From NCBI RefSeq assembly GCF_025698545.1, contig NC_068569.1:186001-250000 (forward strand): a DNA stretch of 64,000 nt, written 5' to 3'. Below the pieces are notes generated by a model. The model was not told where the DNA came from. It did not search any database and worked only from the letters and a program-made list of their open reading frames with translations. The translations under genes were made by a program, and so were the position numbers. The stretch's first letter is position 1, and each line of letters starts with the position of its first letter. This DNA is from Gossypium raimondii (lineage: Eukaryota > Streptophyta > Magnoliopsida > Malvales > Malvaceae). Positions 1-64,000 of the stretch are shown piece after piece.

Positions 1-929
1 AATCGAACATATTCTATAATTAACAAATTCGAACCAAAATTGTATACATCAGCGTCATGTTAAATTATATAATACTTTCAATATTTGATTTCCTAAATCC
101 ATCGTATTAATGACATTTTCATAATTAAATCATATTCAAGCATATATCTTCACTTTTCATATATAGAAAATATGTCCGTACATAATTTCACTATCTAAAT
201 ATCAAACATTGCATTTCATAACTTCAGATATGTACATAATAAAACCAATATGTATACAACTTAATGTCCAATCACATTTACAACATTAGTAACATTATAT
301 TATGGTCGTACATACCTTTGATGTCATTATATTATACACATATGACCACTTCAATGAAATCATTCAATCATAAACTATATACGCTCAATACAAATCAACT
401 TATCCTTTAATCGACTAATCCAATAAATTTATAAAAGCTAAATTCAAACTTGTATTACTCACTTAACTATCATTACCCGAATTTGTATGTATCTTATTCA
501 TAAATTTTAAACCTACCTTGAAATCATTTATATTTATCATTTAAAAGACCAAAACATGCATATTTATCTATTACAAGTTTATGCATATGAATACACCATT
601 TTAGCCATATAAAAAAATCCATACAATTTATATCATTTTACAAATATAAAATCGAATATTAAGTCCACTTGCATGAGCAAATCGTACCTTTATTAAATAC
701 TCCACATTCCTAATTTATTTCATAACAAATTGACATCCATAAATAACCTCATAAATTGTACAAGATTTAGCCATTAAATCATAAGTCAAAATATGCCATT
801 TCCGAGTTCACTTAATTACTAAATTACATAACAATACCTTAACAAAGCATATCAAACAAGATTCACATATATTTACTTATAAATAAACCATAGCGAAACA
901 CTAAGACTAAAAACAAACATATCACACAT

Positions 930-930
<1 letters not shown>

Positions 931-970
<40 letters not shown>
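931..970. repeat. (AT)n microsatellite
   Basis: Nearly pure AT dinucleotide run inside the first LTR; a shorter AT run lies near 1048-1064. Confidence 0.9.
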
Positions 971-972
<2 letters not shown>

Positions 973-1915
973 CACATAACCAAGATTAATTAAGCTTGAA
1001 TATCATTTACCTCATTACCAAGCACATGACTAAAACACCATAATATACATATATATATATATACACCATAGCCAATTCAGAGATTAACATATTATACCAA
1101 ACTCACTTCACTTATATGCTTTAACTAAGCTCACCTATGCCAAATTATTTACCATCTACTTAACAAAACATATCAAACATAATTCACATAAATAAATATG
1201 CCATAGCTGAAATACCAAAATCAACATATCTATCACTTGATCAACAGTATAAAAACCATGCTTAACAAAATAAATAAGCCATTTTTGCATGACTCATATT
1301 TACATACCCAAAAATCAAACATATTAACTAAACTATACATGCCATAAATTTAAATTCAAACTTAGTAAAATACCGAAAACAGTCGATAGTGTGATAGACT
1401 TCTCTGACGATTCCCGTGCTCTTAACCAACTTCCAAATCTATAAAATTGAAAGCGATTACACACAGTAAGCTATTAAAGCTTAATAAGCCATAAGCAAAT
1501 AAACATTTAATCATTTAGATAAATTAAGCTAGACAATTAGTAATAAATCATTATAATTTCACATATAATTAAATTTATCAATTTATATATATCAAAACTT
1601 ATATAATTTGTAATAATTTCCCTCTTTACCGAATAATCAATTGAACATTAATATAACCAATCATCACTTTCCTCAATGCACATATACATCAAAGGCCGAA
1701 TACATATATATTCAAATATGCAATCACATAATTCATATTTCACATAACTTCATATCATCAATTCAAGTATACAACTTACCTTATTTTCAAATAGATAATC
1801 AACTATCACATACCTGGTCACTTAGCCTGATTTATACATTTGTACACAACTTATCTTTGCCCGTTAAACCATTCGGAATTAAAAAGGATACTCGGATAGT
1901 CGAAAGACTCGTACA

Positions 1916-2085
1916 ATGCCAACGTCCCAGACGTGGTCTTACATGTAATCACATATCGATGCCATTGTCCCAGACAGGGTCTTACACGAATCAAATACGA
2001 TGCCAATGTCCCAGACATGGTCTTACACGTAAACACAAGTCGATGCCAACGTCCCAGACGTGGTCTTACACGATAACACATATCG
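1916..2085 (+). repeat. 42-bp tandem array in LTR
   Basis: Four units starting ATGCCA at 1916, 1959, 2000 and 2043, each with CCCAGAC and GGTCTTACA-type words. Spacing is 43, 41 and 43 bp and copies differ by several substitutions. An apparent 153-codon reading frame (1641-2102) runs through the array but is a by-product of it. The array ends 1240 bp before the LTR end, the same relative place as the unrelated arrays in the other LTRs. Confidence 0.9.
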
Positions 2086-3325
2086 GAAATCCTATGTCAT
2101 GACATATGTATCCTATCTATTCCTAAGGTTCGTACGGGCTTTCGGACAACGTATCTCGATCGAATCAAACACGAAATAAAACTTCCTGGCTTATCACACA
2201 TTCGGCCAATACACATATATATCCACAAAATTCAATTCAACAAATAACATTTATATATTTGCAAATTCAACAACATTTATATGCTAATAGACTTACCTCG
2301 GATGTCGTCGACTGTTAAATCGACTACTCGACCACTTTTGTATTTCCTCGATCCAAATCCGATTTCTTTAATTCTTGATCTAAGCATATTCAAATTAAGT
2401 TTATTTAAACATCATTCTATTCAATTTAGCCTAAAAACACATAAATGGGCAAATTAAAATTTTGCCCCTAACATTTCACACTTTTTACAATTTAGTCCTT
2501 TTTGCTCAAAACACAAAATACACAAAATTTGACTACACTCCTTAAGGGCTGAATATTCCTAGTGTCCATACAAGCCCACATATTTCATTTATTTCACATT
2601 TTAGTCCCTCAAAAATTTATTTTTACAATTAAACCCTAATTACTCAAATTCATCAAAAATTCAAAGACAAAACATGTTAATCTTTCACATACCTTTCATA
2701 TTCCATCATCAACTATCACAAAGCTCAAGCATTCATCAATGTCATTTCTCAAAATCATCAACAATTCACAAAATTAAGATATGGGTTTTGAAGTATTCAA
2801 AGCAACGATCTCAAAAACGTAAAAATTATCAAAAACCGAACAAAAACCAACCTTGAATGAAGCTTCAAAATGGCCGAATGTTTCAAGCTTTCAAACCTTG
2901 CTTTTCTTTTCTACATTCGGTGAAGAAAGATGAACATAAAATGGTGGCTTTTAATGTTTTGTTTTATTATAACATATATTATTATATTATTATTATTTTA
3001 ACTTTTATTTATATATATAAATCACAAAGCATCATTATGCCATCCATTACCTATTATTATTGGATAAATTACAACATAAGGCCTCAAACTTATAAAGACA
3101 ACAACAATTAGGCACTTTCTTAATCAACCATCAATTTTTTATTTTACGCGATTAAGCCTTTTTTTTTCAAATTAAGCACACAAACAATAAAATTAATTCA
3201 CGAAACTTTCACATATGTAAATTCACACATAATTAACATAGAAAATAATATTAAAATATTTTTCAGACTCGAATTTGTGGTCCCAAAACCACTGTTCCGA
3301 TTAGGGTCAAAAAAAGGCTGTTACA

Positions 3326-4094
3326 TACGTCCTACCCATGGCTGAGTTTCTGGCATGTGTTGCGGTTACTTTACAGCTTGTGTGAGCAGTACCGTGTAGC
3401 TACGTTTTGACTGACAGCTGGTGTGAGCAGACCCATTTATGGCTCGAGAGAGAGCACTGATATGAGATATGAGATATGAGATAGTAGTGGTTTCGATTAC
3501 ATGTTGGCACATAGTGTGCGAGATTCCCGCCTATCCGATATTATTCTAGTGGTTCAACGAGAAATGCTCTATTACGAGATGATATGAGTTCGGTACGAAC
3601 TAATACATGTATATATATAATACACGAAAATGATGGTAGAGGATATATTGATATATTGAAATTGATGATATATATATGAAGAAACGGTAAGAGAATGATA
3701 TGTATCATGACATGTACATATATGAATATATTTGATATGTTGATACATGAAAATTATTTAAGTGGAGACGAGTAATAAACTCAAGTGTGACATGTCAAGA
3801 AAATAAGGTTATCAAATGTTGAATTTATATGAAATATGTTCAAGTAAGCTAACATGTGTTGTTTTTTGATGCTTAGGCAAGTATCAAGCTGTTGGTGAAT
3901 GGTATTCTGTTTACTTATAAGTTGCATTAAAATGGTAAGTGCTCAAATGAAAATATGTTTGTGCTCATGAAAAAGTGGTAAGGTCTAAATTATGCAATTT
4001 CCTATGAAATGACTTATCATGTGATTAATTTGAAAAGGGATATGTTTAAATGCACTAGCTTGTGGCTATGGTTAAATGATATGCTTATGACTTG
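3326..4094 (-). mobile_element. Outer LTR, segment A (interrupted)
   Basis: Left surviving piece of a reverse-oriented LTR that continues at 7381-8905. The join is supported by the intervening solo LTR being flanked by an exact 5-bp duplication (ACTTG). The segment contains two copies of an ACAGCTxGTGTGAGCAG word about 59 bp apart (near 3372-3450) and a short GAGATAT triplication at about 3463-3481, apparently the tandem array of this LTR. The remaining end must lie to the left of the window, beyond the partial LTR at 1-3325. Confidence 0.65.
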
Positions 4095-7000
4095 TGTAAC
4101 ACCCCTAACCCGTATCCGTTGCCGGATTTGGGTTACAAGGCATTACCAGACATAACACAGTTTCGCACAGTCATTTATCAACATTTTTTTGCACATATAG
4201 AAAACATGACCGAATATAATCTTTCATACTTAATTACCTATAATTCATAAACAACTGTGTTTTAAAAATTCAATCACATCAATATCCTTGTCTCATCCAA
4301 ATATTTCAACCCAATTTGCATAAAACAAAACTATGTCCGCACACTATATAATTTCAATATTCAAAATCATAATCAAGCATATATCATTCAATTCATATAA
4401 CAAATATATATCCAATTGAATATCTAATATATCATTTCCTAGCTTCTATACTAATACTTAATTAAAGCATTCAAAATATTATACTAATTAATAAGCAAAC
4501 ACATGCATGACCTTAATAATAATACTACATGACTGAACCTAATATTTTATAAACTTTATACATGCTCTTGACACGGTAAAACAAAACCATTTATGAATAC
4601 CATTACCAACATATGGCTAACCAACTTCATTGACAAATTTGCATGTTATCAATTTGCGGAAATTAGCTCAATTTATACCATTTTCATACAGCATAATAGA
4701 CAAAAATTTAAACACAAACAAGTATTACTAAAAGACCAAATTTCATTAATAAAAGTAAATAACCAATATAATTGCTTCCCATTTGATCAAAATAATCATC
4801 TCACAAATACAAATATCGAATCAAGACATGCCAATTTCACAAGAATCATACCAAGCTCATATACTTTGTATTATGCCAAAACGTCACTTATAAAGCCAAT
4901 TTGTTTTTATCCATTTAGCAAACAAAACCTACTTATTAAAATATCATCATTTACCAATTGAAACCATACCTAAATAATCAAATCGCATTCAATATATACT
5001 CATCATTTCACTTCAAACCAAACCAAGGTATAAAAATCACATTTAGCATTTCTCATTGCAAAAACATATGATCAAACATCACAAACATATATGCTATGCA
5101 TTAAACTTATCAACTTAAACTAATTTATAAGACATTCATATCATTACTCAACTAAGACATATAAACCAAAACACAATTTATCAAATTCATCACAAAATGA
5201 ACATAACACATAATGCTTCCATACCAAACCAAACATTTCCAACTCAAGCCATATCACATAGCTTGATCAAAACCCCAAAATTCATACCGCATTCACCAAC
5301 ATAAGTGACCATATAAATCAACCCACAAACTAGCTTATACATGCCATATTTACAATATTTACAGGTTCCAAAAGTACCAAAAATCGTCTGGATAGTTTGA
5401 TAGCAAGTCTCCGGCCTCGTCCAAAATCGAGCTAGCTTCCGAAATCTATAGGACATAGGAAAATGAACGGAATAAGCATTAAGCTTAATAAGCCTGTATA
5501 ATATAGAATTAAACCTACCAAATTAACATTTAGCGTTAAAGCAATTAAAACCAACTCATTTGTCCACAAAGCCTATTCACATCACCATTCAAAAATTTGT
5601 CATTTCACATCTACATATTCATCCATTCATAAGAATGAAATCAAACATATAACACTCTTTTGACATTTAAATCATTAATTTATATAAATCATATATCATA
5701 GCATCGATCCAAGTCAAATAGCTAAATGTATCGTGTCATCCATATAATTCATATATATTCATATAACAAATGACCTATGTAAATCATGTATTCCATGTAG
5801 TTTATAAACCATGTAAATCATGTATTTCATGTAATTTATAATCCTTGTAAATCATATAACTCTTATATTAAATAATCTTTACAACACATATATGTATAAT
5901 GCCCGTTGAACCTACAAAAATATCGAGGGATACTCGGGTGATACAAACTAAGTGTATAGATCGAAAATCCATCAATTCATCATAATTTACGCTCTTTCGA
6001 GCCATGACCAGTATGCTCCTCTTGAGCTGGTAAACGGTAAGCTCTATCGAGCTGAACGATAAGCTCGTAAGAGCTGAAATGGTAATCTCGTAAGAGGTGA
6101 AACGGTAAGCTCATACGAGCTGTTGTGAGTCCACAACAAATGCCAGAGCTTGACCAAACGATAACTCTAGTGACATGTCACTTGTATCCTACGACTTTCT
6201 ACGGTTCAAACGGGACTCGGTACTTATTTGAAGTACTTAACCAATAGGAAATTCAATTTAATATTTTAATACACATTCATACAAATATTCAATTCAACCA
6301 TTTAAAATATATAACAAGTTCGATTCTAATTATATACGAACTTACCTCGTATTTGCTCGGATACTTTTGTCTACCCGTCTAACTTTTGTTTCCCCCGATC
6401 AAGTTCTGGTATTTGTTTATTTCGATTTATATACAAATTCAAATTTAACCCATTTATTCTCCAAATCATTCAATTCAACCCATATACATATATTTTTTCC
6501 ATTTTACAAAATAGCCCTCATATTTTCACATTTTGACACTTTAGTCCCTAATTCACAAAATCACAAAATATACAAAACTTCTTTATACTTATACTTAGCT
6601 GAATACTCATGTATTCCATACAAACCCATGTATTTCATTTATTCACTTTCTAACCACCACATTTCTATCTTTTACAATTTAATCCTTAATGCTCATTTTT
6701 GTAAAAATTCTCTTTATAAAACTTGTATATCTATTAACAACCATTAATAATCTAGCAAGAAACTTTAAAATACACATGTATTCAACAATGACATATTTCA
6801 AAATCACCAATAATTTAAGAAATTAAGGCACGGGCTAGCTAGATTGAGCTGCAACGAGCTCAAAAACGTAGAAATTATTAAAAACGAGACGAAAATTGTA
6901 CCTTAATTGATAATCTATGCTTGACCGAATGCAAAAGCCCTAAAATTTCTTCTTTATCTTGTTAAAATCGGCATGAAGAAGATGAATGAACCATTATATC

Positions 7001-7375
7001 ATTTTTGTTTGAATTAATTTCAACTTAAATACCATTTTACAAAATTAACCTTATAAAGTCAACATGGAATTCACATTTTATAACCCATAATCGTCCATCC
7101 ATATAACTCATGGTATATTTGCCATTTAAGGACTCATATAATTAATTCCATAATCATTTAAGTCATTTTACTAATAGAACTCATATTTTTCGCGTTATGC
7201 GATTTAGGCCTTTTTACCGAATTAACCATTTAATCGGTAAAATTTCTTTACGAAATTTTCACATGGTAATTCTTTCATGCTATAAAACTTATTAAAATAA
7301 TAAAATAAATATTTTGACTTGGTTAAGTGGTTCCAAAACCACTGTTCTGATCAGACTCAGAAACGAGCTATTACA
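4095..7375 (+). mobile_element. Solo LTR, 3.28 kb, TSD ACTTG
   Basis: Starts TGTAACACCC and ends AGCTATTACA, flanked by perfect 5-bp target duplications ACTTG at 4090-4094 and 7376-7380. There is no internal coding region, primer-binding site or second LTR, so it is a solo LTR left by unequal recombination. A tandem-like array rich in GGTAAGCTC and GAGCTG words occupies about 5988-6140. The sequence resembles the LTR at 1-3325 in its last 1.2 kb. It sits inside a reverse-oriented older LTR. Confidence 0.9.
5988..6140 (+). repeat. Degenerate tandem array in solo LTR
   Basis: Repeated GGTAAGCTC(N)nGAGCTG modules of about 20-25 bp, each nearly palindromic around GAGCT/AGCTC. The array ends about 1235 bp before the LTR end. 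Confidence 0.75.
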
Positions 7376-7380
7376 ACTTG

Positions 7381-8905
7381 TGTGTTATGCATATGGAACG
7401 GGTGTAGACAATAATGAAATGCAAATGAAAATAAAGAAATTTGGAAGAGTATAAATTTGTCTAAAATCCTACTATGCTAGGGATAATATGTATAAGTGAT
7501 GCTGTGGATTTACTCATTTTGTGAGTTATTGAATTTGGTTTCATGAATCGTGTGGTATCGGTATATGATTATTCTTGATATATATAAATTTCATATTGGA
7601 AATATATTGATATGATTAAAGTTTATACAAGCTTACTAAGCATTCATTGCTTACATTGTTGTTTTTCTTTACTTTTCAGATTATCGGAAGCTCGATAGTG
7701 TTGGAAGCTCGTCGGAGATTTATCTCACTGTCCAGCGATTATATCGGTAGATATTGATGTCTTGGTTAAAGTTATAATGGTAGTATAAGTATTTTTGGCT
7801 AATGTTAGCCTATGTGTTTTGGTTGTGGAAATGACCATTTGGTTAGTTTGTATTTTGGCCTTGTGTTGGTAAAATGATATGTATTATAAGGTGTATATAA
7901 GTAGCCTTGTAATGGTTGATATATGACTTGTTATGGTTGAATGATGGTAGATAGAAAAATAGTTGAATGTGTATATTAGATATGACATATAACTTGTTGT
8001 GAATTGGTGTTTTGTCATAGTAAGCATATATGTATTTTGGTGCTAATGATTATGTGGTATAGTTGGTACCAAATGGTATGTTTTGGTAAGTGATTTACAT
8101 GTTGTGTAATGATGCAAACTTAGTTAGAATTTAATCAATTATTTTGGCCAAATTGAGTACATGGTTATAAATGTTTTATTGTTGTCATATGAGGTGCCTT
8201 TGTGCATATTGGTTAGATGTTATTATACCATATGTGTTTGGCTTGATTACACATGATTTTGGTGCCTTTTGAGGGATTATGTATATGTGCAAAAGGGATT
8301 ATAGGTACATGTTAAAAAGGGTGAGAAAAATGGCTTGCAAAATAGCCTATTTTCGTCCACACAGGCAGAGACACAGGCGTGTGACTTAGCCGTGTGTGAC
8401 ACACGACCTGGTAGCACGGTCGTGTGTCCCTTGTAATTTTCAAAGGGTTGCAAGTCAGGTTTTACACGCCCTAACATACGGCCTGACATACGGGCGTGTG
8501 AGGTGCACGGCCTAGCACATGGGCTTGTGGTTTGGCCGTGTGACCCAATTCAGTGATTTACACGAGGACAAACACGGGCTGAGACACGACTATGTATCTT
8601 TATTTTGAATTCCTACACGGCCTAAGACACGGGCGTGTCTCTTGGCCGTGTGACCCTTACAGTTTGTAAATTTTTATTTTTCCCTTAAATTTCTATATGT
8701 TTCTAATTTAGTCTCGATTTCTTTCTAATGTGTATTTAGGGCCTCGAGGGCTCATATAAGGGACAATATGTATGCTATTGATTGGTTTTGCTGTGATCGA
8801 TGATATGAATTAAATGTTTTAAAATTTTTTATAGTTCTGAAATGTAAACTCTGATAATGCTCCGTAACCCTGTTCCGACAACGGATATGGGTTAGGGGTG
8901 TTAGA
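7381..8905 (-). mobile_element. Outer LTR, segment B with CACGGG/CCCGTG words
   Basis: Right part of the outer LTR, whose 5' end (on the minus strand) is at about 8905: the plus strand reads GGATATGGGTTAGGGGTGTT, the reverse complement of the opening of the 4095 LTR. The last bases are TTAGA instead of TTACA, so the tip is mutated or the border is off by a few bases. Between 8355 and 8655 many short inverted words (ACACGG, CCGTGTG, ACGGGCGTGTG) occur, a signature I associate with cotton gypsy LTRs. No coding capacity. Confidence 0.7.
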
Positions 8906-9766
8906 CACCCAACCAGTTGTTTTATAGCCTAATTGTCACCCATCTCTCACCCAAAAAATAACAATAACCAATTAAAATTTTAAGATTAGGGTCCCTCGTA
9001 AGTTAATTTTGAGAGATTGAACCCTTGTATTTTTCTTGATTTAGAAATCATGGTCCTGAACTAACTTGTGGTAATTATGAAAAAAGACAAAATAACTTTT
9101 ATAACCCTCAATATTTACAATTTTTATCAATTTCACATTTACTCCTTAAAAATAGATGAAAAATTTTTAAAAATAAAACTCTCTAAAATTAAAAAATTTA
9201 AATTTAAAAACCACTACCTACATAATTTGGAAATCGTGATCCGAAAGGATGACTCATGCCTGCTAAACCCACAAGAAGGAAACCTCTCTTTTTATCTCCA
9301 AAGTTTTTGTGCTTGTATTGTTTGCTTTGAAATTTTTATATCCCCTACTCATAGACAAAATACTTTCATATACTTTCCTAAGGGATGAATATTGTCGAGT
9401 TTTTATTGATAACTAATATATATTGAGTTTGGCAATCAAGAATTGATGCTCAATGTTTACTAAATGAAATTGAAAGAATTATTAGTTTTAGCAATGTAGA
9501 AATCAATCACAGTTATGTATCTAAGCAGTTAAGATGATGTAGAGACGTGGTTTTGTATTAGTTTCTTTATGTTTTTAAGTTAGGATTTTAAATACTTTTC
9601 GTGCAAAAATGGTAAAATTATTCTTGTTTAATGCTTCATATTGGAAGTATAAAATGAAGGATAAAACATTCTAGTAATTATATTCCTTATTTTTATTTTT
9701 GAATTTTAAAGAATTTTTTTCGTACAAAAAGGCAAAATTGTTCTTATTTAGTGTTTCATTTACTTC
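8906..9766. other. Unassigned AT-rich interval
   Basis: No gene seen. It includes a diverged direct repeat of about 65 bp (about 9578-9645 and 9700-9765, sharing a CGT(G/A)CAAAAA(T)GG core). It probably covers the missing 5' part of the copia element, but no LTR, primer-binding site or gag motif was recognised. Confidence 0.4.
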
Positions 9767-12566
9767 GTGACTTTCATTAATGACTGTTTGTGGAAGCTTT
9801 GGGTCTATGCATTAAAAAGAAAGGACCATGTACTTGATGTGTTTAAACAAATTCAAACTTCAATTGAGAGAGAGATTGGGAAGAAGTTGAAGTTCATTTG
9901 TATTGATAATGGTAGTGAGTACAAAGAATTGTTTGATGTTTATTGTTGATTACAAAGAATTAGACATCAAAAGAGATCACTGAAGACTTCATAGTTGAAT
10001 GGGTTGGCTGAGAGAATGAACTGAACATTGATTGAGAGAGTCAAATGTTTGCTTTCAGATGCAAAGTTGCCTCGATCTTTTTAGGCTGAAGCTTTGTATA
10101 CAATTGCACATGTGATTAATATGTCTCCTAGTATTCCTTTGTAAGGTGATGTACCAGATAGGTTTGGTTTGGTAAAAACGTGGCATATGATCACCTGTGT
10201 GTGCTAAGTTGCAAGACATTTGTTCACGTTTCGAAAGATGAGAGATCTAAGTTGGATGCCAAGACTCAGTAATGTATCTTCATTGGTTACTATCATGGTG
10301 AGTTTGGGTATTAGCTATGATTTGATTGAAAAGAAATTTGTGAGAAGTAGAGATGTGGTTTTCTTTGAGGATCAAACCATTAAAGACATTAACAAGACAG
10401 AGAAGATGAATCCATAAAGTAGTGGTGCCTTGATCGACATGGATTTGGCTCCTCTAGCTTCTTCGCCGAATCCTATACAGCATGACATACAATAAGATAA
10501 CATTGCTGATCAACAATGTATAATTAATTTTGATGCTCCTATAGATAAGGTTGAGATTGATTAACACCAAGCACCTATAGCTTCACCAACTGTTCCACTT
10601 CAGAGATCAACTAAAGATCGATGATTTTTTATGAGGTATTCTACTGATGGGTATGTTTTTTGACTAACGGGGGAGAATCAGAGTGTTATTAAAAGGCTAC
10701 GGAGAGTAAATGCAAAGATAGTTGGGTTGAAGCTATGAAGGATAAACTTCAATCCTTGCATCACAATCATACCTTTAAGTTGGTGAAATTGTCAAAGGGT
10801 AAGAGAGCTTTGAGAAATCAGTGAGTTTACAGTTTGAAGCAAGAAGATAATTCAACTCCACGGTACAAAGCTAAATTGGTCGTCAAAGGTTACAGTTAGA
10901 GGTGTTTATGGGTCGGGCCGGGTTTAGGTCGGGCTCAGCTAAAAATTTAGGCCCATTTGTTAGGTCCGGGCTCGACCTGAAAAATGGGCCTAAAATTTTG
11001 CCTAAGCCTGACCCGGATAAAAATGCTAAAACTCGGGCTTGACCCGGTCCGCCCGTATTAATTTTTTTATATTTTTTATATAATTTTTAAATATATATAA
11101 CACATCAAAAATACTAAAAACATCAAAATAAATATTTCCTATCAAATTGAAAATAAAATTTTAAAAATATATATACTTAAATAACACTTAGATAGATGCA
11201 ACTTAACAAGCAAATGCCTCTAAAATAATAACAAAATTAACAAATGTCTTTAAAATAATAACAAAATTAACAATAAAATATTTATACAATATCCAAACAA
11301 TAAGAACAAAATAGTAGCAAAATAGGGAGGAAACAACAAGAAAGTAATATTAAAAAAAAAGGCAAATTTTTTTGTCATTTCGTGAATTCGGGCTGGGCTC
11401 GGGCCAAAAATGTCTTTCCCAAGGCCGGCCTATTTTTTAAAAAGACCTTATTTTTTGTCAAAACCTATTTTTCGGGCTTATATTTTTGCCCAAACTCTCC
11501 CACATTTCGGGCGGGCCTTCAGGCCGGGCCGAGTGGCTCGACCCATGAATAGGTCTAGTTATAGTCAGAAAAAGGGGATTAACTTTGAAGAAATATTTTG
11601 TTCGATTGTGAAAATATCCTCTATCAAAACTTTATTGAGTTTGGAAGCTTATTATGACTTAGAGGTTGAATAAATGGATGTGAAAACTACTTTCCTTCAT
11701 GGTGATTTGGAGGAAGAGATTTACATGGAGCAACTAAAAGGTTTTGTTGCAGAAGGAAAACAGGACTACGTGTGGTGATTGATGAAGAGTTTGTATGGTT
11801 TACGGCAAGCTCTAAGGTAATGATAAAAGAAGTTTGAGTTTGTTATGGGGGAGAATGACTACAAGAAGACTACTGATCATTGTGTTTTCATTTAGAGATT
11901 TTTTTTTATGATGATTTCATTATTATATTGCTTTATTTCGATAATATGCTTATTGTCGATCGTAATACTTCTAGATTTGCCATGTTGAAGCAAGAGTTGA
12001 GTAAGTCCTTTTGCTGTGAAAGATTTGGGGCTAGCAAAGCAAATCTTGGCATAAGATTGACACGTGATAAAAAGGCCAATAAATTTTGGTTTTCACGTGA
12101 AAGGTATATTGAGAAAGTACTTCAAAGATTTAATATGGATAAAGCTAAAATGGTGAGCACTCCCTTTTCTTTGCAGTTCAAAGTGAGTGTCAAGCAAAGT
12201 CCTTTAATAGAGAAAGAGAAGGAAGATATACAAAAAGTTCCCTACTTTTCAGCCATGAGTAGTTTGATAGATGTGATGATATGCACGATATAGGACTTGG
12301 CTTATGTTGTTGGTACTGTTAGTCAGTTTTTTTTTAGTCTAGGCTAAAGTGCAACTCATCTTGGTAAGAGTTTGACTTTCTATGCTTGGTCTAAACATAT
12401 TGATGTGAAGTATCATTGGTTTCGAAAAGTTCTCAAGGCTAAGTTGTTAAAGGTTGAGAAAATTTATACCGATGATAATTGTGCAAATATATTGACCAAG
12501 GCCTTGCCAAGAAGGAAGTTTGAGGCTTGTTGCTCGATTGCCGGTATGGTGAACATCCTCACATAG
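9767..12566 (+). pseudogene. Ty1/copia polyprotein remnant (integrase, RT, RNase H)
   Basis: Pieces appear in copia order: integrase core at 9767-10170 (IDNGSEY, then LNGLAERMN), a linker and chromodomain-like stretch at 10205-10420, the start of the reverse transcriptase at 10715-10890, further RT at 11566-12290, and the RNase H tail (YTDDNCANILTKALPRRKFE) at 12372-12566. Many stops and frameshifts break it (for instance after DVYC, after AERMN, and after KVPYFS). The RT catalytic box that should read YVDD is YFDN near 11936-11947, so it is dead. Gag, protease and the 5' LTR are not seen. The RT portion is split by a hAT-type MITE at 10897-11557. Confidence 0.9.
10897..11557. mobile_element. 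hAT-type MITE, 661 bp, in copia RT
   Basis: Terminal inverted repeats (TAGAGGTGTTTATGGGTCG on the left; TAGACCTATTCATGGGTCG as the reverse complement on the right) with 8-bp flanking repeats GTTACAGT (10889-10896) and GTTATAGT (11558-11565), matching at 7 of 8. An 8-bp duplication and TA(G/C) tips fit the hAT superfamily. Removing it joins the RT frame KGYS to QKKGINFEE. The ends are rich in GGGCCGGGC-type words and the centre is AT-rich. It has no transposase. The same family recurs at 31020 and, decayed, near 32880. Confidence 0.88.
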
Positions 12567-12568
12567 TA

Positions 12569-12581
12569 GGAGGGGGAGATT
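12569..12581 (+). other. Copia polypurine tract
   Basis: Purine run AGGAGGGGGAGAT directly before the 3' LTR; this is the usual primer for plus-strand DNA synthesis in LTR elements. Confidence 0.8.
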
Positions 12582-13280
12582 TGTTGGGCTGTGGTTGGTC
12601 CCATGATGCGGGAGCCCACTTCCATACGTGCCCTACGTATATATAGTTTGTGGGGTTGTTGAAACATAAAAGAGTGTGTGTGCTGCAAGTCAAAGAAAAA
12701 AAAAAGAGAAAAATGAGAGAGAAAACAACTTTTTTACATAGACTAATAACCTTCATATTTTCTTCTATTAGAGGTCCATTTGGTGTCCATTGGAGCTGAT
12801 TTTTTACAGTAGTTAGTAGACTCGAAGATTCTTAATGTGTACAATCCAATTCTTGCTTGGGGTACTATAGCTTTGGGTTTTCAGCTTTCAAAGTCAGCCC
12901 ATTTTTTGGTGATATTTTTAACTTTTCTCTTGAAGTTTGCTTGGAATTATTTGTTGATAACCTAGTTTTAGTCGTATACTCTTTATTATGACTTGATTGT
13001 AATCTTGTAGTAAGCCTTTGATCATAGTGGAATTTTTTTGCACTTTCAAAGTCCCATGATTTTTACCTACTTTAAATGGGTTTTCCATGTAAAAAATTGT
13101 GAAAAATTGTATGTCTCAATTTATTATTTTTTGCTTGTAATATTTGGTTAATTTACATCGATTGTTGATATATTATGTTATTAGGTTGGACATAATTATC
13201 GAATTGATTTTTCGAGAGTAAAAAAATATCAATTGTACTTGCGTGGGTGGTATTTCATTGGGTTGGGTTTAGTTCCAACA
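12582..13280 (+). mobile_element. 3' LTR of copia element
   Basis: Begins TGTTGGGCTG right after the polypurine tract and ends TAGTTCCAACA, giving TGTTGG...CCAACA tips, 699 bp. The next bases are TGGAG, a possible target duplication; the matching 5' copy is absent, so the element has lost its 5' half. Confidence 0.85.
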
Positions 13281-13967
13281 TGGAGAAATTAGTCATTAAC
13301 TATACGCCTCATTTGCTTCCAATGCAGTGCAGAGTGTGAACATGATAGCAGAGAAGCTTTTAATATAGGCTGTTGTGTTGATGAAGAAAATATAGGTTAG
13401 ATCCAGTGCGTGCGACTACACTCGCTTCTAGACTCGGAATCTGATCTCTTGTTAAACAATCTCAAATTTGTAAGGAGAAGCACATGCTCTGATCTGAGCT
13501 CTTTAAAAATACCAAACCTACCAACGAATTAAACCACAACTTGCCTTGCACTTGTATTAATTTTATAACCCAAGTTCAAGTTTCCACTACTCCTCACATC
13601 CATCTTCTTGGTTTTTAATTAAATCTTGAATTTAAGATATAAAACTAGGTCATGTTTACAGTACTAGTTTCAGCTTCTTCAGTGCATAAGATGGTGGGGC
13701 TAATAGAATGTCTAATGCTATATAAAATGTTAAACAGTACTTGCATTAATTAATGGTGGATCGAGGGCAGCGGGCCTAAAAAAAGAAGAGAAGAAAAGTC
13801 AAAGTAGTAAATTAAATTAATGTGATAGAATCGCATCTCTAAAAATACTAAATTAATGCAAAAGTCACATGCAAATGAGTATACAATTGCTGTATGTATT
13901 TTCTTCTTCACTGAATCCCATGCCATTTTCCACTCCACTTGTCAATCGGATTCATGAATCCCAGAAA
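13281..13967. other. Intergenic, 3' of PIN2
   Basis: No gene recognised. It should contain the PIN2 3' UTR on the minus strand just below 13968. Confidence 0.6.
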
Positions 13968-16585
13968 TTACAGTCCAAGAAGCACATAGTAGAGTATTGT
14001 AATGGGCAGAGCAATCAACATTCCGAAAATAACCCTGCAATGAATGGAAGAAGATGACAGTTGTTTAATTACTCCCAACAAAAGAGAGAACGTGAAAATG
14101 ACAAATATGTGCTGTCGCACTAGAATTATTCCTGAATCAAAGGAATCTTGTTAAAAAAAATAAAAAAATGCATGCATCCCAATGGTTATTAACAAGATAA
14201 GCACAAATCAATAGAAAGATTAGTCGTAATTTTCCACACTTGATTGTATAAAGTTTGTTTGAAATGGGTATCAATTAACTTACGCAGTGCTAAGTATGTC
14301 GGGATGAACGTTATACTCCTTGGCAAACACAAATGGAACTATTCCTTGTGGAAGGGCAGCCTGGAACATTAACTCACAATATTTATATCCTAAGTACAAA
14401 AGCTAGAATTGGAAATCATTTTACAATACTATAAAGAGCGGGTCAAGTAAATACCTGAACGATAGCGACATGCAAAAGAACCCCACGAAGACCAATGGCT
14501 ATGGAGGTTGCAGCAATGACAGCGGGACCAGTCAAAAACCTGACAGCCATGGAAAATGTTGCTACAGATTTTCCACAAGCTATGATCTTGGGTTGTAATG
14601 CCATGAATAAGCCTGTTTTTTTCATATAAAATATTAAAACCAAGCTATATAGCACTAACAGCAAGTGAAGAAATTGATTTGGTACATACTAACTATAATA
14701 CAATGTATGGAGGGAGAGTGAGTCAGATAAATACCTAGACTAAACATTGCCATTCCCAGACCAGCATCGGATAATATTGCTATCGACCCACTTACAATTG
14801 TTGGCATCTGAATGTTCCACCTGCAAGCAACAGATAGATAGATGTATATAAAATCAAAATTACTTGCCTTGTACTATTATGTAGTGATTATTAAACAAAA
14901 TTAAAAGTGAAGAACCTGAAAGATATGAGGGACCAAGTCAAGCCGAAAAGACTGGAATATGTGTTAGGGTTCCTAATGAGCTTCCTCCAAACCATGATAA
15001 GAATAAGCCTTGTCATCACACTTGCAGGAGGCATCTGCTGTTTCTTTGCCACTTCGCCTTCTTCCATGTTCAACTTTTTCTGACAACTCAAGGGAGATCC
15101 ACTTGTTGGAAACTTGGATCCCTCCTCTAATATCTCCAAATCCTTGTCCCCCCCACTGCTTTTACCCATATTTTCAATTAGCTCATGCATTGCTGCAACA
15201 ACAACAACAACAATTAAGCATGCATCTCGATCGTATTAGATCATCATCATCATCATCATCATCTATTGCTATATATATATATATATTTATGCTCGGTCAA
15301 CCTAATGAAGATGAGAATGATGAGAGAAACAACAACAAGAAGAGCCAAATTGATTACCTTTTGAAGCAGCGTTTTCTTGTTGATAGGTAGGTTTAGAAGA
15401 GTCGAAGTCAGTAGAGGCAGCTCTATTAACTGCATGCCTTAGATTCCCTTCCGACACAGGAGAAGCACTAGAGCTCCAAACAAACATGTGAAGCTCCTTG
15501 TTAGGCATTGAGCCACTTTCCTTCTTCTTAGAGCCACCGCTAGTTGACCCCGCAAAAATTGGATTGGGCGGTGGATAAGAAGGAACACCACCACCACCAC
15601 CACCGTTATATAACTCGCCGCTCATGCTCCTTCCCCCCCTTCTCTTGGCAACCTTGAGCATCTCTTCATCGAAGTTTGAAGTTCTTGGTGTTGCTCCTTT
15701 GGAAGATTGCAGCGAAAAAACATCACCAACTGCCCCCTGGAAGCTGTTGGTGTAGCCATGCTTGGGACTTGGAGCCTTGCTTGCAAACATGGCATAGAAA
15801 TCGTTTTGATTAAAGCTTGAAGCCCTGGGAGTGGGCTCTCTGGATGACTGGACAGAGTATATTTCTACCCCGGTAAGGTTTGAGGCTCTGGGTGTCATGG
15901 ACGTTAATGAATTCAGTCCATGTGATTTGTTAAAGGACGATACCATTGATGACGCACTTGATCTTCTCACCACAACGTGGAGTTTTCCGTCATCACCAAT
16001 CTCAGCGTCAGCTTGTAGAGGCTCGCGGCCATTAAGTGAAACAACATCCGACTCTACACGGAAAGAGGTAATAGATCCAGCAGTCTCCGGGAACTGGTCG
16101 TTGATCAGAAGCTTTGCTCCTCTATATTCAAACATGAAAAGCATGAGAGTGTACCAAATCACACTCTGCAAAACTACAATTTGAACCATAAGGCTGCCGG
16201 AGAAATCCCCGTACATAGCCTTTAAAAGGGGGATCCCCATGACAAGAGTGTTGGGGAGAGTGGATAGAGAGAAGAGAGTAATCATCCACTCCAGGTTGCC
16301 ATGTTTGGTGAAGGCTTGCCATAGGAAAAGGGCAACGAGGATGACTACCTTCTGGAGAGAATCGGCAGCTATGAAGTGGTAGTTCATAGCATATGGATCA
16401 TTTGAGGAGATGAAATGGAAGGAGAGTAATGGAACTGCAAACACTGCAACAAAACGGTTGATGCCTGAACATTGATCTGGGGTAAATATTTTCCACCACC
16501 TCACCGACCCATATGCTAACATCATAGCAATATATAGGGGCACAATAGCTGCCAGAACGTCGTATATGTCCTTTCCAGTGATCAT
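13968..16585 (-). CDS. PIN2: Auxin efflux carrier PIN2 (EIR1/AGR1 type)
   Basis: Plasma-membrane auxin exporter; the PIN2 clade drives shootward auxin flow in root epidermis and gravitropism in Arabidopsis. Six exons on the minus strand: 16585-15358, 15192-14916, 14820-14735, 14612-14455, 14360-14284, 14034-13968; all borders are GT-AG and phases close to give 630 aa (Arabidopsis PIN2 is about 647). The start is the ATG reading [18 protein letters not shown]; a TTG three codons upstream is not used. Residues 1-160 form the N-terminal membrane bundle, then a long hydrophilic loop with TPRASN, TPRASS and TPRTSN phospho-motifs (the TPRxS type phosphorylated by PINOID/D6PK-class kinases), then [16 protein letters not shown] and NPNTYSSL (NPxxY) opening the C-terminal bundle, ending YYVLLGL. 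The loop sequences [20 protein letters not shown] and [13 protein letters not shown] identify PIN2 rather than PIN1 or PIN3. A six-glycine run occurs at about 15588-15605. Confidence 0.97.
15240..15287. repeat. (ATC)n and (AT)n microsatellites in PIN2 intron 1
   Basis: An ATC run (about 15240-15262) and an AT run (about 15272-15287), both inside the 165-bp first intron of PIN2; a CAA run (about 15196-15212) adjoins the intron's 3' end. Likely length-polymorphic. Confidence 0.85.
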
Positions 16586-16719
16586 GCTTAACAACTAGCT
16601 ACCTACCTACTTGGATCAGCTTTCAGTATTCAGTAACACTAACACTAGCACTGACTGAGAATGATATTTCAGAGGAGAGGAGAGTAGAGGAGAGGAGACT
16701 CCCTTATATGGAATCAAAC

Positions 16720-16726
16720 ATATATA
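16720..16726 (-). promoter_or_regulatory. Candidate PIN2 TATA box
   Basis: TATATAT on the minus strand about 135 bp before the PIN2 ATG, followed at about 16660-16710 by a pyrimidine-rich tract (CTCCTCTCCTCT) like those near plant start sites. This suggests a transcription start near 16690. Positional inference only. Confidence 0.4.
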
Positions 16727-16729
16727 ACT

Positions 16730-19317
16730 GAAGGTGGGTTAAAAAAGAAATGAAGACAAGTGCGAAACGCATAGTTTTCCGGGTTTATAGATGGGTTATT
16801 AATGACAAACACTAAATTTGTTTGTTTATTTATTTATATGGCGCGGCACGGAAGTTGACGGTGACACTGGCAGAGGAGAAAAGAAGTTGTGCCACTCGCC
16901 TTGCTCCCTCTATTTACTCCCTCAAGTTTAACAGTCTCTTAAGATAAATTCAATGAAGGAAAGCCAAGTCTGAATGGAGCCGAGACAGCAAGATCCTTCC
17001 TGTCTAAGTAGGTGCGAAATTTTTGAAAATGAAAAAAACGGGATGTTTGGGTTAAGCTAAACACATTGCAATATAAATATTGCAAATAACGCATAGTTAT
17101 CGGCAGAGCAGTCGTTTATGCACATGTGTGAGACAGCGTTTAGCGATCTGCGGTTGCAGTAAAGATCTGTCTGCATGCGGATACATATTATATAGAGGTT
17201 GCATTGGATGGAGGTATATATTGTCAAAGATGACTCTTTTACCATCATGGATGTAAGCACTGATGTAAGCAAACGGTAGTTTAATAATCACAAGTAAAAT
17301 ACCAAGCGGCAAGAGGTTTTTGGCATAGTGCAGCGCGACGTCCATCACTCCAATTCCAACACATATTGGGTGTTGTTTAGATTCATAATATTCAACGTGG
17401 AAGCTGCCTTTTTCCTTTTACGAATGATATCAAACACGTTGCATACAAAAATAAAATAAAAGATGCAACATCTTTACACCACTAAGTGAATTTAATTGAA
17501 AATAATAATATTCTCTTCGATATATTGATAGCAAGTTGAGAAAATGAAGTTTATTATTTAGTGAGCGCAAATATTATGAAGGGTTTAGGTGAGAGTGGAG
17601 TCATTTTGTTTTATTGTTGGTCTTAAATGAGGCCAATCATCTGGAATCAACAATAATAATTACCGATGAAAATTAGATCATAGTTGACAATCAAACATCC
17701 ATGCATTGATGTTTGTCAACCTATATCTTGCCAAATTTAGGGGCATTTCCTCAAACCGACCAGTAAATTGGAAATCAAGCCCTCTTTTGCCTTCAGTTTC
17801 AAGTCCTCAACTTTTTACATAAATCATGGGATTTTGAGTTGGTGTTCTATCTATGTTTCGCCGCCAATTTAGTGGAAGCATGGACACAATAATATAATAA
17901 TTTTTTAAATATTAGGACACAGGACACAACAATAAAAATACTTTTATACGAAATATTAATATTTTTATTAATTTATACAAACTTTAAGCAAATAAATAAT
18001 ATTATATTATATTATATTTACTTTAATCTATTTATTATATAAAACCGAGTTAATAGAGGTAAAAAAATGAAGAGGGATATTTTAGACATTAGAACTTAAA
18101 AAGCTTTGTAAAAAAAAGATAATTAATTTACTTATTATTATATATTTAATGCATATCTATATCTATCTATTTTAAATACATATTTTTCAACTACTTTTGG
18201 AAGCAAATAGAGGTATTGGAAGAATATTTTATAAATATTAATTAAGTTATTTATATATTTTTAATATTGAATTAAAAAGAAAGAAATGGAGTAGATTGTA
18301 TATTATTCAATTTAAGCAGATTGAATGTTTATAATTAAAGTTTATAAATATTGTATATTACTATAATAATTGGCATCAAATTTTAATTTATCTGCATCAT
18401 CTATTAAATTTATAACCTTAAATTATATTTTAGTTAGCTAATTATTAAATTTAGTGTATGGAGGATTATTTTAATTTAACTAATTATATTTCAATATTAA
18501 GTTGTTTACATTCAATCATGGCATGTATATATCGTAGTTATTATCTTATTTTTTTCATCTAATTGCACCACAATCCTGATATATGAGATTAAATTGGATA
18601 GGTGAAACTTGAGATTATTTTGCTATATGTTGTTACATTTGAAAATGTTTCTTATCTATAGAATACTACTTTCCCTACCTTGTTCTTTATTTTAAGAATG
18701 GTTATGGCAGGTGTTAGTGAAGACCTTTTCCAATAAGGTCAAATGAAACATCTCTCCATGTGACAGCTGACTTTAAGGATGAATGGAAGAATATCATAGC
18801 CAAACTAATGGTTTTCTATTGTAACTATGTATTACAGAGTAGGTAGGTAGATCAATGTGTGATAGCTAGAGGTTAGTCGTAAATGTTTGGACATCCGATT
18901 TTGTTTGTGGTGATTGCATTTACTTGATTTGTTGAGTTTAGAGTAGGAAAATGAAAGCCCAGTATTTATTTATTTATTCTTTCTCATATTTTTCAGGTTG
19001 CTAACTTCTTTTGTTTCTAGTGTGAAAATGGTGACAGCGGTTCCTGATGGGCAAAGCTGATGATTCCATCTCTTTCTTAATCAATTATGTGTGGTTGAAG
19101 AGTGTTTCTTTTTAGTATACAGATATAGTTCGAAATTATTTCATACAATTAATTTTACTGATTTTTGTGTAACAAATAATAATAAGAGATTCCGGTTTAT
19201 TCAAACCAGCATTTGTCTAATGTGTAATTATAAAATGATCATTAAATTATTCAAAAGTTTTTATTTAACTCACTAAATTGTTTGAAAGTTTTTATTTAAG
19301 TCAATGAGTTATTAACA
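16730..19317. other. PIN2 upstream intergenic region
   Basis: AT-rich, no supported gene. Short open frames at 17057-17348 (minus) have no recognised family. It should hold the PIN2 promoter in its first 1-2 kb. Confidence 0.5.
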
Positions 19318-19547
19318 GGGTAAAGGGTAATTTTACAATAGTAAATATGTAATTTCACCATTTTAATAGCTATACCTTTATAATTTTGAAGGATTAAATT
19401 AATTTTTTATCATTTTAGGGGGTCAAAGTGTAATTTTACCTTTACTAATTTAAAATTTTATAAAATTTAAATGGTCTGAATGAAAATTTTTCCATTTTAG
19501 GGGGGTCAAGGCTTCTACCAGGCACCAGCCCCCTACACCCTTGGCTA
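19318..19547. mobile_element. Decayed hAT-type MITE fragment
   Basis: Resembles most of the 251-bp MITE at 46858-47108: shared words include CATTTTAATAGCTATA, TCATTTTAGGGGGTCAAAG, TTTTACCTTTA and TTTTCCATTTTAGG, followed by a GC-rich right end (CACCAGCCCCCTACACCCTTGGCT). The left terminal repeat is missing. Confidence 0.6.
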
Positions 19548-19846
19548 TTAAGTTTTTTTTTTAAAGTTTAGCTGGTGAGCTCCAAGTAATAATTTGACAT
19601 TCGGTACAGTGGATCAATACTCATCGATGAGTAGAACATACCTTAGATCCAAGTTGATCTAATAGTCAGTGTCGAAGATTAGAGAATAAATATAATTGGA
19701 TTTTTTGTTTGTAAATTTGTGACATTCAAAGTTGTTACATGAAAAAATAAAAGTTGAATTGTAGAAGAGAAGGGAAATATTAGAGCTTTTTACTGGGCGT
19801 AGTTTACCCAATAATTAATATAGATTAAATCCTAAAGTTTAGCAAA
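19548..19846. other. Intergenic between two MITEs
   Basis: Nothing recognised. Confidence 0.5.
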
Positions 19847-19854
19847 GTAGAGGG

Positions 19855-20120
19855 CACGAGCAAAGCCAAAAATTTTGTTTAGGGGGAGGCGAGATAAGAT
19901 TATAAAATTTAGAAGGACCAAAGTTGAAGCTTTTGTATTAAAATTACTTAAATTGAATCATCAATTTTAGAAAAAGGACTAAAATTATAAATTTTCCATT
20001 TAACCAAAAGTTAAAAAGACCTAAATTAATTCTTTTTAATTTTGGGAGGGCATAAAAAGTAGTTTAGCCACCTAGCCGAGGGACAAGGCCCCTACTTGCC
20101 CCGCTTTGGCTACGCCCCTG
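19855..20120. mobile_element. hAT-type MITE, 266 bp
   Basis: Imperfect terminal repeats: CACGAGCAAAGCCAAAA on the left and CAGGGGCGTAGCCAAAG as the reverse complement on the right, with 8-bp flanks GTAGAGGG (19847-19854) and ATAGAGGG (20121-20128), 7 of 8 matching. Related to the elements at 31826 and 46858 by CAGGGGCG ends. No coding capacity. Confidence 0.7.
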
Positions 20121-20128
20121 ATAGAGGG

Positions 20129-20787
20129 ATCAATGCTGAAGTTTTACTGTTATCTTATAGGGAAAAAAGAAAAGGTCGACACATGTGATGACAAAATCGT
20201 TTAGCACCTTCTTTTTATATAAAAGACTAATGAGATTATAAATCTTAAATTCTAGCGTAGTATAAGGATGAAAATTGAAAATTGAAATATTAAAAAAATA
20301 AAAGAAGTAGAATTGAAAAATGAAGCATTTTATGTTTAGAATGAAAAAGAGAAGGGTTGGAGAGGTGTAACCAATTTTCAAATTTCACAGCAAGTGTGAA
20401 GCAAAATAAGGAGTGAGTAGTTGACTTGTAGTGAAGTTTGGGAAGCAATATGCTGGCATGAATGTACTCCTCCATTAACACAAATATGCAGCAGCAGCAG
20501 CTTCCTCAAAGGACAATGCATTGTATCATCAATAATCATTTATGGAAAGAGATAGCACCAATGTTTAAAATTTAATATTAGCTATACTTGATAATTTTTT
20601 AAAGAAATGAAGGAAGATCCATAAATTCCAAATATAAAAAATTGGTGGGGAATTGTTAATTATGTTTTGATAGTATGGACGCATTGAAGTGTTGAAACAT
20701 TTCTGACAGGTAAATTTTAGTAAAGCATAAGAGGTGTCCAACTACAGCAAATCAGAAAACAGACCTGGGAATATAAGAAAGTAGGGC
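20129..20787. other. Intergenic
   Basis: No gene recognised. Confidence 0.5.
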
Positions 20788-20941
20788 AGCCTTGATCCGC
20801 TTGGCATTTGTTACCCTTGAAACTCCTTCATGAAGCTTTGGCTTTTACATGTCACCATCAAACCTCACTTTCTACATCTTTACTTGTATAATTCTATGAA
20901 AAAAATTAACCATATATCCTTTACCTTAGCTTCATGGTTAT
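20788..20941. pseudogene. Fragment copied from phospholipase A2 gene (3' exon and intron 3)
   Basis: Matches the complement-strand gene at 34014-35182 in collinear blocks with deletions between them: GGCAGCCTT, then a TTGGCATTTGTTACCCTTGA block of last-exon coding sequence, then TGAAGCTTTGGC, then intron 3. The final block (20859-20941) is identical by eye over 83 bp to 34292-34374. It cannot encode a product. Orientation relative to flanking DNA is the same as in the source gene (gene sense on the minus strand). Confidence 0.88.
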
Positions 20942-22286
20942 ATTAGGAAAATATTTACTTCATTATTATTGGGAAAAATGTAATGGGTTGGTAGTACCAA
21001 TAAGTACAAATATAATCTATTGTTGATTCCTAATGTAAAAAAGATGGCATTAGAAGAAGAAGAAGAGTAGAGAAATTGAAACCCGGAAGATGTATATCTA
21101 GCTTTGGGGAAAAACAGATTCAAAATTTTTTAATCTTTTTCTTCATCTCAGTTCTGTAAATGATTCAACCAATAATTTAGGTGATGAAAATGATGTCATG
21201 TTACCACCAATAAAGGACTTTAGCATCTTACTCTAATTATATGCCTTCTTTTGTTTCATTGTATTTAGTTACAACAACTTCAAACTTATCCAGTTTTTTC
21301 CCCTAAGAATGATACTAGCCCTTATATTATCAACAATCTTCCATAACCCCAAATGCATCCTTACAGTGCAATTTTCACAGAATTTAATTTCTAAAATTTA
21401 ACAACATTTTCAAGTGCAAATTTAGTAATTAGTTGACATCTTGCCCAAGTGAATGCTTCCACTTTCTCTTGGAAAAACAATCTTAGTTTTTATCAATATA
21501 ATTTTAATATATGTGTTTGTTTATGATTTTAGTATATATCGAGAGAAACATAAAATAATAAAATGATCATTTTCTTCTTAAAAAAAGTAGTTACCATAAT
21601 GGTCCACCCCACGCCATATAGGGAAAAAGGGTTTGGAAAGGAAAAAAACCAAGTTTTGAATGCAAGAAGCAAAGGCAATAGAGGGGAGTGGAGACAAGGG
21701 AAAAGAGTTTGAGGTATAAGGTTAAGCATTGATTTCAGGGAAGCTGATGATGTTGCTCTTTCCTCTTTGGTCCAACAACCCATTTCATTTTGAATTATTT
21801 GCAAGGCTCAATAACACTATGGAAAAAGCCTCTTTCACTACTAATCTAATCCCACACATATACGCTAATAATAAAATTGGAAAATGCCTTATTTCCATTC
21901 ATGTGAGTGTGTGGGTAAGCAATCGGATTTATATTATGTTGCTAACGGTCAAAATTTATATAATGTCTGTGTTTTGAGTTTTCATACATTAAGCAAGCAC
22001 AAGACAGTCAAATCTCAGATCTGTCATCTATCTTTTTTCGGTCAGAAAAGCATTGAAGCCTGCCTCTCTGGATCATCATCATCGCCATCGTCATGGTAAA
22101 ACAAAACCACAGGGAAGGGATGGTCGGTGCGAATTTTTTTTTTTTTTTTAAAGTAGGCCGCCACTGAAATGGTTTGAGATTGTGGTGAAATAGAAAACCT
22201 TGGTAGCCTAAGCTAAACTAATTAAGATGCGAAAATGGAAATTAATCTGAATTAGAATTATCCTTCCAATTAATTAAAAAAAAAAA
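20942..22286. other. Intergenic
   Basis: No gene recognised; includes a poly(T) run near 22133-22149. The 3' UTR of the small CxxC gene probably lies at the right edge. Confidence 0.5.
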
Positions 22287-22478
22287 CTAGAAATACAAGA
22301 CCAAACGCCTAGAACATAAGGTGCAGCAATATTTTCGCTTAATGGAGAAGCAAATGGGAAAGAAACAGCAGCACCTCCACCGCCTTTCTACGTCCACCGC
22401 TTGGACTTTGCCACCGCAGTGCGGACAAGTCCCAGGCGCTTCCTGTCTTCCCAACTCTCTCTCTTCTTCGTCACACAT
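22287..22478 (-). CDS. Small conserved plant CxxC protein, 63 aa
   Basis: Single open frame starting MCDEEERELG and ending SRRLVLYF. Residues 18-21 (CPHC, followed by GGKV) and 52-55 (CTLC, followed by SRRL) form two CxxC knuckles separated by about 30 residues, with a Cys/Phe-rich stretch (CCCFFPICFS) between them, so a zinc-binding fold is plausible. I recall similar 60-65-aa uncharacterised proteins in many land plants that start MCD/MCDGEERELGRE; I cannot name a function. Upstream on the minus strand, at about 22490-22515, there is a possible 5' UTR splice acceptor (TTGCAG). Codon use and conserved pattern argue for a real gene rather than a chance frame. Confidence 0.8.
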   Translation of the reverse strand: MCDEEERELGRQEAPGTCPHCGGKVQAVDVERRWRCCCFFPICFSIKRKYCCTLCSRRLVLYF

Positions 22479-25008
22479 TCTTTGTAATTGATACCTGTAA
22501 CTGCTACTGCAAACAAAAATAATGTATTAGTAATGTGAAGAAGCAGGGACAGTGAAGATACCAACACAATACCCTTTTGTTTTCATTTCATGTCAGAACG
22601 AGGGTATTTAAAGACCCATCTGTGTTGTTTGTTGGAGAGATCAGACTTTTTTCTCATTTTTTGCTTTTCCTTTTTTCAGGAGAATAATTTATTTTAGATA
22701 CCAATAAAATTTGTTCATATATAAAATTTATTATCATACATCCATCCATATTTAAATTACTTTCTAATTTTAAATTTTAAAAATTATAAATAATTAAAAT
22801 AAAAAATCAAATAACATAAAATTCAATAAAATTTATACTTTTAAAAATATATAATAGAAAATAGAAAACAATTTAAAATGAAAAACTTAGCGGTACAAAA
22901 ATAAAAAGAAAATATGTTAGTTTATAATTTAAAAATTAAATATTTTAAGTAATTTAATTAAAGTTATATTAAGTTAGTAAAGATAGTAGGCGATAATAAT
23001 ATTATGTTATCTTTAAAATTTAATGGCGTGATATTATTTTTAAAAAGTATAGTTTTAGTATGATACTAATATAGCTTCTTATATTTATTTATATTTTCAC
23101 TTTTGATCATTTTCTAGATATTTTATTTATATTTCTTTTAGTCACTGGATCTTTTTAAAATTATCACTAATAAATATATGAAAAGAAGAAATTATTCATT
23201 ACTAAAAAGTATGACTACTTTTTAAAAAAATTATTTTGCTTTAGAAAATAGGACACAAACTTCAGTCCTTTATAGTGCAGATAAATGTAGATATTTTATT
23301 TTTCTCCTCTTCTAAATTTATTTTTATCACCTACTTGTTTCTGTTTCAAATGCCATTAAGATTATTTATGTTAAAATTTATTAATCTGATTTAATCATTA
23401 TATGTAATACTTAAAATTAAAATTTCTTATTTTTCAATTTAAAATTTTAATGTAATTAGTCAAAACATATCAATTTGACAGTCAATCATATATTACTCTT
23501 AAACTGAATAGATTAACAATAATAGTGATTAGATTGAGCTTTTAAAATCGAAAAGTAAGATGTCGCAAGTGATGCAATCTTTAGAAAATTTTCAAATTTC
23601 TACATTGTTTTGGTTGAATTCAATCATTTTCTTGAGGAAAATATCAGCTGTGACATTTTATTGTCAAAGGGTATAATTTTTCAAAACAATCGAAGCTTGT
23701 TACATTTAGAGTAACATTATGTAATATTTCATCCCATAATTTTATATTTTGGATTAATATTATTTTGTTTGGATTCCAAATATTCTTATTACTTCGTAAT
23801 CTAATTTTCTAAGATGCTTGAATATAGTGTTTTCTGAATCCGCCTTTACTAAAGATCAAGGAGTATACTTGTACTCCGGCTAATAAAGGAAAGGTATTTT
23901 TCATTTTAAATTGAAGTTGTCTCAAGTTTGGAGTACGAAATTTTAAATAAATTTATCCTTTATTTTTATTATTTTAATAAATTTCATCCGATTATAATTT
24001 GGGATTCATTTATTAGTATATTAATTATTATTAGTGATGATTATTAATTTATTTCAACAATAAATGTTATAATTTATCATAGTTTTATGGAAATTGAGAC
24101 TAAATAAAATTAAAGGAACTAAACTTGTCTTTTAAATAATGATAATTTTCTAAATAATCTTACATTTTGTCAATTTAACACTAAAATCATGCTTGAATCA
24201 AACAATGTAATGAGACTTATATTCTCATAATTCTATTACTAAATATAATATAATATTTTTGAACCAAACAATTTCTTAAAAGAGATAGAAACGGCTAGGG
24301 TTAATAATTTTTAAACTTAAAAATAAGATGAGATGTTTATAAATATGTGTGCTACGTTGTTTGCACACACTGACACACGTAAAATCATAAAGGAATGGCT
24401 CTCACTAAACTTTCTTGAATATATTTTTTGAAACTGGAAAACACTCTTTTAACATAAATATTTGTATTCCAAAATTCTAATATGTGCAGAATACTTGGAA
24501 TGTATGAAACTTGAAAGAATAAACAAGCTGGTGTTGCAAGGCCAAGTAATAGAGTACTTATAAAAGAATTGTCTTCTTCTTCAACTCTTTTACGCCTTCA
24601 GTTAGTTCTAACTTTTGTTTTGTTGTTCTTCATCACCATAGGCCCCATAAATCGTCTATTTCTCTCTCTTTTTTGAGTTTGATGAACAAATCTCTACTTA
24701 AATGGGTGTGTAATAGGATAGGAGCATCAACTGAACCACTTAGTCCCAACATTAATCTAATAAAACTAAATCATACATACTCATTGCTTGAAAGTCAAAA
24801 GCTTGGGTGAAGAGAGGCTAATAATCATATCTCCCATCAAACTCAATATTCAACCAACATATTGACATATCAACGCCCTTGTATCTATTAAAAGGCATAA
24901 TTAAAACTCATTACTCACTATCAACACTGAAATGATTAGCTTCCTATGCAAAGGGTTTGGTTAATATAGTTTTAACATCTCCAGTATCCGCATAGATTCC
25001 CTTTTTTG
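22479..25008. other. AT-rich intergenic
   Basis: About 2.5 kb, very AT-rich (22680-24300), with no supported gene. Confidence 0.55.
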
Positions 25009-28000
25009 TTAGACAGTTTCAGTACCGAACCCATCGCAGATATCCCCATTTCCCTCACTCAACTTGGACTTGGGCAAAGCGGATGAAACTTGCAGCCCCG
25101 GTTGTGGTTGTTGCTTCTTATCACGTAAATTGAGGTATGTGAAAAAGGACATACCACCAATTGCTATAAATGCTCCAATAATACTAGTTGTGCCCGGATT
25201 TGACCCAAACAGGTAAAAACTTCCAAGAAGAATAACACAAGTTTTGAATTGTCCGAGAACCACGTGGGAAATTGCAGAAGTGGCCCTGAAAATTGATAGA
25301 ACAAAAATCAAACAACATAGAAATTTTTTTATCAAACATCTCCAAGAATTGACTTCATGAATTCTTTTTGTACTTTTTGCAAGTAGATAAATTCAAAGCC
25401 ATGTTAATCAGACTTGAGGGTGAGACTCAAATAAGACTATGCTGCCACAAGCAAATCTATATTTCTTATGCTTTTTTCATATAGACGGAGGTCACACCTG
25501 CATTATGGCTATAAACAAGCCGAGTCAAGCCTGAATAATGACAAGCTTAAGTTCAATTTGAACATCACAGCTCAATACTTGGCTTGGGCTAGATTAAATC
25601 TCATTTTTTAAGCTCAAGCTCGGCTCAAGATAAAATCGAACTGCTTGAGTTCGCTTGATTTGGCTTGATTACATTCTTGAGCTCGAGCTCAAATTAAGTT
25701 TTGGATATACAACTTTGTTATTAATCGAACTCAATAATGAAAATTCCAAAGATGATATAATGACAACAGTAAAAAACCTTACCCAACAACCAAATCAAAA
25801 TATTTCTAAAAACAAGTTGGTACAACCGAAATAATGCAAGAACTAACTTCTCGGGCTCAACATGCCTCTGCAACCTTACATTTTGATTTTGAGCTTTCTC
25901 CAACATAAAGATAAACAAGAAATAAATGAGGGAGCATACAAGATATACATCTTTTATTTATTTATTTTTTAAATGATTTCTGTAGTTGATGAAAGCAAGT
26001 AAATATATACCTATTCTTTTAACTCTTAACTTTTGTTTAAGGACTCAAAAGCCAGAGACATATTTGACTGATATATCTTACTTTGTCCAAGTGTTGCTAT
26101 AGAAGTGTTTACCACTTTACTTAGCTGAGCTTTGAAGGTGCAGAGAAGAACTAGGAGAGAAGTAGACTGGGTAGGTTGTGGGAATTGGGTCAGAGATGAA
26201 GGCGCCGCTGGCTGGGAGGAAATGTAATGGGACTATGGTTGTAAGGGTAAAATAAGGTTAGGGTGTACTAACACATATATTCAGGGTAAATGAATAATTT
26301 AATAATATAAAAATTTTAAAATATATATTAAAAAATAAAAAGCTCCTCCAGGCTCACAAGTTGATAGAATCAGGTGTTAAGATGCTCGAATTTGGATCAC
26401 TTGACATCTCAAATAGCTTGCAAGCACATGCATCTCTAGTCTATACTCCTAGTCCTTGCTTATGTATGTTGGGCACGTGTTAGATACAAGTAATTCAAAC
26501 AAAATGAAGAGTTGCAGCAACATTTATTTCAAGTACTATACCTTATTGGGCATGCAGGACAGGCATTCAAACACAATTATTTGACCAAAGCAGAGCAAAA
26601 TCAAAGAATATCAATTGGTTCAAAAACAACTAGCATACGTGAACAATTATAACAGAAGGAAAGATGCACTTACCCAAGCGCCAAGGCTCCCGACCACTGA
26701 AGTAAGAATCCAAGGAAAGCTGATACGAGGATTGCTGATGTATTGTTGAAGCTCCAATGAAACGCCAGCACACCAGGGGGATCAAGGAAAGGAATCATAG
26801 AAACCAGAAAAAGCAAAGTGATTGGCGTTGTTTTCCACATTAACCTGTTCAACAAATTTGTTAATTCAATAAACAGCCAACTTGACAAGTTTTACAGATA
26901 AAATTAACAAAAAGGAAAACAAAAATTGTTTAGGTATCAAAATAAAGGAAAGTAATAAAAAAAAGCTAGAGGTACTAGAATCCACTAAAAATAAATGTAA
27001 ACAGCACTCCAAGAATTTCAATCGATATGACATTTTTATCCGCAGTAGAGTAACACCTAAAAGTTTCTGTTGCTGTTGGCTAGCAAAATATGCAATATTA
27101 GTCATTTTTCTCTCCTATATAAACATCATAAAATGGAACTTTTATCAGCCTTTTAATCCTCTACATTTCCCTGGGCTTAGTTTATCCTTTGCATTCATTT
27201 CAATCAAGAACTCCCAAATAAACTACTAGAGTGCTCAAAGGAGCTTGCAACATACGACAATGCTGTCCAGTTTTCTTGTTGCTGCATGTTGGACCAAAGG
27301 ATTTTATTGACAGCACTAGGGATTATCCACGCCACCGCCACACAGGCTCCGAAGAGGCTGAATTGCAAATCAGTAACAGTAGCAATTGCAACACCAATAG
27401 ATACAACTGTTAGTGCAACCACCTGAGAGATGTCATAGGAAAAATTTCAAGGCAAAGGGTTCAAATGTTACAAACAATTGTGTTCCGTACTACAATAACA
27501 AGAATATATCAGAAAATGCATCGAACCTCAAGCAAGATTGCATGCTGATATTCAAGGAAAGCTCAGAAACCCTCAAACATTTAGGGTAACAAGGGTAAGA
27601 AAATGAAAAAATATAACAAGATTAATATTTTAGAGTAGAAACATAAATGATTAGAATCATCAGAAAGGCATATTTGAAAAAGATCGTGAAATATAAAACA
27701 AATTTAATAAAGAATGGACAAGATAACAAGTACCACAAATTTAAACATCTATTTCTAGTTTAGGAAACGTAGTCTTTTGCTTTCTTTCTCACATCAGATC
27801 TGAAGCATAAGTTTAACAGACATAAGTAGGTGCACGATCTGTATGCAGTCAGTAACGGTTCGTGTTCAATAAAGACCAAGAAGACAACTATGCAAGTATC
27901 AACAAGTTTTGAAATAATCAAAACATCCACTAGATGATGGGTACTTACCTTCCAATTTTGGGACTAACACACTCCTCTCAACCTGATGGGCAATGATAAT

Positions 28001-30106
28001 AGCCTATATAACAATAAATGGTTTCTATGTTAACAGAAGGAGAAATAAATCTATTACCTTGGAGAAAGTGACTTTCTTCTTGTACCATATAAACTCTGCA
28101 AGGACAATAGATGGCGTGACAGCAATCTTCGCCATCTGATAAAATCCCACACTAGAAAATAAATTAAAAAACAAGTCAATCAAAAAGTCCTCGAGGAGAC
28201 ATTGGTCAAATATCATTTAAACAGATTTAACAATCTAACCTGTTGTATTTCAAGCTAACGTTAGCAAGACCAGTAGATAAAGACATAACAACACCAAGAG
28301 TAAACAAAGACAAAGGGGTTGATTTTGAGGGTGGAGATGCAGGAAGAAGAGCAAAAGAATTCAAAATGGCCATCAATGCCCAGCTTACAGCATAGTGAAT
28401 AAAAGTCAGAAACACAGGAAACTGGAATCCTACATTTTTAAGAACCTGAAAACACAAAGAGTATAACATGTCACAATACAATATATAATATTACAACAAA
28501 TAGTTTCTTTATAAATCAAGAAATTTTGGCAACAAACCCATTTGTTCATGAAAATAATACCAACAGCAACCATAAAATTGAATGTAAGAGCGGCAACGGG
28601 ACCACATATTCGTTGCTGTTGACGCTTTGCACTTTCAGATGAGCGGAATTTATTAAATATAGAAGCTCGCAAGTCTTCTAGGGCTTTTCCTGAATTTGTG
28701 AGACAAGAGGCAAAGAAATGAGGAAAAGCACATCTGAGAGAATAATAATTTTCCATATATTTTATAGTTTATGCAATTCGAATGGGTAAACACTCAATCC
28801 AGAAAGATAAAATAACAAAATCAATTAAAGAGAGTTTAAGAGAGTTGTTAACAAAAGCTCAACAGTCCTGCTACACCCGAGAGGAATAGGCAAAAATATT
28901 CGATACAAGGTACAGGACAAGGGTGTAGTATAGATGAATAAATAAATGATCAAAATAGTTCTTGCACAAAGTAAATAGATTATAATAGACAGTAATTATA
29001 GCAGTAGTCAGGGATATGGTTCACTGAAAATGCATACTCAAAGCAACATTGCTCAATTGAACGGAAAGATGAAAGCAATATTTACTTAAAGTTTACGCAT
29101 ACTTAAATGGTAAAAATGTTTCAGATGAACTAACAATTAGAATCATCCGGTCCTGACCTATAAAGTTCCAGACTGCTAAATGTGCCTTGATTTAGGCTTA
29201 CTCTTGTGTACAAAGAAATTCATGACAATTGAAAATTGACATCTCCATTCATTACACTGAAAACAGATAGAGAACTTAATTTAAGAGTGAAACAATCGTA
29301 CAGCTAATTAAATTTAGAGTTTGAAAATTAAAAAGCGTGCTCCTTTGATTGGGTTTCAACTAAAAATAAAAATTTCTTAGTTAAGGGTGTGGAAGTCATG
29401 AGCTGGCTACTGAGTAGCGAGCATTTTCATCAACATTTAGCTGCTTGAGTTTTCTCCTTTTCTTGTTCATCTCCAATCCGTTTCATCCAAGGATGTTAAA
29501 AACCCTTCTTACAACTCATAATATTTCATCTAAACGTATTCAAAAGCACACATTTAATGCCAGCCATTCAGTCTGGTAAGTTAAAACGATGGTATACAAA
29601 ACCTAAAGAAACTTTTCCACAAAATTTTTGCAAGGGCGTCTCTTTTTTATTATCAGCCAAATTACCAATTACCCATTAAAAGTTCAATCACTCATTGCCT
29701 TCAATAGAAACGGACCCATAGAGAATGAATCTTGATAAGCTTGTAGAGATAGGAAAGCACCAAAGTAATAGTGAAAATCCAAGTTTAGGCAAATTTCTAC
29801 TAACAAGATCTGTAAACAACATAACTGGTTCAATAAATTGAGGGGGGAAAGTTTAACATTGCTCATTGAATAGCAACCGACAACCATTATCTTATTTTGG
29901 GGGAAAATGCAAAAAGAGGAACATGCAAGCAAAATAGAGTAGATAAATGGATCTAGAAGCAGCTTGAGTGTAAAAATGTTGCAAAAATAGAGATGAGAAA
30001 AATAAAAAAAAAGACCTCGTTGGCCGGCATCGCTGTCCTTCCGCTTCAGTATCTTCTTCACATCTTTCCTGATAAGAAAATTGAGAATCTCACGGCTACA
30101 AAGCAT
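25009..30106 (-). CDS. Nucleotide-sugar transporter (NST/TPT, DMT superfamily)
   Basis: Multi-pass Golgi/ER-type antiporter that would exchange a nucleotide sugar for a nucleotide monophosphate; substrate unknown. Seven exons, all GT-AG, phases closing to 385 aa: 30106-30016, 28689-28538, 28445-28240, 28151-28058, 27422-27256, 26844-26674, 25285-25009. The hydrophilic N-terminus (residues 1-60, basic) is followed by about ten hydrophobic segments; recognisable blocks are VLKNVGFQFPVFLTFIHY, GLANVSLKYNSVGFYQMAKI, TVTDLQFSLFGACVA, NKILWSNMQQQENWTAL and SHVVLGQFKTCVILLG. The SVGFYQ(M)xK and VLGxxKTC motifs are typical of the plant NST-KT/TPT group. It most resembles the Arabidopsis uncharacterised nucleotide-sugar transporter that I recall as At5g57100. 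Intron 1 is 1326 bp; intron 6 (25286-26673) contains GAGCTCGAGCTC-type repeats near 25500-25700. Confidence 0.92.
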
Positions 30107-30799
30107 TTCCTTCGTTGTTCAGATTCCTGTATTTTACACTTCCATCACTAGTTGAGTAGAGACTGAGCCTGGTTTATTGTTTTAGTTCAAGTAGAAAGTA
30201 AAAAGATAATGGTTATAATTTTTCTTTTTTGCTTCCCATTACTTTTATTATCATAATTCATAAAACTTCCTTGATTGTCGCCTCAATTAACTTGTAAGAA
30301 GAAATAAAAAAGGCTAAACAGTATTCTTTAAATACGTAGACAGCGGAATAACAATAGTGAGAAAATCACGGTGCGTCTTATGTTTTACTGTTTTTTTACA
30401 TTTAAACTCTGTCTTTTTAGTCAACAGCTCCTTCGCTGTTTTCCAAGTTTTATAAGGAGGCTAATTATTTGTTTAATGTTTATTTTATAAATGAAATAAG
30501 TACACTTTTTATTTGTTTTTTATAAGATATTTTGTGAAGTTTAAATTTTTTATAAATTTTACTTCAATACTACGCTTCTTATTGGGCATAACAAAAAATA
30601 TTTTTTTTTTGTGATCGTTTAAGCAAACAGTTTTAAGTTGAGAAAACATATTGTTGTTACGATTGATTAAAGTTGTCCTCAAAATGATTGCACAAGCATT
30701 TTCGATATTTTGCATGCGTATTTTCTTACTACCATTAAAATTATGTGACGAGTTATAATGTATAATAAATTATGTGGCTTAGGTAATATGATGCGATGG
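30107..30799. other. Transporter 5' flank
   Basis: Contains the presumptive 5' UTR and promoter of the transporter (minus strand); no other gene seen. Confidence 0.5.
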
Positions 30800-31019
30800 A
30801 AGATTCATTAGACATTATGGGAAAATCTTTGCATTTCAAAGATGTATGGGAGTATGGCTTTTTGAAGTTTGCATTACTTCAATATGGCTACGTAGGGGAA
30901 ACAAGTTTGGAACTTCATTTTTCCTTTGGAGTCTTTGGTGACTGGGGTGTTCAAAGCTAAGTACTTTTCTCGGTGCGAGTTTCTAGAGTCATAGGAAGGG
31001 CATAATCCTTCATTTGGAG

Positions 31020-31493
31020 TAGAGGTGATTGTGGGTCGGGCTGGGCCCAGACAAAATTTTATACTTGTTTTTTAGGCTTGGATCCGGTCCGACCCGAAAT
31101 ATGAACCTAAAAATTTGTCTAAGTCCGGCTCGAAAGAAAGTTGTTAAGTTCGAGCCAGGTCCGGCCCATATTAAATTTTACAACACCAAAAGGGCTTAGG
31201 GATTTTGAAGCTTGATTTTGGAATTGGGAAAAAATGGAGGGCACGATCTGATGATGAAAGTGAAACATAAAAGTTAAAAAGTATATTTGATTAAAAATAA
31301 AAAAATATATATATTTAATATATAATTCGGGCCGGGACAAAAAAATTTTACTCAAGGCCCAACCCGTTTTTTAAACGGGCCTCGTTTTTTTGCCCAAACC
31401 TATATTTCGAGCCTATATTTTTTACTCAAATCCTCTTATTTTTTAGACGGGCCATCGGGCCGGGCCAGGTAGCCCAACCCATGATCACCTCTA
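31020..31493. mobile_element. hAT-type MITE, 474 bp, TSD ATTTGGAG
   Basis: Perfect 8-bp target duplications ATTTGGAG at 31012-31019 and 31494-31501, and terminal repeats TAGAGGTGATTGTGGGTCGG versus TAGAGGTGATCATGGGTTGG (right end reverse-complemented). Same GC-rich-end family as 10897-11557. Excision restores the LINE reading GHNPSF-x-W-x-NLYAAKQ. Confidence 0.93.
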
Positions 31494-31825
31494 ATTTGGA
31501 GAACTTGTATGCTGCCAAACAATTGCTTTTAAAGGGCACTCGTTGGCGCTTTGGTAAAGGCAAAGATGTGTTTCACGACCTATGACTCATGAATATGATT
31601 GAGATTTTTATGTTGTGTCCTTTCTATTGTTAGACGTGACAAACATGAGAGTGAATCACTTGTTACAAAGGATTCAGATGAGTTAGATAAATATTTAATT
31701 GAAGGTATTCTAATCCCGTTGGATGTAACTCGAATAATAACAATTCCCATTAGTCTTCATTTGCCAAATGATAAGTTTGCATGACATTTTATTAAACAAA
31801 GAAGCTATACAGTCGAGTCTTGATA

Positions 31826-31953
31826 CAGGGGTGGAGTTAGGGTTGCATGAAAAAAAGGTTTATTTAGACATTTTTTTAATTTATAAAATTTTAAATATAA
31901 CAAAAAATTATATAATTTAATTCTGCTTTCCCTAAAAAAATCCTTCGCCCCTG
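31826..31953. mobile_element. Short hAT-type MITE, 128 bp
   Basis: Ends CAGGGGTGGAG and (reverse complement) CAGGGGCGAAGG; flanks TCTTGATA (31818-31825) and TCTTAATT (31954-31961) match at 6 of 8. Inserted in the LINE relic. Related to the 46858 MITE by its tips. Confidence 0.65.
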
Positions 31954-32879
31954 TCTTAATTAAGTGCTTGCTACGAATTCATTTATGAATATTGGATAGG
32001 ACTCTGTTGTTGGCAGCTGGTCGAGTATTTGGAATGCCCATCTCCCTCCTAAAGTGAAAGATTTTGTGTGGCGTTGTTTAAAGAATTTTATCCCGTGTAA
32101 AGGTCGCTTGTAGGAGAAGGGGTGTAACGTTGATCTGTGCTGCTTAAACAGCGGTGTGGAGGAAACGGTGGACCATCTCTTTCTTGAATGTAGCAAGGGT
32201 ATTGAGGTATGGTAAACTGCTAATATCTCCATATAACATAATACTACTATTGAATTTATTCTTATCTACTTAGCCCATTCTATCGATGCTCTAATGGAAA
32301 GAGCACTCACGGTGATGTCAAGTATTTGGTTTTTGTCGAAATCTGCTCAGCTGGAAAAATTAGCAGTTTACTGCTGCACAAGTAGTCGCTTTTGCTGACA
32401 AATATTTCGCAGATAGGAGAAGTGCTCAGGGGACCTTGGATTGTGTAGCTTCTTGTGTGCCGCCTCGTGTTATTGCTGGGCAGCGATGGTTGAGAGCAGC
32501 AGCTGGCTAGTTAAAGTGTAACACCGACGCTGTCATTCTTCATGAGTCCTGGTCTATCGGTTTGGCGACACTTTTGCATGATGAGTATGTTGCATTTGTG
32601 TACGGGCTAAAGTGTCAGGTTCAGTGTTCGGTCAAGTCCCATGTTGCAGAAGCTATGTCTATACGGAAAGCTTTGTCTTGACTTAAATCATTGCATAAAT
32701 ATTATATAATTCTAGAGTTTAATTGCTTGGAAGTCATTAATGCACTGAATTTGTTTGCATCTTATTCTTCCAAGTTTGGTTTCATATTATTGGATGGTTC
32801 AATGTCAATTTCATCATTTGGTGTTTCAATGGACTCGACAGGACGACAATTAAGGCGACTTGTAGTTTTATTAGATCTA

Positions 32880-33290
32880 ATTATGAGCCAAGTCAGACCA
32901 ATGCAAAACTTTAGGTCCGTTTTTTAAGTTTGATCTGAAAAATAGACTTAAAAATTTGTTTAAGTCCAACCCAAATTAAAAATGCTAAATTCAATTTGCC
33001 TGTATTAATTTTTTTAAATTTTTTATATAAAAATATATTTAAAAAATATAATACATCAAATATATTAAAAATTAAAATAAATCTTTCCTAACAAATTAAA
33101 AATACATTTAAAAAAATATTTAAATAACACTAAAATAGTTACAATTTTGCAAGCAAATGCCTCTAAAATAATAATAAAATTACCAATAAAACAAGATAGA
33201 CCATAAAAATAAAAATAATAACAAAATAATAGCAAAACAGCAACGAAACAAACAAAACAAAAAACAACTTATTCGGGTCGAGCTGTCAGT
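32880..33290. mobile_element. Heavily decayed copy of the GC-end hAT MITE
   Basis: Follows the interior of the 10897-11557 element block by block (AGGTCCG, CTGAAAAAT, TTAAAAATTTG..TAAG, TATTAATTTTTTTA, GCAAATGCCTCTAAAATAAT), but nearly every C or G of the fresher copy's ends is T or A here. Borders approximate; no target duplication found. Confidence 0.6.
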
Positions 33291-33374
33291 TTACCCTCAC
33301 ATTCAATTATAGGGGGCTGTTTTTGTTATAGTAGGGCATAACGCATTTGATGTTGCAGTAGCAATGGAGACTTA

Positions 33375-33541
33375 GGGTGAGTTTGAATGGGCGGTGCGTT
33401 TACCTGCAGTTAGTATAAAAACAACGGTAGCGGTGAGATTAGACGGTAGCAGTGAGATTAGATACTGGCGATACTATAGCGTGAGACAAAAAGTAAACTA
33501 AACGCACTACACCGCACCTAATCGCCCATCCAAACTCACCC
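33375..33541. mobile_element. PIF/Harbinger (Tourist-like) MITE, 167 bp
   Basis: Terminal repeats GGGTGAGTTTGAATGGGCG and GGGTGAGTTTGGATGGGCG (right, reverse-complemented) flanked by TTA on both sides (33372-33374 and 33542-33544). A 3-bp TTA/TAA duplication is the hallmark of this superfamily. Confidence 0.88.
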
Positions 33542-33544
33542 TTA

Positions 33545-34013
33545 CTGGTCGTCGGCTGCCGACCAACAGTTATTTCTTAAACAATGACATGACCTGGGAC
33601 AGGAAAGCAAGCGAGTTGTTCCAACTAACATGCATCATGAACCATAAATATATTTGTGAACAGCTTAATTGAATGCTTTAGAATCCTTGGCTTTCATTCT
33701 CGCTTTAACATACATATATGCATCCATTTACCAAGCATGCATGCATGCATGTTTTGTTGTCAGTCAGTAGTAATTTCCAAGAATTTATGCACAAGGTATT
33801 ATTGAAATGGAATGCACTCTAGCTTAAATTTCTGTTTGTTATAGAAAAACAAATAGTTCCAACTCCAAATGCGAAATTAAGGAAAAAGAAAACAGTAGTT
33901 AAAGGATGGTTGAAGATGAATGATTTAATTGAGGGATGCCATGCCATCATCAATCTTAGGATTGCAGAAGCAGAAGAATGTCGTGTCTGACAGTGTTGGG
34001 TTGGGTAAAAAGA
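33545..34013. other. Intergenic, 3' of phospholipase gene
   Basis: Contains a short GCAT repeat (about 33735-33751); no gene recognised. The phospholipase 3' UTR should lie just below 34014. Confidence 0.5.
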
Positions 34014-35182
34014 CTAAGGTTTATGAAGCACTCCTCCAGCAATCAGGGCAGCCTTCATGACAACAGAGATGACATCAATGACTTGATCCACTTGGCATTT
34101 GTTACCCTTGAAACTCCTTTCTCCTCCTTTCTGGAAATCCTTTATGCACTTTATGAAGCTTTGGCTGCACTTTTGACTCAGATAGTCATCTGCACTCCGT
34201 TTTACATTTCCATTTTATTTATTCTTACCATCAAACAACAGTTGTTCATAATTAAAATCATATCACCCTAAACTTATCTATTTTAAACATACAAACCTCA
34301 CTTTCTACATCTTTACTTGTATAATTCTATGAAAAAAATTAACCATATATCCTTTACCTTAGCTTCATGGTTATTGAGCACATATAGTATATATTTTATT
34401 GGTCAGGAATTTGTCCTTATTTGAGCATGTCAAAACAAGTTTAATCTTAAAGATTTGACCTCTAAGTGAGCAAATCCGAGAGCATATTTTTGGTACGGTG
34501 GGAGCTATACGGGAGGTTAAGGCAAAGCCAAGATACCTAATAGGTTCAACCTCTATTCTATTGGTATGGAAAGAGGAAAAGGTAGCGTAAAAATAAATAT
34601 TACATATAGCTATGGTTGGATAAAGATAAAAGAAAATAATAAATAATGATTGAGATTGAAGGCAATGGCTGTTAGTGCAATAGGTATACTAAGAAAGAAA
34701 GAGAAGGGGAAGGGGGGGAGCATACTGTTCATAGCTTGAACGCAGTCATCGTGCTTCATACAGCAAGCATCAAGTCCATCGCAAGGTTTCTCTCCAGGGC
34801 ATCCACTGTACAATAGGCCGCAATACTTGCCATACCTCAAAAATGGAGGCACTGTGTTGTTGTTTCATTTATAATTATCTCAGCCCACCCACCTATTTCA
34901 TTTCATTTCAAAATAACCAAAACCAAGAGCATATGTATGGATGGATGGATGGATGGATGGATACCTGAACAGAACTCTGACTCACATGTCCTACTGCATT
35001 CTTTGCTCTGCAAATTAAGATTATTTATTTAGGAAGAAGAAGAAAGAAAGAAGAAGAAGAAGTGAACTGACCACAGAGATGGCGGTATCAGCGGCCTGGA
35101 TTCCAACATTAAGGGCTTCAACAGAAACAGAGCTGAAGGTGAAGAAGAGAGCTAAAGTGAAAAGGTGATGAGGCGTCCTCAT
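34014..35182 (-). CDS. PLA2-ALPHA: Secretory phospholipase A2-alpha (EC 3.1.1.4)
   Basis: Small Ca2+-dependent enzyme that releases sn-2 fatty acids from phospholipids in the secretory pathway or apoplast. Four exons on the minus strand, GT-AG, closing to 151 aa (Arabidopsis PLA2-alpha about 148): 35182-35072, 35007-34965, 34851-34726, 34189-34014. Residues 1-23 (MRTPHHLFTLALFFTF...VEA) are a signal peptide. Mature protein begins LNVGI. The Ca2+ loop YGKYCGLLYSGCPGEKPCDG lies at about 58-76, and the catalytic His-Asp pair at 85-86 in CCMKHDDC. Conserved cysteines are present (SKECSRTCESEFCS, QKCSQSFIKC, GNKC). It ends GGVLHKP. An (ATGG)n microsatellite abuts the exon 2 donor. Part of intron 3 and the last exon was copied to 20788-20941. 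Confidence 0.96.
34935..34962. repeat. (ATGG)n microsatellite next to exon 2 donor
   Basis: About six ATGG units ending within 1-2 bp of the GT of the phospholipase exon 2 donor (donor bases 34964-34963 on the minus strand). Confidence 0.9.
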
Positions 35183-36582
35183 TCTTGGCAAATCCAAAGC
35201 GCTGAAATCTGAAGAAGCTTGGTTTGGTTTTGTAGGGAAGCAAACAAAGGAAGAGGCAGGTGGATGGATGAAATTGTTGAAATAAATAAAAAAGAAGATG
35301 AGGTGTGAGGGGGTTGTCTTGTAATGGCTCGTGATCCGTTTTTGGACGGATGCTTCTTCAACTTTTTCAGAGAGATGCAAGCAAGTATAGTATATTAAGG
35401 GAAGGTATACATTATTACTCCTTCCCTTCACCTAAATGATTGGGATTTCAAGCCATCCCTCCCAAGTCCTATCCAATCTGTGTCGGTGATTCATTTCAGG
35501 CAGTGTTACCTCCAAGTTTTAAATAAATTACGCATGAAAGGTAGCATGTGCCTATTGAGAGCGACTACCTCTAGGTTTTATTTCTGTAATCACCCCCAAA
35601 TTTTGGATTTACATTTTCCCATTGTTGAAAATAGTTTATATGAATACCACATCATTATTTTTAAACCGTAATATTAACATGTGATTATATAAAAAAAATG
35701 TCTTCAAAGTTTATATGAAGACCCTAATACAGAAATTACAACCAAAGAAAAGCTTAATAGAGTTCTTTCTGTTTTTTTTTTAATATTCTTAAATTTTGAT
35801 GGGGTCGCACTCCAAAGGAGTGACACAAGATTTATAAAACAAAACATTTACATCAAAAAATGCACTCTCAAAATGAATCGATGTTCAAGTGTAAATGTTA
35901 TTTTTTTTATAATTTCAATCTAAATTTTTTTGTATCCTAGTTTTAAAATAATTTTAAAAAATCCCAGCTTTTCATAGAATATTTTAGGATTTTATAAATT
36001 TTAAAGATTTTATATATTTTTAAATTTCCAATAATTTGTTGTGTTTTTTACTGTTTTTATAATTTTTGGAATTTCCTATTAATATTTACAAATTTTTATA
36101 TACATTTTAGATTTTTGAATTTTTTAAAAAATCTGTACCACATCATCACTTCTTAACACCGTAAAAGAAAAAGAAAAAAAACCAACCTGCTTGATAAAAT
36201 TAAGCTCGAGGACTAGCATAGATAAAAAAATTCAAAACCAAATTTCAAAACTAAATATTATTTTATCTCTAATACACAGACAGTTTATAAGTGAATTAAC
36301 TGTGTGCGTATATATATACATACTAGGAGAGGTTTATTTATATTAGTATAAAATTAAAATAATGATACACAACATTTTATAGAATTTATATACTATATAC
36401 TACTATTCCCAATGGAGAAAAAATATTGCAGAGAGACTGATAGTATTGTTGTTGATAATGGTGAACAATAATAATGATAATAATATGTTTCTGAAATTCA
36501 GTTTATAGATGCTGCAAACACAAAGTCAGAGTAGAAAGGAAGAAATGAATCAAATTAGAAAAGAAGGAAAGTTAAAAAAAAA
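35183..36582. other. Phospholipase 5' flank and intergenic
   Basis: The first about 230 bp should be 5' UTR and core promoter of the minus-strand phospholipase gene (a TATACTATAC-like word on the minus strand lies near 35380-35395). The rest is AT-rich with no gene seen; the galacturonokinase 3' UTR abuts 36582. Confidence 0.5.
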
Positions 36583-39500
36583 TCAGAAAATACGGGCGCA
36601 GTCACCAGCTTCACAAATCAAAACAGCAGTGCCATGGCTCAATTGGCTAGCGAACACTGGCTGTAGCTTTGGATATTCTACCCTCACAAATTTTGCTGCT
36701 TCCGTTGCACGAGCTGCATCTACCAATGCAACACAGCAGCCTCTGAATCCAGCTCCACTGAACCGAGCTCCAAAGACGCCTGGTGCCCTCAATAGGACCT
36801 CGTATAGTTGAAATAGTGGCTCACACCCTTCACATCACATTTCACTCATTTTATCAGAATCTTTAAACCAAATCAATTATTCATAATGCAGTCTAGCAGT
36901 CACTAACTCAAACTTTTTTACGTGGTAGTCCTGGAAAAGGAATCTTGTTCAAGAAAAGAGGAAGCATGGCTTTAGAAGCTTATACTGATCTAGATCTTCT
37001 AGATCGTTAGTTGACAAAAGGTCAACTTTAGGCTATTGTACATTCTGAGGTGGAAATCTAGAGACTTGGAGGGGTAAAAAGTAAAATGTAATGGCAAGGT
37101 CAAGGTCAAGTCCAGAGTCAGAATTCAGGTCAATGGCACTTAGAATATGTGAATTACTTCGGTTGAAAATAATTTTTGGTGATTTGATGATAAGACGGGA
37201 AGGTCCAATGCAGCTGGTGAACTGTATATAAGATGATAGTGTATATATCCGATAGGAATCTTAATTTTTTAGAATGCTAGTATATAAGATGATAGTGTAT
37301 ATAAGTTTCCCTAGTTTGATAAGGTAAAAATTGTGTATAAATAGGAGACTGTAGAAGCAGTATTTACATGACATAATTAATTCCAGTAGATCAATTCTCT
37401 ACACATGACGATCATCAAAGTTAAAAATTTGTTATGTCCTCTAGAACCAGTACCATACTAAGCTTAGCAAGTATTAGAACACCAAGATATTAAACTGATG
37501 GGTGCATATAATCACCATCAAGCACATTATGAATAAAATCAAAACAAAGAGAATGAGAGAATAAAAGTTATTCAAGGTATTACAATTACTACAACCCCTA
37601 AAATAAGCTCCAATTGGAAATTAGAGTATCAAAATTTATGGTTTTTGTTGCGTCTTGGTCTTTTTGGAATTAGAGGCATAGCAGTGCAACTAAGAAACAG
37701 AAAGTGTAGGACGTACCACATTCATAGTTTTTAATAGAACTTAGACCAGAAGCTGTCATTAGCTCTCCAAAGGCTCTCAAATCTCCTGAAGCCCAAGCCT
37801 CTAATCCTGGAATAACCATTATACAGCTCCCCTATTAGTTGATAAGCCATTGAACAACATGGTTATCTACATAAGATCATTATGTTGGCCAGATAAATTT
37901 ATGGAATTGTAATAACACAGTTTACCTTTTCTAACCCGCATATTCTCTGAAAAGTAATGCTCTGCTCTTTTGGCTAGATTTGGTTCCAGTTTGAACTGCA
38001 AAATAGAAGGCGATCTGATAAAGAAATAAACTTATGAGAAAAACTTAGAATGTTAAGTTGACAACAAGTTGCACAGGTTATATGCATCAAACAATACTAT
38101 CTACTGCGTTCTTTGCTTAGCTTAGGTGGAATGGTGTTGGGTTTGGTAGAGATCTTACATCTGAGACATGGAAGATTGCTGTTTCTTTTCCTTTGTTATG
38201 TAATCCAAAGAGTTTTAAGGCATAAGGGCAAGTATGTTATATGGAGTTGTTTAAGCTAGGTTTATTATTTCATAGGTACAGAACCATTAGGTTCATTTTG
38301 CTTGCAATCAAAGTTAATAAGCTTCTACTTTATGTAATTTTCATATTCAAGGAGTTTTTGCTAGTAGCATACTCATGAATGCATGCAAGCTACACCTCTA
38401 ACTTTTTAGTAGTGATAATTTATAAATCTTATTTAGCAAACTGAATTATTTAACTTAAATGTTTACTCTTCTAGTAGGACAGGTAATCATATAAAATTCA
38501 TACAAAACATAACGGTTTAACTGATAAGAAGAAATGCTGCAAAACTCTCAGCTTCTAAAATCAGAGTCTGTATTGATGTTTATACCTTGTGCGCTTCGTA
38601 AACTTCTGGTTTAACTGTTAAGAAAGAGGGTAGAAAAGGAATTAAATGCAATTACAAAAATAAATTGAAAAGGAAGTTCAAATTCATTGAGATAATTAGC
38701 TCAAGTACTAGCCATTGCAGAGGAAGGGCTCCACTTCTTTATTTCCAGAAGCACTACAAAACAGAAATAGAGAATTCAGTTTACTGAAAATATAACAGAA
38801 AAAGAAAAAGGTGAATCACAGATTCACAATAAACCAAGACAAACTTCTAACAAACAGTAAAAAACATGACAAAGTGTTGCAGTTTATTGGAAGTGTTATA
38901 AAGAGTTCACAGTATCTCATTGCAAGGTATATGCGAAATCAGAACAATACAACAAAAGATGTTGATTCATATAGTAAGAAAACGGAGGATAATGCCATGC
39001 ATTGAACATCTGTACACACTCTATTCATGACAAGTTGGACTTTTGAAAGGCATATAGAATATATGTAAGCTTTTAACTCCCCTAATCAGCATAATCAAAA
39101 AGCGGATGTATTGCATTAACATGAATATATAATGGTCCCGCAGTATAAGAGGATCAGTGATGATATCTGCAATCAGAAAATCAAAATAACAAGTGACAAT
39201 TGTCCAGTGTTCTCAATTAACAGGAACAAGATCATACTTCAGAAGAACTTTGGCAGCTTCTTGACATTCAGCAACTCGAGAATTGTATCCAGGATTGTTG
39301 GTCAAAGCTTGCCTAAGTCCTGAAAATGCCAGTAATATTTTGTAGCCTTTCTGTGGTTCAGCTTCTTGATCCTCCAGAAACTTTGGAGGGCGTATAAGCT
39401 TGTGCTCAGTAGTCTACATGAAACGAGAGGCCATATAACTCAAAGAAGTTCAAATAAATTGAGATTTTGTTTTACAAAATAATTAAAAGGAAAATTTTTC

Positions 39501-42500
39501 ATAATTGGATCAACATTACATTTAAGGAAAAGGGATTACATAAATCAATAAAAATAGAAAACAATCATAAATGCGTCAGTAGAAAACAATCATAAATCTG
39601 CCTGATAACCAAATTATAGCAATTGTATGAAGACTAAATTAAGCATAAGCAGTGCCAAGCTAACAAAAATAGAACACTTCAAAACAAAGAAGGATATGTT
39701 ATTCCTGAAATTACTACAAAAAGTTTGACTTACTTTGCAGTTCATGTAAGTTAGACAACCCTGGCTTGAAAGCAGTATGGCTGATTGATCCAGTATGCCA
39801 TTTCTCAGACCTAAATACTCATTTTCAATCACCCTACATGTGCCATCATGTCAGATGTAGAAAAGGCTTAACATGTAATGATAAAAAGGCAATCATATAT
39901 CACTAAGAAGAATGTGCATTCTCTGAGCAATGAAGTAGGTTTGAGATAAAAGAGTAATTAACATTCCAATATAAATAAAGCAAACTTTGTGGCCAACCAA
40001 AGACAACCAAGAAAGGAAGTTGCATATTTCCAAAAAAAACACGAAAAAAAAGAAAAAAAGAATGGAAGTTGAAAGCAATAATCCATATTATCTATTCATC
40101 TATCTTATTTCATTATTATCGATGCATTTTTTGCATATTCAAAAACTGTAGCTAAAAGTATATGGATATTTAATATTAACTTTTGTTGTATTAAATACCA
40201 CAACTTTTTAGGGCAAACAAGGTAAGTTACTGAGAAAGTCAAATAAACTTGCAATTCATTTTTCCCCTGCAAATCCAAACAACTTAATAAAAATGCTAAT
40301 GACTCCTTATCGCCATGCATTAGAGCTATTAAAACAAGATACATTCTATATTAGAATTACATAAGAAAATTGTTTACAGTATCAATTGAAGGCTGATCCA
40401 GAAAATATCCCTTAACTAATAAAATCTTATTTGATAAGGGCAGATAAAGACAAGAAAGCTATTCATTAATGAAAGCAAAAAGTATAACTGTCCTCCATAA
40501 GTTATGTGACTGCATTTAGTATAGTTCCTTAATCTTAAAGATATTTCAAAAGACAACAATTTCGCAACAAAGGGTACAATATTTAATATAAGTGCAACAA
40601 CAAGCACAGTATTTATCATTATTCTCCAAGCTCTATACATCCTCTCAAGGGCATCCACCAAGAAATTAGTAACCTTCTCCAGAACATCTTACATCTATGT
40701 TTCCCAAAACCTCCTTGATTTAAACAAACCCACATCTCATCTTCCACCCTCAAACCAGTTCCAGTTCCAATTCCAAAACCAACAGCCAACTCTAATTAGT
40801 AACGCCCCTCCCCCTACCTTTAAAACATTTCCGCTCTCTTCTTCGTTCAAAACAATTTTAGATTTGAGTCTAGGGATTATGGGTGAGCTGTGTCAACCAG
40901 TGGACAAAAGAATGAAAATTCTTTAAGATAACCTCTTTCATGTTTTCAGTAGCAGTCCATTTCCAATGTAAACCTAATATTATAGGATCATTTTGGGTGC
41001 TCTCCTATCTCATGCAAGACACAATCCACATTATCATATCCCTTGATTTTCCTTCTATACTGCAAATTAATGCTAGATTTCACGCAAAAGTAGGATAGAA
41101 AACAAAATGATGCGACAGCAAATTAGTTGTTTGCAATTAAAATTTCAATTCTTATTCTGCTAAACTTAACAGTTTAAACTTTTTTCTTTTATAGAATTAG
41201 GATTTTAGATTATCTATGCTATTTTATTTCAATTATTAATTTGCTTATTTTCCAAGTATTAGGGCATTAGGGCTATATTTACCATTTCTTGTTTCCATTA
41301 GTTTATAGGTACCAATGTTAGTTCTGTTTCTGGTAGCTTTTGAATGATGAACCATTAATAGTTTTGAGGGTTTTTTTAGATCTCCGAGGAAAGTGATTCA
41401 AACCCAAGTCTGAGCAAGGTGCTAAGTGCACCACCTACCATCAAACCATATGCTCATGTGCATATTTAAAGATATGGGGTATTAAGATTTCCCCTTCTGT
41501 TTCTCTCTGATCTTCTACTCCTAGTACCTGTATTCCTATCCATTTTACTCTGTTTCTCCCTAACTTCTCATATCTATCCCTAGTTTTTCTCTTTCAATTC
41601 TATTCTCTATCTCTTTGCCCTATTTATTCTACATAATTATTTTTTATAAATTAGGTCCTGCAGCATACTCAATGGCACTGAACGCTTAATTTGCCTTAAA
41701 AGATAACTTACTAAGATTAAGATCTGGACAAAAACCCAGTTTTGATTAATTTTGATGGTGTTACTACTAAATAAGAATGCAGAAAGATTTAAAGTAATCC
41801 AACAGAGATGAAAATACCTGTCATATTCAATATTTTCTCTGGGAGATACAGTTAAACCATTTGCAGTTTCCAAAGCCAGCAGGTAAGCTATGCCAACCTG
41901 TCAAAAGATAACTTCATTACATCTTTAACATGGAATGCAGAAAAGAAATTTACTAATAAGATACCTCAAATTGGTCTTTAAAACAAGATAATTACTGACA
42001 AAATTGCAATTCATTTTAATCCCCAAGTTATCAAGAAAAATGCGTACTTAACTATATCTATAAATAGTCCAGATCAATTCCAAAGAAACATTTAAGAAGA
42101 CACTTCCTCAGCCTATTTAGTGTCTAGGTTTTCTTCTTAAACATCTCTAAATGAAAGTAATTTCTTTGTAAGAAAACAGAAAAAGTGAATGCCTAAATCA
42201 GATCAACTCTTTCTGCCTGAGGATAACTATTTTCTAATGAAATGTTGATTTACATCTTCCCAACATTGAGGCCATACAGCTTCACTCAATTTCCCCCTTA
42301 TTAGAACATTCTATCCTTCACTGCTAATTTTGGATCTCCTCCGCTCCATCTTCACTAATGTTTCACAAGATAGAGACATCTATTGGAACACTGATTTTTC
42401 TCTATAATTAATATATCAGCAATTTTTGTAACTTTGAAATGGCAGAAAGAAATGACGACCTGTATCTATTTCTATTTTCAGAATGGTAAATGTGATCATT

Positions 42501-45500
42501 TCTGGGTGATTCACGTGTTCCCTCCTTTTATCTTTTTGAGTTTTCTCCATCTTGCTACCGTTACATGGTTGCCCAAGCATGACAGTCTCAAAGTAATCTC
42601 TGGAATATGTTCTACATGAATGGAAGAATTTTTTCAGAGTTAAAGTTCCTCAGTATAACTTTCTGTTCCTCAAGGAATGGTTCCTATAATATATAATATA
42701 TATAATCTTTATACTAAGGCATCTCTTTATTAAATTATGCCTCATTGCTCTGCAAAAACCAAAGCCAATTTCACTTATTTATTTTGGAGGGTGAAGAGTA
42801 GGATTTTCACAGTGGGGGAAGATATTATGAGAGAAATAGGATCTTAGTGTAAGTGATCACCAAGTAAGAACTTATTAATTCTTTTGTAAAATTTGTTTGA
42901 CTTTAAATTCAGAACATCTCTGAAATTTTAAACTCATATTTTCTTAAACCCCGTTTATGCAGTCTCCTAAGACCTGCTTTAACGTACTTTACAGTGCTAT
43001 CTAATGCTTCATCTTTATTGGCCCAATAGACTACTTACACCTTCACTCAGCTCTACTAAGTTGCATTATCTGCATAAAATAATGTTCTACTTAAATTGCC
43101 TAAATAAAATAAGCCAAATCAACTTACCCATCTAACTTTGACTTCATAAACATCAGTCCCATGTTCTCAATGAAGAAAGAAGAGAGAAGGCAGAAATAAC
43201 GAGAAGATAGATGTGGTACTTATTCAACCTAACAGTGACTAAATCTATGGATTTAAGTACAAATGCTTCAAACTAGCAAAGTTCTACAAAACATAGGTTA
43301 GTTTTTGAGGTTTAATTCTGTCTGTGTCAATAAGGATTATTTATTTTCAGGTCAAAAAAAGGATTGATTATTCCAGCCATTGAAGGTGAGAAAGAATTTC
43401 TGTTTAGCTTCTAATTACTCAAACAAGCCAAGAATTGGGATTTTATTGAGTAATGTCCATTTTCTAGTATAGAGAGGGCACTTTTAGCTTTCTGTTTCCT
43501 TATTCTAGGACGCAATGAACTTAGTTGTTGCTCTTTATTCACTAGTACTAACGGGGAACATAATTTTTATCGTTACCTATTGTTCCAATTTGTTCCACAA
43601 AGTGCTCCATTATTTCCTAATGATGCATAAAAAAGCATGTTATGAGAAATTTTACTCTAGGATGGATTTGGTTAGAGCACTGAGCTGATTTATCTCAAAA
43701 GTGATTGCATGAGCTTTTCTTTCCTTTCCTCTACCACTGAGTATCACCCTAACTGTATATATGTTGTAACAAACAGAACCAAAAACATAAACGTACAGCA
43801 GCTGAAGAGCTAAGGCCTGAACTGTCCAGACCCTCAGATCCGCAGATGTAGCCAATGATTCCCTGCAAATATGAGTATTTAAAAGTTAGTATTTTCAAAA
43901 AGAAAAAGAGAACGTGAAAACAAACTAATGGAAAATTTGTGCTTTCACGGTTAGTAATATGTCAATGTCATTCTCAGCAACTCGACAAACATAGCCATCA
44001 AATCAGGAATATGATACTGGAGGTTAATACTCGGTTCAAATAATAACTTTTTTTTTATCAATCTCAGAGGAGGCATAAACTTGAAAAGGGAGGTTGTTTA
44101 TAAAGAAAGATATTAGACACTTGGCTGTAATTATCTTTTATTAACAGATTTTGCATATTTTTCTAGGCTGTAAAACAGGTTTCCTGTCATTATCTTCATT
44201 ACAGGGTTTAGAAAGTGTCTTACAGCTTATTTTAGACCAATGATTTCAAGTTTTTTTTTCTCTGAGGATATAAACAGTTTACATCTTTTTTTTTCTTTTT
44301 TTTTTCTATGGAAGTATGGGAAAATAACTCTTACCTGAGCAAGATGGTTCCCTCTACTTTGTAATGCATACAAGGCTCCTCTAGCATAAATACCCCATTC
44401 AAATTCATCTGGTGACGGAGAAGATTTATCTGCGTTAATCTCTTCACCCTTGCTAATGGTCTGTCTTGGTTTATGGTTTTCATTAACTCTATAATACCAT
44501 GAGGCCAAAAAATTCAAGTTAAAAATGGCATACTAGAATGTAAAATCATGTAGGAAAAAAGTGATTTATGACGGCAATTAATCCTCTCTGAAGCAGACAA
44601 ATAAGCAAAGTATAAGCAAATGCTCTTGGACTAAGAGGGTTGTACAAGTATATATAGCAAACTAACTGGATTACACAAAGTATAGATTCATCTTTAACAG
44701 CAGCCACAGAATTTCCAATGTACTTGGTTCTCCTTTCTATAATAATTGAAGAAACCCTACCACTAACGGACATTTCAGGGTAGTTGATTACTGTAACAAT
44801 AGGTAAGTGGAGGTTGAGAGGGGGACGTAGAAAGAAAGTAAACTCAATGATTTGTGATACTTTTAAGCAACTCATATTGGAATGTATTTGGCTATGACAC
44901 ATGTTATATCTAATCATAAATACAGTTCATGCCCATTTTGGAAAATCTAATAAAATGGTCTATTTCATAATTAATCCTCATAAAGAAAAGCTAGCAACAC
45001 AGCTGTATAAACAAGTACAATTTCCTGCACTATCAATAATTACAATTCTATGGCTGCATAAACAAGAAAACATAAAATGCTGAACATGAATGAAAATAAC
45101 CGAAAAATCCTTATCAGAATTGGAAATATAAAAGACTAACTTAAAAATTTTAAGAAAAAAAGACTAAAGGACTTTATGGAAGACCAGTCCACAAAAGGAG
45201 TTCTCGTACCTGAACCTAACTTCTCCTTTAAATTGACCTGAGCGTAATGCAACCTACATCAAGGATTCCGAAGTTCATTAGGTCAAAGATAAAACGATAG
45301 AAATGCAATAGCAGAATAAGAAAAAGATGTTTTTTCACGTTCTGTTGTGATTTTTGAATTGCAATCCTTGGTTTTCTTTTATACCCTTCAAACCTTAAGA
45401 AACAAGCTGATAGGCTGGCATACATGTGTATGCATGTGTGTGTGATTGAGAGAATGAGTGAGAGTCTCTTTCTGAAAAGTAGATAGTTATGGTACTGGAG

Positions 45501-47405
45501 TCAGGCACTAGAAATTCAAAATTAGCCTTTCCTTGCAGAAATTCTTGAAGCTTGGATTCCCACTTTAAATTGATCAGTCAAATTCATAACCTTTTGCACT
45601 CTAGAGTGGTCTTTAACTTCATTTGTGACACAACAGAAAAATGATGCAGTTAACCCTAAGTAGTTACCCCTATCTCATAGGACGATATCATGTTTATTTA
45701 TCAAGAGAGGGAAAAAAAGAAAAGAAAGAAATGGAGACATAAACAGAGAGACAACATCTTGCTCGTATGATATGAAGTAGACACCATGCAGCAGTCAGTC
45801 TGGCTACAACATGAAGGATAAAGCCAGTAGCCTAGCCACATTCCGGTTACTAGGTTATGAAGCCCTTTGCACAAGCTAAATGGTATCATAAAACTGCCGA
45901 AGAGAAAAAAAGTAGATGAAGACTCTAGTCAAAAGCAACCTATTAGTTCTTTTTCATGAAATGCCCTGACAGGTCAATATCTCCTTCAGAAGAAAAAGAT
46001 ACTTGGCAACAGCTCAGGAAATCTGCTTCTTTTAGAACTTGCACCTAGTTTGCAAGGTAAACTGGTTCATTCCACCCCCTACCCTTCAAAGAACTATTGG
46101 AGGGTGGAAGTACACCACATTTTAAGATGGGAAATCCTTTAAGGTTTTAAAGCTCAAGGTAGGTCCAAGCAATTGAGTTTCATATTTATAAAGATAGAAG
46201 CTTGGAAGAGTAAACCTCAAAGCATAATAAAGTTCACAGGGTAACTATGATGGAGTCAAAAATCAAGTTCACTGTCTTTTATGAACTTCTTCAATGAAGA
46301 GAAAGAAAAAGAAGAGCGATAAACTTGCATGGTGTTTCATGTACACAAAATTTTATTTATTTCACATACTTTCTTCGCAAGAATTAGTAAGAACTCTAAA
46401 AGGTGAATACCAAATAACAGCACGAACTCATATTAATTATAGCATCTTCCATGAGGAACTTTTGTTAAAAAGTTAAGATCCAAGGCACAAGTGAACGCAA
46501 AACTTCCAGAAACCAGCTCCTCATACTACAAAACCTACAAGGTGAAAATACCATCTTAAGCTCACCTCAGTGCTACCAGAAGGAACAAATCCCAATAGTA
46601 TTCCCTTATTAATTGTCATAGCAGAAACAATTCCACCCTGCAAGCATTAGAAACCAAGAGTGGTTTAAAAAAAAAGAAGAAGAGAGAAATGAAAATGTAG
46701 ATGAGATCAATGCAAATACAGGTGCAACATAGTAACCTGATGATCGACATGAGCTCCCAATGGACAAATCCTGTAAGGAGATACAACAACTCGAACGTCT
46801 GCTGTACCTTTTCCTGCCATTTCAGACACTATCTTTCTGATTTCATGTAACTGCAATCAGGGGCGCAGCCAGGAAATTTTGTTAAGGGGCCAAAATTAAA
46901 TTGTATATTTTTATGAGAGTAAAAATGTAATTTTACCATTTTAATAGCTTATATTTTTATAATTTTTAAAGGATTACATCAATTTTTTATTATTTTTGGG
47001 GATAAGTACAATTTTACCTTTATTATTTTATAAATTTTGAAGGGGCGTAAATGGAAAATTTTCCATTTTAGGTGGCCGGGGCGCCTGCCACCCCCTGGCC
47101 ACGCGCTGACTGCAATCCAGTCCCAATCCCAATCCACAATAAATATAAGTACGAAAAAAGGGAGGGAAAAAGAGCAGATTCACTTATAAAAAGTGCAGAG
47201 GCAACCAAATCTACTACTTATCGTTTCCTTTGGAAAGCAAGAAAATTACAAGGTACTGATAAATTCTCATTAATGTGAATGAACCACAAGTTAACAATCA
47301 AACCCAGATTGCTAACCCAAAGAAAGAGAAAATACACTGAAAGTGATGTATGGATCAAAAAAGAATTGTTACCTCGTCCTGAGTAGGCCAAGACATTGCA
47401 CCCAT
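36583..47405 (-). CDS. GALAK: Galacturonokinase (D-galacturonic acid kinase, EC 2.7.1.44)
   Basis: Cytosolic GHMP-family kinase that phosphorylates D-galacturonate at C1, salvaging pectin sugar into UDP-GalA. Fourteen minus-strand exons: 47405-47373, 46850-46737, 46637-46566, 45253-45210, 44488-44335, 43862-43797, 41897-41818, 39833-39734, 39413-39238, 38753-38713, 38614-38586, 37995-37926, 37806-37717, 36827-36583. Phases close to 437 aa. The first ATG gives MGAMSWPT; the Arabidopsis protein (about 424 aa) starts at the equivalent of the second ATG, 47396, so either is possible. Substrate/ATP motifs: RICPLGAHVDHQ (about 38-49), GLDSSGLSSSAAVG (150-163, glycine/serine-rich phosphate loop), GARFSGAGFRGCC (376-388). 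It ends ICEAGDCARIF. All introns are GT-AG except intron 10, whose donor is GC. Intron 1 carries a MITE whose target duplication overlaps the acceptor. Distinguished from L-arabinokinase by the absence of the N-terminal glycosyltransferase-like half. Confidence 0.96.
46858..47108. mobile_element. hAT-type MITE, 251 bp, in GALAK intron 1, TSD ACTGCAAT
   Basis: Perfect 8-bp duplications ACTGCAAT at 46850-46857 and 47109-47116. Tips CAGGGGCGCAGCCAGG and (right, reverse complement) CAGCGCGTGGCCAGG. AT-rich middle, no transposase. On the gene strand the element ends 7 nt before exon 2, so it supplies the polypyrimidine and branch-point region of the intron (a CTTAAC word about 32 nt before the AG). 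Confidence 0.93.
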
Positions 47406-48060
47406 CCTCCCAATTTTTGCCTCTGAGCTTTCGTCCTCAATTTGAGGATTGTGTTTATAAACAGAAAAGAGTAGTAAGAACAAAGGAACTGCGAATGGGG
47501 GCGGCCGGTGAACCGAGAAATCTGTTAAAACGTCATTTTATTAGATATGTTACTACCATCATCTAATCATGCTAATGGTTACTTCACAACTTTTACTTTA
47601 TTGCTTAATCTTAAAGAGAAATTATCTCGTCAGTATCGATGGACTTCAATGTTTGACAATATGACGTGTTCTTAAATTTTATTAATTATTTTTCTTCAAA
47701 TATAATTATTAATTAAAATATGTGGTTTAAGTTGGATTTATAAATCAGTTACTTTTATGTTAAATTATTTTGTATTAATTTTTCTATTTTTAAAAAATGT
47801 CGGTTGAGAAATAACCTATAAGAAAATAATAGTATATTCAAAATAATAATAATTGTTAAGACCTAATTATTTTACTTTTTTTACCGGTTGAATAATCAAT
47901 ACGAAAAAAAAAATGGCCTGCAAAAGCCAAAAATACAACACAAAAGTCCAAATGCTTACAGTGGGCCAAAGTTCCACTATAACAAAGTCGAAGGAACCTT
48001 AGCTACGAAGTTGAATTGTAACTTTGTTTGTATTCTTTTTATCAAGAATAAAATTTTTAT
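47406..48060. other. GALAK 5' flank
   Basis: Presumptive 5' UTR (47406-47520, partly GC-rich) and promoter of galacturonokinase; otherwise AT-rich. Confidence 0.5.
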
Positions 48061-48515
48061 GTTCATTTAATAAACGAACAAACACGAATAGAAGTATATT
48101 CAGTTTATTTATATTTACTGAATAAACTTGTTTAAAAACTTATTTATTTATTAATGATATTTTCTTATAAAAATTCCATTAGTATGTACTAATAAAATTA
48201 TCTTAAAACTAGTCTATTGTTCCATTAGTATATATTAATAAAATTATATTGGTTTGTATTTTTCATTTATAATATAATTATTAATATTTATATTTGACTA
48301 TTTTATATCTAAACAATATATGTGTATGTATTTATTTTTTCTTTGTTTGTTTATTATTTATTAACATTGTTCGTGAACATGTTTAATTATATATTCGTGA
48401 ACATGATCGTTTAATGTTTGTGAACATGTTTGATTAAGTTAAATGAATATGTTCGTGAACATTAAATAAGCGAACATGGAACACACGTTCAAGTTCAATT
48501 CATTTATGGCCCTAA
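48061..48515. repeat. GTTCGTGAAC-rich repeat (probable MITE)
   Basis: Many copies of GTTCGTGAACAT, CGAACA and TGTTCGT-like words, with GTTCATTTAATAAACGAACA at the left and an inverted, related word set (GCGAACATGGAACACACGTTC) at the right. Such words mark a common class of plant DNA-element relics. Borders and duplication not established. Confidence 0.5.
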
Positions 48516-48950
48516 TCATCGTTGATAGAGAAGATTACTTGAGAAGGCTTGAAGTCGTTACTAAATACAAATACACCAATGGCATGTAATGCCTCAAAAG
48601 GGATGTCATGCCACAATAAGCCATAAAAGGAGCTCTGTAAATCACCATGGTGCTATAAGAGCCGACGCCCAAAGAATGATTACACTATCGATAAACGACT
48701 ATAGCCACCAATCGCAAGATTTGGTGCGATGAGAATCGTGCTCTAGCAAGGTCCATGGTGAAGGCGGCGCAAGAAGATAGAGAATGAGGCAACTAGAGAG
48801 GTTGGGGAACACCGGGCTTGGAGGCTCCAAGTTGGAGCCACATGTGGGAAGGGAAACTCTGCAAGACAATCGGCAAAAGGCTCTCAAATCGCCGGCAAAA
48901 GGCTCCAAGCTTGTAAACCTATATTTTATGAATGGTTTTTTTAAATAACA
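48516..48950. other. Unassigned, relatively GC-rich
   Basis: Higher GC than its surroundings, with a GCTCTCAAATCGCCGGCAAA / GGCAAAAGGCTCC repeat near 48870-48910. Short open frames (for example 48699-48908 minus) match nothing I recognise. Possibly a transposon fragment. Confidence 0.35.
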
Positions 48951-48963
48951 GGGCTAATTAATT

Positions 48964-49295
48964 GGGTAAAGTGTACAATTGATCATCAAACTTCCATAAC
49001 TTTTCATTTTGGACATCAAGAAATAAAAAAATTCATTTCAGGCACTGCTATTAAAAACCATTTCATTTTAAGCATAACCGCTAAAAACTATTTTCATTTT
49101 GTTCACTCGTTTTCCTTTTAAAATTAATTTTATTTTTTTTAAAAAATTGAGTTTTATACAAAATTGAGTTACTCAATTGCGAGATGAAACCCAAATAAAA
49201 TGATTTTTAACTCCGATTCCTAAAATTAAAATTTTATTTTTCGATGTCTCAAATGAAAATTTATGAAAGTTGGGTCACCAATTATGTAGTTTACC
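48964..49295. mobile_element. MITE, 332 bp, 9-bp TSD TAATTAATT
   Basis: About 65-bp imperfect terminal repeats (left begins GGGTAAAGTGTACAATTG; right reverse complement begins GGTAAACTACATAATTGG), both continuing into a CATTTTGGACATC/CATTTGAGACATC block. Flanked by TAATTAATT at 48955-48963 and 49296-49304. A 9-bp duplication suggests a Mutator-type element; the AT-rich word makes chance repeats more likely, so moderate confidence. Confidence 0.7.
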
Positions 49296-49304
49296 TAATT
49301 AATT

Positions 49305-49829
49305 TAATTAAATTCATAATTTTAAGTAATCAAAATATCATTGTCTCAATAAACATAAAAATATATAAAATACTAATATAAAACTATATATTAATACTGT
49401 AAATTTTCAGTATTAGTTAAAAATTAGGATTTGTTGTATAGTTTAAATATTTCAGTATTAGTATTTTATTAATATAAGCTAGGGTAAATTATACGATTTG
49501 TCATTCGGCTATTAGTGTGTTTTTGATTTGGTCACGGGACTAAAAATTATCATTTTGTCACCAATGTCATCATTTGTTTTTGTTTTGGTCATTCTTCGTT
49601 AAATCATTAATGAAAAATATGACATTATTATTTTTAATTAGTATAACACATTTAGTCCTCCTCACCTACACATTTTATCAATTTAATCCTAATTCTAAAT
49701 AACTGAACAAATTTAGCTATCTACATTTACTGTTTCTATCAAATTAGTCCTATTCTCTCCATACCAATCGCTATTAGTTAATTTCGTTTATTCTCTCTAT
49801 TTTTGTGGGTTGTGTAATTATTGGAAAGA
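49305..49829. other. AT-rich intergenic with repeat-like text
   Basis: No gene. 49480-49700 has the TTTGGTCAC/TTTAGTCC style of degenerate plant repeats. Confidence 0.45.
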
Positions 49830-49838
49830 AGATTGTGT

Positions 49839-50212
49839 GGGTTTTTACAAAATTATTATAAAAATAAAAATAACCAAAATATTATAAATTTTTTTTATTT
49901 ACCAAAATATTATAAATTTTTTTTATTTACCAAAATATACCCAAAAAAAAAACCTGACACAACCTGATCAGGCCAATCACATTGGCGGCACCAAAGGTGC
50001 CAATGTGATTGGCGGCACCAATGGTGCCAATGGACTAAAATGTTAGTTAAGGGTAGTTTTAAGGACCTGACATACAAATTTACCATTTTGAATTTTGAAA
50101 GTTAATTGCTGCTGCTGTGCGCACTAAAATTGAAATATGGCTAATTGACTTCTACGCCCTCCTTGTTTATTATTTTCTTTTTATTCCCCTTCAACTCACT
50201 TTTTTATTTAAT
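49839..50212 (+). repeat. Left long TIR of MULE
   Basis: Pairs with 55109-55505. Contains a 10-bp palindrome CCTGATCAGG (49963-49972), a 40-bp hairpin (49973-50012) with CCAATCACATT arms, and a second palindrome GGCACCAATGGTGCC (50014-50028). These GC-rich modules stand out from the AT-rich remainder. Confidence 0.88.
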
Positions 50213-50251
50213 AACTCTATTTTAATTTATTAAATTTAATAGTTTATGTTT

Positions 50252-50513
50252 ATAGATAAAATAGTTTATGTTTCCATTATTTTTTCCTTTTGATTTAATA
50301 TTAGTTAAGGAATATATTAAATTTATAAAATTAAAATAGTTTAATTTAATAACTCTATTTTAATGTAATAAACTATTCACATTTAATAACTCTATTTTAA
50401 TTTAAAAAATTAAACTAAACTATTTTAACTTTAATCCTCTGAATTTAATATATTCCTTAACTAATATTAAATCAAAAGGAAAAAATAACGGAAACATAAA
50501 CTATTTTATCTAT
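50252..50513. repeat. 72-bp inverted repeat (foldback)
   Basis: Arms 50252-50323 and 50442-50513 are reverse complements over 72 bp with one mismatch by direct reading (A/G in the TTTCC(A/G)TTATT word), separated by 118 bp of AT-rich loop. Lies just inside the left TIR. Confidence 0.92.
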
Positions 50514-50647
50514 TTATAAATTTAATATATTCTTAATAGACTTATAACATAAACATGTTAGACTAAATAATGGAAACATAAACTATTTTATCTATTTATA
50601 AATTTAATATATTCTTAATAGACTTATAACATAAACATGTTAGACTA
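50490..50647. repeat. 82-bp tandem duplication
   Basis: Unit beginning GGAAACATAAACTATTTTAT at 50490 repeats at 50572 and ends TGTTAGACTA in both copies; it starts inside the right arm of the foldback. Confidence 0.9.
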
Positions 50648-50724
50648 TTTTAATTAAAATAGTCTCTTAAGATATTATGAAGCTACAAATTTTATATTTC
50701 AAGAAATTTTATATTTTAAATGAA

Positions 50725-50812
50725 AATAGAGTTATTAAATGAGAATAGTTTATTAAATTAAAATAGAGTTATTAAATGAGAATAGTTTATTAAATTAAAA
50801 TAGAGTTATTAC
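50725..50812. repeat. 37-bp tandem repeat, about 2.3 copies
   Basis: AATAGAGTTATTAAATGAGA units begin at 50725 and 50762, with a partial third at 50799. Confidence 0.9.
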
Positions 50813-51413
50813 TTAATTAGAATTCTAAGTATCTTAATTATCACTTAACTAATATTAGATTTAATTAAAAAAATTAATAGAAATACCAGACATGCCTTAT
50901 TGAAAAACCAGAAGTAATAATAAAACTAATCACCCATGATGATGCTTTACTTTTTGTATGGAAGCTGTCACAAAGATTTTGGAGACCTTTGAAAAGAGGT
51001 CGGGACAAAGGACAAGTCGATGGTCTATTTCAGTCCTAAAACCCCCAATCCGCAACGTGAAAGGCTGAGTAATTTGCTGAAAGTGAAGGTGGTGAACAAC
51101 ATTGTTAGCTATCTCGACCTGCCCATCCAGGTTGGTAAAAAGAAGGTGGCTGCTTTCAAAAACATTTGGATTGTGCTGCCAATAGGGTAAACAGCTGGTT
51201 AAAAAGATTATTATTGAAAGGTGGCAAAGAGGTTTTTATCAAATCAATCCTTCAATCTATCCCTACATATGCTTTCTCGGTCTTTTTTGCCCCAAATGGC
51301 GTCATTGAGGAGTTTCTTTCTCTGATCCGTCGGGTGTGGTGGGGGGGAAGGAGATGAATAAAGGTTGGAATATGCTGGCTTGGGACCGGATGTGCTACCC
51401 GAAGGGTATGGGG

Positions 51414-53319
51414 TGTAACAACCCTATACCTGGTCTAATCGTACTGACCCAATATAAGGCTATTACATTTGGTGCCAAATGGTTATAGCTAGATATTGTT
51501 TAATTAAAACATTTATACATAGCATTTTAACTTACCAACCATATTTGCAAACATACATATAGTTTTACTAATTCATTTCATATATATACCAAAATACGTA
51601 AAGTACTTAAAAATAGATAGAAGTCCAAGAGTTTACATTTTAGTTCCTAACACATGGAAGCATAACTGACTGTCTATGTACATGCCATTTTAATTCAAAA
51701 TATGGTACCTACTTTTGAAGCTCTTGAGGATGTGATGAGATGAGAGATCTTCTATCCTAACTTTACCTCTTCGAGACAAACTGTACCTACGCGTTAAAAT
51801 TAAACGCGTTAAGTCGGTGAAGGCTCAGTAAGCACTACAAGAAATAAACAGATAAATAAATATAAACAAAATATGTCAAACTCTTTCTGTTATTACGTAT
51901 TTACGTACGTATAAGCTTCATAAAACTTACCTTAGCATTTTAATGATTCGCTTTTATCCACAAATCATAATCTTAGCCCAAAGTAGATTTTATAGAACAC
52001 ACCGGATATACGGAACAAACACAGAGGTGCATTGGTATGCACTAATGAACAGAGAGCACTAAAGTGCTATACAGAGAGCACAGATGTGCTAAACAGAGAG
52101 CACTGACGTGCTAAAATCAGATAGCACCAACGTGCTAGTAGTCAGAGAGCACTAACGTGCTAATAATCAGAGAGCGCGCTAAAGTTCCTTAATGGCATGC
52201 CACTAATATCCTGGTAGTTCTAAATTCCATCTACTTGGGCATTAAAACTGAATCTCATTCAATTAAATACTTTATAGAATTATTTCGAAAAAGATTTCTC
52301 ATTTCTCCATCATTACAATTTAGTGCACATTTCACAATTCACAATTATCACACCATTTTCACATATATATACTTTTGTCACAATATTTACTTAATGTTCA
52401 ATCAATATACCACTATATACTTTCCATCTATAATTTTCTTTACAAATTTCATAGTTCCATAATCTTTTATTTTACTTTATTTTATTTTATTTCTAAATAA
52501 TTCTATACTATAATATAGGCATTTAAATAAAATAATTAAAAAAAAACCTTGTAGTACTTACAACAAAAAGGTTGAGATGATATCTTCCTTCACTCCTTAG
52601 CCTTCTATTTTCCTTTTTCTTCAATTAGGTCCTTTGCTTTCTTTTCTTTCTCAATTTGAAATTGAACCTTAAAAACCCTAATTTTCTTCTTTACTTTTTC
52701 TTTCTTTCTTTCTCCCCTGTTTCTCCCCTGTTCCGTTTCGAATTCTATTCTGTTTCTTTCTTTTCATTTATTTTTCTTTTGTTTTATATATATAATAATA
52801 ATATAATATTGTAATAATATAATATAATAACTTACTTATTAATTAAATACCATAATATATAATATATATATAACTTAAATTAAAAATATCTTAGATATTT
52901 CATTTGTTATGCCGCCTCAATTTTAGAAAAGGCATAATTTCCTATTTGGTCCTTTTAACTTTCTTTAATTTATAATTAAACTTTCACACATATTTCAATC
53001 TAATCCCTTTTCCTAATTACTTCCAATTACATCAAATTCTCATAGTCAAAACATAATTAGACACACAACTAACTTAGTAAATATTTATAATAAATATTTA
53101 CAAATCATTCTTGGAACAAAGTCCCGATAATGCATTTTTTTATTTAATCTATTTAAATAAATTTTACCATATAATCAATAAAGTTTTATTATCAAAATTT
53201 TCACGCAACCTTCCTATCATAATATAGACCATACCACAATATTAAAATAGATTTTCTTTCTAGCTCGGATTTGTGGTTACGAAACCACTATTCCGATTTA
53301 CTAAAAATGGGTCATTACA
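51414..53319 (+). mobile_element. Solo LTR, 1.9 kb, TSD TGGGG
   Basis: Starts TGTAACAACCCTATACC and ends GGGTCATTACA, flanked by TGGGG at 51409-51413 and 53320-53324. Removing it plus one duplication restores codons for PKGMGGMGFREL in the LINE. No internal coding. It carries a 20-25-bp tandem array at 52021-52190. Confidence 0.95.
52021..52190 (+). repeat. Tandem array in solo LTR (CAGAGAGCAC...GTGCTA units)
   Basis: About six units of 24-29 bp, each CAGAGAGCACxxAxGTGCTA, where GCAC and GTGC form a small palindrome. Ends about 1130 bp before the LTR end. Confidence 0.92.
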
Positions 53320-55108
53320 TGGGGGGTATGGGTTTTAGGGAATTAAGACGTTTTAACGTGGCATTGCTTGGCAGACAGGTGTGGCGCCTTATAAACTGTA
53401 AAGAAACGCTTTGTTTTAGAGTTCTTAGTGCTAAATACTTCCCGGATGGTGACGTTCTTCACCCTAAAAGGGTTAACAAGCCGTCATTCACTTGGCAGAG
53501 CATTAATAAAGCGGCTTGCTTACTGCATGAGGGTTTCGGGTGGAATGTTGGAAACAGTAGTAAAATTGATTTGAAGAATGAGTACTGGGGTTTTGAAGGG
53601 TTGTCGGGTGGTTCCATTTGTATTGATAGAGAGAAGATCCACGAAAGAAAGGTATGCGATCTTATGAATAATTCGAAAGATAGTTGGAATGAGAATAGGA
53701 TTAAGGAGATTTATGGTAATTGTTTGGGGGACCAATTTTGTAAAATTCCCATTCTTCCTAATGGTCCCGAGGACTAGCGGACTTGGTTTCATAATCCTAT
53801 GGGATTTTACACTGCAAAGTCGGCCTATTCTTGGATGACTTTGAAACATGTTGGTTTTGGCCCTCATCGCTTCCTCTGGAAACTTATTTGGAAGCTCCAA
53901 ACTTTGCCTAAGATCAGAATTTTTTGCTGGCGATTGGGTCACGATATTATCCCTACCTATGAGAAAATTTCCAGCATTTGGAGGGATGTTAACAGTTTGT
54001 GCCCGAGATGTGGAATGGATAAGGAGACTCTTATTCATGCGTTGAAGGATTGTCCTAAGGCCAGGGCGGTGCTGGCTTATGGTGGCCTGAATAAGAAGCT
54101 GCTCGATGGAAGCTATGGTCGGTGTGTGGATTGGATTGAGGACGTGACTCGTATGTTGAATAGGAAGGCTTTTTCTGATTTTATTACAACATTATGGAAT
54201 ATCTGGAATAGTAGGAATAACAGGGTTTTTCGAGATGTGGAGGAGGACGCCAAAATTATCTGGGATAGAGCGGCTTCGTTGTCTAGGGATTTTCGTATTT
54301 TTAACCTGTTGGAGAAACCTATGATTCCAAAGCCTGTTGTGGAGAAAGGTTGGCAGAAACCTGGTCCAGGGACTCTTAAAATCAATTTTGACGCTACTGT
54401 TCATAAAAAGAAAGCTTATTATGGCCTGGTGGCTAGGGATTCTGATGGTTTTGTGCATGGCGGGTGCGTAGGTTGTGTAAAGAAGGATTTAAGTGTGGAA
54501 TGGGCAGAATTGCAGGCTTTGGAAGAAAGCATTAATTTTGCTAGAATAAATAATTGGAAGGTTGTGGCGTTGGAATCTGACTGTGCAAATTTAGTCAATC
54601 GGTTCAACAGCAGGCAGAAGGATTTGACAGTGTCAGGCTACAGGTTGAGGGAGATCCAGAAGCTTACTACTTACTTTAGTAAGTTTACTATTACTTGGGC
54701 CCTGCGTTGTTGTAACAAAGTGGCTGATGCACTTTGCAAGTGGGCTAAAATTAAAAACTGTTATTTGGCTTTTAACTTGGAATATCCTTCGGATATCCAT
54801 GACCTTGTTTTGAAAGACGCTATTAATTGAAGTGTGTTGACCTCCAGGTCTTTATCAAAAAAAAAGAAAAAATAAATTATAATTATATTATATACTCTTA
54901 ATAACTCTATTTAGTAAATTTTTTAAATAAACTATTCTCATCAAATTATCAAAATAATACATAAAATGCGAATTAGTTTATACTTTTTTAAATAGCTTTA
55001 TTTTAGGTAAAATATATTTACTTTAATAATAAAATAAAGGGCTTTTATGAGTAAAAATCATAGATTAAGAGCTTATTTAACTACAAAAATAAGTTGAGGG
55101 CTTGTTTA

Positions 55109-55505
55109 TTAAATAAAAAAGTGAGTTGAAGGGGAATAAAAAGAAAATAATAAATAAGGAGGGCTTAGAAGGCAATTAGCCATATTTCAATTTTAGTGCG
55201 CCCCATACGCACAGCAGCATCAATTCACTTTTAAAATTTAAAATGGTAAATTTGCATATCAAGTCCTTGAAACTACCCTTAACTAACATTTTAGTCATTT
55301 GGCACCATTGGTGCCGCCAATCACATTGGCACCTTTGGTGCCGCCAATGTGATTGGCCTGATCAGGCTGTGTTAGGTTTTTTTTTTGTTTTTTATTTTTT
55401 TGGTATATTTTGATAAATAAAAAAATTATAATATTTTAGTAAATAAAAAAAGTTATAATATTTTGGTTATTTTTTATTTTTTTATAATAATTTTGTAAAA
55501 AACTC
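55109..55505 (-). repeat. Right long TIR of MULE
   Basis: Inverted partner of 49839-50212, including the CCAATCACATT hairpin (55317-55356) and GGCACCATTGGTGCC (55301-55315). Confidence 0.88.
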
Positions 55506-55514
55506 AGATTGTGT

Positions 55515-57470
55515 GAATGATGATAAATCCAAAGACTTGTTCACCTAACCTGTCAAAAGGGTGGAGATTATTTACCTGACATTTTGAATTTTATTTTTAA
55601 TAATCAAAATGATAAATAATTATTACAAAAATACAATAAATAATCAGATATTATTTCAAGATTTAAAAAGATTTTAAATATTAATAAAACTAAATATTTA
55701 ACTTCTGTTATAATGGTATGATCTTATATCAATTCCTCGATTTATATTATGTTTAGTTTAATTGTAAAACATTAGTGAGTGATATTAAACTTTTTTTAAG
55801 AAAAAGCATGGAGTATGCCAAAATAACTGAGCGTTTTATTTGTGCTTTAATATTTTTCAACGCGTTATGCACTTTATTTTCTAATTTGTAAGCGGGGTAA
55901 TTGTTATTTTGAGTAGCTCCTACCAATATTATAATATTTGGGTGAAAGCTCTCAAGCGGCTATTACCAATGTTTTTTGAGATTATCATCCACATTATCCT
56001 AATCTAATTCCATAAATTAGACAGGTAATAAATCAAATTAAAAATTCTTATCAACCCAAAACTTATATATAATAAATAATAAAATGTATGGTTTGAAACC
56101 AATTATGAATATATACACAGCATTAAAATATAAAAAATTAAATTTAAACATGCAAATACATATCTAAAATACTAAATGCACTACAAATTTTTTATCACGA
56201 TGTTATCATCAATCTTGAGATATTGGTGAGTTAATTTGTGACTCCAACTCAATTAATTACATTATCAATGTAATATATACAATTGATGAAAATAATAAAT
56301 TATGTATAATATAATTAAAACATAAATATATATTAAAATAATGTTTTTGTTTAGTGATAAAGTTAATATTTTAATGTAAAAACGTGGGTACAAATCCAAT
56401 CACATACAAATCCTTTATTGGGCTTTTTAAAAATAAAAACATTGAAATATTTTTAATAATATAATCTATTTTAATCACGGAAGAGTATTTTCGTAATTTC
56501 TCTAATCGAGTTTGTGTTACTTAACTCGTGACACCAAATCAATCAGAGCTTAAATAATAGTATAAATTAACTAATAGTAGAAGGTACGGAAAGAATAAGA
56601 TCAAAGATAGAAATTATAAATATAAAAATTAAATTTATTAAATTATTTAAAATTAAGACTAAATTAATAAAATGTATAAATTACACCAATTCAAAAGAAT
56701 TTATAATCTATAACCATATATTAAAAGTAGTGTACAAACTATGCCTCTTTTTAAACAAACAAAGCTCTCCTTTTTGATATTTTAAAATAATGATATAATT
56801 TCAGTTTTAGTCTTTAAAATATGCTAAAATTTAAATTTACTTATTTATAAACCTTATGCTGACATGTGGCACATCCATTATGCTTTTTCTTTTTCATTTT
56901 GTAACATTATTTGGTCATTTTAACATAGATTTAATCATTTTCACTTTAAATTTTAATACAATTTGATTTTTATATTTTATAATGTTATTATTTAATTAAA
57001 ATAGTTAACTTTTCAATTAAAATGATATGTGATTAAATATAATTTAAAAACGAATTTTTAAATCTAAAAAATAAAGAGATAAAATTTTTAAAAACAAAAG
57101 TAGGATATTTAAATTTTAAATATACAAAGTGTAGAGATTTAGAGTCATGGATGTTTCAACTGAACCAGATTGACCGGGATGTCAATTTAAAGAGGGGCAT
57201 CGGATTAATTAAACTGTGAATTGGTACAAATCAATTCAGCTAGACTAAAAATAGATTCAACTAAGTTTTTTTTTTATAATTTATTTAATGAAATAATATA
57301 AACCAACGAGACAATCAATCAAAGAATATTTTAATTTTTAAAATTTAACTTTATAATTAATAAAAAATAATTAATTAATTCAACGCTAAATATCGGTCAA
57401 TCATATTAGTTTGGTGATCAAAATAGGAGCAGGTTTAGTAATAGTATAGTTTACCCTAAACTAATTAATG
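55515..57470. other. AT-rich intergenic
   Basis: About 2 kb with no supported gene; the PRP17 promoter should lie at its right end. Confidence 0.5.
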
Positions 57471-57477
57471 CGTAGGA

Positions 57478-57606
57478 CTTTGGGGGGAAGGCGTAGTATT
57501 ACCTTGGCGGGCGGGTTCTCGATCCTCTTTCAACTTTCCAATCGATACCATTTGCATCCTCCTGCCTTTTTGCTTCTCAAAATTGAAGCTTTGGAAAACC
57601 ACGCAG
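57478..57606 (+). other. Candidate 5' UTR exon of PRP17
   Basis: A relatively GC-rich stretch ending CACGCAG|GTCAGC, a good donor, before a pyrimidine-rich 1.8-kb interval that ends TATGTATCAG at 59434. The exon limits are inferred; other non-coding exons could exist in between. Confidence 0.4.
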
Positions 57607-59452
57607 GTCAGCTTCTGGTGCTACCCTTCCTTTTCTTGGTTAATACCTTACTCATATTTATATAATAAAAGATATGGCGATTTTACGGTTTCCCTTTGCT
57701 TGTTTTCCTGCTTCTGTCGCCTGGCTTTTATGTTTCCGGTAAATCGGTTTCTTTTTCGATTTAGTTATGTTTATTGTAAATTGGGTTCTTTTGAATTTAT
57801 GATAGTTTTTGGGTTGTTTCATTATTCAGAATCATGCCCTTCTTAAATTTGAATTCAAAATATGTTGGAACCTGCTGTTGCAGTTTAATTATTTGCGTTG
57901 TTTCAGAAATTTGGCTCTATGTTTAGTAATTTCAGAGCTTTAATTGGGATTAGAAAGCATCCAATCTCGAATGAGGGAGAAGAAACCCGGATTCGCGGTC
58001 CACACTAATAGAGCTCCCGACTTGAAATTTGATGGTTTTTTACTTGGTTTAAGGTAAGGTTTAGAGGGATTTGATTTAGGCTGAAATAGTGCTGGAAGTG
58101 AAGAATTGGAACAAAGAATTTGTTTTCACAGTTCAATTTCCTCAGGCTTCACTTCTGGGTTCCAATGTCATGAAGGATTCGCACCTGCTTTAACCTTGTA
58201 TGGTTCATTCTACCGCTTCAAATAAACGATAATTTCTCATTAACTTGTTTAAAAAATTAAGTCCTAAATAAGACTGACTTCTATTCCAAATAAAATAGAT
58301 CTTTTGTTTCCCAATGCTCCTGCCAGATCGTTCTCTTATTTTGAGAGTTATTTTTATGCATAGGTGTAATGTCATTGCATTGATGTAGTTTTATTCTTCA
58401 CTTTTTTCCCCTCAAATTCGTTTTTTTTGGTAATTTGACATATCGTTTTTGTTTATTGATTTTCTTTCTTTAAAATCTGGTAATGGTAACTCTTGCAGTC
58501 TTAGTCATCTCTTATTTAAAACCTTTTTTTTCTTTACTTTTTTTTAATGACTAATCAATCTTTTCTTTGTATATTCTTTGTCTTGGTTGCTTTCAGGAGT
58601 GACGATTTCTGTGTAATTGATATTTTATTCTATTTGTTGTCTATTTGTCAGTGTAGGTTAAAAGGAAAAAAAAAATCAAAACTTGTTATTGATTCTTTTT
58701 CATTTTATCATGACCGAAAAAGACCCAAGCCACTTCATGAGATTTTCTTCTATTCCTTAGTGTTAACCTATATTACTCGGTGTTGAGTGTGAGTATCAGA
58801 TATAGGTTAGATTTTCTAAATTTTTTGCTGTATTTGGAGGATCTTTGGAGTCATAAACTCATATGTATGACAGTATGTGTGTGTCAAACAGGTGTGCGTC
58901 AAGAAAAATGTAGAGTCCAAGCAATATAGCTGTTAAGAACATCTTGCTTTCCTTGTCAGCAGTGATTTTTTTTTATTTTTTATTATTCCTGCTTTTCTTT
59001 TGAATTTTGTGTGTTAATCTCATTGATCTCATATCCAAGGAATGTCCAGTTTAATTTTGTTGTTCCCTTCTTTGGATGAACTTGTTCTTTTCCAATGATC
59101 TAGAATTATATTAAACCCCCCCCCCTCTAAACATCTCCATTTCTTTGAAAAAGCTTTGAAAAAAACAATCTTGAAATATGTAATGGTCAAGCTAGTCGTA
59201 TGATTCTTCCTTTCTTTTCTTGTATTACCCTTTGGTAACTAGTATCCCTACAGTTAATGTCAGTGGTAGTGTTATTTCTTCTTCCTTTTCCCATTAATTT
59301 TTGGTATTGATCCTATCTCCAGGTCACTTTTCAAATAAAAAATGGGATAATTTCCCAGTTTTGCTTTTCTGATAATCTAGAAATACATCTTAATGACAAA
59401 TACCCTAACTAATATTTCTGTTTATATGTATCAGGCTTTCAAGAAGCCATCC

Positions 59453-62416
59453 ATGGATAGTCTCCAAATATATGCAGATAATAGTGATGAGGAAGACCTA
59501 AGTCACCAGCCATCTACTCTGTCTGCAGACTCTTCACCTCCACGGCTCATCCCCTCCAAATCTGCAGCACCAAAGGTTGATGACACAATGCTTGCCCTAA
59601 CTGCAGCAGAAGCACGCCAAGCCCAATCAAGGCCCATTGATCCAACCCAGCATGTTGTTGCCTTCAATCCAACCTATGACCAACTCTGGGCTCCAACCTA
59701 TGGCCCAGCTCATCCATATGCAAAGGATGGCATTGCCCAGGGCATGCGCAACCACAAGCTGGGATTTGTTGAGGATGCCTCCATCGACTCTTTTGTTTTT
59801 GATGAGCAATACAACACCTTCCACAAATATGGTTATGCGGCCGACCCTTCAGGAAGCAACTATATTGGTGATTTGGATGCTTTACAGAAGAATGATGCCA
59901 TTTCAGTCTATAACATCCCACAACATGAGCAAAAGAAGCGAAAAATTGAGAGGGAGAAGGATGAGGATGAGGTTGATCCAACGGAGATCGATAATCCAGC
60001 TACTGATGTTTGGTTGATGAAGAATAAAAGGAGTCCTTGGGCAGGTAAAAAAGAGGGGGTGCAAACAGAGTTGACAGAGGAGCAAAAGAAGTATGCAGAG
60101 GAGTATGCAAAGAAGAAAGAAGAGAAAGGCCATAAAGGTGAGAAAGGCGAGCACGTGGTGGATAAGACTACCTTTCATGGCAAAGAGGAGAGAGACTACC
60201 AAGGAAGGTCTTGGATTGCACCTCCTAAGGATGCAAAAGCAACGAATGATCATTGTTATATACCAAAGAGATTAGTACACACTTGGAGTGGGCACACAAA
60301 AGGTGTTTCAGCTATTCGGTTCTTCCCCAAATATGGGCACTTAATTCTCTCTGCAGGGATGGATACTAAAGTGAAGATATGGGATGTGTTTAATTCAGGA
60401 AAGTGTATGAGGACATACATGGGCCATTCTAAGGCAGTAAGAGATATTTCATTTTGTAACGATGGCACTAAATTTTTGACTGCTGGATATGACAAGAACA
60501 TCAAGTACTGGGATACTGAAACCGGGCAGGTTATTTCTACTTTCTCAACTGGGAAGGTTCCGTATGTAGTTAAGCTTAACCCTGATGAAGATAAGCAGAA
60601 TATTCTTTTAGCGGGTATGAGTGATAAGAAGATTGTTCAGTGGGATATTAATACCGGACAAATTACACAAGAGTATGATCAGCATTTGGGGGCAGTGAAT
60701 ACCATTACATTTGTGGATAACAACCGGAGATTCGTTACATCAAGTGATGACAAATCACTTCGAGTGTGGGAATTCGGAATTCCTGTTGTTATCAAGTATA
60801 TAAGTGAGCCTCACATGCATTCTATGCCATCTATTTCGCTTCACCCCAACACAAATTGGCTTGCAGCTCAAAGTTTGGATAACCAAATTCTTATTTACAG
60901 TACCAGAGAAAGATTTCAGCTTAATAAGAAAAAAAGGTTTGCTGGGCACATTGTGGCCGGCTATGCTTGCCAAGTCAACTTTTCACCAGATGGACGCTTT
61001 GTTATGTCTGGAGATGGAGAGGGTAAGTGCTGGTTCTGGGACTGGAAGAGCTGCAAAGTTTTTAGGACTCTCAAGTGCCACGAGGGAGTTTGCATTGGGT
61101 GTGAGTGGCATCCTTTGGAGCAAAGTAAAGTTGCTACTTGTGGCTGGGATGGCTTGATTAAGTACTGGTGAGCAACCTTTTGTTTGATGGCTGTTTTAGT
61201 TGGATAGTTTTGTTGTTGTTCTATATATTTATGTTTGCGGCTGCCTCCTCTTTTTTCTTCTTTTGTTTTTTCCTTTCCTTTTTGGGAAATAGGATCATTC
61301 TTTAAAATATCATGAACCAGTTAGAAAATTTTCTACTGAAGAAACCCTTTATCAGGATTAGTCAATACAATCTAGACACATTATGAGGAGCATATCACCT
61401 CTAATTATTGTAGTTCAAATAATCAATTACAGTCCTGAACTGTGTAGAACCCATGAAGATATTATGTTGAACCTATTCTCTTAAGTGGTGCACCCCTACG
61501 TAATTCTGTCTTTAGATTAGATCATTGCAGGGGGGAATGCTTCCAACATTATGAGCCACATAGTTCTTAGTTCCACCAACATATTTACATGATAACTTTG
61601 TACGATATTGCATACTGCAAAGCAATTCCTCTTTGATAGGAAGAAGACACTAGTCTCTTGCTAATCTCTGCCCTTCCTAGACCAATAGCTTCTGCCAAGA
61701 GAGACTTGCTGCCATTATTTATACTAGTCATGCTTTAAGAAACAACACAGCAACTCCTGCATATCTATTCTACTACTCAAAACAGCCCCATCAACCGCTA
61801 TCCACCTAGAAAATTCCTTGGCTTGTTGGCAAAAGGGAGCTAAGGTCTCCCCTTCCTTATTTGCTAATCCCATCACAAATGATCTTATAATAAGTCCATG
61901 TGATGAATAGGACAAAGTGGCTCTAAATTTGGTTGATCATATGACCCATCTCTCTCTACATTTTTTTTAGCAAGAAGATCATTGATCACTAAGGGTCACA
62001 CAAGCATTTCTAAATCCTTAGTATGAATGGTTAAAGTAGGGGCAGGGGGGACGGGGAAGAGTTTTGAAGGCAGGACCTTCATTTCAGAGGAGATGTAGAT
62101 ACTAGATAACCATTAAGGCAATTCCTCAGAATGAAGGAAAGAAGCGATGTAGATTGGATAGAGTTAAGGCAATGCCTCAGCCACTTTGTAATTGCCAGAG
62201 TAGAGCAGATGGAAGCAGGAGAAGTGACATGGAAAGAGACTGGGGAATGTTATCCAAATCTTATTTGTTTGCATAGCTACCTATGTTATTGTAGTTGCAT
62301 TTAATTGTTCACATGGGCGTTAGTTGCATTTGATTATAGTAGTTTATTCCATTTAGAACTCGATTAATGGCAGTAAGATGCAGCCTAACTTGTGCTACTT
62401 GTTTTGCAGGGACTAA
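59453..62416 (+). CDS. PRP17: Pre-mRNA splicing factor PRP17/CDC40, WD40 protein
   Basis: Nuclear spliceosome protein of the second-step (C to C*) complexes. Coding exon 59453-61167 plus a 3' exon coding only 7 bases, 62410-62416; 573 aa. Start chosen at ATG 59453 ([15 protein letters not shown]), because the upstream in-frame ATG at 59393 lies before the TATGTATCAG acceptor (59425-59434). Acidic N-terminus; conserved block [20 protein letters not shown] and [12 protein letters not shown]; a lysine/glutamate-rich stretch ([18 protein letters not shown], then [15 protein letters not shown]) likely coiled coil/NLS; then seven WD repeats from about residue 282 ([15 protein letters not shown]) to [10 protein letters not shown]. 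The donor falls in TACTG|GTGAGC, and the acceptor TTTGCAG|GGACTAA completes Trp and adds Asp before the stop. Intron retention would stop one residue short. Confidence 0.96.
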
Positions 62417-63540
62417 CTTTGTTTAGCAGACATTCATATGGTGGAGGCAGCCAAGTCATGAAGTTTAGAAATGGGCATCTCAAGGGTTGAAGTTTGTTTG
62501 TAGAACATTATGTACACTTACTAGCCTGCCAACTTTTTTTTTTCCTATAAAAAAAAACCCTTATATGTGCAACAGTAGGTGCATTAAGTCATAAAAAGTA
62601 ATGAAACCATAATACTCTAATCACTATTTTGAATGTAGGGGGGAAGGTGCATATAAAAGATGTGTGTTGAAGTGATGGATGCATGCATTTTTCCCAAATA
62701 TGGGAAATGCATGAGCCTTGGGATGGAAAGACCACCGACCAATGTCCATGTCCCAATATATATTTATATAATATTAGAATAGTCGTACGTCGTAATACAT
62801 GTATTTTGGTCTAATTTAATTTATAGTCAAAAGTGGTGCTATTTGCAGTCGTTCGTTCTTACCCCTGATCCCAATTCTTGTGTTTTTTGCTAAAGTAGTT
62901 CGCACTTTGAAAATTTTATCACGGCTAATTTTTATAGTTATAAATCTGTATTTTTAAATCAATTCAAACTAAATTAAAGAAAAATCGGGCATGAAATTAA
63001 TGTCCAGGACTAAACTTTAATGTTTTTTTGGACATACTAGGACTAAACGTACGAATTCGCGTAATTAGGACGACCATTACCTTAAAAGTCAAAGCAATGA
63101 TTCTATCCATTTATCTTTCATTTATATATATATCTAAATGAAATGAATTCATCAAAATAACCAATATAAAATTTCTTATATATAACTTCAAATTAATTCT
63201 TTTTCTTATATATAAAGTTTTTTTATTATAATATTTTACCACAAATATAAAATAACTTTCAAAAGTGAAATTTTGGCAAATAAAAAAAAAGTATTTTAGG
63301 CAGAATGATTGAATGACTAAAAATAAAAAATAAAAAACTATTGTAAGAGGTTCTGGGAAACATCAAGGTCCCAATAGGAATAGGGATGTGAGACACGAGG
63401 GGAGCGCAGAGTGAGGTGAAGTTAAAACAAGGTAGGAAGGAGCAGTGGAAATGGAAATTATGGCTGATGCTTCTTCGTACGCGTCCGAAGCTTAATGGAT
63501 TGGACCCACAAAAGAAACGTTAAACACGCCATCCCCCATT
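62417..63540. other. PRP17 3' UTR and intergenic
   Basis: The first few hundred bases are probably PRP17 3' UTR; the remainder is the upstream region of the bHLH gene, including an ACGCGT word near 63479. No other gene seen. Confidence 0.5.
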
Positions 63541-63546
63541 CATTCC

Positions 63547-63553
63547 TATAAAT
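63547..63553 (+). promoter_or_regulatory. TATA box of bHLH gene
   Basis: TATAAAT about 85-90 bp before the ATG, followed by a CT-rich leader (TTCTTCTTTTTCTTCTTC) typical of plant 5' UTRs. Confidence 0.6.
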
Positions 63554-63637
63554 GTTTTAAGGTCGTTTCTTCTTTTTCTTCTTCTACTCTAAACTCTTCA
63601 ACTCAAGCTAAACAAATCTCTTCTGTCAAGTATATAC

Positions 63638-64000
63638 ATGCTCTGGATGGAGAATATGGAGAATGTTAGTGAGGAGTACAACCAAAATATCTGGGAGCCA
63701 AACTATGTGTTTGAAAACGAAGAATATAGGTAGGTAGGTAATGTTGATGTTCAGTTGAATTTCGTTTTGGTTTATTAATCCTTACTTAGCAATTAGTACG
63801 TGTCGAATTGAAATGAAGCAGTTGGGCAATGGATGAACTGTATGATAATGATTGTTCAAGTTCTCCGGATGGAGCACCCGCTTCTGCCTCTCTCTCCAAC
63901 TCTAACAACATCCTTTCCGAGCGAAACCGAAGAAAGAAGCTTAACCAACGCCTCTTTGCTCTCAGAGCTCTTGTTCCTAATATTACCAAGGTCATCCCTC
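63638..64000 (+). CDS. bHLH transcription factor, bHLH35-like (5' part)
   Basis: Nuclear DNA-binding regulator; truncated by the window end. Exon 1 63638-63729 (first ATG gives MLWMENMENVSEEYNQNIWE; the ATG at 63647 is equally plausible), intron 63730-63821 (GT-AG), exon 2 63822-63990, then a probable donor (ACCAAG|GTCATC). The split codon gives EEYSWAMDE, as in Arabidopsis bHLH35/bHLH27-type proteins. After a serine-rich SSSPDGAPASAS linker, the basic region and helix 1 read ILSERNRRKKLNQRLFALRA with the Glu-Arg pattern for E-box binding; VPNITK begins the loop. Helix 2 and the C-terminal dimer/ACT-like region lie beyond the window. Confidence 0.93.

Follow-up and report, generated by a model that had tools for sequence, protein, structure and literature searches.

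Intron 1 of a kinase gene of Gossypium raimondii contains a 251-bp MITE whose target-site duplication has doubled the acceptor of the intron, so that two identical acceptors now lie 259 nt apart. The best overall explanation, to which we assign a probability of about 0.77, is an old insertion after which the downstream acceptor, joined to exon 2 at 46850, serves as the productive site of the main mRNA and the upstream acceptor is a relic. The branch point and pyrimidine region ahead of the acceptor in use would then be supplied by the transposon. All positions refer to the window, the 64,000-nt stretch that was analysed, and the coordinates of the features are collected in Table 1.

Table 1. 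Features of the kinase gene and of the element in its first intron
Feature	Position	Strand	Basis
Whole kinase coding region	36583..47405	-	14 exons by hand reading, Pfam and structure matches
Exon 1, first 11 codons, donor GAG|GTAACA	47373..47405	-	hand-read gene model
Intron 1 as predicted, 522 nt	46851..47372	-	hand-read gene model
Exon 2	46737..46850	-	hand-read gene model
Upstream duplication copy ATTGCAGT (AG 47111-47110), original intron context	47109..47116	-	sequence
Downstream duplication copy ATTGCAGT (AG 46852-46851), exon 2 from 46850	46850..46857	-	sequence
251-bp hAT-type MITE, ends CAGCGCGTGGCCAGG...CCTGGCTGCGCCCCTG	46858..47108	-	genome DNA search, end and duplication analysis
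TTAAC, possible branch-point motif in the MITE (branch A 46882, -32)	46881..46885	-	sequence; not above chance
Candidate 92-nt cassette exon between the upstream acceptor and donor-like AAG|GTAAAA in the MITE	47018..47109	-	sequence match only

The host gene

The gene is encoded on the minus strand, and its exons, which were read by hand, join into an intact frame of 437 residues. The protein scores above the cut-offs for Pfam PF10509, PF00288 and PF08544 (the galactose-binding signature and both GHMP kinase domains). It also matches solved galactokinase structures and the NCBIfam galactokinase models, the latter below their cut-offs. Judged by these matches, the gene is a GHMP kinase of the galactokinase branch. 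The name galacturonokinase presumably applies through a similarity to Arabidopsis At3g10700, and the specificity for galacturonic acid is putative. Searches of mostly non-subscription literature for galacturonokinase and cotton found no paper, and those for galacturonokinase and intron returned off-topic titles only.

A genome search with kinase residues 1-161 retrieved only the gene itself and no paralogue, and a search with joined exons 1-3 retrieved no second or processed copy (retrocopy). This gene, therefore, probably carries the kinase function. Intron 10 apparently begins with GC instead of GT (38711-38712, AATG|GCTAGT); this junction is needed to hold the reading frame, and its donor-matrix score is close to 0.

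The duplicated acceptor

The two copies of ATTGCAGT on the gene strand, at 47116-47109 and 46857-46850, flank the element exactly and match at 8/8 positions, which is the best match of any nearby flank pair. The chance of such a match at fixed flanks is about 4e-5. The direct repeat runs for 9 nt, since the last base of the element is also G. This duplication is the target-site duplication of the element. The target site took in the final 7 bases of the intron plus the opening base of the exon, and, because it spans the end of the intron, the GATTGCAG|T acceptor is present on both sides of the element. At the downstream acceptor, 7 nt of native sequence precede exon 2.

The initial annotation had proposed that an 8-bp duplication carries the AG acceptor of intron 1 in copies 259 nt apart, and that the acceptor in use has just 7 nt of native sequence upstream. 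The first claim agrees with the sequence at every coordinate and the second with the hand-read gene model. The donor of intron 1 lies just after 47373, at a distance of 263 nt from the upstream AG. As the element is preceded by intron sequence (47372-47117) that has a donor of its own, intron 1 is older than the insertion.

The element and its family

By its genome-wide matches and its ends, the 251-bp element is a hAT-type MITE and a member of a high-copy family. A DNA search of the genome (751 Mb, 281 contigs) gave 3206 first-look candidates, of which the best 40, including the kinase-intron copy, were scored and all found to match. The closest other copy in this search, among the best 40 of the 3206 candidates, is 84% identical. 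Both ends could be located by means of the terminal repeats at 32 of the 40 loci (31 others and the kinase-intron copy), and eight loci were dropped. A duplication of at least 7/8 is found at 22 of these 31 other copies (16 at 7/8 and 6 at 8/8), the remaining 9 having 5/8 or less. In 2000 shuffles of the flanks, the 7/8 threshold was reached by 0.76 copies on average and by no more than 5.

The terminal inverted repeats of the family consensus, CAGGGGCGTAGCCAGG ... CTGGCTTCGCCCCTG, are short and of the CAGGGGCG type, which we take to be hAT-like. Those of the kinase-intron MITE are imperfect, and its 5' repeat lacks a base. The automatic end-finder scored this copy at 1/8 with its start placed one base off, apparently because the 5' terminal repeat is one base shorter than the consensus. 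The element has no coding capacity: none of the 18 window frames of at least 110 aa overlaps 46858-47108.

It is extremely improbable that the insertion is an assembly artefact or a chance repeat. No point in favor of this explanation was found; the element belongs to a family, its ends can be recognised, and a duplication borders it. A misassembled neighbour is unlikely because, of the 39 other copies retrieved, the one that aligns most closely shares 88% identity with the kinase-intron MITE.

Other repeats are present in the window. A partial second copy of the same family, 79% identical to the kinase-intron MITE, is located at 19328-19504. An inverted-repeat element at 33370-33545 has, by eye, GGGTGAGTTTGGATGGGCG-like ends and looks like another MITE, and frames at 53271-54830 resemble, also by eye, fragments of a non-LTR reverse transcriptase and RNase H.

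Age and expected frequency of the insertion

Over 241 non-CpG sites, the kinase-intron MITE has diverged from the consensus of the 39 other copies by a K2P distance of 0.117, and its terminal branch is 0.114 (the median of all copies is 0.104). Distances of this size imply that the frame of the gene was kept long after the insertion. The available text of PMC11457090 gives a Malvaceae substitution rate of 4.56e-9 per site per year and also quotes 1.9e-9, both being synonymous-site rates. With the former, the insertion is about 26 million years old (16-36 with two standard errors); the doubled rate gives 13 million years, and 1.9e-9 gives 62 million years. All of these point ages exceed the crown age of the cottons, 5-10 million years. 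This suggests that the insertion is older than the cotton radiation, and related cottons should thus share it. Given that synonymous-site rates were used and that the copies compared are the best candidates, there is room for a closer sister copy.

If 3206 insertions were distributed randomly over 751 Mb, 3 to 6 would be expected to have an acceptor AG inside the 8-bp target, for an intron number on the order of 100,000-200,000. An acceptor-duplicating insertion is thus to be expected in such a genome, and the present one probably represents a clear instance of a phenomenon already known.

Consequences for the reading frame

The joining of exon 1 to 46850 gives the uninterrupted 437-residue protein. 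Its joining to 47109 adds 259 nt and shifts the frame, just as the initial annotation had stated, and a stop follows 13 codons on. The AGs of intron 1 compared for frame were the two duplicate acceptors and 47105, the others not being tried individually. The exon beginning at 47105, after the first AG within the MITE, would be longer by 255 nt and, by reading, runs into a stop too. The product of the upstream acceptor would accordingly be a transcript with a premature stop and not a useful isoform, barring a restart of translation at Met22. This weakens the earlier proposal of a built-in alternative isoform, as a second protein would depend on such a restart.

A different possibility is that exon 1 is bypassed altogether. 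The protein would then be made from Met22 in exon 2, by way of the 47109 mRNA, of intron retention or of an internal promoter, and the splicing of intron 1 would hardly matter. Met22 lies in the correct frame, and each of the four ATGs ahead of it in the retained segment opens a short frame that closes before Met22. The family matches and most of the structure matches begin at residue 24 or later, and residues 1-21 are largely outside the conserved core, with one structure, 7rcl_A, matching from residue 14. However, the junction of exons 1 and 2 keeps the frame and has a proper donor, and translation resumes inefficiently once several short frames have been passed. The bypass of exon 1 is therefore considered quite improbable.

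The MITE-backed acceptor at 46850 is likely the productive one because only the downstream copy of the two keeps the frame and no second copy of the gene was found in the genome. With the gene intact over the age of the element, splicing would be expected to proceed mainly to 46850.

Splice signals at the end of the element

The strength of the two acceptors was compared using a weak matrix derived from 20 hand-read acceptors of the window: 12 from the kinase gene (intron 1 excluded), 5 from a PIN-like gene and 3 from a phospholipase-like gene, the latter two named by reading only. The downstream copy scores 4.5 and the upstream copy 5.5. These values are higher than those of 92% and 94%, respectively, of the 622 decoy AGs in the kinase gene, and leave-one-out scores of the real acceptors range from -1.1 to 12.7. 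A matrix of 20 sites cannot separate the two copies.

When random window DNA is swapped for the end of the MITE, the mean score is 7.0 versus 4.8 at the downstream site (19th percentile). Random local DNA thus outscores the end of the element, which indicates that the MITE confers no particular strength in splicing and that its end is tolerable. The median acceptor score of the 31 other family copies is 4.4. The idea that the pyrimidine-rich ends of the family (74-79% of 19 nt) constitute a ready acceptor was rejected because they score below random local DNA. Of the transposon-built splice site proposed initially, the site itself stands as the best reading of the frame and of the searches that found no second gene copy, whereas the signals of the MITE, by matrix and against random DNA, are not notable.

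The same applies to the word CTTAAC, put forward earlier as the branch point. The A of TTAAC at -32 fits the position of a plant branch point, but such a motif is no more than chance would provide: YTNAY occurs at -18 to -45 for 54% of random window positions and 13/20 real acceptors. The family consensus reads otherwise at this position, and among the copies printed L019 alone shares TTAAC. The acceptor at 46850 is preceded by a run of 95 nt without AG. Random positions have such a run in 2.2% of cases, and at real acceptors the AG-free runs extend for 3 to 97 nt. The AG of exon 2 is consequently the first AG after either branch candidate in the MITE. Most of the run consists of element sequence, and the run as such may be a trait of the family.

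It is conceivable, although somewhat doubtful, that both acceptors are used appreciably. Besides the productive 46850 mRNA, the gene would then make either a degraded premature-stop mRNA from 47109 or an mRNA with the 92-nt cassette exon, which would lower or tune the kinase; this is compatible with the best explanation. The upstream acceptor is intact and in its native context, with the score of 5.5 given above. The donor-like AAG|GTAAAA of the MITE (47012-47020) scores 7.4, which is within the leave-one-out range of 17 real donors (-1.0 to 10.7). In carrot, intronic hAT-like MITEs are often kept in transcripts, according to the available text of PMC8227079. On the other hand, the sequence just upstream of the 47109 copy is low in pyrimidine (32% of 19 nt). 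In addition, a perfect 8/8 match is no rarity in the family, being present at 6 of the 22 other copies that reach 7/8 or better, so that survival of the upstream copy does not demonstrate selection on it. As AAG|GTAAAA is also found in the family consensus, other intronic copies in the same orientation may be prone to exonisation.

Proposed mechanism

By combining the above information, the preferred explanation, in which the downstream acceptor is productive, can be described in some detail. A 251-bp non-autonomous hAT-type element would have inserted long ago into an 8-bp target across the 3' end of intron 1. Once the target was duplicated, either side of the element would have carried a complete GATTGCAG|T acceptor. 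The downstream copy, being joined to exon 2, would have become the main productive acceptor, and the spliceosome would take a branch point in the element, e.g. TTAAC at -32 or TTAAT at -46, the latter with its A at 46896. The element would then leave as part of a longer intron with the protein unchanged. The upstream copy would be a relic, and its use would lead to a premature-stop transcript for which decay is expected.

A more far-reaching version, which we regard as unlikely, is that a single-copy nucleotide-sugar gene has run on a transposon-derived acceptor for more than 10 million years, while the ancestral acceptor, persisting 259 nt upstream as a poison alternative, determines how much of the enzyme is made.

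The intron represents a natural experiment, as two identical 9-nt acceptors are found in it, one in native and the other in transposon upstream context. Competition between them bears on acceptor choice in plants beyond the last bases of the intron. The case also illustrates how a hAT element that hits a splice site can be made harmless by its own duplication.

Comparison with known systems

Maize Ds and dSpm insertions are spliced out of mRNA, and Ds belongs, like the kinase-intron MITE, to the hAT elements and makes an 8-bp duplication. Unlike this MITE, the maize elements sit in exons and use donors or acceptors at or near their ends.

No paper on hAT elements at intron-exon borders was found in the mostly non-subscription literature searched. 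In the available text of the mJing paper, the term 'acceptor site' refers to excision footprints, and that of PMC2874221 holds gene-trap material only.

Introners, as described in the available text of PMC9860276, are transposon-made introns for which the target-site duplication provides a splice site. In the kinase gene, too, the duplication made by a DNA transposon supplies a splice site, and splicing would remove the element. However, the kinase intron existed before the insertion, and its acceptor was duplicated without an intron being created; the family is not known as an intron maker.

Also related are the MITEs of plant genes that change or supply splice sites. In carrot, hAT-like MITEs kept in transcripts form splice variants (PMC8227079), and in mulberry MITEs are linked to alternative 3' sites (PMC6593561; review PMC12595863), in each case as given in the available text. 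The carrot elements are, like the kinase-intron MITE, of the hAT type. The carrot and mulberry cases rest on RNA data and the kinase case on sequence, and a duplicated acceptor is not among the cases described in the available parts of PMC8227079 and PMC6593561, a feature by which the kinase intron differs from both.
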